Source: Verrucomicrobiia bacterium
Lineage (GTDB): Bacteria > Verrucomicrobiota > Verrucomicrobiia > Palsa-1439
DNA length: 64,000 nt
Assembly (NCBI GenBank): GCA_022072455.1
Contig: JAJVHY010000004.1
Span: 62,001-126,000 of the forward strand
Direction: 5' to 3'
Part shown: one piece after another, positions 1 through 64,000 of the stretch
How the letters are laid out: every line of letters starts with the position of its first letter
Numbering within the stretch: position 1 is the stretch's first letter
Program-made: the position numbers and the translations under genes
Notes under the pieces: generated by a model
Database searches by the model: none
What the model saw: the letters and a program-made list of their open reading frames with translations, nothing else
Told to the model about the DNA's origin: nothing

Positions 1-30
1 TACACGGATTATCCGGCGTTACCGGATTGA
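1..30 (+). CDS. 3' tail of a gene entering from the left edge, unknown product
   Basis: The first 30 bases read YTDYPALPD followed by TGA in frame 1. Nothing more of the gene is inside the window. It is called because the same nine residues plus a stop recur at 775-804 with only a few base changes, so it is a real gene tail and not a chance frame. The product is not recognised. Confidence 0.35.
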   Translation, partial: YTDYPALPD

Positions 31-594
31 GGCTTGACCAAGCGCGCCGGCGGCAAGGTGACGATCAGCGACACCGCAAGAGGGTCTAAATTCCGGCAGG
101 TCGAGAGTGTTTCCGGCACGGTTGATCTCCGAAGTGGCACCATGGGTTCCCGGCACGGCAAGGTGAGTTCGTTCTCCGCCGGTATGAGTCCGCGCCACCG
201 CGCCTGGGTCCCGGCCGACTCCAAGGTGTCACCGGGGAACGCCGAGGGGAGCCGGTTCTGCGGCTGGGGGTGCCTACCCGATGATTTACCGGGCTCCCCC
301 AGCGTCAGACCAAGCTCACCCAACGGTTTTCCCGGCACCCCCAGCCACTCCCCGGTCTCCCCCAATCATTTCCCAGGTTCCCCCAACCGCAGAATCGGCG
401 CCCCCAACGACTTTCCGGGCTCCCCCAATGGCAGACCATGCTCCCCCAGCGATTTTCCGTGCTCCCCTAGCCTTTCCCCGGGCTCCCCTCGGCATTTCTC
501 AGGCTCCCCCAGCCGCAGAAAATGCTCACCTTTTCATTGGGTAAAGACGCCCCGGCACGGAATCATCACACCGAGAGACTTACAAATGAGGTAG
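31..594 (+). other. Gene-poor stretch with an open frame of doubtful coding value
   Basis: Frame 1 stays open from 31 to a TAG at 592-594, with an ATG at 34. The predicted 186 residues are low-complexity Ser/Pro/Arg. The second half is simply the translation of the 21-bp tandem array. 31-279 has no recognisable domain or RNA, and no convincing ribosome binding site was seen. After the TAG the same frame continues to the gene tail at 804, so the whole stretch could be a decayed repeat protein. It is not called as a gene. Confidence 0.3.
280..536. repeat. Tandem array of about twelve 21-bp units
   Basis: A degenerate unit of the form GCTCCCCCAGC followed by about ten variable bases repeats every 21 bases from near 280 to 536. 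The spacing is strictly seven codons. One plus frame gives heptads such as APPATPR and APPTTFR. The minus strand gives the more regular heptad LGEPGKS, but it is interrupted by an in-frame TGA near 366-368. Units differ by several bases, so the array is old. It has no spacers and is not a CRISPR. Confidence 0.85.
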
Positions 595-804
<210 letters not shown>

Positions 805-830
805 GTGCAGTCTGACCAACGCGCTGTTCT

Positions 831-891
831 GGAGGGACGCGCTCCATCGCGTCCGTTTGTGAAATGCGGCCACGACGGAGCGTGGCCCTCC
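831..891. repeat. REP-like imperfect palindrome, GGAGGG...CCCTCC
   Basis: The arms GGAGGGACGCGCTCC (831-845) and GGAGCGTGGCCCTCC (877-891) are inverted repeats matching at 13 of 15 positions around a roughly 30-base loop. It lies between gene remnants and just upstream of the antitoxin gene. Elements of this look are common intergenic repeats in verrucomicrobial genomes, which is family knowledge; no other copy was seen in this window. Confidence 0.7.
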
Positions 892-932
892 AAAGACTGG
901 CAAAGCCTAACCCGGCACGCTATAGTTTGCCC

Positions 933-1148
933 ATGACAACGCTGGCGTTGAACAAGATGACTCTCCCCGAGAAACTGGCGGCGATGGAAGCGCTTTGGGA
1001 AGATTTGTCACGCACACCGGGCGCTGTCGAATCGCCGGCTTGGCACAAGGAAGTGCTTGAGGAACGTCAGCAACGCGTCGCCGAAGGCAAAGCCAAGTAC
1101 GCCGATTGGGAGACCGCCAAGTCTGACATCCGCCGGCAAGCCCACTGA
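933..1148 (+). CDS. Addiction-module antitoxin-like protein (PF09720 type), orphan
   Basis: This encodes a 71-residue acidic-helical protein starting MTTLALNKMTLPEKLAAMEA, then a WEDLSR segment and a charged tail (EERQQRVAEGKAKYADWE). That is the usual shape of the putative addiction-module component family. ATG at 933 is preferred over the longer reading from 864, because the family begins close to this Met and the extra residues come from the upstream repeat. These genes normally sit directly before a ParE/RelE toxin gene. Here the stop at 1146-1148 is followed at once by a dispersed repeat and a transposase remnant, so no toxin remains. It probably persists as a solitary antitoxin. Confidence 0.75.
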   Translation: MTTLALNKMTLPEKLAAMEALWEDLSRTPGAVESPAWHKEVLEERQQRVAEGKAKYADWETAKSDIRRQAH

Positions 1149-1150
1149 TG

Positions 1151-1172
1151 TCATTCTGAGCCTGTCGAAGGA
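1151..1172. repeat. Dispersed repeat TCATTCTGAGCCTGTCGAAG
   Basis: This short word is a very widespread bacterial intergenic repeat; its reverse translation gives the often mis-annotated SFDRLRMT peptide. It starts two bases after the antitoxin stop codon and may mark the deletion or insertion point that removed the toxin gene. Confidence 0.6.
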
Positions 1173-1212
1173 GCGGAGTCGGACGACACGCCGCCTCGGC
1201 AATCTCAGCCGT

Positions 1213-1345
1213 TTATCGCTCGCGTGTGTAGTGGAGATCTGACCCCGATGACCGTTTCTTGGCCAGATCGGCTGATGCCCAGCCCAACCGCTTCAGTTCC
1301 GCCGCCAGCATCCGTTCCGCTTTCGCCTCGCGATCAAGCTTTGCC
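1213..1345 (-). pseudogene. Remnant resembling the C-terminal part of a REP-associated (Y1) transposase
   Basis: On the minus strand one frame reads REAKAERMLAAELKRLGW, then DLAKKR, and ends at TAA (complement of 1213-1215). The pattern of a KAER helix, an ELKRLGW segment and a DL-x-x-(K/R)R turn is typical of the C-terminal region of REP-associated tyrosine transposases. The catalytic HUH domain is absent, so this is a fragment. It abuts the stop of the TPR gene at 1356. The assignment rests on motif memory alone. Confidence 0.4.
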
Positions 1346-1355
1346 CCCTGCCCCC

Positions 1356-2684
1356 TTAGCGACGGATGCCCGCATTAAGCCCAGGCTGCAAGGAAGAAAC
1401 TGTTGAGTTGCCTACAGCACCAGTTTGATAGCGAGTTCTGTTGTATCTCGCGACCAAGTTGTCTGGATCGATTACCAATGCCTTGTCACAAAAAGCGATC
1501 GCTTTTGGATAATCACCTAAGTGTGCATAACATACGCCCAGATTAACCAGATGGATTGCTTGATTCGGACGGATAGTTGCGGCTGTTTCCAAGTGCCTTT
1601 TAGCCATTTCGTAATGACCCTCGGTTGCCAATATCTGACCGAGTCTTGCGTGTGGTTCTTCCGGGGGTAACCACTTCGCATGAACTGCAGCGAACCACTT
1701 GATGCGCTTTGAAATCACCCAGAGAGTTCTCGAAACCCGGCAAACACCAGCTATCAAGAGGTGAACCGATGCTTGCGCGATGTAAACTAACGCCCTCTTG
1801 GGCGTGTATAGAAGCAGCACCGCGGCTAGGATGAACTGATATCTAGCTGATGTCGAAAACCGTCCGAGTCGATAATAGACTTCCTGCAAGCTATCAAGTA
1901 ACTGAGGCGAATTGCCACGCGTAGTGTGTGCGCTGATAAGACAACTGGCCGCTTGGTCATATTGACCGTTGCGAAGCAGTGCTCGTCCCAAGTAAAAATC
2001 GACAAACCAACCCGACGCCCCTTCCCGACATGCTGTTTCCATTTCACGTAACGCCTCGGCGTTCCTACCGGCCATTCCGTATGAGGTTGACAGCAGCAAA
2101 CGCCAGAATGGATCGGATCGTAGTTTCCCTGAGCGTCTGAACCATCTTTGTGCACTGTCATGCTTACCTTCTAGATCCCGGAGAATGCCAATTGCATCAA
2201 ATAGCGCGCAATTGCTGTCCCTTTTGTTCAAGGCTTTGACCAGCAATTGGCGAAGTTGCCCAATTTCTTGGAACGGGTCGAGTGACTTAGAACCTGTTGC
2301 CCACTGGCGGATTGACAGATCCATTGCAAGGCAAACAACGAGCATGACCAAAGCGTTTGAGTTCTCTGGTTGTCGTTCAAGAGTCGCGGCTAACTCTCGG
2401 CCTATACCTTTGCACGCCCCTGAGCGTTTGAGTTCAGTCGCGGCAACGGTTATCGGAAAATCATGCAACGAATTGTGATTGATAAGCTGGGCTAGAGTCT
2501 CAAATTGACGTTTGATATCCTCGCTTTGTTGGTGAGATGCCCACGCTGCAAACACATTTCCAAAGACTCCAGAAACAGTTAGAACTGCACCCCAAATAGG
2601 ATGAACTCCGTAGATAACACCTCCGATGCCGCCAAGAATTGCCAACGAACTGAGGACAACTACGGTGCGCGCCGAACGACTCAT
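1356..2684 (-). CDS. Membrane-anchored TPR protein, function unknown
   Basis: The protein has 442 residues when started at the second Met (MSRSART). The first Met, nine codons upstream, adds only a charged stretch. Two hydrophobic N-terminal segments (roughly residues 9-27 and 31-48) are followed by a soluble alpha-helical region with several TPR-like units, then another hydrophobic stretch around residues 285-325. The clearest TPRs are at the C-terminus ([40 protein letters not shown]). Base composition is visibly closer to 50% GC and richer in A/T-ending codons than neighbouring genes, so it may be acquired. Its start overlaps the tail of the glnS fragment at 2681. The role is presumably protein-protein scaffolding; no enzyme motif is seen. 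Confidence 0.7.
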
Positions 2685-2860
2685 CCTTGCTCCTTCGCTT
2701 CCTTCGCCCACGTGTCCTTCAGAGTTATCGTGCGATTGAAAACGGGCTTACCGGGTTGGCTGTCGGCGTCGAGGGCGACGTAGCAGAGGCGCTCGAATTG
2801 ATACCGGAGTTCGGGCTTCGCGTCCTTGACGCTCGGCTCGCACTTGGCGGTGACGACTTC

Positions 2861-2959
2861 CTCCTTCGCTAAAGCTTCCGACTTCGCGCGATGCGCTTCG
2901 ACGGACACGACGGCGGACGAGTCAAGGCTTCCATCTACGCCAAGGCTACGACGGACACG
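2861..2959. repeat. In-frame dispersed-repeat insertion inside the glnS fragment
   Basis: Compared with intact glnS, the fragment carries about 99 extra bases between the codons for NPH and VVT. The inserted DNA contains CTCCTTCGCTAAAGCTTCC and CGCCAAGGCTACGACGG, both typical of widespread small dispersed repeats. It reads through as [13 protein letters not shown] and [12 protein letters not shown] on the minus strand without breaking the frame. A related piece lies at 3002-3037. Confidence 0.7.
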
Positions 2960-3001
2960 GTGGGGGTTGAGGACGGTTTTGAAGTCGCGGCCGTCTTTTC
3001 C

Positions 3002-3037
3002 CTCCTTCGCTGAAGCTACGGCGGGCAAGTCGGCGGT
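3002..3037. repeat. Second copy of the CTTCGCTGAAGCTACGG dispersed repeat
   Basis: The sequence starts CTCCTTCGCTGAAGCTACGG and continues CGGGCAAG. It resembles the left part of the 2861-2959 insertion (CTCCTTCGCTAAAGC). It lies exactly at the junction between the glnS fragment and the end of the small gene at 3039, so it may mark the recombination point. Confidence 0.6.
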
Positions 3038-3038
3038 C

Positions 3039-3242
3039 TTAGAATGGAGCAGGTTCACCATACAAACGCTCAAACAGTTGGCGCTTTAATACTGCTGGCG
3101 CCAACCCGTCAGGCAGCGAGGCTAATACCATTCTCCGGGCGGCATCAAACATCTGCGTTCCCATGACAAACCGTTCCGCACCGGAGCGGGCCATCAGCTT
3201 TTGGCGAACCATCTCGGCAATCTCAGGAGGTGTGTCAGTCAT
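3039..3242 (-). CDS. Small conserved-type protein, third gene of the PIN cassette
   Basis: The product has 67 residues, [20 protein letters not shown] then [20 protein letters not shown], ending LYGEPAPF. I recognise the pattern (TPPE, a MMARSG-like turn, MFDAAR, LF.R.YG) as a recurring family of tiny bacterial proteins of unknown function often found near toxin genes. It is predicted cytoplasmic and all-helical, with no metal or nucleotide motif. It starts 3 bases after the stop of the preceding cassette gene, so it is co-transcribed. It could be an antitoxin or accessory subunit; this is inference. Confidence 0.7.
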
Positions 3243-3245
3243 GCG

Positions 3246-3449
3246 CTACTTCTTTGGCAGAAGTTCGGCGCGGAGCTTCTTGAGGGTGACGCCTTTGAGG
3301 ATGGTGCAGCGCTCTTTTGTGTAGTCACCCTTGCCCGTTTCGTATTGGTGGATGAACTGAAGCGCGCCGCCCGGGCCGAGCTTCTCGACGAGAGCCTCGA
3401 ATCCTTTGACGGCGATCTCATGCGGAGTGCGATATGTTTTGCGCTTCAT
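3246..3449 (-). CDS. Probable antitoxin partner of the PIN toxin
   Basis: This is a 67-residue basic protein. It starts MKRKTYRTPHEIAVKGFEAL, contains a Gly-rich ALQFIHQYETGKGDYTKER segment and ends with a Lys-rich tail. Small proteins with FLQQF...G.GDYT.ER are recurrent neighbours of PIN proteins with a YLD.C..RPFDD N-terminus, as here. ATG overlaps the PIN stop by 4 bases (3446-3449), showing translational coupling. No classical DNA-binding motif is obvious. The antitoxin role is inferred from position and size. Confidence 0.7.
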   Translation of the reverse strand: MKRKTYRTPHEIAVKGFEALVEKLGPGGALQFIHQYETGKGDYTKERCTILKGVTLKKLRAELLPKK

Positions 3450-3883
3450 ATATGAAGTTCCTGAAGCAAATCTATCACATCGGTCACTTTCACTCCAAGT
3501 TTCGTTTTGGCGCTCCGGGCCAGCACTTCGTCATCAACCGTCGCGAAATAGTCCGCGCGCTGATGCTCAGCAAAAGCCACGTGCAAGGCATCCCAGTCGC
3601 CAAAGCCTTGTTGAACCAACGTCTCGGCGCGCGCCAGAATCTCCGGTGTCGCTGGAGTGGCCCGGCCACTGGTTGCCAGCAGAACGCCAACCCGTTCCCG
3701 GCGCTGTTGATTGGGATTGCGCCGATTCTCCGCTTCCAAAGCGGCGGAGTTGCACAGGGTGAAGATACCGGCATCGGCTGCATTCAGAATCCGCAGTACG
3801 GCTGTCGTCTCGATCAGGATGCGCCCTTGCGTCTGGTCGTCGAACGGTCGTTTCCACGCACACATGTCGAGATAGATTCTCAT
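3446..3883 (-). CDS. PIN-domain ribonuclease, VapC-like toxin
   Basis: The 145-residue PIN fold begins MRIYLDMCAWKRPFDDQTQ. Likely metal-binding acidic residues are D6, E50 or E52, D98 (in WDALH), and D111 or D117/118 near the C-terminus (DYFATVDDE). This quartet is what VapC-type endoribonucleases use. The gene starts only 6 bases after the glnS stop and overlaps the next small gene by 4 bases, so it may be transcribed from the glnS promoter as well as its own. Together with the two following genes it forms a compact toxin cassette lying between two copies of the glnS 3' end. The RNA target is unknown. Confidence 0.85.
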   Translation of the reverse strand: MRIYLDMCAWKRPFDDQTQGRILIETTAVLRILNAADAGIFTLCNSAALEAENRRNPNQQRRERVGVLLATSGRATPATPEILARAETLVQQGFGDWDALHVAFAEHQRADYFATVDDEVLARSAKTKLGVKVTDVIDLLQELHI

Positions 3884-3889
3884 CGTTGG

Positions 3890-5716
3890 TTATCCCTGCT
3901 TCTTTTCGATCTTGGACCAGGCATCCTTCAAGATGATCGTGCGGTTGAAGACGAGCTTGCCGGGTTTACTGTCGGCATCGAGCGCGAAGTAGCCTAACCG
4001 CTCAAACTGATACCGAAGTTCTGCTGTCGCGTCCTTCAGACTCGGCTCGCACTTACCGGTAACAACTTCGAGGCTGTGGGGGTTGAGGACGGTTTTGAAA
4101 TCGCGGCCGTCTTTTTCGGGCTCGGCTTCGGTGAAGAGCCGGTCGTAGAGGCGGACTTCGGCTTCGATGGCGTGTTGGGCGCTGACCCAGTGGATTGTGC
4201 CTTTGATCTTCCTGCCGGACGTGGCGCCACCGGTTTTGCTGTCGAGGTCGGCGGTGCAGCGGAGTTCGACGATCTTCCCGGAAGAATCTTTGATAACTTC
4301 GTCGCACTTGATGATGTAGGCGTATTTCAAGCGCACTTCGCCGCCGGGTTTTAGGCGGAAGAACTTCGGCGGCGGGACTTCGGCGAAATCGTCTTGCTCG
4401 ATGTAGAGTTCGCGGCTGAACGGCACCTTGCGCTTGCCTGTAGAAACGTCTTCGGGGTTATTGATGGCGTCGAGTTCTTCGAAGTGGTCGGCCGGCAGGT
4501 TGGTGATGACGACTTTCAACGGGTGTAACACTGCGAGCCGACGCAGGGCGCGTTTGTTCAGGTCTTCGCGGATGCAGTGCTCGAAGACGGCGATGTCGGT
4601 GACGCTGTTGTATTTGGTGACGCCGATGTTGTAGGCGAATTGACGGACGGCGCTGGCAGGGATGCCGCGGCGGCGTAGGCCGGAGATCGTCGGCAAGCGC
4701 GGGTCGTCCCAGCCGGCGACGACCTGGTCGTTGACGAGCTGGATGAGTTTGCGCTTGGAGACGATGGTGTACGTGGGGATGAGCTTGGCGAATTCGTACT
4801 GGTGCGGCAACGGGCGCGGGAGTTCGAGCGCGTTGAGAATCCAGTCGTAGAGCGGGCGGTGGACTTCGAATTCGAGCGTGCAGATGCTGTGGGTGATGCC
4901 TTCGATGTAGTCGCTGAGGCAATGGGCGAAGTCGTAAAGCGGATAGATGCACCATTTGTCGCCGGTCTGATGATGCGACGCGTGGCGGATCCGGTAAATC
5001 AACGGGTCGCGCAACCAGATGTTCGGCGAGGCCATGTCGATCTTGGCGCGAACGGTGCGCGCGCCATCCGGGAACTCGCCATTTTTCATGGCGACAAACA
5101 GCTTGAGGCTTTCTTCAATGGAACGGTCCCGGTATTTGCTGTTTTCGCCGGGCCGGTCGGGCGCGCCACGCATCTGGTCGACTTCGTCGGCGGTATGATC
5201 GCAGACATAGGCTTTGCCGCGCCGGATGAGTTCGATGGCGTAGGCGTAGAGCGCGTCGAAGTAATCGGAGGCGTAGAAGGGTTCTGTAGCCGCACCCTTT
5301 ACGGGTGCGTTCCCTGGCTGGCTCGCAGGCGTGAAGCCTGCGGCTACAACTGCCGGCTGATAGAAGTCGCCATCCTTCGTCTCAGGCACGGTCCCGGCAG
5401 CTTTGTAGCCGAGCCGGTCATCCGCCCAACCGGCGATGAGCCATTTTACGTCGGCGATGATGGACTCGACATACTCGATTTCTTCCTTGGTCGGGTTCGT
5501 GTCGTCGAAGCGCAGGTTACACCGGCCACCAAACTCGTGAGCGATGCCGAAGTTCAAGCAAATGGATTTGGCGTGACCGATGTGGAGGTAGCCGTTCGGC
5601 TCGGGCGGGAACCGGGTGACCGGCGATTTGTACTTACCGGATTCGAGGTCGGCTTTGACGATGTCGCGGATGAAATCGTTGGGGGCGGATGGCGGGGTGA
5701 CTGGTGCGTTCGACAT
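3890..5716 (-). CDS. glnS: Glutamine-tRNA ligase (GlnRS)
   Basis: The 608-residue class I synthetase charges tRNA-Gln with glutamine in the cytoplasm. It shows [20 protein letters not shown] with the HIGH motif near residue 47, FDDTNP, a VVSKRKL (KMSKS-equivalent) loop near residue 317, and the C-terminal anticodon-binding beta-barrels. It is about 50 residues longer than the E. coli enzyme. Much of the excess lies between WLIAGW and [12 protein letters not shown], where a 64-bp palindromic repeat (5285-5348) is translated as roughly residues 123-144. The reading frame is otherwise intact. The start at 5716 gives the normal short N-terminus. The 3' end is duplicated at 2681-3037. Confidence 0.96.
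5285..5348. repeat. Palindromic dispersed repeat inserted in frame in glnS
   Basis: Perfect 10-base terminal inverted repeats TGTAGCCGCA (5285-5294) and TGCGGCTACA (5339-5348) enclose a GC-rich core with a second small stem (CACCCTTTACGGGTG). The GTAGCCGCA...TGCGGCTAC family is a well-known class of intergenic repeat. Here it sits inside an essential gene and is translated as [20 protein letters not shown] on the minus strand. Confidence 0.85.
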
Positions 5717-5763
5717 GGCTTTGTCAGGTAGCAGTTTTGGTGGAAATGTTCACGTCAGAAAAG

Positions 5764-5793
5764 TGAAGGGGCACGGTGTGCCGTGCCCCTTCA
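5764..5793. terminator. 13-bp hairpin between the 5822-6130 gene and glnS
   Basis: TGAAGGGGCACGG (5764-5776) and CCGTGCCCCTTCA (5781-5793) form a perfect stem with a TGTG loop. It lies 28 bases downstream of the 5822-6130 stop and about 47 bases upstream of the glnS start. No uridine run follows on either strand, so it may be a repeat or mRNA-stabilising hairpin rather than a true intrinsic terminator. The adjacent 5791-5823 (ATCCGTGATAATCGGTGTGA...) resembles another widespread intergenic repeat. Confidence 0.5.
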
Positions 5794-5821
5794 TCCGTGA
5801 TAATCGGTGTGAATCTGTGGC

Positions 5822-6130
5822 TTAGGCCGCGGTCAAATCCTTCAGTTGGTTGTCGCGGACAGTAATCTCGGCGAACCGGTTTGGGTCGGCCATGCCGGTA
5901 TCAATGCGCGATTTGCGGGTGGCGTAGTTGCCGCGTTCGTCGGTCAAGACCTGCCACGGGTCGGTGGCGTCCTGTTTGGCGGCGGCGACCTTTTCGTTCA
6001 ACTCGGCGTTGATCATGCCGGCGTGTGAACCGAATTCGCTCGGAAATACCGGGCCCTTGGCCTTGCCGTCTTTCTTTTCGTCTTTCGCTTTGGGGCGTGC
6101 TGCGGTGACGCCTTTGGGTGCTGTTGCCAT
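5822..6130 (-). CDS. Small basic/charged protein of unknown function
   Basis: The protein has 102 residues. The N-terminal 30 residues are Lys/Ala-rich and probably disordered (KAKDEKKDGKAKG). A more ordered part follows with PSEFGSHAGMINAELNEKV, DPWQVLTDERGNYATRKSRI and NRFAEITVRDNQLKDL. A good Shine-Dalgarno (AGGAG, complement of 6141-6145) lies 10 bases before the ATG at 6130, which supports the gene. No signal peptide or known domain is recognised. It stands alone between the glnS hairpin and the insertion sequence. Confidence 0.65.
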   Translation of the reverse strand: MATAPKGVTAARPKAKDEKKDGKAKGPVFPSEFGSHAGMINAELNEKVAAAKQDATDPWQVLTDERGNYATRKSRIDTGMADPNRFAEITVRDNQLKDLTAA

Positions 6131-6196
6131 ATGTCATTTACTCCTGTTAAAGGGCGGCGAATCTACTCGCCCAGCAGGGCGAACGTCAAGCCCGCC

Positions 6197-6205
6197 CTCA
6201 CGCGG
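6197..6205. repeat. Left 9-bp target-site duplication CTCACGCGG
   Basis: CTCACGCGG directly precedes the left IS end and recurs at 7649-7657 directly after the right end. It is intact, so the insertion is fairly recent. Confidence 0.9.
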
Positions 6206-6296
6206 GGGTGCGACCAGAAGTGGCGGGCAGATATTTATCGGTGTAAGTAATTTAGCCCTGGCTCCTTGGAAGGGTTTTGTATATGTGGAGTGGTTC

Positions 6297-7627
6297 ATGA
6301 ATGATGAACTACCGAAATCAACGCAGCCCGCCACTCACCACCGTCCCTTGGAACAGCGTCTGGCGCATCGTCCCGAAGTGCTCGCGCGACTCCATCAACT
6401 GGCCGACACGCTCGATGAATCCGTGGGCGACGCTTGTACCGCCGACCAAGCCGAGGAGCGGGTGTGCCAGCAAGTGCGGCAACTGGCCCAGGAAGTCTTG
6501 ACGCAATGGGCGCAGGAAGCCAACGCCCACACCCAGTCCCAAGTGCCGACGCGCCACCCGACGGCCATTCGCCACGGTAAAAAAAACGCCTGACGTGGCA
6601 GACGATCTTTGGCTGGGTGAGCGTGACGGAAACCCACTGGCGGCTGGGGCGGCGTGGGGCGCTGCTGCGGCCTTTCTGCGAACGCGCGGGGGTGCGCCCG
6701 CGCGGCCGGTCGCGCCGATTGCAACGGGCGTTGGTGGACTTCGGGGCCGAGGAAAGTTTCACCCGCGCCGCCGCGCGCGTGCAGGAACACTACGGGCTGG
6801 ACGTGGCCGCCGAAGTGGTCCGCCAACATACGCTCACCCACGGCGCGCAGCTCAGCGCCTTGAGACTCCCGGCGCGCCAACCCGCGCCCCCGACGCTGGT
6901 CACGCAACTGGACGGGAGCATGATCCCCATCGTCGTGCCAGCCGCGACAGGAGCGGATCGTCGGCGCGGCAAACAACTGCTCTGGCGCGAGGCACGCCTG
7001 TGCCTGGCCCGCCCCAAAGATTCCGCCACGCCCTGTTACGGGGCCACCCTGGGCAGCGTCACCAGCAGCGGAGCAATGTGGCGTGACACCGCGCAAGCGG
7101 CGGGCTTTGATGCCGTCACCCAAGTGCATGGCGTGGGCGACGGGGCCGAGTGGATTCTCACCCAGTTTCAGGAACAGTTCGGCACCCAAGGCAAGTATCT
7201 GGTGGACTTCTACCACGTCAGCGAATATCTGGCGGCGGCCGCCGCCGTGATCCAGCCCCGCCAGCCGCAGCGCTGGCTACACCGCCAGCAAGACCGGCTG
7301 CTCCAAAACCGTGTGCCCGCCGTGTTACGCTCCCTGGCCGCCCACGTGGAGCCGGCGGCGGCGCCGGCCACTCCCGTCCGCACGGCGCACCGCTATTTGC
7401 AGCAGCGGCGCGCCCACCTCGATTACGCCGGCACGCGCGCCCAAGGGCTTAACATTGGTTCTGGAGAAATCGAAAGCGCCCATCGGCACGTGGTCCAACA
7501 GCGCCTCAAACTCGCCGGCAGTTGGTGGAAGGAGCCGAATGCGGAGGCGATGCTCGGCTTGCGAGTTGCCCGGGCCAACAACCTCTGGCAGCGTTACTGG
7601 CACCCCGCCCCATCCGCCCTCAACTGA
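6297..7627 (+). CDS. ISKra4-family transposase, expressed by -1 frameshifting
   Basis: The first frame (6297-6593) encodes a 98-residue helical N-terminal part ending RHGKKNA. The second frame, open from before 6617 to 7627, encodes the catalytic part. A run of eight A's at 6579-6586 followed by C gives the heptamer A-AAA-AAC in the correct register for a -1 slip, joining them into about 443 residues. The second part shows TLVTQLDGSMIPIV (first catalytic Asp region), YLVDFYHVSEYL (second) and GSGEIESAHRHVVQQRLK (third, with Glu), typical of this DDE family. With TIRs, TSD and both frames intact it is likely active. Confidence 0.88.
6579..6587 (+). promoter_or_regulatory. Programmed -1 ribosomal frameshift site A8C
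   Basis: Eight A's then C, read in frame 0 as AAA AAA AAC, contain the classical slippery heptamer A_AAA_AAC. The zero frame stops four bases later (TGA 6591-6593), whereas the -1 frame is open through the catalytic domain. A GC-rich sequence follows that could fold as a stimulator. A sequencing error is less likely because both frames end coherently. Confidence 0.75.
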
Positions 7628-7648
7628 CCGCCACTTCTGGTCGCACCC

Positions 7649-7657
7649 CTCACGCGG
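7649..7657. repeat. Right 9-bp target-site duplication CTCACGCGG
   Basis: It is identical to 6197-6205. Its complement supplies the stop codon of the Gfo/Idh gene (7650-7652). Confidence 0.9.
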
Positions 7658-8912
7658 CGGGAAATTCGATCACGCGGTTTTCGAGCCGGGCTTGTTCGGC
7701 GGCGAAAACCATGAGGTGTGATTCCAGCGTTTCGTCGGGGCCAGACAATATCTGGGTCGGGTCATTCGCGGCCACGGCGCGCACGAAACTGTCCATCAAC
7801 CCAAAGTCACCACCACCGTGACCACTCAGCAAGGACCCGTCAGCACTGGTCTCGGTGTCAATCTCGGTTGTCTTGTCGGTGAGAAAATCCGTGTGGTGAA
7901 TTTTGACGCCATCGCCTTCGAGCATGCCGCGGGTGCCGAAGAGGCGGGTTTGCCGGTGGCCGCCGGAATTGAAGGCGGTCATCGTAAAACTCGCGGTGCG
8001 GTTACCGGCGAAGAGGAGGTTGACGACTTGATGATCCACCACGTCATTGTCGCACTCGTAAACGCAGCGCCCGTAGGGGCCGCTGCGCAGGGCCGCTTCC
8101 AACGTGGCCGGCGTGGCGTTGGGCGCCACCACATCCACCGGCCAACCCGTCTGCCCCTGGGCGAGCCGGTTGCCGTAAATTTTCCGGGCCGAGTACGGAC
8201 ACTCGGGCTCGAAGGCGCAATCGAGGCAGCGCGTGGCCGGGCCGGCGGCGGCTGGCTTTTCGGCCTTGCGGAAATGTTTCAGCGCGCCAAACGAGGAAAC
8301 GGCCCGGCACGGCGCGTCAATCATGTACCGGAGCCAGTCGAGGTCATGACAGGATTTGGCCAAGAGCATGCAGGAGGATTCGGCGGTGTTGCGCCAGTTG
8401 CCGCGGACGAAGGAATGCGCTTGGTGCCAGTAGCCGACCGGTTCGAGGTGTTGCACGCTGACGATGTCCCCGATGGCGCCGGCCGTGAGCAGGGCTTTCA
8501 GCCGTTGCGAATACGCCGTGTACCGCATGACATGACAGACGGCCAACATGACGCGGTGGCGTTTGACGGCAGCGACAATGCGCCGGCAATCGGCGGCCGT
8601 CGGCGCCATCGGTTTTTCCAGCAGGATGTGGTACCCGAGTTGCGCGAAAGCTTCCACCGGCTCGACGTGCATCGCATCCTGCGTGGCGATGATGACGGCA
8701 TCCGCCAGTCGCGGTTGCCGGGCCGCCTCGCGCCAATCGCGAAAAACATGGGCTGCGGGAATGGCGTGCGTCTGTTCCAGCCGGTCGCGGAAAAAATCGC
8801 GCGGCTCGGCCACGCCCACAACTTGGACACGCGTCGGCTGCTCTTTGGCAAACCGACAATAGGTTGTTCCGCGCCCACCGGCGCCGATGCAGAGGATGGA
8901 GATAGGTTTCAT
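7650..8912 (-). CDS. Gfo/Idh/MocA-family NAD(P)-dependent oxidoreductase
   Basis: The protein has 420 residues when started at MKPISILCIGAGGRGTTYC; a longer in-frame start upstream adds sequence of no family character. It has an N-terminal Rossmann fold with GAGGRG, then VIIATQDAMH and the family motif EKPMAPTAADC (catalytic Lys). The C-terminal alpha/beta domain contains SCHDLDWLRYM and a Cys cluster (CLDCAFEPECPY) seen in one subgroup. Substrates of the family are usually sugars, inositols or their derivatives. It is the last gene of the long minus-strand run. The IS insertion meets it exactly at its stop codon without altering the protein. Confidence 0.92.
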   Translation of the reverse strand: MKPISILCIGAGGRGTTYCRFAKEQPTRVQVVGVAEPRDFFRDRLEQTHAIPAAHVFRDWREAARQPRLADAVIIATQDAMHVEPVEAFAQLGYHILLEKPMAPTAADCRRIVAAVKRHRVMLAVCHVMRYTAYSQRLKALLTAGAIGDIVSVQHLEPVGYWHQAHSFVRGNWRNTAESSCMLLAKSCHDLDWLRYMIDAPCRAVSSFGALKHFRKAEKPAAAGPATRCLDCAFEPECPYSARKIYGNRLAQGQTGWPVDVVAPNATPATLEAALRSGPYGRCVYECDNDVVDHQVVNLLFAGNRTASFTMTAFNSGGHRQTRLFGTRGMLEGDGVKIHHTDFLTDKTTEIDTETSADGSLLSGHGGGDFGLMDSFVRAVAANDPTQILSGPDETLESHLMVFAAEQARLENRVIEFPAA

Positions 8913-8935
8913 CAGTAAATTACCAGTGTTGTCGC

Positions 8936-9931
8936 TCAGGGACGGAGGTAAAGTCCATCGAGAATTGCGCCCGCCAGGATTTGCTTGGACTTGGTTTCCA
9001 GCAGACACCGGATGGGGAGTGGCTTGGCGAGTGAGACCTGCCATTTGGCGCCGTCCCAATAACGCAGCCCGCCGACACTTTGCGAACTGATCCAGACCCG
9101 GCCGTCGGACGTTGACTCCAATAGATTGATCGCGCCTTCGCCGGCCAGGTCATTGATCCAAGTTTCGCCAGTCAGCCGCCATAAACCGTTGGCGCTGGTG
9201 GCGACCCAGATCTGTCCCTTGGAATCTTCCCGGATGGACAGGATGACTGATTTCTCCTGGGGTAGGTGCCGGGTCCACGCGCCCTTTTCCCACACCGCCA
9301 CGCCCTTGCCCCACAAGCCACACCACACCCGGCCTTTGGAATCCTCGCGCAGCGCCGTGACGTTGAGTCCGCCGAGGTGCTGCGTGACGGCCACCGGACC
9401 GACACTGAACACGCCATTTCCATCCACCGCCACCCAAACCGTACCATCCTTTGTCTGGAGCAAATCCACCACCTGCTCCTTTTCAAACCGCGCCACCGGT
9501 TTCCATTCCTGCCCGGTTGTCTCCATCAACGTATTCCGTTCCGTCCCGCGGTTCTTGCACAAAGCCCAGACCGTCGTGGCGTTGAAGCGAATGATCGGCG
9601 CGACAGTATTGCCGGGCAGACTCCAAATTTGTTTCGCGCCCGAAATCAACAATGCGCCATTCGCCGCCCCGACCCAAAACTTGTCGGTCCCAATCTGCAA
9701 CAAATCCCAAAACTCACCTCGGGCCACAACATTGGTGAACTTCCCCGCGCGCAACGCTCCCAAACCCGATAGCGCGCCAATCCAAACCGTCCCCGAATCA
9801 TCCTCCCGCAAAAATTGGATCTCGTCGCCGGGCAGCCCGTCCGCTTTGGTCACCTGGCGCCAATTCTCCGCCGTGTGCCCCACCGCGACACCGGCGATCA
9901 ACAACCCCAACCAGACGCTGCACTTGATCAT
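8936..9931 (-). CDS. Secreted beta-propeller protein (two-component-regulator propeller type)
   Basis: The product is 331 residues with a signal peptide (KCSVWLGLLIAGVAVGHTAE). Repeats such as LREDDSGTVWIGALSGLGAL, LQTKDGTVWVAVDGNGVFSV, LREDSKGRVWCGLWGKGVAV and IREDSKGQIWVATSANGLWR follow. These are 40-residue blades of the periplasmic propeller seen in hybrid sensors, but here without any kinase. ATG overlaps the upstream gene's stop by 4 bases. It is likely a periplasmic or outer-membrane binding module of the surrounding operon. The ligand is unknown. Confidence 0.82.
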   Translation of the reverse strand: MIKCSVWLGLLIAGVAVGHTAENWRQVTKADGLPGDEIQFLREDDSGTVWIGALSGLGALRAGKFTNVVARGEFWDLLQIGTDKFWVGAANGALLISGAKQIWSLPGNTVAPIIRFNATTVWALCKNRGTERNTLMETTGQEWKPVARFEKEQVVDLLQTKDGTVWVAVDGNGVFSVGPVAVTQHLGGLNVTALREDSKGRVWCGLWGKGVAVWEKGAWTRHLPQEKSVILSIREDSKGQIWVATSANGLWRLTGETWINDLAGEGAINLLESTSDGRVWISSQSVGGLRYWDGAKWQVSLAKPLPIRCLLETKSKQILAGAILDGLYLRP

Positions 9932-10998
9932 CGGAAAATTCCCATCTGTCGTTGATACATCGGTAGATATTGTTTTTCGAGCACCAACAGCAGTACCGCA
10001 AACGCCGTCGAATAGGCCGGCCCAATCGAATCCTGTTGCAGCCGATTATCCGGCGGAAACTCCCAAGTCCCATCGCCCAATTGATGTTCCACCAGCAACC
10101 GCTGGAGCGCCGGCCGAAACTCCGCCCATTCCTTGTCACCCCACTGGAAAACTCCCTGCGCCAGATAAAACGTCACGAAATAAAAATAACCCTTGTACTG
10201 CTCCCCGCCCCACGCCGGACTGAAGCGCTGCAAATACTCATAACTCTTCCGCATTTTCGCGTCCGCCTCCCGCTCCAACAAACTCTTGATGAACACCGCC
10301 GCCCCCGTCACTCCCGGCTCCGGCGACTGACTCACTCCCGGCCGATACACAAATCCCGCCACTCCATCCGCCTTCTCGACGTACGCGCTGTTCAGGTAAT
10401 TCAACGCGCTCGCGAACACCTCGTCCTCAATCTCGAACCCGCACTGCCGCGCCGCGTGCAACACCTGCAACTGCCACGTCGTCACCGATACATCACTGTC
10501 CGGACTGGTCGGCACATACCGCCACCCCCCCCGCTCCACGTCACTCTTCCGCACCTTCTGCGACGCCACAATCAACGCAACACTCTTCCGGCACCACGCC
10601 GCCAACTCCTGCTCCTGTTCCGCCACCGGCGACATCCCCAGATAAGCCAACCCGAACAACGTACAAATCGCATGTACATACATCGAGTTGCCCCGGGTCC
10701 CGACGAAGCCCTCCGGCGTCATGCTCGCCTGCACATACTTCATCGCCCGCTCCACCGTCTTGCCGGCCTCGCCGAGGCCCGGCAAATGCCCATTCGCCAG
10801 CAACGCCAACCCGGCCAGACTCGCGACCGTCGTCTGATATTGCGTCCCCTCCCAACTCCCCGCGTCCGGTCCGGTTGTGACCTGATTTTTCACCAACCAC
10901 CGCACCCCGGCATCCACCGCCGCCTCGACCTGTTGCGAGTCAGTCGCCGCCCGCACCGGCAGCGCTAACACCAGCATAATGATCACCGGCTTCAACAT
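9928..10998 (-). CDS. Secreted alpha-toroid protein (prenyltransferase/squalene-cyclase-like repeats)
   Basis: It encodes 356 residues. The signal peptide MLKPVIIMLVLALPVRAA is followed by helical repeats with the toroid signatures VDAGVRWLVKNQVTTG, GSWEGTQYQTTVASLAGLAL, TPEGFVGTRGNSMYVHAICT and GDGTWEFPPDN. No DxDD or DxxD cyclase motif is obvious, so it is probably not a terpene cyclase but a structural or protease-binding toroid. The family often occurs beside MoxR/VWA/DUF4175 genes in PVC bacteria. It starts 9 bases after the upstream gene and overlaps the next by 4. Confidence 0.82.
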   Translation of the reverse strand: MLKPVIIMLVLALPVRAATDSQQVEAAVDAGVRWLVKNQVTTGPDAGSWEGTQYQTTVASLAGLALLANGHLPGLGEAGKTVERAMKYVQASMTPEGFVGTRGNSMYVHAICTLFGLAYLGMSPVAEQEQELAAWCRKSVALIVASQKVRKSDVERGGWRYVPTSPDSDVSVTTWQLQVLHAARQCGFEIEDEVFASALNYLNSAYVEKADGVAGFVYRPGVSQSPEPGVTGAAVFIKSLLEREADAKMRKSYEYLQRFSPAWGGEQYKGYFYFVTFYLAQGVFQWGDKEWAEFRPALQRLLVEHQLGDGTWEFPPDNRLQQDSIGPAYSTAFAVLLLVLEKQYLPMYQRQMGIFR

Positions 10999-11007
10999 GA
11001 TTCTCTC

Positions 11008-14000
11008 CTAATACCGTAAAAAGTCTCCGACTGCATCGAGGTATTCCTTTGTCGGCGTCGCGTAATTCTTCAACCCGCGCACCTGCCGGGCCTTCTCCAA
11101 TTCTTCCTGTAAAAACTGCCGGTGCGGATCGCCCGTCTTCCCTCCCGCGCTTGCCCCCACGCGTACCCCTCCCGGGCTGCACAACTCCAACCGCACCACC
11201 CGGTGCCACCACAACGCCCACGCCCGCCCCTTCGCCACCACCCGCGGGTCTGGTTTCTCACGCAACCGTTCCACGATCCCGGCCAGCACCCGCTGTTGCG
11301 CCCACTCAATCTGCTGCTGCAACCGGAGCCGCGACCGATCCGCATCCGCGCGGAATTCCGGCTCCCAAATCCCCGCCGGCCCACCGCGCAAATCCAACGC
11401 CGTCACTCGCGCCCGGCTTGTCGCACTCGCGATCTCATCGCTCAACGACTTCAATTGCCGGCGCACTTCCCCCAGCGCCACCACCCGCCGGCTCGTCGCC
11501 CCGGCATCCGTTCCCGTCGGCTGAAGCGCCCGCAAATCACGTTCGATCCCCGTCAACCGTTCGTCTCCACCGCACCGCGCCACCAGCGCCGCCAATTGCC
11601 GGACCAATTCCAATGCCTGCACCACCGCGCCCTGCTGCAGCGCTTGATCCGCCGCCGACACCAACCCGGCATTGGCGCTTAAACAACTCAACTTCGCCTC
11701 CGGATACTCCGCCAAGAACGTTTCCACATCGCCGCCCGCCAATGCCTCCAACGCCCGCCGCGTCCGCGCCCACTCCTGCAAGACCGGATATTTCTCCGGC
11801 GACATCTTGCCGGCCTGCACAGCCGCCAGGATCCCGGCCAACGCGTTCGTCTCGTTCCGCGCGCGAGCTTCCCGCAGTCGCACCAACACAAAATCATTCG
11901 TCGCGCTCGGCTCGCGCACCGCCCGCTCTTCGACTTCATCCGCAACCGGCAGCGGCCCCGGTGCCGGCAAACTCGCCTCATCGCGCGCCAACAACTCCCG
12001 GCTTAACGCCTTCTCTTCCTCCGCCACTGTCCCCACCGACTCCGCTTCCCACTCAAATGCCAACCGCCGCCACTCCGGCAAAAACGGCTCGCGCCCCACC
12101 AACCGCTGGTCACCATCCGTCTTGCGCGGCAACATCGCCAGTTGCCGGCGCGCGGTCGTTTCCTGCTCCGCCAACGCCGGCAACGCTTGCCGGAGTTGCG
12201 CCAGCAGAATCGTGATCAGCCGCTGCACTTCGTCGCAACTCGCCACCCGGCGCGGCACACTCCCCCGCCGCATTTGATACGCCGCCGTGTTCAGTTCCCC
12301 GACCGTCTGTTCGACCGCCATGACCTTCGTCTGTCGCGCCAACTCGATCAACTCGCCGCCGATGTCTTGCAGCGAATCCAAAAACAACTTCGCCCGCCGC
12401 TCATTGCCGGCCGACTTCTGGAGTGCGGCGCGGAACCGCTCCGCCTCCGCGCGCATCCCGTACAACCGCCACGTCAAATTCTTCGCCTCCCGGTAGCCGA
12501 TCAATTGCCGGACCAGCACTGCCGGCGGTGGGTTCGTCAGGAACACTCCATATAATTGCCGGAGGTCGGCCTTGTACCGGGCCGCGTCGGTGAAATGATG
12601 TTCGCGTTCGAGCCATTCGACTGCGACCGGCGCGTTCGTCGCGAGCGCGGCAGCGATGAGCCGGAGTTGCCGCAACCGGAGCCGTTCATTCTCGTCGCGC
12701 GTGAACGGCACGACACGCACCAACGTCTCCGCCGAAAAACCATCGTTGCCGGCGCCGTCGCGGGCGCGCACTTGCAGCACCACCACATCGCCGGGAACAG
12801 TCCCCGTCTGCTCGAGATCAAACTCGACCGGCAAAGGAATCTCAGTCGGCGTGGTCTCCGCATTCGGGTCGGGATTGACGACATACCGGAGCACCAACTC
12901 CGCCACGCCAAAGTCATCTGTCGCCGTCGCGCGAATGGGGAGCAGTTCGCCCGGCGCCTTCTCCACTTCGCCGGTCGGCTCTTCCAACGTCACCACCGGC
13001 CGGGCGTCTTCGCGCAGGTTGATGGCGAGTCGGAGCCGGTCGCGATTTGTAAACCCTTCCCGATTGGCCACCACAACCTCGAAGGCGATTTTTTCTTTGA
13101 CCGTGAACTCATACGAACCGGTCCGCGTGTTCTCATCCCACACAAAGGGAATCGTCCGCGTGACGACCGGTTGGTCGCAGCGAAAAGTCAATTGCGCCTT
13201 CGTGCCCGGCAACAACCACACCGGCCGGTCCAGTTCGGTAAGCGCCACGGCCGGCTGTTTCACGTAAGCCGGGGGCGTAACCGTCAGCGTCGCGTCCAGA
13301 ATCCGCGGTTGCGCCACCACGCGGACGTTCTGGGGCAGCGTCTCCGCGTCACCGCAGCGGATGACGAATGAAAAACTGTCGGCAAGTTCCCCCCGGGAAT
13401 AGAGAAACCGGTCGCTTTGAACACGGCTCATTGGCTCGCCGTTGAACATGCACCGGTCCACCGACACGCCGAGTTTGCGCAAGAGCCATGGCACCCGCCC
13501 GGTAATCTGCGCCTGCACCACAACCTCCCCACCCTTGCCAACGACAAACTCCCTCGGGCTGACCGTGATCTTGATAAAACTCGGTTTCGGCAGCGCTTTG
13601 GTCGGTTGATAAAACCGCGCCACCATCAACGGGAACTGGTAGTCACGTGGGACAAACAACAACGCCACCGCCACACCCACCACGCCGGTCACCCACCCCA
13701 ACCGGCGGAGCACACCATCCCGCACCAACTGCCGCGGCGTGATCGTCGCGGCGTGCTCGACAACGGATTCCTGCAACCGCGTGCGGAAGTCCGGGGCCAC
13801 CGGTTGACCGCTGGCCAGCACGCTCTCCAACGTCACATACCGCTCCTCCACGTTCGCTGGTAATTGACTTTCGAGTTCATACACCACTTGCCGCAGCGTC
13901 GGGCGGCGCCACCAAAACCAAACCAACCCCGCCACCGCCACGCCGCCGGTCACCCCAATCACCGTCCAGAACATCATCCCGCGCGTCGCCACGCTGAGAA

Positions 14001-14154
14001 ACAGCAGCCGGTCCACATGCGTCGCGATCAGCACCAAGAGCAGATGCACCAATGCCGTGACCGCGACGACTCGAAGAAATTGCTTCAGCCGTTTCCGCCG
14101 GTAAAATTGCCGGAGCTGGCCGGCAACGAGTGTTGGGAGATGATCGAATCTCAT
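11008..14154 (-). CDS. Large DUF4175-like membrane protein
   Basis: The product has 1048 residues from MRFDHLPTLVAGQLRQFYRR. This start overlaps the stop of the upstream VWA gene by 4 bases (ATGA at 14151-14154), whereas a longer start would overlap it by about 90. Two transmembrane helices lie near residues 27-50 and 60-78, and a third hydrophobic segment (VTGVVGVAVALLFVP) near 155. A long extracytoplasmic part contains beta-rich Ig-like regions (VTLEEPTGEVEKAPGELLPI) and a long helical or coiled-coil C-terminal half. This layout matches the DUF4175 proteins of MoxR operons. The molecular function is unknown. Confidence 0.75.
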   Translation of the reverse strand: MRFDHLPTLVAGQLRQFYRRKRLKQFLRVVAVTALVHLLLVLIATHVDRLLFLSVATRGMMFWTVIGVTGGVAVAGLVWFWWRRPTLRQVVYELESQLPANVEERYVTLESVLASGQPVAPDFRTRLQESVVEHAATITPRQLVRDGVLRRLGWVTGVVGVAVALLFVPRDYQFPLMVARFYQPTKALPKPSFIKITVSPREFVVGKGGEVVVQAQITGRVPWLLRKLGVSVDRCMFNGEPMSRVQSDRFLYSRGELADSFSFVIRCGDAETLPQNVRVVAQPRILDATLTVTPPAYVKQPAVALTELDRPVWLLPGTKAQLTFRCDQPVVTRTIPFVWDENTRTGSYEFTVKEKIAFEVVVANREGFTNRDRLRLAINLREDARPVVTLEEPTGEVEKAPGELLPIRATATDDFGVAELVLRYVVNPDPNAETTPTEIPLPVEFDLEQTGTVPGDVVVLQVRARDGAGNDGFSAETLVRVVPFTRDENERLRLRQLRLIAAALATNAPVAVEWLEREHHFTDAARYKADLRQLYGVFLTNPPPAVLVRQLIGYREAKNLTWRLYGMRAEAERFRAALQKSAGNERRAKLFLDSLQDIGGELIELARQTKVMAVEQTVGELNTAAYQMRRGSVPRRVASCDEVQRLITILLAQLRQALPALAEQETTARRQLAMLPRKTDGDQRLVGREPFLPEWRRLAFEWEAESVGTVAEEEKALSRELLARDEASLPAPGPLPVADEVEERAVREPSATNDFVLVRLREARARNETNALAGILAAVQAGKMSPEKYPVLQEWARTRRALEALAGGDVETFLAEYPEAKLSCLSANAGLVSAADQALQQGAVVQALELVRQLAALVARCGGDERLTGIERDLRALQPTGTDAGATSRRVVALGEVRRQLKSLSDEIASATSRARVTALDLRGGPAGIWEPEFRADADRSRLRLQQQIEWAQQRVLAGIVERLREKPDPRVVAKGRAWALWWHRVVRLELCSPGGVRVGASAGGKTGDPHRQFLQEELEKARQVRGLKNYATPTKEYLDAVGDFLRY

Positions 14155-16364
14155 ACCAACCCCACCCACTTCCGCCAGACCCACTCGACCGTCAGGATCA
14201 ACGCGACCACCGCGAGCACCACGCCCGAATCCCAGAGCCGCCACCGCCGTTCGTAGGTTTCGACGCGCTGCTTGGGTTTGATGTGGCGCAGACTGGTCTC
14301 GTACTCGGAGAAATCCGTCGCACCGCCGCCGGTGGCGGTGGCGAGGGTTTCCAGAAAGTTGTTGTCACGGGCGAGGAAGTTGAGTTCGGGATCGTCTTCG
14401 ACCACCACCACACTCGCCACGAGATCAGCCGGGAGGTTCGTCAACACGAGCCGCGCTGGCGTGGCATTCGTGCGCCACACTTGAATCGGTTCGCTCGTCT
14501 TGTAAGCACGCAAATCCGGACCACCCCGCGTGGCCTGCATCGCCCAACTCACCAACCCAATGTACAACTCCGTGTGCGCGGCAAGTTGCGTTGGATTGAG
14601 CAGCTTCCAAAGTTCATCCGTGCGAACCTCGACGGTCTTGCCGGCCCCGACGAAATTCGCCTCGATGAGCGCGCCGGTCCGGTCCGCCAGCAACACGGTG
14701 TCGTTGGTCGCCGGCACAACCGGCAAGTCCAACCGGCGCGTGAGCGGATGATGCCGCCCAGCCGGTGTGAGTTGGAGTTGCGCGACTCCCGCCCGCGCGC
14801 CGAGATGACAGACTGTCTTGCCGGCGCGTTCGACGACGGTTTTCAACGCGTCTTCTTCCGCGGCGGTGAGGGTGCCGGGCGGCAAATCGCCGAGGATGAT
14901 CAAGTCGTACGCTTCCAAAGTCTCCGGCCACGCGCCTTTCCGTTCGCCTCGCGGCACCTTTGCGTCCGCTTGGACAATGCCAATGATCGAGTTCAACTCA
15001 ACGTAGTCGAGGCGCTGGAGGATGTTGAGCGCGAACCGGGTTTCCCAGCGTGGCTTCCAATCCATGAACAAAACCCACACTTTCCGGTCGCGCACATCGA
15101 GCGCGAAATCGGCGGAGTTGTTCTGGGTCGAGAAAATCTCGCCGGCCACACTATCCAACCGAACGGTGTACCGGAACATCCCGACTTCCGCTGGCGTAAA
15201 TTCAATGGTGACCGGCTGCGTGCCGGGTATCAGACTTTTCTCCGCGACCGGCGTTGTGCCTTTCAGCACGGTAAGTTTCACCTCAGTCGGCTCCGGCAAC
15301 GCCACTTTCACGAAAACCTTCACCCGCACCGGTCGGTCTTTCACGGCAAACGGGGGCGCAACGACACTCACCACCGCCAGATCCACCGGCTCGCGCGGAC
15401 TGCCGATGCCAGCAGTGCAGATTGGCACTTCCCGGCGGGCGGCTTCTTGCGTGAACACGTCGGCCGCGCGGCCACTGAGATCACGACCATCACTGAACAA
15501 CACAATGCCGCTCAACGGAAACTTGCTCTCCGCCTGCAACAACTCCGTCAAGCGACCAACCAAGTCCGAGCGCCCGGTCAGAGATTCGGTTTGGACAAAT
15601 TGATTGGAGACAGCGACCGGCGACTGCTTGAGTTTCTCCTGCAGCAACTCCAACCGGGTGCGCGAACGAATCGCGTTGGCAGCCTCGCGCAAGGCGATGT
15701 TGCCGGCGGCGCTGGCTTGTTTGTCGAGAGCCGCTTGCCGGTCGAGGAGTTGCCGGGCGCTGGCGGCGGCGCGGTCAGCGAACTCGTCGTAAGCGCGGCG
15801 CCCGGGGTCTTGATTACCGGTGAAGAACAACTCCGTTGGCAGATCCGGCTGCTCAAGCTGAGCGAACAATTCGGCGAGCTTGGCTTTGGTACGACCGGCT
15901 TCATTCCAGAAACTGTCCTGTCGGCGGTCAGCATTCCGGGAAAACTCGCCGAACTCCTGCACGACTGCGGCGATGCGGTTCACGATCGCGGCTTGATTGT
16001 GCAACGGCGTGGCCGGTTCACGACCGAGTCGCCGGGCAATCAGCAACGCCTCTTCATCTGTGTAGCCGGTATCTTTGGCCGTCATGCTGGCGGAGTTGTC
16101 GAGCAAGACCACGACCCGGCCGGCATAGGTCAGGATTTTCCGGTAGAGGAGGCTCGGTCGGAACAACAGAAAGATCAGCGCGGCCAGCAAGCCCAGTCGC
16201 AACGCGAGCAAGGTCACGCGGTGGCGGCGTGCCAGATTCGCGAATTGTCCCCGGTACAGCCACCAGCCGGCCAGCAGCACAACCGGCAAGGCCACAGCCA
16301 ACCACCACGGCGACCATGGCGCGCCGAATTGGAGGAGAAATTGGGATTCTTGGTGCGGGGTCAT
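14151..16364 (-). CDS. Membrane-anchored VWA-domain protein
   Basis: The protein has 737 residues from MTPHQESQFLLQFGAP. Two N-terminal transmembrane helices (about residues 19-35 and 53-69) are followed by a von Willebrand A domain with the MIDAS motif DNSASM near residue 90 and SDGRDLSGRAADV later. Beta-rich regions follow, then a GATase/BatA-like segment (DLIILGDLPPGTLTAAEEDA) and a C-terminal transmembrane helix (VVLAVVALILTVEWVW). It is a BatA/BatB-style component of the MoxR-DUF58 system, thought to act in metal- and chaperone-dependent envelope assembly. A 22-bp perfect hairpin separates it from the gene before it in the operon. Confidence 0.85.
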   Translation of the reverse strand: MTPHQESQFLLQFGAPWSPWWLAVALPVVLLAGWWLYRGQFANLARRHRVTLLALRLGLLAALIFLLFRPSLLYRKILTYAGRVVVLLDNSASMTAKDTGYTDEEALLIARRLGREPATPLHNQAAIVNRIAAVVQEFGEFSRNADRRQDSFWNEAGRTKAKLAELFAQLEQPDLPTELFFTGNQDPGRRAYDEFADRAAASARQLLDRQAALDKQASAAGNIALREAANAIRSRTRLELLQEKLKQSPVAVSNQFVQTESLTGRSDLVGRLTELLQAESKFPLSGIVLFSDGRDLSGRAADVFTQEAARREVPICTAGIGSPREPVDLAVVSVVAPPFAVKDRPVRVKVFVKVALPEPTEVKLTVLKGTTPVAEKSLIPGTQPVTIEFTPAEVGMFRYTVRLDSVAGEIFSTQNNSADFALDVRDRKVWVLFMDWKPRWETRFALNILQRLDYVELNSIIGIVQADAKVPRGERKGAWPETLEAYDLIILGDLPPGTLTAAEEDALKTVVERAGKTVCHLGARAGVAQLQLTPAGRHHPLTRRLDLPVVPATNDTVLLADRTGALIEANFVGAGKTVEVRTDELWKLLNPTQLAAHTELYIGLVSWAMQATRGGPDLRAYKTSEPIQVWRTNATPARLVLTNLPADLVASVVVVEDDPELNFLARDNNFLETLATATGGGATDFSEYETSLRHIKPKQRVETYERRWRLWDSGVVLAVVALILTVEWVWRKWVGLV

Positions 16365-16370
16365 GATGAT

Positions 16371-16428
16371 GTAGGGTGCGCTATTGCGCACCGATAGAGA
16401 TGAATTGGTGCGCAATAGCGCACCCTAC
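16371..16428. repeat. Perfect 22-bp inverted repeat between two operon genes
   Basis: GTAGGGTGCGCTATTGCGCA begins the left arm (16371-16392). The right arm (16407-16428) is its exact complement over 22 bases, with a 14-base loop. It starts 6 bases upstream of the VWA start and ends right at the stop of the BatA-like gene. The word resembles the GGGTGCG-CTATTGCGCACC intergenic repeats common in verrucomicrobia. In mRNA it would form a very stable stem that could sequester the VWA ribosome binding region or attenuate read-through. Confidence 0.9.
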
Positions 16429-18387
16429 TCACAAAAACCTCCGCTGCATCAGCAGCTCACCGATCAATAAACCGATGAGACCGATCATCGCCCAGTGATG
16501 CCAGTCGCCGCCGCGCCGGCTCGCTTGGAGCGCTTCGTCCAACTGCGGCCAGTCTGCAACTTCGATCAATCCGAGTTGATCCTTGGCGGCCGGTGTCAGT
16601 GGTGACAAATCGGAGTCCACGCGTTCGCCCTGCACTCCGACCCACACCCGCGTGGGCTGGTCGTCGCGCACGACGAGAAACGAGCACAGCCCACTTCGAT
16701 TCACGCCGCCGGCCACAGTCGCCACTTGTTTCTGCGGCGTGACCACGACCGGCGCGGCATTCTCGGGTTGGAAGGTGACGCTCCGCTCACCCGGGTTCAA
16801 CCGTAACCGGATTGTCTCCCGGCCCGCGACTGTTCGCGGGAAAATGGTGCCGGCCGCGGCATCGGCGAACAACCGCACCAGGAGCGGGATGAAATGCTCG
16901 CGGACGATCAGATTATTGCCGGCACCGTTCAACCCGGCCGTCAGCAAGCTGATTGACCCGGGCGTGAACCGTTTCCGAACGAGCCACGGGCGACCGTCGG
17001 CGAAAGTGGCCAAGACGGTCGTGCCGTCGGGGATCGCGCCGAGTTCGCGCCACGTGAAGAATTTGGCAGTCGCAAGGTCGCCGTCTTCCTCGGTCGCAAA
17101 TGCGCGGAGCGGACTCGGGGGCAAGCCGGCGCGGCCAAGTGCTTGAAATGTGGTGCCGCCAATTGGCTCTCGGCGCAAGGCGCCGAGCGGCGCGGGCAGC
17201 ATCCAGGCGGGAGCGTTGAGGGGCGCGTCCACTGCGAGAACCAGCGCTCCGCCATTGGTGACATATTCGCGCAGGCGCGTCGCCAAGACCGGCGTCAGCG
17301 TACAACCGCCATCGAGATAAACGACATCTGCGCCAGCCAGCGACTGCCCGTCGCCAAGGTTGAAAACGAGCGCACCATCGGTCGCGCGGCCGGCGATTTG
17401 GAGAAACTCCCAGGCGGAATCGAACTTGCCGGTCTTGTCGGCATCGCGCAGCACCAATACTGACAGTCGCTCGACGATCTCAATCCCGGCGGACAACGCG
17501 TTGTCGTAGGCGAGCGCATCCTTGCCGAGACGCGCGGTCGCCGCATGGGAACCGGCCTTGTCGAACGTCACATCAACGGCCACCTGCCGCTCTTGCCGGG
17601 GGAGCAGGGCGACGGATTCCCGCGAAAAGAACACGCCGTCCACGAGAATTTCGACGGCGACTGCCGGCATTGGTTCGTCGCTGAAGTTGCGGACGGTGAC
17701 GAGCAGCCGGCTCGGATGACCGACGAGATTCTTGTCGCTGCCGAATGCGACGCTAGTGACGCCGGCATTGGCGCGACTGGAAACCGGCGGGTTGATCCAG
17801 TAGCCGGTCAACCCTGCGACGTCGCGCCAGGCGGTGGCCTGGTCATCGGCGAAAATGTAGAGTTCGTAATTGCCCTGGGGAAACCGTTCGCGGACGGCCG
17901 CGAGGCCGCGGGCAAGTGGGAGTGCGGTTTCGGTGGGCGCGATTTGATCAGCGGCGCTTTCGATCCACGTTGGTTTGTCGGTGAGCAGACACAACGACCA
18001 GGTTTCGCCGCGCGGCCAACTGGCGGTCAGTTGCTGGAGTGTCTCTTTCACGCGATCCCAGCGGGTGTGGCCGGGTTCGCCGGCCAACAGACTGTACGAG
18101 CCGTCCACGAGCAGGATGCGCTGGACGCCGTTGCCGGTTGCCGTCTTCGCCGACGAAGCGGGTCGCGCAAAAACGACAACCAACAATGCGGCGGCCAAAG
18201 TGCGGATCGTGAGGAGAATAATCTGATCACGATGGAGTTTTTTCCGCAGCCGGTTGAGCGCGCGTTCGAGGATGTAATTCGCGCCCCACGTCACCGTGAG
18301 CGACCGGAAGCGCATCAGGTAATAGATGATCACCGGCATGAGCGCGAAGGGCAACGCCCAGAGCAAAACGGGGTGGATGAAGTTCAT
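16429..18387 (-). CDS. BatA-like membrane protein (aerotolerance-regulator N-terminal domain)
   Basis: The protein has 652 residues from MNFIHPVLLWALPFALMPVI, chosen because its ATG overlaps the upstream DUF58 stop by 4 bases. The N-terminal BatA domain is hallmarked by two transmembrane helices separated by a short basic stretch (LRKKLHRDQIILLTIRTLAA). A degenerate VWA domain with VDGSYSLLAG in place of a canonical DxSxS follows, then CARDB-like beta domains, a GATase-like fold (GADVVYLDGGCTLTPVL), and a C-terminal transmembrane helix (MIGLIGLLIGELLMQ). It is predicted to work in the inner membrane with MoxR and DUF58. Confidence 0.85.
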   Translation of the reverse strand: MNFIHPVLLWALPFALMPVIIYYLMRFRSLTVTWGANYILERALNRLRKKLHRDQIILLTIRTLAAALLVVVFARPASSAKTATGNGVQRILLVDGSYSLLAGEPGHTRWDRVKETLQQLTASWPRGETWSLCLLTDKPTWIESAADQIAPTETALPLARGLAAVRERFPQGNYELYIFADDQATAWRDVAGLTGYWINPPVSSRANAGVTSVAFGSDKNLVGHPSRLLVTVRNFSDEPMPAVAVEILVDGVFFSRESVALLPRQERQVAVDVTFDKAGSHAATARLGKDALAYDNALSAGIEIVERLSVLVLRDADKTGKFDSAWEFLQIAGRATDGALVFNLGDGQSLAGADVVYLDGGCTLTPVLATRLREYVTNGGALVLAVDAPLNAPAWMLPAPLGALRREPIGGTTFQALGRAGLPPSPLRAFATEEDGDLATAKFFTWRELGAIPDGTTVLATFADGRPWLVRKRFTPGSISLLTAGLNGAGNNLIVREHFIPLLVRLFADAAAGTIFPRTVAGRETIRLRLNPGERSVTFQPENAAPVVVTPQKQVATVAGGVNRSGLCSFLVVRDDQPTRVWVGVQGERVDSDLSPLTPAAKDQLGLIEVADWPQLDEALQASRRGGDWHHWAMIGLIGLLIGELLMQRRFL

Positions 18388-19292
18388 CGGGCGACTCGCA
18401 CCCGGTCGGCGAGATAGTCCGCCAGCACCCGCTCGACCCGGTCGGTCGTCCGAAAACTGACGAAGTCCATCCCGTGCTGTTTCGTCCACGCGCGCCAGTC
18501 GGCGAGCAACGCTTGGTACTCCTCCCGGTAAATCCGCTTCAGCGGCACCGTATCAAGCCGGTGCTTCACGGCGGGATTTTCGAGACAATGAAACTGCGCC
18601 CACCGGTTGAACGGAAATTCTTCCTCGGTCGCGTCGCGCACCTGAAACAACAGCACCTCGTGCCCCTGCGCCTGCAACCGGCCCAGTTCGCGTTGGACCG
18701 GGAGCGGATCAAACAGCAGGTCGGTGATGACCACGACAAGCCCGCGGCGTTCGGCGCGTTCCCGGATCGCGCGCAAACAGGCGGAGAGATTGTCCGGTGT
18801 GCCGGCGCCATTCGCCACCAACGCGTCGAGAATCCGGACCAGATGCGTGTCACTGGCGCCGGCCGGCAACCAGATGATTTCCCGCGCCGCGGCCAGGGCC
18901 AACCCGGCCGCGTCGCGCTCTTTGATGACGAGATACGCGAGACTCGCGGCGAGCCGGCACGCCTGCTCGTACTTGCTCACGCCGTCAGTGGCCTGCAACA
19001 TCGAACCACTCCGATCCACCACGAGCCGCACCGCCAACGCCGTCTCCTCGACGTAGCGTTTGACGTAAAACCGGTCATGGCGCGCCGACGCCTTCCAGTC
19101 AATGTGCTTGAGCGGATCGCCGGCGACGTAATTCTTGTGATGATCAAAGTCGGTACTCACACCGCTACGCCGGCTGCGATGCACGCCATGCCGCAACCCG
19201 TCCACCGACCGGCGCGCGTGCAGTTCCAGATGCCGTAACGCCTCCTTGGCTGACGGCGGCAACAACTGCTCGATGGTGGTCGGAGCCGGCAC
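18384..19292 (-). CDS. DUF58 domain protein with VWA-like fold
   Basis: This 302-residue cytoplasmic protein has the DUF58 signature YVAGDPLKHIDWKASARHD (about residues 55-73), then a VWA-like domain with VVDRSGSML. Proteins of this family accompany MoxR ATPases and the BatA/B proteins. The gene starts 11 bases after the MoxR stop and overlaps the BatA-like gene by 4, so it is translationally coupled. It probably acts as an adaptor between the MoxR chaperone and the membrane VWA proteins; this is inferred from the family. Confidence 0.93.
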   Translation of the reverse strand: MPAPTTIEQLLPPSAKEALRHLELHARRSVDGLRHGVHRSRRSGVSTDFDHHKNYVAGDPLKHIDWKASARHDRFYVKRYVEETALAVRLVVDRSGSMLQATDGVSKYEQACRLAASLAYLVIKERDAAGLALAAAREIIWLPAGASDTHLVRILDALVANGAGTPDNLSACLRAIRERAERRGLVVVITDLLFDPLPVQRELGRLQAQGHEVLLFQVRDATEEEFPFNRWAQFHCLENPAVKHRLDTVPLKRIYREEYQALLADWRAWTKQHGMDFVSFRTTDRVERVLADYLADRVRVAR

Positions 19293-19303
19293 GGCGCACT
19301 CTC

Positions 19304-20317
19304 CTACTTGGCGACAACTTCCCGAGGTACGCTGATGGCTTCCAAAATCTTCTCCACCACCGCGTCCGCGGTCACGCCTTCGGAAATCGCGGCGTGATTG
19401 ACGATGATGCGGTGTCGCAAAACCGGCTTGGCGACCGCCTGAATGTCAGCCGTCGTGATGTGCGGACGTCCCTGGAAGAACGCCCGCGCTTTGGCGCCGA
19501 GCAACAAATTCTGGCACGCCCGCGGGCCTGCGCCCCAGGCGACCCATTCCTGCGCGAACGGCAGGGCCTGCGCCGTCGTTACGCGGGTCGCCTGTACCAA
19601 GCGGAGCGCATACTCGTAAAGATCGTCGCGCACCAACACCTCGCGAATCACCGCTTGGTACCGGAGAATCGCCGCGCCATCCATGACCGGCGCGGGCTGG
19701 CCCCGGTAGTTCGTCGTCGTGCGGCGAAGCACTTCGATCTCGTCCGCCGACTCAGGGTAATCCACCGTGATCAGATACATGAACCGGTCGAGCTGCGCTT
19801 CCGGCAGGTTGTACGTGCCTTCCTGCTCGATCGGATTCTGCGTCGCCAGCACAAAGAACGGCGCCGGCAATGGATACTTCTTATTACCCACCGACACTTG
19901 CCGCTCCTGCATCGCTTCGAGCAAAGCAGCTTGCGTCTTTGGCGGAGTGCGATTGATTTCGTCGGCCAGCAACAGATTCGCGAAGATCGGCCCCGGCACG
20001 AACACAAACTCCTTCCGACCGGTGGCCGGATCCTCCTGAATCACCTCCGTGCCGGTAATGTCAGACGGCATCAAATCGGGCGTGAACTGAACGCGCCGCG
20101 ACGTAATGCCGATGACTTGCCCAATTGTCGTGACCAAGAGTGTCTTTGCCAATCCCGGCACCCCCATCAAGAGCGCATGGTTGTGCGAGAAGATGCACTG
20201 CAACGTCAGGTCAATCAACTCGTCCTGCCCGACGATGGCTTTGTGGATCTCCGTTTTGACGCGCCCGATCAACTCGGCGAACTCGTCAGCGGTGCGGGAT
20301 GTGATGGCGGTTTCCAT
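19304..20317 (-). CDS. MoxR-family AAA+ ATPase
   Basis: The 337-residue protein has Walker A GVPGLAKT near residue 58, Walker B LLLADEINRTPPKTQAALLE, sensor ATQNPIEQEGTYNLPEAQLD, and the C-terminal lid with GPRACQNLLLGAKARAFFQG. This is the canonical MoxR/RavA-like chaperone ATPase. It comes before DUF58 and the BatA/VWA genes, as usual. A 23-base gap separates it from the MORN-repeat gene upstream, so the whole run may be one transcript. Its likely job is ATP-driven folding or assembly of the VWA membrane partners. Confidence 0.95.
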   Translation of the reverse strand: METAITSRTADEFAELIGRVKTEIHKAIVGQDELIDLTLQCIFSHNHALLMGVPGLAKTLLVTTIGQVIGITSRRVQFTPDLMPSDITGTEVIQEDPATGRKEFVFVPGPIFANLLLADEINRTPPKTQAALLEAMQERQVSVGNKKYPLPAPFFVLATQNPIEQEGTYNLPEAQLDRFMYLITVDYPESADEIEVLRRTTTNYRGQPAPVMDGAAILRYQAVIREVLVRDDLYEYALRLVQATRVTTAQALPFAQEWVAWGAGPRACQNLLLGAKARAFFQGRPHITTADIQAVAKPVLRHRIIVNHAAISEGVTADAVVEKILEAISVPREVVAK

Positions 20318-20340
20318 GGCGATTCCTTTTCGCGGGCTGG

Positions 20341-21186
20341 TTACAGCTGTGGCTGTTTCTCAAATTCTGCCTGGCTGACCGGCTCGCCGTCGAGCCAGTA
20401 CCGGCGATGGCTGATCTTACCGTCGGCTTCATACAACACTTCCATACCATGGATCGCGTTGTTCCGAAACGGCACCTCGCGCTTCAACCTGCCATTCGCG
20501 TAAAACTCTTTCGTCATGCCCACGACCCGGCCCATGTCGTAATGTACCTCGCGCTTGAGCTGACCGGTCTCCGGCCAGAAATCCTTTGCGACTCCGTGGC
20601 GCTTACCGGCTTTCATCGTGACTGCGGACACGAGCCGGCCCTCGGCATCAAAATTCCGGCTCGGCCCTTCCGGCTCACCGCGCACATAGGTTGCCTCCGC
20701 CAACACCTTGCCGTTCGCGTGAAACGTTTTGCGCACGCCGTGAACTTGATCGTTCACCCACGGAATTGTCGCCTGCAACTTGTCGTCCTTGAAGACCTGC
20801 TCCTCGCCCTCGCGCTTCCCATTTTTCCACGGCAACTTCCGCTCCACCCGCCCGGATCTTTCACTGACTCCGATCGTCACAAACACCTCCACTCCCTCCG
20901 GCAAACCCGCCGCGTTCAACGGGACCACTGCGTAGGGATAGGCGTTCACCCCGTAATGCGCCGCGTGATCCGCAAACGCCGACCGCAACGTCACCCGCGC
21001 CTTTGCATCCGGCGGACTCTCCGCCAACGCCGCGTTGACCCGTCGCCGGATGTACTCCAACTCCGTCGTCTGCAACCCAATCTCGGCATTCGTCGCATTC
21101 TTTCGCACGACGATCACCTGCTCCGCCGCTTCGTCCGCAGCCAAACCGACCGCCAACACCAGCCACCCTAACGCCAGCCAGCGCAT
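20341..21186 (-). CDS. Secreted MORN-repeat (YwqK-like) protein
   Basis: The product is 281 residues from MRWLALGWLVLAVGLAADEA, a good signal peptide. A longer in-frame start would read back through the previous gene's end. The second half is a run of MORN-2 type repeats: PWKNGKREGEEQVFKDDK, DQVHGVRKTFHANGKVLAEA, MKAGKRHGVAKDFWPETG, GRVVGMTKEFYANGRLKREV and NAIHGMEVLYEADGKISHRR. Such proteins are often labelled antitoxins by homology to YwqK, but no toxin is adjacent and this one is exported. The role is unknown. Confidence 0.85.
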   Translation of the reverse strand: MRWLALGWLVLAVGLAADEAAEQVIVVRKNATNAEIGLQTTELEYIRRRVNAALAESPPDAKARVTLRSAFADHAAHYGVNAYPYAVVPLNAAGLPEGVEVFVTIGVSERSGRVERKLPWKNGKREGEEQVFKDDKLQATIPWVNDQVHGVRKTFHANGKVLAEATYVRGEPEGPSRNFDAEGRLVSAVTMKAGKRHGVAKDFWPETGQLKREVHYDMGRVVGMTKEFYANGRLKREVPFRNNAIHGMEVLYEADGKISHRRYWLDGEPVSQAEFEKQPQL

Positions 21187-21188
21187 AG

Positions 21189-22469
21189 CTATTTGCCCGT
21201 CCCCAACAACAGCCGGTAACTGTGCGGCGCGACATACACCGGCCCATACACTTCGATCCCGCCCTTGATCGCGGCGGCGCGCACCAAACCCCTGTCGGTC
21301 ACATCCATCAAACACACACCCTTCTCGGTAAACCGCCGTTTGCTCCAATCGCTATCCGCCGGGATTACCCGGTCATCCCAACCGGCCATCACCTGCGCCG
21401 CCGTCAACCGATTCGCCCCGCCGAAAATTTTCGCCGGCGCGAGCACATACAACTGCTCGCGCACCGGCCGGTCCGACTCATTGACCACCGCAATCAACGC
21501 CTTACCGGCGCGGCGCCACACACTGATCTGCACCGCCGCGACCGGGTTGTCCTTCGCCAACTCGAAAACATCGTCGCCACTAAACGCCTCGCCATACCGG
21601 ATCACGGGGGCGGCGCGCCAAGACGGAATAAACTCCGTCTGCCCGTCCGCCTGCAACGCGCCGAATTCTTCGAGCGCTTTCACCACCGTCAAACCCTCCG
21701 TCAAATCCGCCAACCGGGCGCAATCCACCCCGGCATCCAACACGAGAGCGCGGCCCAAATTCGCCCGCAACTGCGTCGCCCGCCCGGCGTGCGTGCCAGC
21801 GAGATACCGGTGTAAACTCAAGGGTGACACATCCCCGGCAATCGCGTCCGGCGATGTCGTCAACCACGTCTGCCGGCGCGCCGTGACCGGTTTCGTCTGG
21901 GCGGGAAAAACGTCCAGGGTGAACTTCACCGGCTGATTTCCCAAAAAGATTCGCCATGTGACATTCCCGGCTTTGTCGCGCTCCAATTGCATCGCCGGCT
22001 TGAAGCCAGCCTTGAAACTGAACCCCCGGTCACCGCTCCCGATAAAACATTCGCTGACACTTTTGGCCCACACCACACCCTCCGCCCCGCCCACCGGGAA
22101 AACTTCATTCCCGACAACCACCGTGTCCACCACGCCGGCAAGTTCAAAGACCACCGCCAGCGCCTCGAACTTACCGGTCGGCGTCACTGCATATTCGCGA
22201 CCGGTCACTTTGACCTGACACTGCTCCGTCACCACCGTGGGCCCGTCCACGAGCCGCACCGGCGTGCGCAGTTGCTCGCCCCGACCGAGACCCTGCAAAA
22301 GCGTCGCCGGGATCTCTTTTTGCGCGCGCAGTTCGAGCGGCAACTCCGTCGGATCGGCGGCGATGATAATTTGCGCCGGCCAGCCATCCGGCCCGGCGAC
22401 AATGCGCACCTTGTTCGTCTCCGCGCCGGCCATGCCGACCGTCAGAAGAAATAAAAGGAGCGCCTTCAT
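21189..22469 (-). CDS. Secreted paralogue of the upstream DUF6067-like protein, shorter form
   Basis: The protein has 426 residues from MKALLLFLLTVGMAGAETNK (signal peptide). The ATG shares one base with the upstream stop (TGATG). The body parallels the second half of the upstream product in order: P-x-I-I-I...ELPLELRA, LGRGEQLRTPVRL, a glycine-rich SGDRGFSFKAGF versus NADRGWTWFCDS, AMQLERDKAGNVTWRIFLGN versus AVQLERDPAGQTTWRVQFIN, and the same YGPVYVAPHSYRLLL end. The catalytic-barrel-like part of the long protein is mostly deleted. It may be a binding-only companion, translationally coupled to it. Confidence 0.7.
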   Translation of the reverse strand: MKALLLFLLTVGMAGAETNKVRIVAGPDGWPAQIIIAADPTELPLELRAQKEIPATLLQGLGRGEQLRTPVRLVDGPTVVTEQCQVKVTGREYAVTPTGKFEALAVVFELAGVVDTVVVGNEVFPVGGAEGVVWAKSVSECFIGSGDRGFSFKAGFKPAMQLERDKAGNVTWRIFLGNQPVKFTLDVFPAQTKPVTARRQTWLTTSPDAIAGDVSPLSLHRYLAGTHAGRATQLRANLGRALVLDAGVDCARLADLTEGLTVVKALEEFGALQADGQTEFIPSWRAAPVIRYGEAFSGDDVFELAKDNPVAAVQISVWRRAGKALIAVVNESDRPVREQLYVLAPAKIFGGANRLTAAQVMAGWDDRVIPADSDWSKRRFTEKGVCLMDVTDRGLVRAAAIKGGIEVYGPVYVAPHSYRLLLGTGK

Positions 22470-25400
22470 CAATTCGCCTCCGTCTCGCTGTAGAGAATCC
22501 GGTAATCGTGATACGGAATCGCGATCGGGCCGTAAGTGTTGCCGGTGCCGGGGATGACTTCGCCGGTTTCGAGGTCTTGCAGGACACGCGCGTCGGCATC
22601 CCGCGCGGCGAGTGTCGTCCACCATTGCTTGAGCGAATCCGGCACGACCATCTGGTTGCGCACAGTTGTCGCGGTCAGCGTGTTACCGGCGACGGTGAGC
22701 GGGATGCGGGCCGGGCCGTCGCTTTCGTTCATCAAGACATACAGTGTCCGGGCCCCTTGGCCGCTGGGTAACGCGCGCCGGTAAGCGGTGACATAGACTT
22801 GGTTTGTGCCGAGATTGTTCCGCCAGAACGGAATCTTCTCGATGCCGGCATCGTCGAAGAATCCAAACTCGGTGAGTTTGGTAAGCAACCGGAGTGCTTG
22901 TTCCTTGTGTTGGATCGTCCCGTGCGGACCGGTGGGGCTGACCCCGAAGTCGTTGAGCAGCGCGCGACCGAAGAGTTGCCGGTCGAACCGTTTGTCGTCG
23001 CCAGAGGCAACGGGGTTGGAGTCGGCGCAAATGGCGGTGATCAGGCCGGTGTGGTTTTTCGCGAGGTACCGGTAGAGCGAGTTCGGATATTGCGTGACGG
23101 TGTCAATCTCGTAGGCGCGATTGGCCGCGCCACATTCTTCGACGAGAAGCGAACTCCAGATGAGCGATTCGAGGAATTGGCCGGCGTTGTTCGACCACGT
23201 GTGCTGCCGTTGCGGGACGTTGTTGGCGGCGGAGACTCGGGCGAGGCGTTTGTAGTGGTTGCGCATGTGGCCGGTGAGGAAGCCGCTGTGCCACGGAATT
23301 TCGTTGGTGGCGACGGTGGCCGGGTCGCGGAGGTAGGCGTTGCCGGCGGCGAGGTTGTCGGATTTGCCGAAGCTGACCGGGAAATATTCGTCCATCCACC
23401 AACCGACACGGCGACCGACACGGATGAAGCGTTCGAAGTAGAACGTGGCTTTGTCCTCCCACGCTTGATCAAGTTCGGCGGTACCCATCTGGACGTTGCG
23501 CCACCAGCCGTACCGGTGATGGGGCGGTTCGTCTTTGCGGAAGGTCGCGGCTTGTTCCCACGGTAAATCTTTCGGCGCGCCGGCCGCGGTGTGCCAGCGG
23601 TCTTTGAGATAATCGTCGGAGAGATCGGGGGATTCCTGCTGATAACCGTCGGCCCACGCGGGGCCCATATAATAATGCCAGGCGGTGCGGCGGAAATTGG
23701 CTGGCTTGGGTTTGGCCGGGTGGGTCAGGAGTGTGAACGCAATCGCCGCGGGGTTGGGAACGGCGCTGGAGTGGTTGATGAACTGGACGCGCCACGTGGT
23801 TTGGCCGGCGGGGTCGCGTTCGAGTTGCACGGCGGAACTGTCGCGATCCAAGCGCCAGCCTTGGTCGCTATCGCAAAACCATGTCCACCCCCGGTCGGCG
23901 TTGCCGAACCAGAAGTACGGGATGAATTTGTTGGCGTGCAATTCGAGTTGCGCGCGTCGGCTGTCCCAGATGACGCCCGCCCCCGCCGGCAACGCCATCT
24001 CCCAGGCATCCGCGCCGGCCATGGCGCCGCCGCCGGTTTCGGAGAGCGCGAGATCCACGGGGCCGGCCGCGTCCATGACGAGTTCGAACCGGTCGACGGG
24101 GCCGCCTTCGTAGTTGAACCGGCAATGCAACGCGCCATCACAATCGTATTGCGTGGTCAAAACCACCGTCAGCGGGCCGACTTGGAGTTGACTGCGGTAT
24201 TCGAACTCGCTTTTCCATTCGCGGACGAGTTGGGCCGGTTGGATGACCTTGGCGGCCATTCGCTGACCAGCGACGACGGCTTCGAGGCGGATGGGCGCGC
24301 GCAACTGGGGGCCGCGGCCCAGCGCGTTGAGTTCGGAGTCGAAAAGTTGGGCGGCGGCACCGCGTTTCTCCAGCGGTAGTTCGCGGACGTCGGGGTGGAT
24401 GTAAATCTGTGCCGGCAAGCCGGAGGGGTCGAGGTCGAACCGGTGTTTCAAGGTCGCGAACCCAGTGGGGTGTTTCACGATGGGGGTAAATGGTTCCCAG
24501 ACGACGTCAGCGAGGCCGATCTGGTTGTTCATCCACGGTTCGACGGTGTAGGTGAACGACTCCGGCGGTTGTTCGCCGACGATGCGCTTGTTCTGGTCGA
24601 AGAGCAGGAGCGAGACTTTGTAGCGTTCGCCGACGACCAGTTCCGGCAAGTCCACGAGGACGGCGGCGAATGAGCCGTGAACCGGGGTGGTGATATCTTT
24701 GAGCACGTCCTCGTTGTCTTTGAGGATGAAAAGTTTGGCTTCGGTGGCGCGTTTGGCGTCTTCGCTCGCGCCGCTGATGCCGAGGTCAACGAGAGCGCTG
24801 ACGCGTTTGGTGTAGGGGGAAAATCTCCAGGTGAAGTCGAAATCCTTGCGGGGCGGCCGCAGCGCCGCAATCGTGTCGAGACGACGGTGCTGGAAACTCT
24901 CGCCCTTGACGACGCCGCCTTCCATTGAATGGAACTGGATGAGGCGGGTGCGAAAGAGGGATTTGCCGGGTTGGCCGGCGCTGCGGACGTCGAACCAGAG
25001 GACGTTGCCGTCTTTGGAGATGCCGGGGAACGGTTGTCTGAGGCGGACTTGGCGTGTCTCGCCGGGGACGAGTTCGAGGAGGCCGTCCTTCAATTCGGGG
25101 GCTTCGTAGCTGGAGTAAATCGTGCCGGCGGCATTCTCGACGAAGAAGCCGAGGCGGACCGTCTCCGACCGGTCACTGTGATTTTTGACGGTGAACTTCA
25201 CATCCACGACATCGTCCATGATCGGGCCGAGGTCGTTGATCTGAAAACTCGGCGCGCGGGAATCGAGAATGAGCTGGGTTTTGGTGGTGTTCCAGATGTG
25301 ATTGTCGAAGACGTTGAAGAACCGGCCATTGCCACCGATACCGCGCGTGAACCAGGCGCGGAAGATGGTGCCGTCGGGCGGCGGGATTTTCACGAGCGGC

Positions 25401-26062
25401 GCGCCGGCCGGGTCGGTGCCGGCGTAGTTGCCGTAGCGCATGCCGGTAAAAGGGATGGCCAACTCGATGACCCAGCGGTTGCCGTCCACGGTCGAGCGAA
25501 TCTTGGCGTCGGACTTCCATTTCATGTCATTGCCGGTTTGCTGCGACCAGTACCAATCGCAGTAACTGCCGATGGGATTGATATCGAAACGGAGCAGGCC
25601 GAGTTGAAAGCCCTTGGCCAGGTCATTCCACGGGCGGAATTCGAGTTCGATGTGGTCATCCCAGAGGATGCCGTACTGCGGGTGCATCAAGACATCGGGA
25701 AAACGGCCGCGCGCCTTGAGCCAGGAATTTTTTGGGTAAACCGGCGAGACGATGGCGAAATAGAGGTGCTCCTTGTCGTAGGCCGAGTAGATTTACACCT
25801 GCGTTTGCTGCGGCGCGAGGTAGCGAAAGTCCGAGAGCGAGTAGTCGTACCAAAATCCTGACAACGCTGACGAATCTTCCCACTCGCCCGGGGCCAGGCT
25901 GCCGTCAATCACCGGCGCAGTCTTCATGAAAGGCAACCGCAACACCGGTGTGTCCACCTTGGCCGCCGCGCCATAAGAAGTTGGCGTCTCCACCGCGCGC
26001 AGCGCCGCTCCCCCGAACGTCACGAGGAAAACAAATGTCAGCCGAGTTAATCGCCCCATACT
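22469..26062 (-). pseudogene. Secreted DUF6067-like glycoside-hydrolase-type protein, interrupted by an in-frame TAA
   Basis: The frame runs 1197 codons from MGRLTRLTFVFLVTFGGAAL (signal peptide) to TGA at 22469. A single TAA at codon 90 (complement of 25793-25795) splits it. Before the stop is a CBM9-like start (VIDGSLAPGEWEDSSALSGF); after it the same frame resumes with IYSAYDKEHLYFAIVSP, the expected CBM9 continuation. A DUF6067-like region with many conserved Trp/Tyr (WHYYMGPAWADGYQQ, VGWWMDEYFPVSF) follows. The downstream 22469-25690 could be translated from an internal Met but would lack secretion. It is most likely a recent nonsense mutation or a sequence error (TAC or TGG expected). 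Confidence 0.8.
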
Positions 26063-26156
26063 CGACTTTAGTATGCCCGCTCGGACCATGATCTTACCAC
26101 CGGCAATACCGGCTTCGGGCTTGCATCCCTGCGCCGGAAAGTTCACTTTCGCCGCC

Positions 26157-27668
26157 ATGGAAAATCCGCTGCGCGAAGGTTTGGTGACCCGGCACGCCGC
26201 CGAACCCTGCGTCGTCGTCATCTTCGGCGCGACCGGGGATCTAACCCGTCGCAAACTCGTTCCCGCCCTCTGCAACCTCGCGCACGAGGGCCAGTTGCCG
26301 GCGGGCTTTGCAGTGGTCGGGTTTGCGCGGCGCCCCAAATCGAACGCGGAGTTCCGCGCGGAACTGCTCGACGGCGTGAAAAAGTTCTCCCGGTTCAACC
26401 CGATCAACCCGGCCGTCTGGGATTCGTTCGCGCAGGGAATTTTTTACCACCAAGCCGAGTTCAGCGACGCGACCGGCTATGACCGCCTCAACCAATTCCT
26501 CCGGCAACTCGACAAAGATCGCGGCACAGCCGGCAACCGGCTCTTTTATCTCGCCACCGCCCCACCGGATTTCACCACCATCATCCGGCAACTCGGCGCG
26601 CACGGCCTCGGGCGCGGGACGGCCAGCCGGATCATCGTCGAAAAACCGTTTGGCCGCAGCCTCGCCACTGCGCACGAACTCAACACCGAGCTGGCCACCG
26701 TGTTTGACGAAAATCAGGTTTACCGGATTGACCACTACCTCGGCAAAGAAACGGTGCAGAACATTCTTGCGCTCCGGTTCGCCAATGAGATTTTCGAGCC
26801 GCTCTGGAATCAGAAATACATTGATCACGTTCAGATCACCGTCAGCGAATCGCTCGGCGTCGAAACGCGCGGCAGCTATTACGAAAAATCCGGCGCGCTC
26901 CGCGACATGGTGCAGAATCACATGATGCAGTTGCTGGCGCTGGTCGGCATGGAGCCGCCGGCCGGTCTGGCCGCCAACGACATTCGCGACGAGAAAGTCA
27001 AAGTGCTCCGGTCAATCCGCCCGATTGAACCCGGCCACATCAGCCAATCGAGCGTCCGCGGCCAATACGCCGCTGGCTCGCTCGCCGGCAAAGCCGTCGT
27101 CGGCTACCACGAAGAACTCAACGTCGCGCCCGATTCGCGCACGGAAACTTTCGTCGCGCTGAAATTGTTCATTGATAACTGGCGCTGGGCCAGCGTCCCC
27201 TTCTATCTCCGGCATGGGAAACGGCTCCCCAAACAGACCGCCGAGATCGCCATCCAATTCAAAGCCCCGCCGGCCGTTCTCTTCGCCGCCGAAACCACCG
27301 CGCCCGTGCAACCGAACGTCCTCGTCCTCCGCATTCAGCCCGACGAAGGCATTGCGATTCGCATGAACGCCAAAGTGCCCGGCACCGCGTTGCACATCGA
27401 GCCGGTCAAAATGGATTTCCGTTACGGCGGCAGTTTCGGGGCGCGCTCACCCGAAGCCTATGAACGGCTGCTGCACGACGCACTGGCCGGGGACGCCACG
27501 CTCTTTACCCGCAGCGATGAAGTCGAGGCGTCGTGGAGGTTGATGGACGCCGTCCTGACCGGCTGGCAGACTGCCGGCCGACCCGCGGCTTATGAAGCCG
27601 GCACGTGGGGGCCGCCCGAAGCCGACGCCTTCATCGCGAAAGACGGACGAACATGGCGACGTCCATAG
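26157..27668 (+). CDS. zwf: Glucose-6-phosphate 1-dehydrogenase
   Basis: The enzyme has 503 residues from MENPLREGLVTRHAAEP and catalyses the NADP-dependent first step of the oxidative pentose-phosphate pathway. It shows the coenzyme motif FGATGDLTRRKLVPAL near residue 22 and the active-site sequence RIDHYLGKETVQN with the catalytic His. The ATG at 26157 is preferred to the longer reading from 26073, whose extra 28 residues lack family character. It is divergent from the DUF6067-like gene and overlaps opcA by 16 bases. Confidence 0.97.
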   Translation: MENPLREGLVTRHAAEPCVVVIFGATGDLTRRKLVPALCNLAHEGQLPAGFAVVGFARRPKSNAEFRAELLDGVKKFSRFNPINPAVWDSFAQGIFYHQAEFSDATGYDRLNQFLRQLDKDRGTAGNRLFYLATAPPDFTTIIRQLGAHGLGRGTASRIIVEKPFGRSLATAHELNTELATVFDENQVYRIDHYLGKETVQNILALRFANEIFEPLWNQKYIDHVQITVSESLGVETRGSYYEKSGALRDMVQNHMMQLLALVGMEPPAGLAANDIRDEKVKVLRSIRPIEPGHISQSSVRGQYAAGSLAGKAVVGYHEELNVAPDSRTETFVALKLFIDNWRWASVPFYLRHGKRLPKQTAEIAIQFKAPPAVLFAAETTAPVQPNVLVLRIQPDEGIAIRMNAKVPGTALHIEPVKMDFRYGGSFGARSPEAYERLLHDALAGDATLFTRSDEVEASWRLMDAVLTGWQTAGRPAAYEAGTWGPPEADAFIAKDGRTWRRP

Positions 27669-28696
27669 AAACTTTCACCGCCGGCACCGAGACCGCCGTG
27701 GATGTCGCGGAAGTCGAACGCCAGCTTCGCGATTTGTGGAAGCTCGCCAGCAAAGACGTCCACCAACGCATCACGCGCGCCTGTCTCTTCAATCTCATCG
27801 CGTATGTTGAAACCATCGCCGACCGCGACTGCGTCACGGCGATCATCAGCGAAGTCACCAGCCGGCATCCCTGCCGGGCGATGGTGTTACTCGCGCAACC
27901 CGAATTGCCGAGGGACGAAATCGCCGCCTCGATCACGGCGCATTGTCATCTGGCCGGCGGCGGCGGCCGGCAAGTCTGTTGCGAACAAATCTCCATTCAC
28001 GCCTCCGGTCAGCGGGTCGCCGACTTGCCGGGGGCGGTGTTGCCATTGTTGGAGTCGGATTTGCCGGCGGTGTTGTGGTGGTCGGGGAATTTTCTCGACC
28101 GGCTGGACTTGTTCCGCCGGTTACGCAGTGTAACCGACCGGCTCATTTTCGATACGTCAAGCTGGCCGCCTCCCGTCAATCTCCGGCAACTCGCCAGTGA
28201 GTTGCCGGCCCCCAGCCAGTTTAGCGACCTGAGTTGGACGCGGTTGGCGCTGTGGCAACAACTGGTGGCCGAAGCGTTCGACGAACCGCATTGCGCGGCA
28301 GCCTTGCCGCGGTTAAGTGAAGTCGAGGTGATTCACGGTGGCGGACCGGGGGCGACGTTGCGGGCGCAGCTGTTGGGGGGCTGGGTGGCGGCGCAATTGG
28401 GATGGAGCGCCGCGGAAACGCAGGCGCGGCTCCGGTTGAGTTGCCGGGAAGATCGCGATGCGACGACCGTCGGCGTGATGGCCTTGACGCTACGCGGGCC
28501 GGATTTTGAGGTGCGCGTTTACAAAAACCACGGGGAACACACCGCCAGCGTGGTCGTGAATGTGCCCGACGCGTGCGGCTTGCCACGGAAACGCGCGTTT
28601 GCCCCGGACGACGTGGCGGCCTTGCTGGGACAGGAGTTGGATCGCACTCCGACGCCAGCGGTGTACAGACGCGCGTTGCTGCAGGCCGGGAATTAA
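27653..28696 (+). CDS. opcA: Glucose-6-phosphate dehydrogenase assembly protein OpcA
   Basis: The protein has 347 residues from MATSIETFTAGTETAVDVAE. Features typical of OpcA are the ARACLFNLIAYVE region, SRHPCRAMVLLAQPE, CCEQISIHASG, the LPAVLWWSGNF segment and an HGGGPGATLRAQLLGGWVAA stretch. In cyanobacteria OpcA tunes G6PDH oligomerisation and redox control. The gene overlaps the end of zwf, the usual pairing, so it almost certainly acts on that enzyme. Confidence 0.92.
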   Translation: MATSIETFTAGTETAVDVAEVERQLRDLWKLASKDVHQRITRACLFNLIAYVETIADRDCVTAIISEVTSRHPCRAMVLLAQPELPRDEIAASITAHCHLAGGGGRQVCCEQISIHASGQRVADLPGAVLPLLESDLPAVLWWSGNFLDRLDLFRRLRSVTDRLIFDTSSWPPPVNLRQLASELPAPSQFSDLSWTRLALWQQLVAEAFDEPHCAAALPRLSEVEVIHGGGPGATLRAQLLGGWVAAQLGWSAAETQARLRLSCREDRDATTVGVMALTLRGPDFEVRVYKNHGEHTASVVVNVPDACGLPRKRAFAPDDVAALLGQELDRTPTPAVYRRALLQAGN

Positions 28697-28698
28697 TT

Positions 28699-29622
28699 TC
28701 AGGCCGGCACCACAAACGTCTCGCCGACTTGCCGGATGGCGACCCGCGCCACGTCGGCACCGGCCACCGTCAACAATCGCTCCAGCGGTTCGCCCGGTGG
28801 TTCGTGGGAGAGCACAAAGGTGCTGTGATGAATCGGGACAAGGTAGTCGGCGCCCAAGTCGCGAAACATTTGCCAGGTTTGTTCCGGTGAGGCATGCGAG
28901 CGGATGTACGGTTGGTAGCCGCCGATCGGTAAAATCGCGAGCTGGACTCGCCGCCCGGCACAGGCTTCAGCGAATGAATTGGTGTGCGCGGTATCGCCAC
29001 CGAACAGAATGGCGGCCCCGGCACGCTCGATGAGGTAGGCGTTGTACCCGTGCCGGCGACTCCAAGGGAATCGCTCGCCCCAATGTTTGACCGGCACCGC
29101 GGTGACTTTGACGCCGGCGACGGTGGTGGATTGCCCCCAATCGAGTTCCGTCACCACTGGGAAGCCGAGATGGCGGATGTAGCGCGCATTACCGGTGGCC
29201 ATTACCACGGCGGATTCGGGACGCAATTGGCGCCAGCTCCGAGTGTCAAGGTGATCCAAGTGGGCGTGGGATTGGAGGATTAAATCAAGCCGGGGAAGTT
29301 CGGCCGGTGAGAGCGCACATCGGACCATGCGGCGCGGGCCGAAGCTGACACCGAAAGGCAGATGCACGCCCACGCTGGCGCCAAAGACCGGGTCGGTGAG
29401 GATGTTGACGCCGTGAAAGTTGATCAGCAGCGTGGCATGCCCGAGCCAGGCAACGGTGATCTGGTCGTTACTCCAGTGGCCGGGTGTCGGGCGATGGCGG
29501 GGCTGGGTGACGGTAAAGCCTTGTTCGCGGCGGCGTTGTTGGACGAGGTAGGCGATCCAACCTTGGAGCGGGTAGAGCGCCACCAGCAGCAGCAAGAGTC
29601 CGAGCAGCAGGTAGAGCCACAT
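28699..29622 (-). CDS. Membrane-anchored metallo-beta-lactamase-fold hydrolase (NAPE-PLD/UlaG-like)
   Basis: The protein has 307 residues. One N-terminal transmembrane helix (LYLLLGLLLLLVALYPL) is followed by an MBL domain: AWLGHATLLINFHGVNILTD, the metal motif SHAHLDHLD (HxHxDH), PVKHWGER, FGGDTAHTNSF and the final VPIHHSTF His. The order fits the NAPE-PLD/ElaC-distant lipid- or phosphodiester-hydrolase group, often annotated as MBL-fold metal-dependent hydrolase. It is convergent with opcA, leaving only 2 bases between the stops. The substrate is not predictable. Confidence 0.9.
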   Translation of the reverse strand: MWLYLLLGLLLLLVALYPLQGWIAYLVQQRRREQGFTVTQPRHRPTPGHWSNDQITVAWLGHATLLINFHGVNILTDPVFGASVGVHLPFGVSFGPRRMVRCALSPAELPRLDLILQSHAHLDHLDTRSWRQLRPESAVVMATGNARYIRHLGFPVVTELDWGQSTTVAGVKVTAVPVKHWGERFPWSRRHGYNAYLIERAGAAILFGGDTAHTNSFAEACAGRRVQLAILPIGGYQPYIRSHASPEQTWQMFRDLGADYLVPIHHSTFVLSHEPPGEPLERLLTVAGADVARVAIRQVGETFVVPA

Positions 29623-29824
29623 GCCGCGCAGTTTGCCTCAAGTGGTGGGGAAAATCAAAACCGCCGGCAGCCAAGTTGAACGCGACGATTGCGGGTGTTG
29701 TCTCAGACATAGTTTCTCGGTCTTTGCGAATTTGCGGGAGGGTTAGCGGAACGAGTGTTCCGGTGGTCGAAGCCCACCAACTATCAACCCCGCCAATACA
29801 GAGGCCGATTTGCCGAAAACTGAG

Positions 29825-29852
29825 AGCGGCGCATTCAACGGAATGCGCCGCT
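29825..29852. terminator. 12-bp hairpin terminator between MBL and M11 genes
   Basis: AGCGGCGCATTC (29825-29836) pairs with GAATGCGCCGCT (29841-29852) around an AACG loop. A T-rich TTTCGTTT follows on the plus strand, and CTCAGTTTTC on the minus strand. It lies 48 bases downstream of the M11 stop (minus strand), so its natural function is termination of that gene. The rest of 29623-29899 shows no gene. Confidence 0.65.
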
Positions 29853-29899
29853 TTCGTTTGGGTTTCACAGCGGCGTGAACCAACTACCAGCTGCTGGAT

Positions 29900-31663
29900 T
29901 CAATCAACCATCACACTGGCCAAGGAGCTGGACGGGGACATGTTGCCGGCGTGGTCAAAAGCCGAGACGCTGTACTCGTGAATTGTCCCTGGGACAATCG
30001 TGCGATCGGAGAAACGGCAGGATTTCGTTTGCGTCAGGATCTGACCGTTGCGCCAGATTGTATAGCCGGCTACGGCCACATTGTCCGACGCCGGATTCCA
30101 ACGCAATCGAACTGTTTGCTTTTTCTGTTTGGCTTGCATGTTGACCGGTGGCGTCGGCGCTGTGGTGTCGGGTGATTTGGCCGCTTTGGTTATCACAATA
30201 CATTGGTCCACAGTTGTCAGTTGCGCGGGATTTTGGACGGCGGCGACTGTGACGGTAATGGTCGCCGTGGGTGGTGGATTTTTTTCCGGCGGGACGAACC
30301 GCAGTTGCGCAGTGCCTGTTTGCCCCGGAGCCAGGAGGAGCGTGGCGGGATCCAGGGTCGCTGTCCACCCGCGGGGGGCTGCGGCGCGAAATTGAAAGTG
30401 GGTGGGCGGACACGGTGCACTCGCAGCGTTGGAGATGGTGACGGAGGTGGTTGTGGCGGAGCCGGGCAGAGTGCAGACCGCTGGGGAAGCGAGTACGACC
30501 TTTGGCGGAGTGGCATAACATTCGTAAGTAAGTTGGACGATGGCGGCGGCGTCATTGTGGGCACGCATGGTGACAGTGAGTCCAGTGGTTGCGTCAATAA
30601 ACGGGGTATCGTCTGTCAGAGTGGTGATGAGATAGGGCTGGACGGCTCCGGGCATGCAGTGATGAACGCTCAGTGTGTCACGAAAAGCTGTAAGGAGATT
30701 AGTATCTGAGCCCAAAGGACGGCGGTAGGAGAAGTAGTATGCACGGTTGCTGCCGGGTTGGGGGATCTTCAGCACTTGAGGGGCCGGAGTCTGGCCGGCG
30801 GTTTGTGCCAGCGGCGCGAGATGCACCAGCAGCGGGTCTGCGGTCAGAACAATTTTTCCGGGAGGTAACCAACCGAGTTGCTCTCTGTGGGGGGCATTGA
30901 GTTGGCGCAAACCATGGCCGGTGCGCCCCATAATGTCGGAGCCATCACCGTACTCATCAATCGCGAGCCCGTCGTTGTTGTAATCGGCCGCCGCGTGGAG
31001 GAGGCCGAGATTGTGGCCGAGTTCATGGGCATACAGAGCCGCATCGTGGCAGCGCATGACCCACGCGCGACTGGGGTTTCCACCGATGGTGGCCAATCCC
31101 GTCCAACCGCATTGAGAATGACGGGGCAATACATACACCTTGTGTTGATAATGCCCGAGGGGAATGCCCGCCGCCACGGCGGCGGCATCGGCGGCGGCAG
31201 CCCAAGCAAAGTACGCGCAATCAGGGTCGGCGTTGGAGAAATTAATCGTGAATGGACCAACCACGTCTCCGGTAAAGGCAACGGCACCAGCGGACATCTC
31301 AGCGTAGAGCGCAGCAACGGAGTCCGATTCAGCGAAAAGCAGCGCGTTGAGAGTGGCCAAGTCACAGTTGTGAGGCGCGTCCTGAAAATTGATCACCATG
31401 ACCAGTGTCTGGTGCTGAACAGCGGCGGCAGTCGTGGCTTCGCGGCGGGTGCTCTTTCTCCGCAGCCGCGCGGCAGTGGCTCGCGACACTGGCTGCCACT
31501 GTTCCGGAGTGACTTCCTGAAAGTCGACCGGCGGACTGGCGTTATGATCATCGAAGTCATCCGCTTGGATGGTAACGATGCTGCCGGTGGAATCAGGGGG
31601 CTCAGGTTGTTGTGCGAGTAATGGGAGGCTCAGCAGGCACGCGAGGAGAAGAGCGAGTTTCAC
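29900..31663 (-). CDS. Secreted M11 (gametolysin-like) metalloprotease with C-terminal beta domains
   Basis: The protein has about 587 residues from a GTG start (VKLALLLACLLSLPLLAQQP, signal peptide, preceded by GGGGG). An ATG ten codons upstream at 31693 is the alternative. The catalytic region has the zinc motif HELGHNLGLLH near residue 215, in the M11/reprolysin style, with a Cys-flanked N-terminal half (DPDCAYFAW). The C-terminal half has an NEW3/Ig-like domain and a fibronectin-III domain (APTPPVNMQAKQKKQTVRLR), ending with SVSAFDHAGNM. It is predicted extracellular. Confidence 0.82.
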   Translation of the reverse strand: MKLALLLACLLSLPLLAQQPEPPDSTGSIVTIQADDFDDHNASPPVDFQEVTPEQWQPVSRATAARLRRKSTRREATTAAAVQHQTLVMVINFQDAPHNCDLATLNALLFAESDSVAALYAEMSAGAVAFTGDVVGPFTINFSNADPDCAYFAWAAAADAAAVAAGIPLGHYQHKVYVLPRHSQCGWTGLATIGGNPSRAWVMRCHDAALYAHELGHNLGLLHAAADYNNDGLAIDEYGDGSDIMGRTGHGLRQLNAPHREQLGWLPPGKIVLTADPLLVHLAPLAQTAGQTPAPQVLKIPQPGSNRAYYFSYRRPLGSDTNLLTAFRDTLSVHHCMPGAVQPYLITTLTDDTPFIDATTGLTVTMRAHNDAAAIVQLTYECYATPPKVVLASPAVCTLPGSATTTSVTISNAASAPCPPTHFQFRAAAPRGWTATLDPATLLLAPGQTGTAQLRFVPPEKNPPPTATITVTVAAVQNPAQLTTVDQCIVITKAAKSPDTTAPTPPVNMQAKQKKQTVRLRWNPASDNVAVAGYTIWRNGQILTQTKSCRFSDRTIVPGTIHEYSVSAFDHAGNMSPSSSLASVMVD

Positions 31664-31846
31664 AATACCCCCAGTGCAGCAGCGGGAGTGCAACCGGACC
31701 GCCCGAGCCGGTAGTCTTCAGCTAGTTCCAGTGTCAGCTTGACGGCGGTGGCTTGTGCGATTTATCCGACACAATTTCCGCCGTTTGGTTCGTGGTGTAC
31801 AGATCCAAGAATTGGGATTACAAAATAACGGGCACGACGGCGTCAT

Positions 31847-34039
31847 ATGAAGCGGTTTCAAGACTTTCCCATTCAAAAGAAATTGGCTTGGGCCATTGGG
31901 GCCATTCTGCTTGTCGACCTGATGTTGGTCAGTCTGGCGATCTTTCTCTACGAACGGATTGCGGTACGAAAAACCGGAGCGACAGTTATCGCCACCATCG
32001 CGCGGGTCGTGGGGGATAGGAGCACTGCCGCGTTGCGCCTTCAGGATGCCGGGGCGGCTCAGGAGGCATTGGCAGTATTGCAGGCCAACCGGCAGATTGT
32101 TGCGGCAGCCTTGTATTCAGCCACCGGAGAAGTTCTGGCCCAGCATGTCCGGGACCGCCTGCCGGCAAGTGTGATTCCCCCCTCACCCGACCATGATGAA
32201 GAGCGATTTCTGGCAGGGGGGGATTTGGTGGTGTTCCGGCAGCTAATCGTAGACGGAGAAAAATTGGGGGCAATCTATCTCCGGTCGGATCTGGGTTTGT
32301 TTCGCACACAGATGAACCTTTATGCCCTGACAATTGTGGGTTTGACCGTAATTGCATTGCTGTTGGTTTGGTTGGTGACGACCAGATTGCAACGCGTGAT
32401 CGTCAACCCCATCCTCGAACTGGCAAAACTCGGCCGGACAATCATGACAGAGCAGAACTACTCATTGCGCGCCGTCGCCCACAACCGGGATGAGATCGGA
32501 GTACTGGCGGATGTTCTAAACCAAGGACTCACCCAAGTCGAGGAGCGCGAGCGCGCCCTCCACCTTGCCAATCAGGCATTGCAGCAGGAACTCGCGGAAC
32601 GCCGTGCCATCGAGAAGTTACTCGCGGACTCCCGCGATTTTCATCTCAAACTGCTTGATGAATTTCCCAACCCCATTTGGCGCTCCGGTAAGGACTCGCA
32701 GTGCGACTATTTCAACAAAGCCTGGCTCCACTTCACTGGTCGCACCTTGCTCCAAGAATGCGGCAACGGCTGGACTCAGGGCGTTCATCCCCACGACCTC
32801 GAGCGCTGCGTGCATATCTACCGGGAGGCTTTTCAGGCTCGGGTGCCGTTCACGATGGAATACCGGCTCCGGCGAGCCGATGGAAGCTACGCTTGGATCC
32901 TTGACACCGGCAGTCCGTACGCCGACTTGGACGGAGAATTTGCCGGCTATATTGGCTCCTGCCTCGAACTGACCCAGCGCAAACAGGCAGAAGCCGCACT
33001 GCTCCAATCCCAGATCCGCACTGAATCTATCCTCGCCAGCGTTAAGGACGTTCACTTGGTGTTCGACCACCAATGGCATTGCCTGTACGTCAACGAAGCC
33101 GGGGTCAAATCCATCGGTCAATCCCGTGATCAGATTCTGAACGGCACCCTCTGGGAGTTGTTTCCGGACATCATCGGCACCGAATTGGACCGGCAATATC
33201 GCCGTGCCATGACCGAGCGCACCGCCGTCACCTTCGAGTTTCATTATGTCACCAACAACACTTGGTGGGAGAACCGTTTCTACCCCGCGCCGGAGGGGCT
33301 GGCCGTTTTTGCCAGCGACATCACCGACCGGATGCGCGCGAAGCAAGACCGCGAGCAATTGCTCGAAGAATTGCGCAAGGCCAATGCCGGCCTCCGCCAT
33401 CTAACCCGACGTGTCCTCACGGCCCAGGAAGATGAACGTCGCCGCCTTGCGCGCGAGTTGCACGACGAAGCTGGACAAGCTCTCACCGTGCTCAAGCTCT
33501 GGCTGGTGACGCTCAGCGAAGAACTGCCGGGTACTTCAGCAGCGCAGCGGCAACGGCTTGCCGAAGCCGCGCAACTGACCGATGACACGATGGATCATCT
33601 CCGTCACCTCGCACAAGATCTTCGGCCACCCGCGTTGGAAACCCTCCCGCTCGCGGCCTGCCTCAGCGGCTATTGTCGCGAATTTTCCCAGCGCACCGGA
33701 TTGCGAGTGGACTACCATGGCAGCGAAGTGCCCGTCCTGCCGGATGAGGTGAATGTTTGCTTGTACCGGGTTGTCCAGGAGGCGCTGACCAATGTCGCCA
33801 AGCACGCGCGCGCTAGGCGTAGCTGGGTCGAGTTGTGGCATCGCAACGGAATGGTCAGTTTGGCGGTGTTTGATGATGGACGGGGGTTTGCCGCGCCGGC
33901 AGACAAGGCGACTAGTCTTGGCCTGCTGGGCATGCAAGAACGACTGGAGTTGCTCGGGGGCCGGTTGGAAATTACCTCTCGACCGGGCGCCGGCACGCAA
34001 TTAATCGTTTATATTCCGGTGGAGAATACAGATGATTAA
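31847..34039 (+). CDS. Membrane sensor histidine kinase (CHASE8-like, HAMP, two PAS, HisKA_3)
   Basis: The protein has 730 residues. The first transmembrane helix is near residues 12-34; a periplasmic CHASE8-like sensor contains GDRSTAALRLQDAGAAQEAL; the second helix is near 157-178; HAMP runs to about 230. Two PAS domains follow (about 260-385 and 395-505). A HisKA_3 domain carries the phospho-acceptor H539 in ARELHDEAGQALTVLKLW. HATPase shows EALTNVAKHA, FDDGRGF and GLLGMQERL. This NarX-like architecture normally signals to a NarL/LuxR regulator, and one starts inside its last codons (8-base overlap at 34032). Confidence 0.94.
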   Translation: MKRFQDFPIQKKLAWAIGAILLVDLMLVSLAIFLYERIAVRKTGATVIATIARVVGDRSTAALRLQDAGAAQEALAVLQANRQIVAAALYSATGEVLAQHVRDRLPASVIPPSPDHDEERFLAGGDLVVFRQLIVDGEKLGAIYLRSDLGLFRTQMNLYALTIVGLTVIALLLVWLVTTRLQRVIVNPILELAKLGRTIMTEQNYSLRAVAHNRDEIGVLADVLNQGLTQVEERERALHLANQALQQELAERRAIEKLLADSRDFHLKLLDEFPNPIWRSGKDSQCDYFNKAWLHFTGRTLLQECGNGWTQGVHPHDLERCVHIYREAFQARVPFTMEYRLRRADGSYAWILDTGSPYADLDGEFAGYIGSCLELTQRKQAEAALLQSQIRTESILASVKDVHLVFDHQWHCLYVNEAGVKSIGQSRDQILNGTLWELFPDIIGTELDRQYRRAMTERTAVTFEFHYVTNNTWWENRFYPAPEGLAVFASDITDRMRAKQDREQLLEELRKANAGLRHLTRRVLTAQEDERRRLARELHDEAGQALTVLKLWLVTLSEELPGTSAAQRQRLAEAAQLTDDTMDHLRHLAQDLRPPALETLPLAACLSGYCREFSQRTGLRVDYHGSEVPVLPDEVNVCLYRVVQEALTNVAKHARARRSWVELWHRNGMVSLAVFDDGRGFAAPADKATSLGLLGMQERLELLGGRLEITSRPGAGTQLIVYIPVENTDD

Positions 34040-34691
34040 GATCGTGATTGCCGACGACCACAATTTGGTGCGGCAAGGCATTCGCGCCGTGTTGGAACGG
34101 ACGCGCAACATTAAGGTCGTCGGCGAAGCCGGAACTGGTCTCCAAGCCCATGAACTGGTGCGCAAACTCCGACCCGAGGTATTGGTAACGGACATCGCCA
34201 TGCCGGAGTTGAACGGCATTGAGCTGATCAAGCGCGTGCGCAGCCCCGGCTGCACGACCGAGGTGGTAGTCCTCTCCATGTATTCCGATGAGACCCTGAT
34301 CCGGCAAGCGCTACACCACGGTGCCCGCGGTTATGTGCTCAAGAGTTCGGTCAGCGAGGAATTGGTCTTAGCCGTGCACGCCGTCACCCGTGGTGAAATT
34401 TTCTTGAGTTCGGACTTGTCGTCATACTTGGCAGTCACCCCAGACCAGACCACACCGCAAAACGGCCCGTTGGATTCGCTCACACCGCGCGAGCGGATGG
34501 TCTTGCAGTTAGTGGCGGAGGGTCACACCAACAAAGCGATTGCCGACAAGTTGACCATTAGCGAGCGGACGGTGGAAAAACACCGCGCCAACCTGATGCA
34601 CAAGCTCCACGTCCCCGATATCGCCAGCCTCGTTCGGCTCGCGCTCCGGCACGGCATCATCTTCGACTCCCCCCACCCGTTAACGCAGTGA
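34032..34691 (+). CDS. NarL/LuxR-family response regulator
   Basis: This 219-residue protein has an N-terminal receiver with acidic residues D8 and D9 and phospho-acceptor D54 (VTDIAMPELNG), and a VLKSS lysine. The LuxR-type helix-turn-helix is SLTPRERMVLQLVAEGHTNK then TISERTVEKHRANLM. It overlaps the upstream HisKA_3 kinase gene by 8 bases, so the two are almost certainly cognate partners. Target promoters are unknown. Confidence 0.95.
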   Translation: MIKIVIADDHNLVRQGIRAVLERTRNIKVVGEAGTGLQAHELVRKLRPEVLVTDIAMPELNGIELIKRVRSPGCTTEVVVLSMYSDETLIRQALHHGARGYVLKSSVSEELVLAVHAVTRGEIFLSSDLSSYLAVTPDQTTPQNGPLDSLTPRERMVLQLVAEGHTNKAIADKLTISERTVEKHRANLMHKLHVPDIASLVRLALRHGIIFDSPHPLTQ

Positions 34692-34835
34692 CCGGCAAAG
34701 CGGCAACCGGATATGTTAGCTACTCCCGGTGGTGTGGAATCTACCCATAGACCCGCCGGTAGCCTCGTGTAAGTTTTTTCACGTCGCAGTGTCAGGACGG
34801 CTAGAAAATCGGCCGCTGCGAAAAAGCGATCGCAT

Positions 34836-36260
34836 ATGGCAAAAATACTATTAGCCGACGACAATCCGTCAGTGCTGACAATGTTGTTTGAGTTGCTGAA
34901 AGACAATGGACACTGCGCTTTCTCAGCGGGATCGGCGGAGCGCGCTTGGGAATTGTTCAACCAGCACTCCCCCGATCTGGTGTTGACAGATATTGAAATG
35001 CCCGATGGTCGGCCCGCCGGACTGGAGTTACTGCAACAGATCAAGCGGATCTGCCCCACCTGCCCGGTCATCGTGTTGACGGGGCATGCCACCAAGGAAC
35101 GGGCCGTGCAGGCGTTGCGGGCCGGCGCCCACGATTTCATTGAGAAACCTTTATCCGTCGATGAATTGACCAAACGGGTTGAGAACGCGCTGACCCAACA
35201 AAAAGTCGAGTGGGCATTGTCGGAGAACGCCGACTTGAAACGGCAATTGCACGACAAGCTTCGCTTCGACAACATCATCGGCACCAGCCCGGCCATGGAG
35301 AAGGTCTACCGGATCATTGAGCGCGTCGCCGGCACGACAGCCGCCGTGCTCATTCGCGGCGAAAGCGGTACCGGCAAGGAACTGGTGGCCCGGGCGTTGC
35401 ATCATCACAGCCCGCGGGCGGCAAAACCGTTTGTGGCCATCAACTGTGCTGCTTTGCCGGAACATCTGCTGGAGTCGGAGTTGTTCGGGCATCGTAAAGG
35501 GTCGTTCACCGGCGCGGCCTTCGACAAGGTGGGTTTGCTGGAAGCCGCCCAAAACGGCACCGTATTTTTGGATGAGATTGGATCAATGCCACTCGGGCTG
35601 CAGGGCAAGCTGCTCCGGTTTCTTCAGGAAAAGGAATTGCGGCGCGTCGGGGACACCGCCAACATTCACGTGGATGCGCGGGTATTGGCCGCCACCAATG
35701 AGCCGCTGGAGAAAAAGATCGCCGAGAAAACCTACCGGGAGGATTTGTACTACCGGCTGAGCGTGATTCAGATTGAACTGCCACCGTTGCGGGAACGAAC
35801 CGTTGATATTCCCCATCTGGCCACCAAGTTCATCCATGACATCTGCACCCGGCAAGGCTTGCCGGCCGTCCGTTTGGCCGATGCCGCCTTGGCCGCGTTA
35901 CCGGCGTATCCGTGGCCCGGCAATGTCCGCGAGTTGCAGAACGCCTTGGAGCGCGCGTGTGTGCTTTGCGACAACGGTGTGATCGAGGTCGCCGATCTCC
36001 CGGTGCAGAACATGGCGACGGGTGAACCGCCAACGCCAGCACTCAATGAGACTACCCCGTTGCCATTGAAAGAGTTTACGCACCAACAGGAGGTGGCATA
36101 TGTCCGCCAAGTATTGCGGACGGTGCAGAATAACAGGACGGAAGCAGCCCGTCTCTTACAGGTTAGTCCGTCGACCCTATATCGGCTCCTCGGGCGCCAC
36201 GATACCGGCATTGACGATTTGAAGACATCCGCTACGCCGGTGGCTGATCATGGGAATTGA
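34836..36260 (+). CDS. Sigma-54-dependent NtrC-type response regulator
   Basis: The protein has 474 residues with an N-terminal receiver (D8, D9 and phospho-acceptor D52 in LTDIEMPD). The AAA+ domain has Walker A GESGTGKE near residue 175. The sigma-54 loop is GSFTGA at residue 222 rather than the usual GAFTGA, a known functional variant. GTVFLDEIGSMPLGLQGKLL and the R-finger region follow. The C-terminal Fis-like helix-turn-helix is NNRTEAARLLQVSPSTLYRL. It overlaps the next histidine kinase by 11 bases. The 144 bases before it hold no gene. Confidence 0.95.
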   Translation: MAKILLADDNPSVLTMLFELLKDNGHCAFSAGSAERAWELFNQHSPDLVLTDIEMPDGRPAGLELLQQIKRICPTCPVIVLTGHATKERAVQALRAGAHDFIEKPLSVDELTKRVENALTQQKVEWALSENADLKRQLHDKLRFDNIIGTSPAMEKVYRIIERVAGTTAAVLIRGESGTGKELVARALHHHSPRAAKPFVAINCAALPEHLLESELFGHRKGSFTGAAFDKVGLLEAAQNGTVFLDEIGSMPLGLQGKLLRFLQEKELRRVGDTANIHVDARVLAATNEPLEKKIAEKTYREDLYYRLSVIQIELPPLRERTVDIPHLATKFIHDICTRQGLPAVRLADAALAALPAYPWPGNVRELQNALERACVLCDNGVIEVADLPVQNMATGEPPTPALNETTPLPLKEFTHQQEVAYVRQVLRTVQNNRTEAARLLQVSPSTLYRLLGRHDTGIDDLKTSATPVADHGN

Positions 36261-37845
36261 CTTCACCAACAACGTAACCGCGGGAGGGCATCAGGTCGCC
36301 GACCAACTCGCCGCATCCTTCAAGGAGATCAGTGATTTGCGGGCGGCTCTGGATGAGCACGCGATTGTCGCCATCACGGACCCGCAGGGACGGATCACCT
36401 ACGTGAATGACAAATTCTGCGCGATCTCGAAGTATTCGCGCACGGAATTACTGGGGCAAGATCACCGGATCATCAATTCCGGACACCACCCCAAGGAGTT
36501 CATCCGCGACCTGTGGACGACGATCGCCCGGGGAAAGGTTTGGAAGGGCGTAATCAAAAACCGCGCCAAGGATGGGACCTTCTACTGGGTGGACACGACG
36601 ATCGTCCCGTTTCTCAACGACCAGGGCAAACCGCGCCAATACATCGCCATCCGCGCCGATATCACGGCGCGGAAAATGGCGGAGGAGGCGTTGCGCCAAA
36701 GTGAAGCCCGGCTGCAGACGATTGTTGAGAGCCTTGACGAGGGGCTTGTGGTGGCGGATCTCAGGGGGCAGTTGCTGCATTTCAATCACGCGGCGCTGGA
36801 GATGCACGGGTATTCGAGCCTGGCGGAATGCCGGCGACATTTTCAGGAGTTGCCTGACACGTTTGAACTCCACGCCATGGATGGCACGGTCTGGCCAGTG
36901 GGGCAATGGCCGCTCGCGCGCATCTTGCGGGGTGAGAAGCTGCACGATTTGGAAGTTCGAATCCGGCGTATCAACGAGGCCGGCTGGGAACGGGTCTTTA
37001 GTTATGGCGGCATGCTCGTTAACGACGCGACCGGCATGCCCATGATGGCCATCGTCACAATCAGCGACATTACCGAACGCGTCCGCGCTGCCGCCGAGAT
37101 TCGCCACCTGAATACCGCGCTCGAACAGCGCGTCATCGAGCGCACAGCGCAACTGGAAATGGCCAACAAGGAGCTGGAGGCATTCAGCTATTCCGTCTCG
37201 CATGACCTGCGCTCACCGTTGCGCGCGGTGGATGGCTTTTCGCAGGCTGTGTTGGAGGATTACGGCGACCAATTGCCCGAGGAAGGTCGGCGTTATCTCC
37301 AGTCGATCCGCGCTGGAGCACAACGGATGGGCGCGTTGATTGATGACTTACTGGCCTTCTCCCGGTTGAGCCGGCAGGCATTGGAACGCCAGGTCGTGAA
37401 TGCCGACGCGTTGGTGCGCGCGGCACTCGAAGAACTGGCGCCACTGCAGCAGGGACGGCGCATTGAGTGGCGGATTGACAAATTGCCGGCCTGCCAGTGC
37501 GATCCGATGTTGCTGAGGCAAGTCTGGGTCAATCTGTTATCCAATGCGCTGAAATACACCCGCAAACGCGACCCGGCCGTCATTGAAATTGGCTGTCAAA
37601 CCAATTCCGGATCGCGGGTGTTCTGGGTGCGCGACAACGGAACGGGGTTTGACATGCAATACGCGCCCAAGTTGTTTGGGGTTTTCCAGCGCCTCCATCG
37701 GGCGGAAGACTACGAAGGCACGGGGGTGGGCCTCGCCATTGTTCAACGCGTGATTCACCGGCACGGTGGGCGCGTCTGGACGGAGGCGCAGGTGGATCGC
37801 GGCGCAACATTCTATTTCACATTGGAGGAAGGCATCACATTATGA
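36250..37845 (+). CDS. Cytoplasmic PAS-PAS histidine kinase (phytochrome-like HisKA)
   Basis: The protein has 531 residues without transmembrane helices. A PAS/PAC domain lies at about residues 30-140 ([37 protein letters not shown]), a second PAS at about 155-290, and a coiled linker. The HisKA phospho-acceptor is H318 in [20 protein letters not shown], the signature of bacteriophytochrome-type kinases. HATPase has the [19 protein letters not shown]-box and [20 protein letters not shown]. It overlaps the upstream NtrC-like gene by 11 bases and the downstream receiver by 4, so all three probably form one phospho-relay. Confidence 0.94.
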
Positions 37846-38294
37846 CCGCGATCAATCCGGTTGAGATTCTGCTCGTCGAGGACAATCCACAGGACGTGGA
37901 ATTGACGTTGCGCGCGTTCAAGAAAGCCAACCTGACGAACTACATTCACGTGGCGCGCGATGGAGCCGAGGCGCTGGAGTTTATCTTTTGCGAAGGTCCG
38001 CATGCCGGGCGGAAGATTCAAAACGGTCCGAAGGTGATTTTGCTGGACTTGAAGCTGCCCAAGGTTGATGGCTTGGAAGTTCTGCAGCGCATCAAGCGCG
38101 ATCCGCGGACCCAGATGATTCCCGTGGTGGTATTGACCAGCTCGAAAGAACAGCGGGATGTGGTGGAAAGCTACAAATTGGGGACGAACAGCTACATCGT
38201 GAAACCAGTTAAATTCGAGCAATTCATCGAGGCGGTGCAGCAATTGGGGTTGTACTGGACGCTTCTGAACAATCCACCCACCGGCGGAGGCTGA
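37842..38294 (+). CDS. Single-domain response regulator (Rcp1-like)
   Basis: The protein is 150 residues, a lone receiver. Acidic pair E13, D14; phospho-acceptor D69 ([12 protein letters not shown]); [13 protein letters not shown]; and [12 protein letters not shown] with the conserved Lys. Such receivers typically partner phytochrome-type kinases, matching the neighbour whose stop it overlaps by 4 bases (37842-37845). It has no output domain, so it likely passes phosphate on or acts by protein contact. Confidence 0.94.
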
Positions 38295-38298
38295 GGTT

Positions 38299-40680
38299 GT
38301 GCCATCATTGCGCGTCTTGATTCTGGAAGATCAGCCGGCGGATGCCGAACTGGTTCTGCGCGCCTTGCGACGGGCCGGCTATGAGCCCCTCTGGGACCGC
38401 GTCGACACCGAAGATGACTTCCTAGCCCGGTTGAGTCCGGACTGGGAGTTGATTCTATCGGACTATCAGATGCCGCAATTTGACGGATTGCGGGCGCTCC
38501 AAATCCTGCGGAAGCGCGGACTGGATATACCGTTTATCATTGTTTCCGGCACGATTGGCGAAGATTTGGCAGTCGCGGCGATGCGTTCCGGCGCGACCGA
38601 CTATCTGCTGAAAGATCGGCTGACGCGCCTCGGCCAAGCCGTCGCGCATGCACTCGATGAGAAGCGTCACCGCGACGAAACACGCTTAGTTTCAGAAGCG
38701 CTCATTCAGGCGGAACGGAAATACCGGGGGATTTTTGAAAACGTCACGGAAGGCATCGCGCAAATTCGGCCGAACGGTCAATTGATCACCGCCAATCCGG
38801 CCTTGGCGCACATCCTCGGCTACCCGTCGCCGGTGGAGCTGCTCGCCGACGTCACCCACATCATGCGCCAATTGTATGTGGACGACCAACAGCCCGCGAC
38901 TCTGGCGCGGTTGCTGACGGAACAAGATGCCGTGGTGGATTTCGAGGCGCAGCTGCGGCGCCGTGACGGCCAGGTGATTTGGGTGATGCAGAGCGTCCGG
39001 GCCGTCCGCGACGAACTGGGACGACTACAGTACTACGAAGGCTCGGTCCGAGACATCACGGAGCGCAAACGGGCTGAGGTCGGGCTTCGCGAACTGGCGG
39101 AGTTTAACCAAGGCGTTTTAGACTCCCTGACATCCCACATCTGTGTGCTGGATAGGAATGGTGCCATCCTGTCCGTCAACCGGGCCTGGCGCATATTTGC
39201 CGCTGCAAATCCGCCAGTGACATCTCCGGTGAATGTCGGAGCCAACTATTATGCGGTTTGTGAAGCAGCCCAAGGCGCAGATGCGGCGACGGCTCGAGAA
39301 ACATTGGCTGGACTTAAAGCGGTGGCGCAGGGGGAGTTGCCGGAGTTTACTTGCGAGTACCCCTGTCACTCCCCGGAAACGCAGCGCTGGTTCATGTTGC
39401 GGGCGAGTCCCATTCCAGGGGCCGGAGCCGCCTGTGTCGTGGTGGCCCATCTGAATATCACCGAACGCAAGCGCGCCGAACAGGTCCTGCAAGAAACGAA
39501 TTTCCACCTAGATGCCGCGCTGGAAAAATTGCAGGCAGCACAAAAGCAATTGGTCGAGCAAGAACGCCTGCACGCGCTCGGCCAGATGGCCAGCGGCATC
39601 GCCCACGATTTCAACAACGCATTAGCTCCAATCCTTGGTTTCAGTGAACTCCTGCTGCACCGCCCGGAGAAAGCCAAAGATCCAGCCACTCTTGCCAGTT
39701 TTCTCCAAATGATCAACACGTCCGCCAGAGATGCGACCCACGTGGTCCGCCGGTTGCGGGAGTTTTACCGGCATCGCGAGCGCGGCGAAGTCTTCTTACC
39801 TGTGAATCTGAACCATTTAATCCTCCAAACCGTGGCGTTGACGGAGCCGCGGTGGAAAGAGCAGATGCAAGGCGCCGGCGTGACGATCGACGTGCGATCT
39901 GAGTTGGGAAACATCCCGCATGTATATTGCGACGAATCGGAATTGCGCGAGATGCTGACCAATCTCATCTTCAATGCCGTGGACGCCATGCCCGCCGGAG
40001 GAACAATCACAGTCCGGACGAAACCCCTCGATAAACGCGTGCTGTTTGAGATCAGCGATACCGGCACCGGGATGACAGACGAGGTCCGACACCGCTGCCT
40101 GGAGCCATTCTTCAGCACCAAGGGCGAGCACGGCACCGGTCTAGGTCTGGCGATGGTCTATGGCGTGGTAAAACGCCATGAAGGCCATCTCGAAATCCGT
40201 ACCGAATTGGGAAAAGGCACCACCTTCGCCATCGAATTCCCTATCGAAACCTTACCGCAATCTCCGCTGGTTGCCTCCCCTCCCCCAACTGCACCGCAAA
40301 CACTGCACATACTCTTGGTAGATGACGAGCGGATGATTCTGGACGTGTTGACGGACTACCTGACCGGCGATGGACACGCCGTTGCCACTGCAACCGGCTG
40401 CGAGCAAGCCCTCGCCAAGTTCACGCAGGCAAAATTCGACCTCGTCATCACCGATCGCTCCATGCCCGGTGGCAGCGGCGAACAACTGGCCGCCGCTCTC
40501 AAGGCCCGACAACCAAGCATACCGGTGGTCATGCTCACCGGATTCGGTGGAATTATGGATGCCACCACCGACCGCCCCGCAGGGGTGGATTACTTGCTCA
40601 GCAAGCCGGTCACCCTGGCCGAAATCCAGCGCGTCGTGGCTCAAGCCTGTCCGGCCAATCAGAAGGAAATACCCTCGTGA
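38299..40680 (+). CDS. Hybrid histidine kinase: receiver-PAS-PAS-HisKA-HATPase-receiver
   Basis: The protein has 793 residues from a GTG start 4 bases after the previous stop. N-terminal receiver with D55 (LSDYQMPQFDG) and KDRL lysine; PAS near 143-260 and 265-395; HisKA with H436 in SGIAHDFNNALAPILGFSEL, the class usually found with REC-capped kinases; HATPase with ISDTGTGM and GTGLGLAMVYGVVKRH; C-terminal receiver with phospho-acceptor D719 (ITDRSMPGGSG). No transmembrane helix. The two receivers allow phospho-input from other kinases and output to the next NarL regulator, whose GTG overlaps its TGA. Confidence 0.94.
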   Translation: MPSLRVLILEDQPADAELVLRALRRAGYEPLWDRVDTEDDFLARLSPDWELILSDYQMPQFDGLRALQILRKRGLDIPFIIVSGTIGEDLAVAAMRSGATDYLLKDRLTRLGQAVAHALDEKRHRDETRLVSEALIQAERKYRGIFENVTEGIAQIRPNGQLITANPALAHILGYPSPVELLADVTHIMRQLYVDDQQPATLARLLTEQDAVVDFEAQLRRRDGQVIWVMQSVRAVRDELGRLQYYEGSVRDITERKRAEVGLRELAEFNQGVLDSLTSHICVLDRNGAILSVNRAWRIFAAANPPVTSPVNVGANYYAVCEAAQGADAATARETLAGLKAVAQGELPEFTCEYPCHSPETQRWFMLRASPIPGAGAACVVVAHLNITERKRAEQVLQETNFHLDAALEKLQAAQKQLVEQERLHALGQMASGIAHDFNNALAPILGFSELLLHRPEKAKDPATLASFLQMINTSARDATHVVRRLREFYRHRERGEVFLPVNLNHLILQTVALTEPRWKEQMQGAGVTIDVRSELGNIPHVYCDESELREMLTNLIFNAVDAMPAGGTITVRTKPLDKRVLFEISDTGTGMTDEVRHRCLEPFFSTKGEHGTGLGLAMVYGVVKRHEGHLEIRTELGKGTTFAIEFPIETLPQSPLVASPPPTAPQTLHILLVDDERMILDVLTDYLTGDGHAVATATGCEQALAKFTQAKFDLVITDRSMPGGSGEQLAAALKARQPSIPVVMLTGFGGIMDATTDRPAGVDYLLSKPVTLAEIQRVVAQACPANQKEIPS

Positions 40681-41303
40681 GGATCCTGATTACCGACGAT
40701 CATCCGCTATTCCGCATTGCCCTCAAACATATTCTCGCCGACGAATTTCCCACCGCGGAGTTTGGCGAAGCATGCAACACCCAGGAAACATTGGCACTGG
40801 TCCGCGAAAAAGACTGGGCTGTCTTGGTGTTGGACCTCACGCTGCCCGGGCGGAGCGGGCTGGATATCCTCGGCGAGTTGAAAGAGGCCCGGCCGAAACT
40901 TCCCATCCTGATCTTAACCTCTCAACCAGAAGAGCTGTTCGGCCTGCGGTGCCTGAAAGCCGGCGCCGATGGGTACTTGTCCAAAGAAACGGCCGTGCAG
41001 GAACTGGTGGGAGCAGTTCGCCAAGTCATCATTGGCCGGAAATTTATCACGGCAGCGATGGCCGAAAAGCTTGCCGCGCGGTTGTCCGACAGCCACTGCC
41101 CGCCACACGAACTGCTCTCAGATCGCGAGTTCCAGGTGCTCGGACCGCTTGCTGCCGGCAAAGCTCCCAAGGAAATTGGGGCTGATCTTGGGTTGAGTGT
41201 GAAAACGATTAGCACCTACCGGGCACGCATCCTTGCCAAATTGCGCCTCGAATCCAACGCAGATCTGACACGCTACGCGCTCCAGCATAACTTGATAAGC
41301 TAG
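40677..41303 (+). CDS. NarL/LuxR-family response regulator
   Basis: The protein is 208 residues from GTG at 40677, which overlaps the upstream TGA. Receiver with D7, D8 and phospho-acceptor D53 (LVLDLTLPGRSG), a YLSKE lysine, and a C-terminal LuxR helix-turn-helix (GKAPKEIGADLGLSVKTIST). The first helix reads LSDREFQVLGPLAAG, a slight departure from the usual LT-R-E-EVL. It is likely the output of the hybrid kinase upstream. Confidence 0.93.
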   Translation: MRILITDDHPLFRIALKHILADEFPTAEFGEACNTQETLALVREKDWAVLVLDLTLPGRSGLDILGELKEARPKLPILILTSQPEELFGLRCLKAGADGYLSKETAVQELVGAVRQVIIGRKFITAAMAEKLAARLSDSHCPPHELLSDREFQVLGPLAAGKAPKEIGADLGLSVKTISTYRARILAKLRLESNADLTRYALQHNLIS

Positions 41304-41410
41304 TTCGCGCTTGTAGGTCCCGTCTGACATTATTTCCGGCTCATTCTACGCCGGTATTTCGGGTCAGGGGCTTGGGAACCGCTCATAAGCGCACCAGCGA
41401 AAGGGTAACT

Positions 41411-41794
41411 ATGCAAATATATTATGTTGGTGACGCAGGTGATGTTCGGTCAACGGTGACTTCGCTGCTGACGGGATTGAACGGCGTCGAAATCGTCGGG
41501 GCCGCCGCGAGCGCAGCACTGGCGACCGACGATATTCTCCTTCTCCGACCAGACGTCGTCGTCCTCAGCACCCAATTAGAGGACAGCGCGACAATCGCAA
41601 CACTGGTAAAGATCAAACAAGAGCTACCGGCTGTCGTGGTCATGATTCTCGCGGAACCGCCGCCGCCACACCTCCGCGCCCAATACATCTGTGCCGGCGC
41701 AGATTTCTTCTTTGAGAATACTACGGAAGTACTGGAACTCATAGCCGTCGCAGAGCAACTGGTAGCGCATTTCGACGCCGGGAGTCTGGTGTGA
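41411..41794 (+). CDS. Degenerate (pseudo-)receiver domain protein
   Basis: The protein is 127 residues from MQIYYVGDAGDVRSTVTSLL (start supported by AAAGGG 6 bases upstream; a longer reading begins at 41372). The fold follows CheY: VEIVGAAASAALATDD, PDVVVLSTQLEDSATI, AVVVMILAEPPP, GADFFFENTTEVLELI. The phospho-acceptor Asp is replaced by S53 (VVLSTQL), the acidic pair is reduced to one Asp, and the conserved Lys after GADFFF is lost. It is therefore probably not phosphorylated by the normal route and may work as a stand-alone decoy or scaffold in this signalling island. Confidence 0.8.
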   Translation: MQIYYVGDAGDVRSTVTSLLTGLNGVEIVGAAASAALATDDILLLRPDVVVLSTQLEDSATIATLVKIKQELPAVVVMILAEPPPPHLRAQYICAGADFFFENTTEVLELIAVAEQLVAHFDAGSLV

Positions 41795-41903
41795 CTTCAG
41801 TTTGGATCACACAACCCCGCGCTCTTGTTCAAAAGCACTGGCGCCTAGGAATCTTGATTATTGTCGACACGTTTGGTCGCGCGGCACCCCGCCGGGAACT
41901 CTC

Positions 41904-42632
41904 ATGAACCGACATCCCATCGCACCACAACAGCCCATTCGCAGCGGCTCCGCTTGCTGCCGGTCTGTCTTTCTCACGATAGTAATTACACTGATCAGCA
42001 GCGGGGCAGAATCTGCGGGACAAGCAAAGCAGCAACCAACACCAGAATTAGAGGCGCTCAACACCGCCGCCGCAGTCGCCCTCACCATGGAAGCTTACCG
42101 GCAGGTGCAGAGCGCCATGATTGATGCGGAATTTCAAAAACGAGTTCGCGTCACAGCCCGACTGGAGGACGCCGGTTTGGCTGCCGATTACATTCGCCTG
42201 GCGGCCAAACGCCGCGACTCACGGCGGCATAAACTGGAAGCGGAATTGCGAAATATGAAAGCCACTTACAATACCTGGGCCGGGTTGGATTCGGACAAAT
42301 CTCCGCCACGCTTGGACATGGCGGCGGCGACGACAAGATTACAGGCGGTTGCTGTTAGTTCGCCGACTTCGGATCTCGACCCCCGAAAGAAGCTGCTGGT
42401 CAAAGCCATCTTGCGACCGCGGTTTCCCAAGACTTTCAATTCGTTCGACACTGTGAATGTTCGCTCCTCGATGTGGTTTGCCTGTGCGCTGACTGTTGCC
42501 CAATATACGGAAGTATATCATTCCAGTCTGACATTACTGGCGGTCTTGGCCATCATCGTGATCCTCAGAATGTCACAGTTGGTCGCGCTGGCAGAAGGTC
42601 CAAGCCGGCATAGATTTCTCCCGTCAGAATAG
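41904..42632 (+). CDS. Unknown membrane-anchored protein at the end of the signalling island
   Basis: The protein has 242 residues from MNRHPIAPQQPIRSGSACCR (longer frame open from 41802). An N-terminal hydrophobic stretch (SVFLTIVITLISSGA) may be a signal or anchor. The middle is a charged helical region (MEAYRQVQSAMIDAEFQKRV; AAKRRDSRRHKLEAELRNMK), and a C-terminal transmembrane helix follows (LTLLAVLAIIVILRMSQL). No known domain is recognised. Position after the pseudo-receiver suggests an accessory to signalling, but this is inference. Confidence 0.55.
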   Translation: MNRHPIAPQQPIRSGSACCRSVFLTIVITLISSGAESAGQAKQQPTPELEALNTAAAVALTMEAYRQVQSAMIDAEFQKRVRVTARLEDAGLAADYIRLAAKRRDSRRHKLEAELRNMKATYNTWAGLDSDKSPPRLDMAAATTRLQAVAVSSPTSDLDPRKKLLVKAILRPRFPKTFNSFDTVNVRSSMWFACALTVAQYTEVYHSSLTLLAVLAIIVILRMSQLVALAEGPSRHRFLPSE

Positions 42633-42806
42633 TGTTGTCACACCAATGACGGGGCTTGAGTCAGTGACCCCGCTGATGAATTCTCCGCGACCAAATCAAT
42701 CATGCGTACGTACATGGCGTTATTGGGCGCTAAAGTGATCATCGTTTGTTTTCGCCTTACCAAGGCACAGCTTCTTGAAGTGCAACGAATGAAAGCCGGT
42801 CAAACT

Positions 42807-43850
42807 TCACCCCAGACTCTGCGCCAGCGTGAGCAGGAAGTCGCGGTTGTCGGCGCTGAGGTAACGCAGGGTGCCGCCCATCCGGCTGAACGTCTTGCAA
42901 TACCGGAGATAGTACGCGGGATTTTCCGGCGGCGGTTCGCCGTCGCGTTGCCAGTCCCACGGAGCCTCGGCCAAATCCACCACCGCCATGAAATGCGTAG
43001 TGAGCGGCTGGCCGCGCAAATTGTTGACCATCGAAAGAGATTTCTCGAACACCATCGGCGACATGACCGCCGAGCCGACCGACAAATACACGCCGCCGTC
43101 CAGTTGCGCGACGTTGTGGGCGAACGCGAGAAAATCCCGTTCGGCGCACCGGCCAATCGCCGCGCCGCAACTCGCGGGATGCGTGTAGATGATGTCGTGC
43201 CCAAACATCGGATGCCCGGTAAACGGCACGCCCCGCCGGTACGCGGCGGCTTGTACACTGAACTTTTTGTATGGATGCGGCACTCGGCGAAAACCGGGCG
43301 GGAGTTGGAAACGCGTGACCGTCTCCGCCAAGTCCAAGGCCGCCGCGCTGCCGGTCAACGCGCTGACTGGCGGAATCGTCAGTCCTTCGTTCTCAATCAA
43401 CGCGCCGACGGATTCGCCGTAGCCCTTCCCTTCGGACGCTCCGACGACGAGCGCCAGGTTGATATTGAAGCCGGTCTCCTGCCAAATCCCGAACTGTCCC
43501 TCGGCGACATACCGGCGGACGTCTTCGCTGCTTTGGCCTTGGAACGCGAATTCCCAGTCGTGGATGATGCCGGCGCCGTTGGTGGCGAGGTGCGTGATCC
43601 AGCCGCGTTCGAGCAGTCGAATCAAAACCGGCGCGAGGCAGTTTTTGATCGTGTGCGCGCCAAACGCCAACATCACCGGCCGTCCCGCCACCCGGGCAGC
43701 CCGGATGCGTTCGATCACTTCTGCGGCGCCGGGCACCGGGCGGGCGGGAGTTTCCGGCGCGATCTGATCACGCTCGATGATGGTCTTGTTCCGCCGGTCA
43801 GACAGCGGTTTGATCCGCAGTTTGGAGCGGTCGAATTGGGGATGGCTCAT
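42807..43850 (-). CDS. Deoxyhypusine-synthase-like protein
   Basis: The protein has 347 residues. Features reminiscent of the deoxyhypusine synthase fold are AFGAHTIKNCLAPVLIRLLE, THLATNGAGIIHDWEFAFQG (the Rossmann TxGAGI-type segment) and a later EGLTIPPVSALTGSAAALD. Bacteria lack hypusinated eIF5A, so the substrate is probably a polyamine or another amine/keto compound rather than eIF5A. ATG overlaps the PfkB-HAD stop by 4 bases (43847-43850), so the two enzymes are co-expressed and may act in one pathway. 42633-42806 holds no gene. Confidence 0.6.
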   Translation of the reverse strand: MSHPQFDRSKLRIKPLSDRRNKTIIERDQIAPETPARPVPGAAEVIERIRAARVAGRPVMLAFGAHTIKNCLAPVLIRLLERGWITHLATNGAGIIHDWEFAFQGQSSEDVRRYVAEGQFGIWQETGFNINLALVVGASEGKGYGESVGALIENEGLTIPPVSALTGSAAALDLAETVTRFQLPPGFRRVPHPYKKFSVQAAAYRRGVPFTGHPMFGHDIIYTHPASCGAAIGRCAERDFLAFAHNVAQLDGGVYLSVGSAVMSPMVFEKSLSMVNNLRGQPLTTHFMAVVDLAEAPWDWQRDGEPPPENPAYYLRYCKTFSRMGGTLRYLSADNRDFLLTLAQSLG

Positions 43851-45748
43851 CGCGGTTTGACTCCGAGCAATTGTAACACCGCGGCCGGCTGGGAAAAATC
43901 GGGAATAATCGCCTGAGCCCCGGCTTGAATCAGCCGGCTGCGCTTGGCCGGGTTTAACCCGTACCGGCGAATCTCGTCGCTGGCTACGCCGATGGTGCGG
44001 CCACCGCGTTTGCGCGTCTCGCGAATCTCAACCGGCCCGTCGCCGAGCGCCACGACGCAGGCCATCTCGCCGGCACCGATCTCGTTGAGAATCCGGTCGA
44101 GCACGATCCGTTTGGCGTCCTGCGTCACGTCGCCGACCGCGCCATGGATGTGGCCGCCGAAGTATTCCGCGCAGCCGAGCGCGGCGGCTTCGGCGCGGAC
44201 GTCCACTTCGTCGGTACCGCTGGCGAGGTAGAGTTTGACGCCGGCGGTGTGCAGTTGCCGGAGGATCGGCAGCGCGCCTTTGACGGTGAAATCCACCACG
44301 TCGAGTTCACCCTGCCGGAGTTTGCGGGACCGCTCGTGAACAAGCTCCATCAACGCGGCGAGGTACCGCTCTTTGTAGTGAAACTCATCCGCCGCCGGGA
44401 CGATGCCGAACTCGCGCACCAACCGCACGAGTCCCTGCATTTGGATCAACGTCTGGATGCCGGTGGTCTTATCAATGAATTCCCGGACCCGCCGCACGAC
44501 ACGGGCGTACAATGTCTCGTCCGCGCTGGCATACCGGTCGCCGAGGATGGCGCGCACCATGACCGGCTCCATCACCTGTTCCCAACCTTGCCGGAGCGTG
44601 GAGATCGTGCCGTCGAAATCAAAAATCGCGTGGGTGATTCGCTGGTTGGCCGGCCAGGGTTCGGTGATTTCGATTTCGGTGCCGTTCCAGAACTGCGCCC
44701 GGCGCGGATCGTCGGCGAGTTCGGGTTCGTACACGTAATCGGGGTCGGCCCCGATCGCCAAAATCTCGGCGGGCGTGGCGGTGCCGGTCTGGAAAAGTTT
44801 TTGGACCGTCACGCCGGCCACGAAATTGCCAAACGTCGCCGCTTCGACTGTTGACCGACCGGTCGCGAGCGCGGCGGCTAGGCCGGCCAGAAAACTGTCA
44901 CCCGCGCCGACCGGGTCGGTGGGATTGACGATGTGCAAGCCGGGAACCAGTTGCAGGCCGGTGGCGTCCACCGCAATCGCGCCGCGCGCGCCCCGGGTGA
45001 CGATGACCGGCTGCCGCCAGCGGGTGAACAAATCTTGGGCGGCTTGCCGGGCTTCGTCGAGAATGATGAGGTCGTCGGGCTGATGCGTCGCGCCGGTGAG
45101 CCGGGTCGCTTCGCGGTCGTTGAGTTTGTGGAGGCAATGCTCGTAAACGGCGGGGTTGTACCGGGCGTCCACGATGAAGATCTTGCCGGGGTGCGCGCGG
45201 AACAGTTGGTTGAGCCGGGCTTGGGTGAACGGGGTGTGAATGCCGGTGCGGATTTGTTCGTTGATGATGACCGCGTCGAGTTCCGGCAAGGCGGTTTCGA
45301 GGCGGCGGAGGAGTTCGGTGGCGAGTGTGTCAGTGAGCCGGTTGAAGTTGCCGAAGTCGAGGCGGTTTTCCTCGCGGTCTTCGCGGAGCGGTTTGACGTA
45401 GACCGGGGTGTCCCATTCGTCGGTTTGCGTCAGCAGTCCGGCATGGCCGATGTGGCAGGCTTCGAGGAGGCGTTCGAGTTCGCGACCGAAGGGATCATCG
45501 CCCACGACACCGAAGACTTCGATGTGGCCGACGCCCAGCGCGACAAGGTTATTAACGATGGTGCCGGCGCCGCCGAGGGTATAGCGTTGCCGGCGGACGG
45601 GGCGGGTGGTGAGGCCCGTCTCGATGGACGCTTCGCTCGCGGAGTAATCCATCGTCCAATAGGCGTCCACGCAAAAGTCGCCGATGACGCCGACGCGAAT
45701 GGTGCCGAGGGCGCGGAGCAGGTTTTCGAGAGATTGGCGGGGCGGCAT
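43847..45748 (-). CDS. PfkB-type sugar kinase fused to a HAD phosphatase
   Basis: The protein has 633 residues from MPPRQSLENLLRALGTIRVG; the longer frame starts 33 codons upstream inside the divergent intergenic region. Residues ~1-320 are an RfaE1-like PfkB kinase (VGVIGDFCVDAYWTMDYS; GGAGTIVNNLVALGVGHIEV; signature NPTDPVGAGDSFLAGLAAAL). Residues ~380-633 are a HAD phosphatase (FDFDGTIS nucleophile motif; LYLASGTDEV; GDGPVEI). The fusion could phosphorylate then dephosphorylate a sugar, as in heptose pathways, but no nucleotidyltransferase is present. It is divergent from rsmH with 76 bases between starts. Confidence 0.85.
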   Translation of the reverse strand: MPPRQSLENLLRALGTIRVGVIGDFCVDAYWTMDYSASEASIETGLTTRPVRRQRYTLGGAGTIVNNLVALGVGHIEVFGVVGDDPFGRELERLLEACHIGHAGLLTQTDEWDTPVYVKPLREDREENRLDFGNFNRLTDTLATELLRRLETALPELDAVIINEQIRTGIHTPFTQARLNQLFRAHPGKIFIVDARYNPAVYEHCLHKLNDREATRLTGATHQPDDLIILDEARQAAQDLFTRWRQPVIVTRGARGAIAVDATGLQLVPGLHIVNPTDPVGAGDSFLAGLAAALATGRSTVEAATFGNFVAGVTVQKLFQTGTATPAEILAIGADPDYVYEPELADDPRRAQFWNGTEIEITEPWPANQRITHAIFDFDGTISTLRQGWEQVMEPVMVRAILGDRYASADETLYARVVRRVREFIDKTTGIQTLIQMQGLVRLVREFGIVPAADEFHYKERYLAALMELVHERSRKLRQGELDVVDFTVKGALPILRQLHTAGVKLYLASGTDEVDVRAEAAALGCAEYFGGHIHGAVGDVTQDAKRIVLDRILNEIGAGEMACVVALGDGPVEIRETRKRGGRTIGVASDEIRRYGLNPAKRSRLIQAGAQAIIPDFSQPAAVLQLLGVKPR

Positions 45749-45824
45749 GGGGAACTTGTAGACGATGGGGCGGCGGTTGGACAATAGCAGAGTCAGCCAT
45801 GTTATACTGCCGGCGCGATAACCC

Positions 45825-46805
45825 ATGACTGACGAAACCCCGACCACTCCTCATCGGCGGAGGCCCCGGTATTCAGGGAAGAATCCGCGCCGGTTCGAGG
45901 AGAAATACAAAGAGCGCGACCCAGTGCGGTATGCCGAAACGGTCGCGAAGGTGCTCGCCGCCGGCAAGACGCCGGCCGGGACGCACCGGCCGATCATGGT
46001 GGCGGAGATTCTGGCGGTGTTGAATCCGCAACCCGGTGAGATTGCCGTGGATTGCACGCTGGGGTATGGCGGGCATGCGCGCGAATTGCTCAAGCGCGTG
46101 TTGCCGGGTGGTCGGTTGATTGGGTTGGATGTGGATCCGATCGAGTTGGCGAAAACAGCGAATCGGTTGCGCGGGGACGGATTTGTGGCGCACCGGAGCA
46201 ATTTTGCCGGCTTGCCGAAGGTGCTGGCGGCCGAACAACTGACCGGCGCAGATGTGATTCTCGCCGACTTGGGCGTGTCGTCCATGCAACTGGATGATCC
46301 GGGGCGCGGGTTCTCGATGAAGTTCGACGGACCGCTCGACATGCGGATGAACCCGGCCCGCGGCCAACCGGCGTCTGTATTGCTTCAGAAGATTACGCCC
46401 GCCAAACTTGCGGAGTTGTTGCGCGAGAACGCAGACGAACCGGCGGCGGAAAGCCTCGCCGCAAAGTTGGCCGGGAAAGCGTTCGCGACCACCCGGCAAC
46501 TGGCGGCGGCGATTGGTCAGGATGAGGATTGTGTCCGCCGCGTCTTTCAGGCGTTGCGGATCGCGGTGAACGAGGAGTTCACTGCGCTGGAGAATTTCCT
46601 CCGGGTATTACCGGATTGTCTGAATCCCGGCGGGCGCGTGGCGATCTTGACGTTTCACTCGGGCGAAGACCGGCGCGTGAAGAAGGCGTTTGCCGCCGGA
46701 AATTATGCAGCGTTCGCGGAAGAAGTCATTCGGCCCAGCCCGCAGGAGCGACATGACAATCCGCGTTCGGCGCCGGCGAAGTTGCGCTGGGCGCGAAAGG
46801 CATAA
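45825..46805 (+). CDS. rsmH: 16S rRNA (cytosine-1402-N4)-methyltransferase
   Basis: The protein has 326 residues. After a basic N-terminal extension of about 50 residues come THRPIMVAEILAVLNPQPGE, the SAM loop DCTLGYGGHARELLKRVLPG, LIGLDVDPIELAKT, DVILADLGVSSMQLDDPGRG and FSMKFDGPLDMRMN, then the typical TLTFHSGEDRRVKKAF-like end. In most bacteria rsmH leads the mraZ-rsmH-fts cell-wall cluster; here it is alone. The N-terminal extension is unusual in the family. Confidence 0.95.
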   Translation: MTDETPTTPHRRRPRYSGKNPRRFEEKYKERDPVRYAETVAKVLAAGKTPAGTHRPIMVAEILAVLNPQPGEIAVDCTLGYGGHARELLKRVLPGGRLIGLDVDPIELAKTANRLRGDGFVAHRSNFAGLPKVLAAEQLTGADVILADLGVSSMQLDDPGRGFSMKFDGPLDMRMNPARGQPASVLLQKITPAKLAELLRENADEPAAESLAAKLAGKAFATTRQLAAAIGQDEDCVRRVFQALRIAVNEEFTALENFLRVLPDCLNPGGRVAILTFHSGEDRRVKKAFAAGNYAAFAEEVIRPSPQERHDNPRSAPAKLRWARKA

Positions 46806-46902
46806 TCACGCTTTGACTTCCCGCCGCGAAAAGTGTCTATTGCAGTGCGCTCTCCGCAGGACGTTGTTCACCCCGACAACTGAATAGAATCGAGACTCGT
46901 TG

Positions 46903-48837
46903 ATGAGTAAAAAAGTATTACTGACCAGCGTGTGTCGGCCATTGGGTCCGGAATATGGCGACGCACCGTCGGTGGGGTATGAATTGTTGTACCGGCAGGT
47001 GACGCGCGCCCAGGGCATCTTTAGCCCGCGCACGGTCAACATCCAGTTCTCGATCGAGTACATCGCCGAGAATCTCGACGCGCCGACTGTGGTGTTGCAG
47101 TACCCGTCGAAGAAGGAGTTCATCCGCGAACTCAAGAAGGGCTACGATTACGTCGGCATCTCGTTTCTGATGGCGATCTTCCACCGGGTGAAAGAAATGG
47201 TCGCGTTGGTGCGCGAACACGCGCCGCAGACGAAGATCGTGCTCGGCGGGTATGGGACGGTGTTGACCGATGAGGAACTCGCGCCGTACGCGGATCACAT
47301 TTGCCGGGAGGAAGGCGTGGCGTTCATGCGCCGGTTGCTGGGCGAGCCGGAGATTCCGATGCCGTACCGGCATCCGTTGATTGTCAGCGATCTGAAAGTG
47401 TTTGGGTGGAAAGTGTCGGGCACCGGCAAGATTTTCGCGGGGCTGGGTTGTCCGAATGGCTGCGACTTCTGTTGCACGTCGCATTTCTTCAAACGCAAAC
47501 ACATCAAACTCCTGCCGGATGGGGCGGACATCTACGCGGTGGTGGAACGGTACCTCGCGATGGATCCGAACCTCGTCTTCCTGATCATAGACGAAGATTT
47601 TCTACTAAACAAAAAACGCGCGATGCAATTCCGCGACGCCGTCCTCAAAGGCGGCAAGCAACTGTCCATCTTCGCGTTCTCCAGCATCAAGGCGATCAGC
47701 CAATACACCGTCGAGGAAATCCTCGAGATGGGCATTGATGGTTTTTGGATCGGCTACGAGGGGACGCGCTCGAACTACGCGAAACAACAAGGCCGGCCGG
47801 TCGAGGAGATTCTGACCGAGTTTCGCGAACACGGCATCACGATCCTGACCTCGATGATCGTCGGGTTCGATTATCAAACACCGGAAGTCGTCGCGCAGGA
47901 ATTTGCCGGGTTAATGAAACTCAAGCCCGCGCTGGGGCAATATCTCATTTACGGCCCCGTGCCGGGCACGCCGTTCAACGAACGCGTCCGCAAAGAAAAC
48001 CGGGTGCGCGAAGAATACGTTGCTGAGCCGGATCGGCTGTACCGGATTGCCGATGGTTTCAAGACCGTGATGAAACATCCGACCTTGTCCGGTGAAGCAA
48101 TCGAAGGCTTGCAGCGCTGGTGTTTTGAGCAGGATTTTCAACGACTCGGCCCGAGTATTTTCCGCGTCCTCGAATCCCGCTGGCTGGGGTACGAGAAACT
48201 CAAGAACTCACCCAACCCGCTGCTGCGCGCGAAAGCCGAAGTGTACGCGACCGACTTGCGCGTCGCGTTGCCGGTCTTTCTCGCGGGCCGGTTGCTGGGG
48301 CCGAATCCCGCCATCCGCCAGTGGATTGGTGCACTCGAACAAAACATCCACGCCACACTGGGCCGTCCCACACTGGCCCAACGCTGGAAATCCGTGCTCG
48401 CCGTCGGCGCCGCGCTCTGGACGGCGGTTACCCTCAAATTCAATCTGTTCCAACATCCGAAGTTGCGGCGGACCGAATACCGGGTGGCGGCTCATGGGTG
48501 GGAAGAGCTCGCGAAACGCTTCACGCTGCCGGATTTCTCGATTCAAGTCGAGCTCCAGCACGCCCGGCAACAAGTCTGGCTGCGCCTCGAAGGCGCGCTC
48601 TCCGCGCATCACGCCGAAAGTCTGGCGCAGCGGATTCACGAGTCACTGGCGCGCAGCAAAAGCCGGCTGGTGCTCGACCTGAACAAACTGCACTGGGATA
48701 AAGTGGACAACCTCCAGCCGTTGCGCGATAAACTCGCGAACTACCGGGGGCGGGTCCGGTTGATCCTGCCGAAACTCTCGGCGGCGCACCCGGAATTGGT
48801 GCTGCTCGCGGCGATGTTTCAGCATTATAAAGGGTAA
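46903..48837 (+). CDS. B12-binding-type radical SAM protein with C-terminal STAS-like domain
   Basis: The protein has 644 residues (ATG at 46903; a TTG codon precedes it). The N-terminal cobalamin-binding-like region shows YPSKKEFIRELKKGYDYVGI. The radical SAM motif is C183-x3-C187-x2-C190 (GLGCPNGCDFCC), which binds the 4Fe-4S cluster. The SAM-domain continuation runs through ILTSMIVGFDYQTPEVVAQE. After about residue 540 a sequence resembling a STAS/anti-sigma-antagonist fold appears (QQVWLRLEGALSAHHAESLA; SRLVLDLNKLHWDKVDNLQP). The substrate is unknown. The STAS reading is inferred from pattern. Confidence 0.85.
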   Translation: MSKKVLLTSVCRPLGPEYGDAPSVGYELLYRQVTRAQGIFSPRTVNIQFSIEYIAENLDAPTVVLQYPSKKEFIRELKKGYDYVGISFLMAIFHRVKEMVALVREHAPQTKIVLGGYGTVLTDEELAPYADHICREEGVAFMRRLLGEPEIPMPYRHPLIVSDLKVFGWKVSGTGKIFAGLGCPNGCDFCCTSHFFKRKHIKLLPDGADIYAVVERYLAMDPNLVFLIIDEDFLLNKKRAMQFRDAVLKGGKQLSIFAFSSIKAISQYTVEEILEMGIDGFWIGYEGTRSNYAKQQGRPVEEILTEFREHGITILTSMIVGFDYQTPEVVAQEFAGLMKLKPALGQYLIYGPVPGTPFNERVRKENRVREEYVAEPDRLYRIADGFKTVMKHPTLSGEAIEGLQRWCFEQDFQRLGPSIFRVLESRWLGYEKLKNSPNPLLRAKAEVYATDLRVALPVFLAGRLLGPNPAIRQWIGALEQNIHATLGRPTLAQRWKSVLAVGAALWTAVTLKFNLFQHPKLRRTEYRVAAHGWEELAKRFTLPDFSIQVELQHARQQVWLRLEGALSAHHAESLAQRIHESLARSKSRLVLDLNKLHWDKVDNLQPLRDKLANYRGRVRLILPKLSAAHPELVLLAAMFQHYKG

Positions 48838-48886
48838 ATCCAGTCTTGCCCGGTGGCGGTTCTGCCGTTAGCGTGCGCGGCTTCGC

Positions 48887-50695
48887 ATGTTGACCATCAC
48901 CGGCATTACCAAATCGTTTGGCGCGCGTGTGCTCTTTGAGGATGCATCGCTCCAGGTGCACCGTGGCGACCGCATCGGCCTCGTCGGCCCCAACGGCGCC
49001 GGCAAGTCCACGCTCTTCAATCTGGCGCTCGGGTACGACTGGCCGGACGAGGGCGAAGTCCGGCTCGAACGCAATGCGACCATTGGCCATCTGCCGCAGG
49101 AAACCGCCCCGGCCGGTGACGAGACTGTGCTGCAACTGGCGACCTCGATCCCGGAAGAAGCGGCGAATTACCTCGGCCACGAACTCGAACCGAAAGCCAA
49201 ACAGATTCTCGCCGGCTTGGCGTTTCGCGAACGTGATTTCGACCGCCCGGCCAAGGCGATGAGCGGCGGGTGGGTCATGCGCGCGTTTCTAGCCCGGCTG
49301 CTCGTCCAGCAACCCGATCTGTTGTTGCTCGACGAACCGACGAACCATCTCGACCTCGAATCGCTCCGCTGGTTTCAAGCTTATCTCAAGAGCTATCCCG
49401 GCGCCATCCTCCTCATCTCGCACGACCGGGAATTCCTCAACGAACTCGTCGGCAGCATTGTCGAGATCCGCCAAAGCCAGCTCCACCGGTATCGCGGCAA
49501 TTACGACAACTACCTTGTCCAGCGCGAGGCGAACGAAGCCCAGTTGCTGGCCGCGTACAAAAATCAGCAGAAGAAAATCGAGCAACTGCAAGAGTTCGCC
49601 GACCGCTTCCGCGCCAAGGCCAGCAAAGCCGCGCAAGCACAGTCGAAACTCAAACAGATCGAGCGCATGGACAAGATCGAAGCGCCGGTCAAGGAAGGTC
49701 GCGGCATCAAATTTCGTTTCCCGCAACCACCGCGCAGCGGCCAACGCGTCATCAAACTCGAAGACATTCATTACGCCTACGACACCACGGTGGTGTACGC
49801 CGGCATGGAGTTCGAAGCCGAACGCGGCCAACGGATCGTCCTCGTCGGCCCCAACGGTGCCGGCAAGTCCACCTTGCTGAAACTGCTGGCCGGCACCCTC
49901 GCGGTCCAAGGCGGCAGCCGCACGCTCGGGTTGAATGTGAAGGTTGGTTACTACGCGCAATACCGGGTGGAGATGTTGAAACCCGATCGCACCGTGCTCG
50001 AAGAAGCGCTCGACACGCCACAAAAAATCTCCTCCGAATCCGTCCGCACCGTACTCGGCTCATTTCTGTTTCGCGGCGATGACGTGTTCAAATCCGTCGG
50101 CGTCCTCAGCGGCGGCGAGAAAAGCCGGCTGGCGCTCGTGAAGTTACTCCTCGATCCGCCGAACCTGCTGTTGATGGACGAACCGACGACGCACCTCGAC
50201 ATGGCGAGCATTGATGCGCTGATCGGCGCGCTCAGTCAGTTCGAGGGCACGCTGATTTTCATCAGCCACGACGTCTATTTCATCCGGCAACTGGCGAAAC
50301 ACGTCTTGCACGTGGACAACGGCAAGCTCACGCATTACCACGGCGACTATCAGTACTACCTCGATAAATCCGCGACACTGACCCCGGTCGTACCGGTGCC
50401 CGTTGCGCCTCCAGTGCCAGCCAAGCCGCGGCCCCCGAAAGCCGCCCGGCAATCCCTCAATCATCAACGCCGCGAATTGCAGAAGACGGTCACAGCCCTC
50501 GAAACTGAAATCGCCCGACTGGAGAAGCAGCAGCAAGAACTCACCGCCGAACTGGAATTACCGGCGACGTATGAGAAGCCGGCGCGCGCGATGGAAGTAA
50601 ACCGCGAGTTGACCGGTGTCACCGAAGCGTTGGAGCGGACGGTGCCGGAGTGGGAAAAGGCCGCGGCGCAATTGGCGGAGTTACCGGCGGATTAG
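48887..50695 (+). CDS. ABC-F family ATPase (ribosome-associated, Uup/EttA-like)
   Basis: The protein has 602 residues with two nucleotide-binding domains and no membrane part: [16 protein letters not shown] with signature [14 protein letters not shown], and [17 protein letters not shown] with [15 protein letters not shown]. Walker B is [16 protein letters not shown] and [17 protein letters not shown] charged linker lies between the domains, and a C-terminal coiled coil ([20 protein letters not shown]) follows as in Uup. It is predicted to modulate translation or resolve stalled ribosomes. It converges with the RF-1-domain gene, overlapping its end by 4 bases. Confidence 0.94.
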
Positions 50696-51090
50696 TCCCA
50701 ACTGCTGGCGCGGCGGGATTCTTTCTTCGCGCTGTGCTTCGACTTGGCTTCGAGCATCCGCGCTTTGGCGCGGCGACTGCGTTTGCGTTTCTGCCGGCGG
50801 ATTTTTTCGCGTTCCGCGCGGTCGGCGGCGACAAATCCTCTTTGCCGGGCTTCGATCTTATCAACCAACAACCGGCGGGCGAGAAAACGATTCAGCGCTT
50901 GTTGCCGGGTTTCCTGACATTTGACCTGGATACCGGTCGGGCGATGCAAGAGCATCACGCAGGTTGAGACTTTGTTGACGTTCTGGCCGCCGTGACCGCC
51001 GGAACGCACGAACGACTCTTCGATGTCCGCCTCCCGCACGCCGAGCGCGGTCATTCGCTGGGTGAGTTGGAGTTGTTTGTCGGGGTTCAT
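50692..51090 (-). CDS. RF-1-domain peptidyl-tRNA hydrolase-like protein (ArfB type)
   Basis: The protein has 132 residues. It carries the catalytic GGQ loop ([20 protein letters not shown]), then the [20 protein letters not shown] segment and a strongly basic C-terminal tail ([18 protein letters not shown]). That layout of a small GGQ domain plus a basic tail is typical of ArfB/YaeJ rescue factors that release stalled ribosomes. The ATG overlaps the stop of the GreA-like gene by 4 bases. Confidence 0.9.
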
Positions 51091-51545
51091 CGGACTGAGA
51101 TGATTTTGTAGTCCTGCGCGTGAAACTTAAACCGGTCGCCGACTTTCTTGCTGACGATTTGCTGGCCGATGGGCGATTCGGGCGTGATGACGAAAACATC
51201 TTTGACTTCGATCCCGCCGGCTTTGGGGCCGATGAAATACCACATCCGTTCGCCGCGCGCTTCGAGTTCCACGAGGGCGGTGATGGCAATCGGCGACGTG
51301 GCGGTGAACTTTGCGAGGGTGAGCGCTTGATAAGCCGCCAACGCTTCTTCGGTGGCGGTGGCTTGCCGGGCTTGGGAACTGGCGAGGTAGGCGGTTTCGA
51401 GGCCGCGCGTGTCATATTGGTCTTCGGCTTTGTTTTGTTCGTCGGAAGCGTCGGCGTGCATTTTGCGCGAGGCACCGGCAAGCAACTCCAACTCGTCGCC
51501 GAGGTGTTTGATGACTTGTTTGACGATGGCGCTTTTGGAAATCAT
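51087..51545 (-). CDS. GreA/GreB-family transcription factor
   Basis: The protein has 152 residues from [20 protein letters not shown], chosen because this ATG overlaps the upstream stop by 4 bases; a reading 19 codons longer also exists. A helical N-terminus with the SGDARSKA-like coil is followed by [20 protein letters not shown], and the beta C-terminal domain shows [38 protein letters not shown]. It is shorter in its coiled coil than canonical GreA and may be a Gfh-like variant that binds the polymerase secondary channel. Confidence 0.85.
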
Positions 51546-52645
51546 CGGCGTGTCGAGCGGGCGGCGGCCCATTTGTGAATTTCTTGTTGGGCCGCATCCC
51601 ATTTCTTCGCGTCACTGCGTTCGGCGAGAAACCGGTCGAACAACTCAAGAAGTATACACCGAAACGCGTCGATTTTAAGCATTCGATCCTGGAAGCGGGA
51701 GGCGGGTTCGAGGATTTCCTTGGGTTCCGGCAACTTGAGCGACCGGAAGACGAACAACTCGGTGTCAAACGAGCACGACCAGGCTTCGTCGGCGCGGGCG
51801 ATCAGGAGTTTGGCGCGGCGGAGTTTCTTGCCGGAGAGGAGCGCGGTTTTGGCTTCAGCGCTGACGGTTGGCAAGCCTTTGCGCAAGGTGATTTCGTGCG
51901 CGCCCGCGCCGGCCCGCGTGACGAGCAGCGGCCCTTCCAGGGCCACGCCGACATCGCCGAATTCCTTGCTCTTGAAAATCCCCCCACGCGCTTCGGAGAC
52001 GAACCAGACCCACGTCAGAAAATCGAGGCCCGGGGTGTCTTCCATTTCTTCGTCGGGAACTTCCGGTGAGAAACTGGTGCGCGTCCATTCGCGCACATCA
52101 ATCTTGTGCCGTTCGGCGGCGGCGGTGGCAACGACGACCGGGATGAGTTTGATACCGGTGGTGTTGTGAAAGTGAAACGTGAACGCGTCGGTTTGTTTTT
52201 CCGACAATGCGCCGGCATAAACCAGCCGGGCCCGGGAATCGTAAACGAACGGAATGCCTTTCAAGGTCGGCGGCATGTCCGGCAGAAGCCGGGCGAGCAC
52301 TTGTTTGCGGATTTCGCTGCGGGTTTTGCGATCCACGAACTGTTTGTTCTCGGCGCGCAGCCACGCGACTTCTTCGAGCATGCACTCGGCACGGAGCAAG
52401 GAGGTCGGCACCTTCCGCTCGGCTTTCATCAACACGAGCCGCAGGTAGCCCGCATACATCGCGTTGTCCTCGGTGATCGGCACATCGAGAAGATGCCGGC
52501 CACCAACCCAGCCTTGCGCGGGTTCGGTGCCGATGGATTTAAGTGGCGGCGCGGCGTGTTTGGCGAAACGCTCAATCGCGTCCTTCGGCATGGCATGCCC
52601 GAGATAAAAAATGCGAAATGCAACTGACCCTGATTCAAATGACAT
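51542..52645 (-). CDS. RdgC-like recombination-associated protein
   Basis: The protein has 367 residues from MSFESGSVAFRIFYLGHAMP, with AAGGA 8 bases upstream. It resembles RdgC in the order GWVGGRHLLDVPITE, KAERKVPTSLLRAECMLEEV, KTRSEIRKQVLARLLPDMPP and a long C-terminal DNA-ring part. RdgC binds double-stranded DNA as a ring and inhibits RecA. The resemblance is by eye and the protein is longer than E. coli RdgC (303 aa). It starts the three-gene overlapped operon with the GreA-like and RF-1-domain genes. Confidence 0.6.
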   Translation of the reverse strand: MSFESGSVAFRIFYLGHAMPKDAIERFAKHAAPPLKSIGTEPAQGWVGGRHLLDVPITEDNAMYAGYLRLVLMKAERKVPTSLLRAECMLEEVAWLRAENKQFVDRKTRSEIRKQVLARLLPDMPPTLKGIPFVYDSRARLVYAGALSEKQTDAFTFHFHNTTGIKLIPVVVATAAAERHKIDVREWTRTSFSPEVPDEEMEDTPGLDFLTWVWFVSEARGGIFKSKEFGDVGVALEGPLLVTRAGAGAHEITLRKGLPTVSAEAKTALLSGKKLRRAKLLIARADEAWSCSFDTELFVFRSLKLPEPKEILEPASRFQDRMLKIDAFRCILLELFDRFLAERSDAKKWDAAQQEIHKWAAARSTRR

Positions 52646-52710
52646 GAGATATTCCTTCGCGTAAAGCGCGGCTTATACCACGAGTGACCGGGCTGGCGAA
52701 AGAAAACGCC

Positions 52711-53898
52711 TCAATTATCTGTCAGCGCGACGTAGAACAGCCAGTTGGCGAGCACCAGAATTCGATTCTTGCCGGGGCGCAAGGTGACTTGCACCCGGTC
52801 AGCGTCGGGGTGATAGCCGCGCAGTCCTTTGCATTCGTAAACCAATTCGCCGTTGAGCCAGACGGCGAAGCCAGTCGCGCCGCCAAGATGGAGAGTGACA
52901 TTCTTCTCGGCGGCGGCGGTGACGGTTGCCAAGGAAAATGAAGCGGTTGTGGTTGACGCCGCGCCGGGACGACCGGGGGCGATGTTCTGGCCCATCGGCA
53001 TGATCCCGCCGCGCAAGACCCAGCTTTCCTGCCACCAACTGGTGGTGGCGGCTTCTGTTTCGCGGTCATACTTCCGCCAGCCGGCCTGGAGCGGGTCGAA
53101 ATCGGCGGGGATCGCCGGCAACGGCGGGTACGGCGAGCCAACTTTCCAGGGAACGGGTGGCGCGATGTACCACTCCGTGAGCATGTGGCGTTCAAGCGGC
53201 ACCTGTTCGAGCATGGGCGCGGAACAACCGAGCGCATCAAGGACCGCGCGGCCCATGACGCGCCAGCCGTTCTTGGTGTGATGGACGCCGTCGGGCCCCC
53301 AGAGAATATTGGCGTACTTCGCCGCGTCCGCGGGCGCGACTTTTCGCTCGGAGACTGCCGTCTGTTCGGCGGCGGAGGCCGCGCGGGTGCCCGCGGCAAA
53401 CTTGGCGTGCAAATCCACCAGGACGCAGTCGTGCGCCTTGGCCAATTCGCGCAACGCTTCGCCATACGCCACGACGCGCGCGTCACGGGTCGGGTCTTTG
53501 GGGTCGTTGATGCCGGGCGGAATGAGCAGCAACATTTTCGCGCCGCTCTGCCGGACTTGTTTGACCAACTCGCCGACTTCACGTTGATAGTCTTCGACCG
53601 GGCCGCGATCGTTGGTGCCGATGTTCAGGATCACGAGGTCGGGCTTGCGGTCGAGGACGTCGTGGGTGAAGCGCGCTTTCAGTTTCGCCACGTTATCGCC
53701 GGCAATGCCGGCATCTTGTTTGACGACGTCGGGGTAACCGTTGGCCCGGAGGGTCTCGATGACCCAGTCGGTCCAGGCGGATGCGTCGGTCAGGCTGTCG
53801 CCGACAAAACTGATCCGGCGCACGCCCTTCATGATTTCGGCCGCTGATACATTCATGGCGAGAAGCCCCACGAGTAAGATTGCCGCGGTTTTTTTCAT
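52711..53898 (-). CDS. Secreted SGNH/GDSL hydrolase with a C-terminal beta domain
   Basis: The protein has 395 residues. A signal peptide (MKKTAAILLVGLLAMNVSAA) precedes the SGNH blocks: GDSLTDASAW (catalytic Ser), AGIAGDNVAKL (Gly), NIGTNDRG (Asn) and DGVHHTKNG (Asp/His). After residue ~270 an all-beta domain follows (LHLGGATGFAVWLNGELVYE), of the type appended to esterases acting on polysaccharides. It overlaps the upstream gene by 4 bases, so it belongs to the secreted-carbohydrate operon. It is likely a carbohydrate esterase; the substrate is unknown. Confidence 0.9.
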   Translation of the reverse strand: MKKTAAILLVGLLAMNVSAAEIMKGVRRISFVGDSLTDASAWTDWVIETLRANGYPDVVKQDAGIAGDNVAKLKARFTHDVLDRKPDLVILNIGTNDRGPVEDYQREVGELVKQVRQSGAKMLLLIPPGINDPKDPTRDARVVAYGEALRELAKAHDCVLVDLHAKFAAGTRAASAAEQTAVSERKVAPADAAKYANILWGPDGVHHTKNGWRVMGRAVLDALGCSAPMLEQVPLERHMLTEWYIAPPVPWKVGSPYPPLPAIPADFDPLQAGWRKYDRETEAATTSWWQESWVLRGGIMPMGQNIAPGRPGAASTTTASFSLATVTAAAEKNVTLHLGGATGFAVWLNGELVYECKGLRGYHPDADRVQVTLRPGKNRILVLANWLFYVALTDN

Positions 53899-56126
53899 CG
53901 GATGATCATCCAGTCAAACATCGCGTCGGCCGGCGCCGGCTTTTCGAACTTCACGGTGAAGCCCTGCGCCTGCTTGTTCACAATCGCGCGTTGGCCGATC
54001 CAGTTTTGTTCAATGAACACGGCGTACTGCGCGTCGGCTTCTGCGGTCGCGAATTTCACTTGGAATTCCTGCGCGCCGGCTGGGATGGCGATGTTCATGC
54101 CGCGGAGATTCCGCGCGGGTTTGTCGCCGCCGGAAAGGCCGCCCGTCGTCACGAGACCACCGGAGAAGTTGAAGTCGCCAGTCGCCCGCGAAACCGTCAG
54201 CGACGCGACGCGATCCGGCTGATTGGTTTCCGTACCGTAATGCCATTTGATTGGCTGTTCGCGATTGTTGGGTTGCATGAACAAGATGGCAGAGTTCGCG
54301 ACATCGCACGCAAACTTGATGGCGTTGTTGGCGGTGCTATCCAAGGTGATCATTTCGTTCCATGGCGCTTGCTGGTCGTACCGATTTTCCAAATCTTTTG
54401 TCAAGCTGCCGCGCGTGCCACCGCGAATGTGTAACGCGGTCTGGCGCTGGACGTGGCCGTTGTTGGACACGTCGAAGACCGGCGCGGGGAACGCCCCGGG
54501 AATCGCGTCCCACATCCATGCCCGGAATGGAATCGGTTTGAACGGGTCAGAGCCGATGGCTTGTTCGACCCGGTCACCAGGCGCGAAATCCGCCGCGGTG
54601 CCGGTAAACGGTCCCGGCACGACTTTGAGCGTGGTGGCGGGATGGTTGACGGCTTTGGACACGTCGTAGACGTTGGCGCCGGGCGCGATCACGTACCGGA
54701 GTGGTTTGACGTGGCCATCGTAGGTGGCATTGGCCGGTTTGTAGAGGGTTGGCGAGCCGGCGGATTTTGCGCCCCACCAATGTCGGATGATGGTGATGTC
54801 TTTGGTGCCGTCGGCGTTGTTCGTGAGACTGTCAATCAAGAACCAGCGGCGGATCGGAGCGGCGGGGCCACTGGGTGGGACGTACTCACTCGGGTCATCC
54901 ACCGCGAAGTACCGGCCGACGACTTCGTCGGTGATCGGGGCGGCGGCAGAAAAACGGATCAGGCCGCCCATGCGGAGGACTTTGTTGTTGAGTTTGTTTT
55001 TGGTCAGGGTCGTCGGGTAAGTCTTGCCCTGATAGACCTTCTCGACCAGGTTCGGACTCATGTAGTCAATCCACGACGCCGGCTGGCAGATCACGACGGT
55101 CCCGTTGGTGATCCACTTGGCGGGATTCAGATTGATGAGCGGCCGGCCCGTGCCGAGTGTGGCGCTCACTGTGGGTTTGAACTTGAGGTCATGAGTTCCA
55201 CTGTCCCAGGAAGTCACTTCGCCGCGGAAAATGTTGAGCAGCGGTTCGACAAACGCCGCGTACAACACGCCGTTCTCATCGCCGGCGGTTGAATGCACGT
55301 CGCCCATGTATTTGAAGCGGGCATCGAACAAATAATTGTCCCCCTGCGAATAGTTGTACCGCCACATCCGCACGTCGAACGTCTGATTTTCGTTGTGCGA
55401 GGTCGTCTGCATGTCGAGCACGTTGACGTGATTTTTGTTACCCATGATCGTGCCCTTGGGCTGGCCGTGCTCGGTGTCGGCAACGAAGTACCACATCCCC
55501 TTCTCCTTGTCGTACCCGACGGATTTGACGAAGAGCCGCTCGACGGTGCCGTATTCGCCGATGCTCATGAACATGCCGGGGAAAATGCCGCGAATCGTTG
55601 CGACATAGAATTTCGAGTCCTTGCCGGCGGGGGCCGCTTCCTGCAACCAGTCCCGGTAACTGGTCGAGCCGTGGAGAACGGTGTTGCGCAGTTTCAGCAT
55701 CGGAAAGTAGTCCCAGAAGGGCAGGCTTTGTTCGCCACTCAAATCCAGCTTGCGATTCATTTCCATCCCGGTCACTTGCGCGGGATTGACCTTCAAGGTG
55801 CCACCGCGGGCGTCGACCACAGTCACCCCGGCTTTCTTGCCCCAACTTTTGGCGGGGGCGGGCACTTCGGGGATGCGAAAGATGGATTGGGGTGAGGCGG
55901 GTGGATTCCAAGAGGGAGGCGTGTTGGCCGGGATGATGAGCACGCCACCGCCGGCAGCCAGAATATCAGCCGTCGCTTTCGCGAACGTCTCTTTCGGCGT
56001 GGTGACCGGACCAAATTGATCCAGCGAATAAATGGGGCCACCGCCAAACGGCGCGACATTCGTTTGCGCGGAACCTGCCAGACACCATGCCAGTAAACCG
56101 ATGGCCGTCACGACAACTGTTTTCAT
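53895..56126 (-). CDS. Large secreted protein of unknown function, copy B
   Basis: The protein has 743 residues. The signal peptide is followed by FAKATADILAAGGGVLIIPA, a pectate-lyase-3/beta-helix-like start. The body has many Trp/Tyr blocks (DENGVLYAAFVEPLLNIFRG; INLNPAKWITNGTVVICQPA; ITIIRHWWGAKSAG). A compact C-terminal region ends EKPAPADAMFDWMIIR, resembling H-type lectin or tail-fibre tips. It is a close paralogue of the 58286-60535 product; over the last 42 residues 30 are identical. A catalytic motif is not recognised. It lies between the SGNH hydrolase and the sialate O-acetylesterase. Confidence 0.75.
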   Translation of the reverse strand: MKTVVVTAIGLLAWCLAGSAQTNVAPFGGGPIYSLDQFGPVTTPKETFAKATADILAAGGGVLIIPANTPPSWNPPASPQSIFRIPEVPAPAKSWGKKAGVTVVDARGGTLKVNPAQVTGMEMNRKLDLSGEQSLPFWDYFPMLKLRNTVLHGSTSYRDWLQEAAPAGKDSKFYVATIRGIFPGMFMSIGEYGTVERLFVKSVGYDKEKGMWYFVADTEHGQPKGTIMGNKNHVNVLDMQTTSHNENQTFDVRMWRYNYSQGDNYLFDARFKYMGDVHSTAGDENGVLYAAFVEPLLNIFRGEVTSWDSGTHDLKFKPTVSATLGTGRPLINLNPAKWITNGTVVICQPASWIDYMSPNLVEKVYQGKTYPTTLTKNKLNNKVLRMGGLIRFSAAAPITDEVVGRYFAVDDPSEYVPPSGPAAPIRRWFLIDSLTNNADGTKDITIIRHWWGAKSAGSPTLYKPANATYDGHVKPLRYVIAPGANVYDVSKAVNHPATTLKVVPGPFTGTAADFAPGDRVEQAIGSDPFKPIPFRAWMWDAIPGAFPAPVFDVSNNGHVQRQTALHIRGGTRGSLTKDLENRYDQQAPWNEMITLDSTANNAIKFACDVANSAILFMQPNNREQPIKWHYGTETNQPDRVASLTVSRATGDFNFSGGLVTTGGLSGGDKPARNLRGMNIAIPAGAQEFQVKFATAEADAQYAVFIEQNWIGQRAIVNKQAQGFTVKFEKPAPADAMFDWMIIR

Positions 56127-56141
56127 AGCAGACTCTCCTGG

Positions 56142-58277
56142 TTACTTTGGCACCCAGCCCGTGGGGAGGATGAGCGCGTCGTCCTCCGGGTTCACGAGCT
56201 GTGTGTTGTCCCACCTGTCGGTGTTGAACTGAAAAACCGGGAGCTTTTCCGCGTTGTAAACGTTGCAGACCGGGTTGCTCGCGTAGCCGTAACGCACCGC
56301 GACCGGTTGAGGAACTTTGGCGGACCAGACGACGACAGTTTCACCCTCAATCTTCGCGTTGGCGAAATAGAACTTCCGGTCGGCGCCGGCAATCGCGAAA
56401 CCGACCGGTGGGTCACCGGCGGAATGCAGGCCCTGCGCAAAATCAAAATGCAGGCGGATCTTGTCGCCTGCGGTGGTCATCTTCTTGTAGAGCGGCCCGT
56501 AGTACAGCCGGTCTTTCTTGCCATAGACCGTCGCCAACGCGGGCAGTGCCAGCCGGCGTCCGACTTCCTGTTTGTTCCGGGGATGAATGTCCGCGCCCTC
56601 CCCCACCCCGACTGCCGAAGCGATGAAGGTGTTGGTCAACTGCAGTGCGAGCATTTGCGATTCGCGGATGAGATGATAGCCGCTGATCCGTTCCACGGCC
56701 TTGGTCTGTTGCGCTTGATAATCGGCGAGTTGAACGATGCCAAAATGGAAATCGCCCTGGCCCCACTCCTTGCGCCACGAGGTGATCAGCCCCGGCAGCA
56801 GCGTCCGGTAATCCACATAGAACGGCGCGTTGGCTTCGCCTTGATACCAGATCGCACCGCGAATGCCGTAGGGAATCACCGGCGCAATCTGGCCGTTGTA
56901 TTGCGCGCCGGGATGCCCGTAGTAGTAGCCCGGCGGTTTGTCCAACAGCGGCGCCGGCCGGGGTTGCCGGCCGGGGTCAAGGTCTTGGGCTTTGGCCATC
57001 CGCCACACCCCGGTCAGCGAGACCGACGCCTCCGATAATGTCAGCGTCATATTGGTGGCCGGCCCGAAAAATGCCATCGGATACGCCAACTTCAACACGC
57101 GCACGGCCACGGTTACGTTGGTCGAAGTGACCGCGGCCGTCGGGACCGGGTACACGCGCGATACGCTCCAGTAACTCGCCACATCGAACCACGTGCGGCC
57201 GACCCGCGTTCCGTTGACGTACGTTTCATCCGCGCCGTCAATGATCCCCAGTTTCAATTCCAGCTCCTTGCCGGTCCAGTCGGCCGGGACCGCGATTTCC
57301 TTGCGGAACCAGACGGAAGCCACCGGCGCGCCGATGGGGTTATCCGCCGGCGTGACCGGCAACGTGATGGGCTGCCATTGCGTCGTGTCGAAGGCCGGGG
57401 CCATCCATTGATTTTTCAGGCCGGGATCTTCGGCATCAAGTTGCGCAAACCACGCCCTGTTCCTTTCAGGCAGCCGCGCTTGTTGGGCCGCGAGAGCTTG
57501 CGGAAAACTATTGGTGTCAGCCAGAAACGCTTTCACCAATTCATCGTAAGCTTCCGCCCGTTCCCGGTAGGTGGGAATGGCTTTGAGTCCTTCCACGCTG
57601 GTCCACGCTTCGATCGCCGAGGCACCATACGACGACATGATCAGGCCGATGGGAACCTTCAATTCCCGGTGCAGATCACGGGCGAAGAAATACGCCACGC
57701 CGGACCAGTTCGCCGCGGCATCTGGTGTGCACGCGCTCCATTGGCTCACGCATTTCTCCTGCGGCGTCAGCGCGTAGCGTTGCGTCTGGGTGGTCGGCTC
57801 AATGAGATACCCCTGATCCTTGGCCGACGCGGCGAACACTACCGTGCCGCGGATCATCGGGTAATTTGCGGCGGCGACTTCCGCCGCGGCCTCGCGAACT
57901 TTGCGGAGTTCCCACGCCATGTTGGACTGCCCGCTGCACAGCCAGACTTCGCCGACGAGCACATCCTTGAACACCGTCGGTGCCCCGCTCCCGGTCACGG
58001 TCAACTCCTGCGGTGTGGCGTTGGCCGGCAACGCCGCGAGAGCGACTTTCCACTTACCGGCGGCGTCGGCTTTTGTGCTGACCTTTTGCCCGGCAAACTC
58101 CACGGTGACGGACTCACCCGGGGAGGCCCGCCCCCAGACCGGAACCGGCTGGTCACGCTGCAAGACCATGCTGTTGCCAAAAATCGGGGCAACAGTCACC
58201 GCCGCGTGGGCCGGCACCGCGACGGTGAGCAATAACCCGACACCCGTTACCAGACCCGCTAGCCGGTGGCCAATCAT
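56142..58277 (-). CDS. Sialate O-acetylesterase-like secreted esterase
   Basis: The protein has 711 residues with a signal peptide. The N-terminal beta domain shows FGNSMVLQRDQPVPVWGRAS, the canonical family start. The SGNH-like esterase has the catalytic motif GQSNMAWEL near residue 117, RDLHRELKVPIGLIMSSYGA, AIEAWTS, an inserted jelly-roll, WYQGEANAPFYVDYRTLLPG and the DIHPRNKQEVGRRL Asp/His pair. Family members remove acetyl groups from sialic acid or plant xylan. It sits 15 bases after the 58286 gene and 15 before the 53895 gene, so the operon is tight. Confidence 0.93.
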   Translation of the reverse strand: MIGHRLAGLVTGVGLLLTVAVPAHAAVTVAPIFGNSMVLQRDQPVPVWGRASPGESVTVEFAGQKVSTKADAAGKWKVALAALPANATPQELTVTGSGAPTVFKDVLVGEVWLCSGQSNMAWELRKVREAAAEVAAANYPMIRGTVVFAASAKDQGYLIEPTTQTQRYALTPQEKCVSQWSACTPDAAANWSGVAYFFARDLHRELKVPIGLIMSSYGASAIEAWTSVEGLKAIPTYRERAEAYDELVKAFLADTNSFPQALAAQQARLPERNRAWFAQLDAEDPGLKNQWMAPAFDTTQWQPITLPVTPADNPIGAPVASVWFRKEIAVPADWTGKELELKLGIIDGADETYVNGTRVGRTWFDVASYWSVSRVYPVPTAAVTSTNVTVAVRVLKLAYPMAFFGPATNMTLTLSEASVSLTGVWRMAKAQDLDPGRQPRPAPLLDKPPGYYYGHPGAQYNGQIAPVIPYGIRGAIWYQGEANAPFYVDYRTLLPGLITSWRKEWGQGDFHFGIVQLADYQAQQTKAVERISGYHLIRESQMLALQLTNTFIASAVGVGEGADIHPRNKQEVGRRLALPALATVYGKKDRLYYGPLYKKMTTAGDKIRLHFDFAQGLHSAGDPPVGFAIAGADRKFYFANAKIEGETVVVWSAKVPQPVAVRYGYASNPVCNVYNAEKLPVFQFNTDRWDNTQLVNPEDDALILPTGWVPK

Positions 58278-58285
58278 GACAGGCC

Positions 58286-60535
58286 TCAGCGAACGATGAA
58301 CCAGTCAATCTTCGCGTTGGCCGGGGCCGGTTTTTCAAACTCCACCGTGAACCCAGTCGCTTCCTTCTTCACGATGGCGCGATTCCCAATCCACGATTGT
58401 TCGATGAATACACCGTACGCGTCGTCCGCTTCCGCGACCGGGAATTTGACGGGGAACTTCGTTTCGCCGGCTTTGACAGCGACGTTCAGGCCGCGCAGAT
58501 TGCGCGCCGGCTTGTCGCCGCCGGAGAGACCGGCTCCGGTGACGAGGCCACCGGTGAAGTTGAAGTCGCCGGTCTCCCGCGAGACAGTCAACGCCGCGAC
58601 TTTCGGCAACTGATTGGTTTCGCCGTAGTACCACTTGATTGGTTGGACGCGGCTGTTCGGTTGCGTGAAGAGAATCGCCGCATCGCCGGTATCCGCGCCG
58701 AACCGCAAACCGATGTTGCAGGTGCTGTCGAAGCTGATCAGCTTGTCCCACGCCGGGTTTTCGTCGAACTTCGTGGTCGTGTCGCGGACGATGCTGCCGG
58801 AGCCACCGCGGACTTGCATCAAGTATTCGCGCATGACCTGGCCGTTGTTGCCGATGTCAAACACCGGGGCGGGAAACGCGCCGGGAACCGCATCCCACAT
58901 CCAGGTGCGGAACGAGATCGGCTTGAACGGGTCGGGGCCGATGGCTTGTTCGACGGGGTCGTTCGGGGCGAAGTCGAGCTTTGTGCCGGCAAACGGGAAC
59001 GGGGAGAGTTTGACTGTGCGCCGCGGGTCTTTGACACCCATCGAAACATCATACACGTTCACGCCCGGCGCGATGACGTACCGGAGCGGCACTTCATGGC
59101 CATCGCGCGTGGCGTTGCTTTTCTTGTAGAGCATCGGCGCGCCGGCGCTCTTCGCGCCCCACCAATGCCGGACGATGGTGATGTCCTTGGTGCCGTCGGC
59201 GTTCTTGGTCACACTGTCAATCAAGTACCACCGGCGGAGATTGACGCCACCAAACTGACCGCCGGGCACGTATTCGCTCGGGCTATCCACGGCGAAGTAT
59301 TGTCCGATCACTTCGTCGGTGATTGGCGCATCCGCGGAAAACCGAATCAAGCCGCCCATGCGCAAGACCGTCAAACCAACATGGTTCGTGACGAGCGTTG
59401 TCGGATAGCTCTTCCCCTTGTAGACCGGGTTTTCGATCATCGAAGTGTAATCCGTCCACGACGCCGGTTGAACAATCACGACGGTGCCGTTCGTGGTCCA
59501 CTTGGCGGGGTTGAGGTTGATGAGCGGCCGGCCACTGCCGAGCGTCGCGCCGTCAGAACCTTTATAGACGAGTTGACTGGTGGCCGGATCCCATTTTTCC
59601 ACCTGGCCGCGGAAGATGTTGAGCAACGGTTCGATGAACGCCGCGTAGAGGACGCCGTTCTCGTCGCCCGCCGTGGAATGGACGTCGCTCATGTACTTGA
59701 ACCGGGCGTCAAACAAATACGTGTCGCCCTGGGAGTATTTATACCGCCACATCCGCACATCGAATGTCTGGTTTTCGGTGTGGGACGAGGATTCCAAGCT
59801 GAGGAGATTGGTGTGATGCTTGTTGCTCATGATCGCGCCTTTCTGCACGTCAACATTGGTATCGGCAACGAAGTACCACATCTTCTTCTCCTTATCGAAG
59901 CCGAGTGACTTGATACAGAGCCGCGGCACCGGCCCGCCCCACGCCAGGGCGTTCAGGAACATGCCCGGAAAAATACCGCGAATGGTCGCCACGTAGAACC
60001 GGCGGTCTTTGCCGGCGGGCACCGCTTCCTGCAGCCAATCATGATAACTGCCGGAACCGCGAAGCGTGGTGTTTTTGATGGTGAGGATCGGATGATAATC
60101 CCAGTGCAACAAACTGTCGCCCGGCGGCAAGTCCAATACGCGCTCGAACTCCATGCCTTTGATTTGGGGTGTCAGAAATTTCAACGTCGGCCCCCGGCCA
60201 TCAATCACCGTGACCTGCGGCCCGGTATACCACCGCCCCGTGGTCTGCTCCGGCGCGGGCGGCACGCGCAACGATTGTTGAATGTTATTCTTGGGACGCC
60301 ACGCTGGCGGGGCTTGTGGCGGGATCAGAATCACTCCCCCACCAGCGGCCAGTATCGCATCCGCAGCTTTCCGATAAGTACTCTCCGCTTCCGCAGCCGT
60401 GCCGATTGGACCGAATTGGTCCAGCGAGAAGAACGAACCCAACCCACCTGCCGGGAGGTTGGTTTGCGCAACTACCGCCAAATTGGAAACCAATAAACCA
60501 ACCACGCCAGCCAAGAGACATTTGATTTTCAGCAT
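58286..60535 (-). CDS. Large secreted protein of unknown function, copy A
   Basis: The protein has 749 residues and is the first gene of the operon. Signal peptide, then ADAILAAGGGVILIPPQAPP, a long body aligned throughout with the second copy (DARFKYMSDVHSTAGDENGV; INLNPAKWTTNGTVVIVQPA; ITIVRHWWGAKSAGAPMLYK), and a C-terminus ending EKPAPANAKIDWFIVR. The family is not one I can name; the N-terminus suggests a beta-helix and the C-terminus a lectin or fibre tip. It is likely exported to the periplasm or surface and acts on a polysaccharide, inferred from the esterases around it. Confidence 0.75.
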   Translation of the reverse strand: MLKIKCLLAGVVGLLVSNLAVVAQTNLPAGGLGSFFSLDQFGPIGTAAEAESTYRKAADAILAAGGGVILIPPQAPPAWRPKNNIQQSLRVPPAPEQTTGRWYTGPQVTVIDGRGPTLKFLTPQIKGMEFERVLDLPPGDSLLHWDYHPILTIKNTTLRGSGSYHDWLQEAVPAGKDRRFYVATIRGIFPGMFLNALAWGGPVPRLCIKSLGFDKEKKMWYFVADTNVDVQKGAIMSNKHHTNLLSLESSSHTENQTFDVRMWRYKYSQGDTYLFDARFKYMSDVHSTAGDENGVLYAAFIEPLLNIFRGQVEKWDPATSQLVYKGSDGATLGSGRPLINLNPAKWTTNGTVVIVQPASWTDYTSMIENPVYKGKSYPTTLVTNHVGLTVLRMGGLIRFSADAPITDEVIGQYFAVDSPSEYVPGGQFGGVNLRRWYLIDSVTKNADGTKDITIVRHWWGAKSAGAPMLYKKSNATRDGHEVPLRYVIAPGVNVYDVSMGVKDPRRTVKLSPFPFAGTKLDFAPNDPVEQAIGPDPFKPISFRTWMWDAVPGAFPAPVFDIGNNGQVMREYLMQVRGGSGSIVRDTTTKFDENPAWDKLISFDSTCNIGLRFGADTGDAAILFTQPNSRVQPIKWYYGETNQLPKVAALTVSRETGDFNFTGGLVTGAGLSGGDKPARNLRGLNVAVKAGETKFPVKFPVAEADDAYGVFIEQSWIGNRAIVKKEATGFTVEFEKPAPANAKIDWFIVR

Positions 60536-60585
60536 ACCGTTACCGTATTCCTTTCTGAAGATTACCGGGCGAAGATTCCGTCGAG

Positions 60586-60615
60586 ATTATGCACAACTCA
60601 CATCCCGTCTTACAA
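60586..60615 (-). promoter_or_regulatory. Candidate sigma-70-type promoter for the secreted-carbohydrate operon
   Basis: On the minus strand TTGTAA (complement of 60610-60615) and CATAAT (complement of 60586-60591) are separated by 18 bases and lie about 50 bases upstream of the copy A start. A second TTGTAA occurs 19 bases further up. The AT-rich block 60584-60636 stands out in this GC-rich window. Confidence 0.4.
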
Positions 60616-60682
60616 CTGTATTATATTTTTACAATCTGACGTGACGCTTTGCAGACCGCCCCCACTCCGGTATTATGGCGAC

Positions 60683-61033
60683 GTGAAATGGCTTTCCATT
60701 TTGACCGGGCTCCTGCTTGTCGGCTGCGCCCAACCCAATTCCAAAGACACACCGCCCTCACCGGCCTTTCGCGTCCTCGGCGAAAACGTGACCATCGAAC
60801 CGGCCCGCTCCGATGAATCAATTGGCTGGGAAGTCCGCGCACGGCTGGACCGGACCGGCGCAACCGAATTGGCCGGCGTGATCGTGCAAATTGAAGACGG
60901 GATTGTGACGTTGCGCGGGAGCGCGCCGAACCGTCAGGCAACCTGGCGCGCGGAAGGCGCGGCGCGCGCCGTTCCGGGCGTGAAGAAAGTCATCAACGCG
61001 ATTCAACTCACTACGCCCGGCTCTGGCTACTGA
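60683..61033 (+). CDS. BON-domain lipoprotein
   Basis: The protein has 116 residues from a GTG (VKWLSILTGLLLVGCAQPNS); the cleavage site is LLVGC, a good lipobox, which makes the GTG the better start than the ATG at 60641. The mature part carries a BON domain (RARLDRTGATELAGVIVQIE; IVTLRGSAPNRQATWRAEGA; ARAVPGVKKVINAIQL), a putative phospholipid/envelope-binding fold. It is divergent from the secreted-carbohydrate operon and converges with the Ser/Thr kinase, overlapping its end by 7 bases. Confidence 0.88.
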   Translation: MKWLSILTGLLLVGCAQPNSKDTPPSPAFRVLGENVTIEPARSDESIGWEVRARLDRTGATELAGVIVQIEDGIVTLRGSAPNRQATWRAEGAARAVPGVKKVINAIQLTTPGSGY

Positions 61034-63492
61034 CCGAGCGCCGCGTCCAAATCCGCCTGAATCGCCGGATCCGCTTTCACCGCTTGCGCGGCAGCGGCGG
61101 CGGGATTCAGATTGTAAAACCTGGCAAAAACCGCCAGCGCGCCATACCGGCGAGCGAGGAGCGGGGGTCTTTCCGTGGCGGTGAACGCCTGCGCGTAAGC
61201 TTCGCCGAGTTTATAGAGCGTGGCCGGCGGAAGGTCGCGCCACTCGGCCTGCATTTCGCCGTAGGGCAGTTGGAAAATCAATTGTGTCTCCGTCGCACGC
61301 ACCAGTTGGCCGGTCACTTTCACGCCGGGGCGGGTGACCAGTTTCGTGGCGTCGTAGGGCCGGGCGCGGAAATCGGCGGTCAGTTGGGTTTTGAATTCTT
61401 GCAGCCAGCGCACCGCCGCGCGCCGGTGTTCGAGGGCTTGCCGGCCGGCGGCGGTTTCCAAGGTGCCGCCCAAGGCTTCGTATTTTGCCGCGGCACCTTT
61501 GAAATCGTAGAGCGCCAGGGCCGGGGCCAGTGTTGGCTCGACCGCATTGACGCGCGCGACTTCAGCCGCGGCTTGTTGCCGGGCCTGTTCTTCGGCGGCT
61601 TGTTGCTGGGCTAATTCGGCTTGTTTGGCGGCGGCGATTTTTTCGGCCGCGGCGGTTTGGGCGGCGAGAATGACCGGCTCGCGCTCGTCGAGTTGCGCTT
61701 TGAATGCAGCCAACCGGGTTTTGGCGCGGGTATCGCGAAGCAGCTTGAGCGCGGCGTCAAACTGGCCGGCCCCGCGGAGCCGCTCCAGTTCCGCCAAGGT
61801 CGCCGGGATGCCTTCGACTTCCTGGGTGAGTTTGCCGGCCAAGCCGCGAAGGGTCAGGACCCACGGTTGCGCCGGGTCACCGGGAAGTTTCTGCAATTCA
61901 CTCCAAGTGGCCCGGGCCGCGTCGAATTGGCCGGCATCGTATTCTTTGAGGCCGATCAGCCATTGGGTGAACGCCGCCGCCCAAGCCGGGAACTTGGGCA
62001 ACCCGGCTTGAAGTTCGCGCGCCGGCAATGCGCCTTGCATGAATTGCGCGAGCGGTCCGACCAGACTGGTCGGAGTCACGGTCGCCGGGAGCTGGGGCAG
62101 GCCACCAACTTGGTTGAAACTCGGGGCCGCTTCCGCCGTCCGCCCGGCGGCAACCAGCGTGACGCCCTGCATGAAGAACGCCCATTGCCGGTGATGGGGC
62201 CGTTGCCGGGTGAGTTGTTTCAGGTTTTCGCACTCGTTGAGCGCCGCCTGATATTGTTGTTGGGCAAGTGCCACGACGAGGTTGCTCCAGGTTTTGGTCC
62301 ACGGGGCGTCCTCGGTGAAATCCACTTCGTCAACCACGGCGGCCGGCGGCGCCGGTAGGTTTGTCGTTTGGGCCACCGGCGGAGGCGGTTTAGGGGCCGG
62401 GGCGGGCGGGCCGAAGCCGAGTTTGTCGCGATTGAACCACAACACGACGAGCGCGACCAAACACGCCAAGACAATGCCCCAGGTGAGCAACGCGCTTTTG
62501 ACGGTGACTTGTTCGCCGGTCTCGGTGACGACGACCGGTTCGTCTTTGCGTTCGCGGAGCCGGCGTTCGGCGGTTTCGAGTTCGTGGATGAGTGCGTCGT
62601 AGGATTGGTACCGGTCCGCCGGGCCTTTGGCGAGTGTGCGGCCGATGACGTGGGCGGTGTAATCTTGGAGAGTCGGGTTGAAGGTTTTGAGGTTGAGGGC
62701 CGGGGTGTTGGTGTGTTTGGTGACGACTTCGCTCGCGGTTTTGGCGTCGAACGGCGGCCGCCCGGCGAGGGCGTGGAAGAGCGTGGCGCCGAGCGAATAC
62801 ATGTCGCTGCGGAAATCTTCCGGTTGGCCGCGGAGTTTTTCGGGCGCAATATAATATGGTGTGCCCCAGATGACACCGCTGCCGTCGTTGGCGGTTTCGT
62901 GTTGGGCAAGGGCGAGACCGAAATCCACGAGTTTGGGCTGGCCTTCTTCGTTGAAGAGGATGTTGCCGGGCTTGATGTCGCGGTGGAGGAGATTGCTTTG
63001 GTGCGCGGCGCGGAGCCCGCCGGCAATGGCAATGCCGATTTTGAGAACTTCGCCCTCGGGGAGTTTGTGTTTTTTGGTGATGCGCTCGTCGAGGCTGCCG
63101 CGTTCGAGCAGTTCCATCGTCAGGTAGTATTCGCCCTCGTGTTCGGCAAACGCGTAGACCTGCGCGACGTGAGGATGATTAACAGCGGCGGCGGCGCGGG
63201 CTTCACGGGCGAAGATTTCAATGAAGTGCGGGTCGCTGGCGAACTTATTGCGGAGGATCTTGACGGCGACGTAACGGTTAAGCTGGGTGTCAATGGCCTT
63301 GTAAACGGTACCCATGCCGCCGACGCCAAGGGCATTGAGGAGCAGCAGATTGCCAAACTGGGCGGGCACGACGGAAAGCGCGCCGCATTGAGCGCATTGC
63401 ACTTCCGTGAACGCTTGCTGCCCCGTCAAATCGAGCGGCGTATTGCAGCCGTGGCAATTGATGGAGTCGGGAACAACACCGGGGACATCCAT
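61027..63492 (-). CDS. Membrane Ser/Thr protein kinase with N-terminal zinc ribbon
   Basis: The protein has 821 residues from MDVPGVVPDSINCHGCNTPL. A zinc ribbon (CHGC...CAQC) comes first. The kinase domain has LGVGGMGTVYKAID, VAVKIL (Lys), LLHRDIKPGNILFNEEGQ and VDFGLAL. One transmembrane helix (TWGIVLACLVALVVLWF) lies near residue 345. The extracytoplasmic part is a Pro-rich linker and TPR-like or coiled-coil repeats (AAEKIAAAKQAELAQQQAAE). This fusion is frequent in PVC bacteria. It is divergent from the LDH2-family gene by 80 bases. Confidence 0.93.
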   Translation of the reverse strand: MDVPGVVPDSINCHGCNTPLDLTGQQAFTEVQCAQCGALSVVPAQFGNLLLLNALGVGGMGTVYKAIDTQLNRYVAVKILRNKFASDPHFIEIFAREARAAAAVNHPHVAQVYAFAEHEGEYYLTMELLERGSLDERITKKHKLPEGEVLKIGIAIAGGLRAAHQSNLLHRDIKPGNILFNEEGQPKLVDFGLALAQHETANDGSGVIWGTPYYIAPEKLRGQPEDFRSDMYSLGATLFHALAGRPPFDAKTASEVVTKHTNTPALNLKTFNPTLQDYTAHVIGRTLAKGPADRYQSYDALIHELETAERRLRERKDEPVVVTETGEQVTVKSALLTWGIVLACLVALVVLWFNRDKLGFGPPAPAPKPPPPVAQTTNLPAPPAAVVDEVDFTEDAPWTKTWSNLVVALAQQQYQAALNECENLKQLTRQRPHHRQWAFFMQGVTLVAAGRTAEAAPSFNQVGGLPQLPATVTPTSLVGPLAQFMQGALPARELQAGLPKFPAWAAAFTQWLIGLKEYDAGQFDAARATWSELQKLPGDPAQPWVLTLRGLAGKLTQEVEGIPATLAELERLRGAGQFDAALKLLRDTRAKTRLAAFKAQLDEREPVILAAQTAAAEKIAAAKQAELAQQQAAEEQARQQAAAEVARVNAVEPTLAPALALYDFKGAAAKYEALGGTLETAAGRQALEHRRAAVRWLQEFKTQLTADFRARPYDATKLVTRPGVKVTGQLVRATETQLIFQLPYGEMQAEWRDLPPATLYKLGEAYAQAFTATERPPLLARRYGALAVFARFYNLNPAAAAAQAVKADPAIQADLDAALGQ

Positions 63493-63572
63493 GCCTGCGA
63501 CCGTAGCATGAGATGGCGGGCGGCGGCAAGTTGTCGCTGTTTTATTGGGGCAGTCTTTGGTAAACAACCGGC

Positions 63573-64000
63573 ATGCCTGAAACCTATTTCATCATTCCGT
63601 CAGCCCAACACAACCAACTCATCGAACGCGCCTACCGGCACCGCGGTTACACCGCCGCGGAAGCCCACGACGGCGCGCGTTTCTGCGAACTAGCCTCGAC
63701 GCACGGGATCCGCACGCACAACGGCATCAAAGCCATTCACCTCGACGATCATTTCGGCTCGAAAGTCGGCGGCTGCACCCCCGGCGCGACGCTGGAGAAG
63801 TTGCCGTCGCAGTTCAAAGCCGTCCAAAAATGGAACGCGAATAAGAAGCTTGGGCAGTCGGTCGCGTTCGCCGCGATGGACACGTGCATGAAACTCGCCG
63901 ACGAATTCGGCACCGGCATCGTGACCGTGGACAACGCGTTTCACTATCTCTGGGGCGGCGGCTATGTGATTGAAGCCGCGAAGAAAGGCTACATCGCGTA
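63573..64000 (+). CDS. Malate/L-lactate dehydrogenase (LDH2) family oxidoreductase, 3' end outside the window
   Basis: A frame from ATG 63573 is open to the window edge without a stop, giving 142 residues. It begins MPETYFIIPSAQHNQLIERA and shows the LDH2 hallmarks HRGYTAAEAHDGARFCELAS, THGIRTHNGIKAIHLDD and TGIVTVDNAFHYLWGGGYVI, which corresponds to the VxNSNHFGxAGY region. The family reduces or oxidises 2-keto/2-hydroxy acids with NAD(P). The end and the rest of the catalytic domain lie beyond 64000. It is divergent from the Ser/Thr kinase. Confidence 0.85.
   Translation, partial: MPETYFIIPSAQHNQLIERAYRHRGYTAAEAHDGARFCELASTHGIRTHNGIKAIHLDDHFGSKVGGCTPGATLEKLPSQFKAVQKWNANKKLGQSVAFAAMDTCMKLADEFGTGIVTVDNAFHYLWGGGYVIEAAKKGYIA

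Follow-up and report, generated by a model that had tools for sequence, protein, structure and literature searches.

What do two similar proteins of no named family do when their genes alternate with those of two esterases? The question is raised by four genes of the window (the whole stretch of DNA that was analysed, 64,000 nucleotides):

58286..60535, minus strand: P0002, first twin of the operon, 749 aa, with a signal-peptide-like N-terminus
56142..58277, minus strand: P0003, predicted CE20-type carbohydrate esterase with an inserted beta-sandwich domain, 711 aa
53895..56126, minus strand: P0001, second twin, 743 aa, with a signal-peptide-like N-terminus
52711..53898, minus strand: P0004, predicted GDSL/SGNH esterase, 395 aa, overlapping P0001 by 4 bp

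The ORFs are intact and co-directional, with the minus-strand order P0002, P0003, P0001, P0004, and an SD-like sequence, AGAAAGGAA, lies just 5’ of P0002. Gaps of 8 bp (P0002/P0003) and 15 bp (P0003/P0001) are followed by a 4-bp ATGA overlap of P0001 and P0004, and because of this spacing the four genes are read as a single transcription unit. A preliminary description of this DNA had proposed a tight four-gene operon with alternating esterases at 53895-60535; order and spacing bear this out, but the SGNH gene lies just outside that interval. On inspection, all four products (4/4) carry Sec signal-peptide-like N-termini and look like exported proteins. Directly upstream of the operon, a large ORF (window 61027-63567, minus strand) looks on inspection like a Ser/Thr protein kinase gene; a small ORF of divergent orientation (60641-61033, plus strand) separates the two. 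A short minus-strand ORF at 50692-51090 reads, also on inspection, like a peptide-release-factor-type (GGQ) protein.

The esterase genes were the easier pair to classify. P0003 matched SASA (PF03629) in Pfam at E 2.2e-14 and aligned end to end with the CE20 esterase Fl8CE20_II (9h4u, E 9.7e-110), the alignment continuing across the inserted beta-sandwich, in which Pfam marks a GH2-N-like stretch at 302-362. The putative catalytic residues Ser118 (in GQSNM) and Asp563 and His565 (in DIH) are present, and their counterparts in Fl8CE20_II are S112, D513 and H515 (PMC12313940). P0003 resembles the CE20 esterases in having an SGNH domain with the GQSNM serine and the DxH motif, and an ancillary beta-sandwich inserted in that domain; we consider it CE20-like and predict that it is a de-O-acetylase. 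P0004 matched PF13472 at E 4.2e-23 (83 bits against a Pfam cut-off of 33) and, like other GDSL/SGNH esterases, carries all four SGNH blocks (S35, G67, N96 and D203/H206); unlike them, it has an additional C-terminal part of ~170 residues.

The twins had been described as exported-looking paralogues of ~745 residues, and this was confirmed: at 749 and 743 aa, both with signal-peptide-like N-termini on inspection, P0002 and P0001 share 63% identity from end to end. Single-sequence searches with either protein gave no match in Pfam, NCBIfam or the sequences of the PDB. A 12-member family alignment had zero Pfam matches, nine more distant members had chance-level Pfam matches only, and NCBIfam across 49 members returned just scattered matches, each in single members. 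Profile searches against the PDB produced weak matches only, a single-sequence search of PHROGs gave one weak tail-fibre match for P0001, and nothing on the family was found in the literature. The earlier statement that the twins belong to no recognised family stands for Pfam, NCBIfam and PDB sequences, but both ends of the proteins show remote domain relationships. Neither relationship places the twins in a characterised enzyme family.

Fifty full-length members were aligned, five copies of the family being present in this genome, and 89 columns are conserved at 90% or more in the 48 non-twin sequences. Chance is excluded as the source of the family by these 50 members and 89 columns. In the GTDB contig collection, 11 further genomes carry relatives; their labels are Planctomycetota, Verrucomicrobiota, PVC group and Armatimonadota. 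The family was detected in 11/388 sampled genomes of the window’s phylum, which its relatives suggest is Verrucomicrobiota (including this genome and one marginal match), in 4/392 genomes around genome G420 (two of them seed genomes, and one holding the remote relative L128) and in 9/151 genomes around genome G425 (seed included); these counts are lower bounds, as some searches scored few candidates per genome. Its distribution across Verrucomicrobiota, Planctomycetota and Armatimonadota is patchy. A family that is conserved in three bacterial phyla and has no Pfam or NCBIfam model will be missed by genome surveys of carbohydrate use.

The firmest result of the analysis is a tailspike-like domain at the C-terminus of the twins:

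53898..54140, minus strand: C-terminal tailspike/K1-lyase_C-like domain of P0001, residues ~663-743

The tail fibre family PHROG 3484 was matched by 14 of 44 members (best E 1.9e-4), and other PHROG families by at most one member each. When a profile of residues ~510-743 was searched against the PDB, the sole match at E up to 10 was 7EEA, the cyanophage tailspike of Pseudanabaena phage Pam1 (E 0.011); comparing the family C-terminus directly to the Pam1 tailspike gave E 0.001. A direct match to K1-lyase_C (PF24146) was absent in 44 members (Pfam, E up to 1), and homology to this domain was traced through intermediates, from the family alignment A2 (49 of the 50 full-length sequences) to L128 and from L128 to PF24146 and Pam1. 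L128 (4996-6585 of its locus, minus strand) is a bacterial protein, from Planctomycetota, of tailspike-like architecture that bridges the twins’ C-terminus and phage tailspikes; it contains PF12708, Beta_helix and a sub-threshold K1-lyase_C match (E 0.0024). Its last 83 residues matched the A2 profile with a probability of 97 (E 1.8e-10), and the negative controls P0003 and P0004 gave probabilities of 0.3 or less. Searched against 50,697 phage records, the C-terminal end of L128 had one match, the Pam1 tailspike, which itself scores above the PF24146 cut-off (E 2.9e-7). A Foldseek search of viral structures with the first AlphaFold model returned several matches of 70-78 columns (probability 1.00, rmsd 1.8-3.3 A) to phage tail, structural or uncharacterised proteins; these are read as matches of the C-terminal domain because residues 671-743 are the confident part of the model. 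The likeness to Pam1-type tailspikes spans the C-terminal ~85 residues and can be aligned to the very end. Unlike those tailspikes, the twins are bacterial and chromosomal, start with signal-peptide-like segments, have no Pfam domain of their own, and cannot be aligned with them over the remaining chain.

The other end, and the best conserved part of the middle, are represented by two further features:

55917..56033, minus strand: N-terminal beta-helix-cap-like segment of P0001, residues 32-70
55269..55301, minus strand: best conserved motif of P0001, DVHSTAGDENG, residues 276-286

Residues ~32-70 (L..FG...A...GGGVL.IP) were compared by hhalign with a PF12708-type profile of 27 sequences (L128 and 26 drawn from the genomes of relatives) and scored 38.3 (P 8.6e-5); 40 shuffles per side reached at most 20.3 and eight unrelated real alignments at most 22.9. 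PDB profile matches on the same segment, to a GH110 (E 0.18) and an exo-polygalacturonase (E 0.91), were not significant. The segment shares the cap pattern FG...A...GGG.L.IP with pectate-lyase-type beta-helix proteins (PF12708, Pect-lyase_RHGA_epim), a suggestive resemblance that, unlike in true PF12708 proteins, lies below Pfam detection and ends after ~38 columns. Neither twin, nor the 12-member alignment, scored above the Pfam gathering cut-off of PF12708. Between the two ends lie residues ~70-640, ~70% of the protein, which have no fold or family match. The AlphaFold models of the twins, built from alignments of 12 and 13 sequences, have low pLDDT values of 53.2 and 57.1, and a PDB fold search with the second, low-confidence model found no beta-helix enzyme and is uninformative. 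Remote homology and structure prediction, which had been suggested as a check, placed both ends, but the middle came out at low pLDDT and without a PDB fold match. Conservation is highest in the middle, at residues 251-300, where the twins are 88-96% identical. D283 and E284 are identical in 50/50 sequences, and D206, D263, R328, R427 and R448 are, with these two, near-invariant across the middle. The DVHSTAGDENG motif is the probable functional centre of the twins.

Genes around other family members were surveyed in relatives. P0004-type genes (E 1e-20 or better) were found in 7/31 family-positive genomes and in 1/241 sampled genomes of the phylum, that one being this genome; the taxonomic composition of the two sets differs, and scoring in the larger set stopped at seven candidates per genome. 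Family-positive genomes carry a P0004-type esterase more often, an association between sets of unlike make-up. A strong P0004-type gene lies near a family gene only in the window, at L044 (a paralogue in this genome), L007, L009 and L010, and a P0003-type gene only in the window, at L044 and at L105. The survey for carbohydrate enzymes in relatives, also suggested earlier, brought out the P0004 association, but most family loci have neither esterase nearby, and a general linkage of the family to both esterases was rejected. The genes immediately next to family genes are of many kinds, among them DUF1559, GDSL, Gfo/Idh and GH38. At L044 the order is family gene, SGNH gene (4-bp overlap), Gfo/Idh gene (GH109-like) and SASA gene.

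Several further observations were made at these loci. L-fucose isomerase and FGGY kinase genes (L044, 5821-9008) lie on the other side of the L044 family gene, and homologues of both (L017, 5106-8334) lie beside the family gene of L017, in a different genome; a fucose-containing substrate is a lead that these genes provide. DUF1559/N-methylation pseudopilin-like ORFs recur near family genes (L042, L043, L048 and L053-L058), which may reflect mere abundance in such genomes. Proteins with a heparinase II/III-like C-terminal domain are encoded near family genes at L010 (18480-20429) and L045 (7963-9903), in the latter case directly downstream. On contig C244 of genome G422 (55629-56693; L165, L171 and L179), a P0004-type esterase near a family gene is in pieces, with an internal TAA, and represents either a broken gene or an assembly error.

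The twins represent a real, unnamed family of exported-looking proteins with tailspike-like ends, which most likely act on acetylated polysaccharide together with two esterases. We give an even chance to a reading in which the four genes make up a single operon that deals with O-acetylated polysaccharide outside the cytoplasm, by means of tailspike-like beta-helix twins and two esterases. The body of each twin would take the form of a tailspike-like beta-helix, which would bind the glycan around the invariant GDENG motif and probably cleave it there, and the C-terminal domain would trimerise the protein or bind glycan. P0003 and P0004 would deacetylate the chain, which could then be handled. 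That the substrate contains L-fucose is a lead only. A more specific proposal is that the twins are a new CAZy-type family of extracellular tailspike-like lyases or hydrolases, working in pairs, possibly as mixed-trimer depolymerases with matched deacetylases; this we regard as tentative and on the doubtful side. The earlier suggestion of a new polysaccharide-active group gains indirect support from the beta-helix-like and tailspike-like ends and from the P0004-type esterase being commoner in family-positive genomes. Polysaccharide-active twins would be a new family and not a new kind of biology. If enzymatic, they would bring a family with a tailspike-type end into the repertoire by which bacteria handle polysaccharides; acetylated glycans, perhaps containing fucose, would be the substrates suggested by the partner esterases.

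The same ends are open to other readings. The twins might be non-catalytic surface proteins, either tailspike-like adhesins or glycan-binding scaffolds that tether the cell or the esterases to polysaccharide, since their firmest homology is to the tailspike C-terminal domain, which is non-catalytic, and they match no catalytic family in Pfam or NCBIfam. However, the near-invariant acidic, basic and aromatic residues of the middle exceed, in our judgement, what a binding surface usually needs, and we think this role rather unlikely. The cap alone need not mean degradation either, as PF12708 is described as rhamnogalacturonase A/epimerase. The operon could in that case modify the cell’s own exopolysaccharide, with the twins as epimerase-like or trimming beta-helix proteins and the esterases tuning acetylation during export. 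We consider this quite improbable: glycosyltransferase and polysaccharide export genes are absent both beside the operon, where the ORFs were read, and among the recurrent neighbours in relatives, whereas catabolic genes (fucose isomerase, GH38) are present near family genes. The tailspike-like domain would also be expected if the twins were left over from phage or belonged to a phage-tail-like particle. Such an origin is very hard to credit and was rejected, given the signal-peptide-like N-termini, the fifty bacterial full-length members with five copies in this genome, and the lack of any relative in the IMG/VR, plasmid and phage collections (50,697 phage records).

If the twins are tailspike-like beta-helix proteins acting on polysaccharide, why would the operon keep two? 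P0001 and P0002 are each other’s closest relatives in the tree (support 95/98); their terminal branches measure 0.34 and 0.32 changes per site. Each deviates at one of the 89 conserved columns (A77 in P0001, Q405 in P0002), and divergence between them is greatest at residues 76-100 (20% identity) and 576-600 (32%). This pattern favours a shared chemistry with differing specificity: the twins may apply one chemistry to differently decorated stretches of the substrate. The preliminary idea of different substrates fits sister duplicates that have both kept the conserved core; the heteromeric complex proposed alongside it is conjectural. In the tree, the partners of this genome’s other copies come from other genomes, in some cases of a different phylum, a placement consistent with lateral transfer or with ancient paralogy followed by losses. 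Paired family copies also occur elsewhere, adjacent to one another at L105 and L115 and spaced apart at L010 and L049. At L010 the copies enclose a Gfo/Idh gene and an ORF that includes SGNH sequence; they are not sisters in the tree, so pairing arose more than once. The ORF between these two copies (3911-7795, plus strand) overlaps a family gene by 4 bp and contains, in a single reading frame, FG-GAP repeats, an F5/8 type C-like stretch and a partial SGNH domain.
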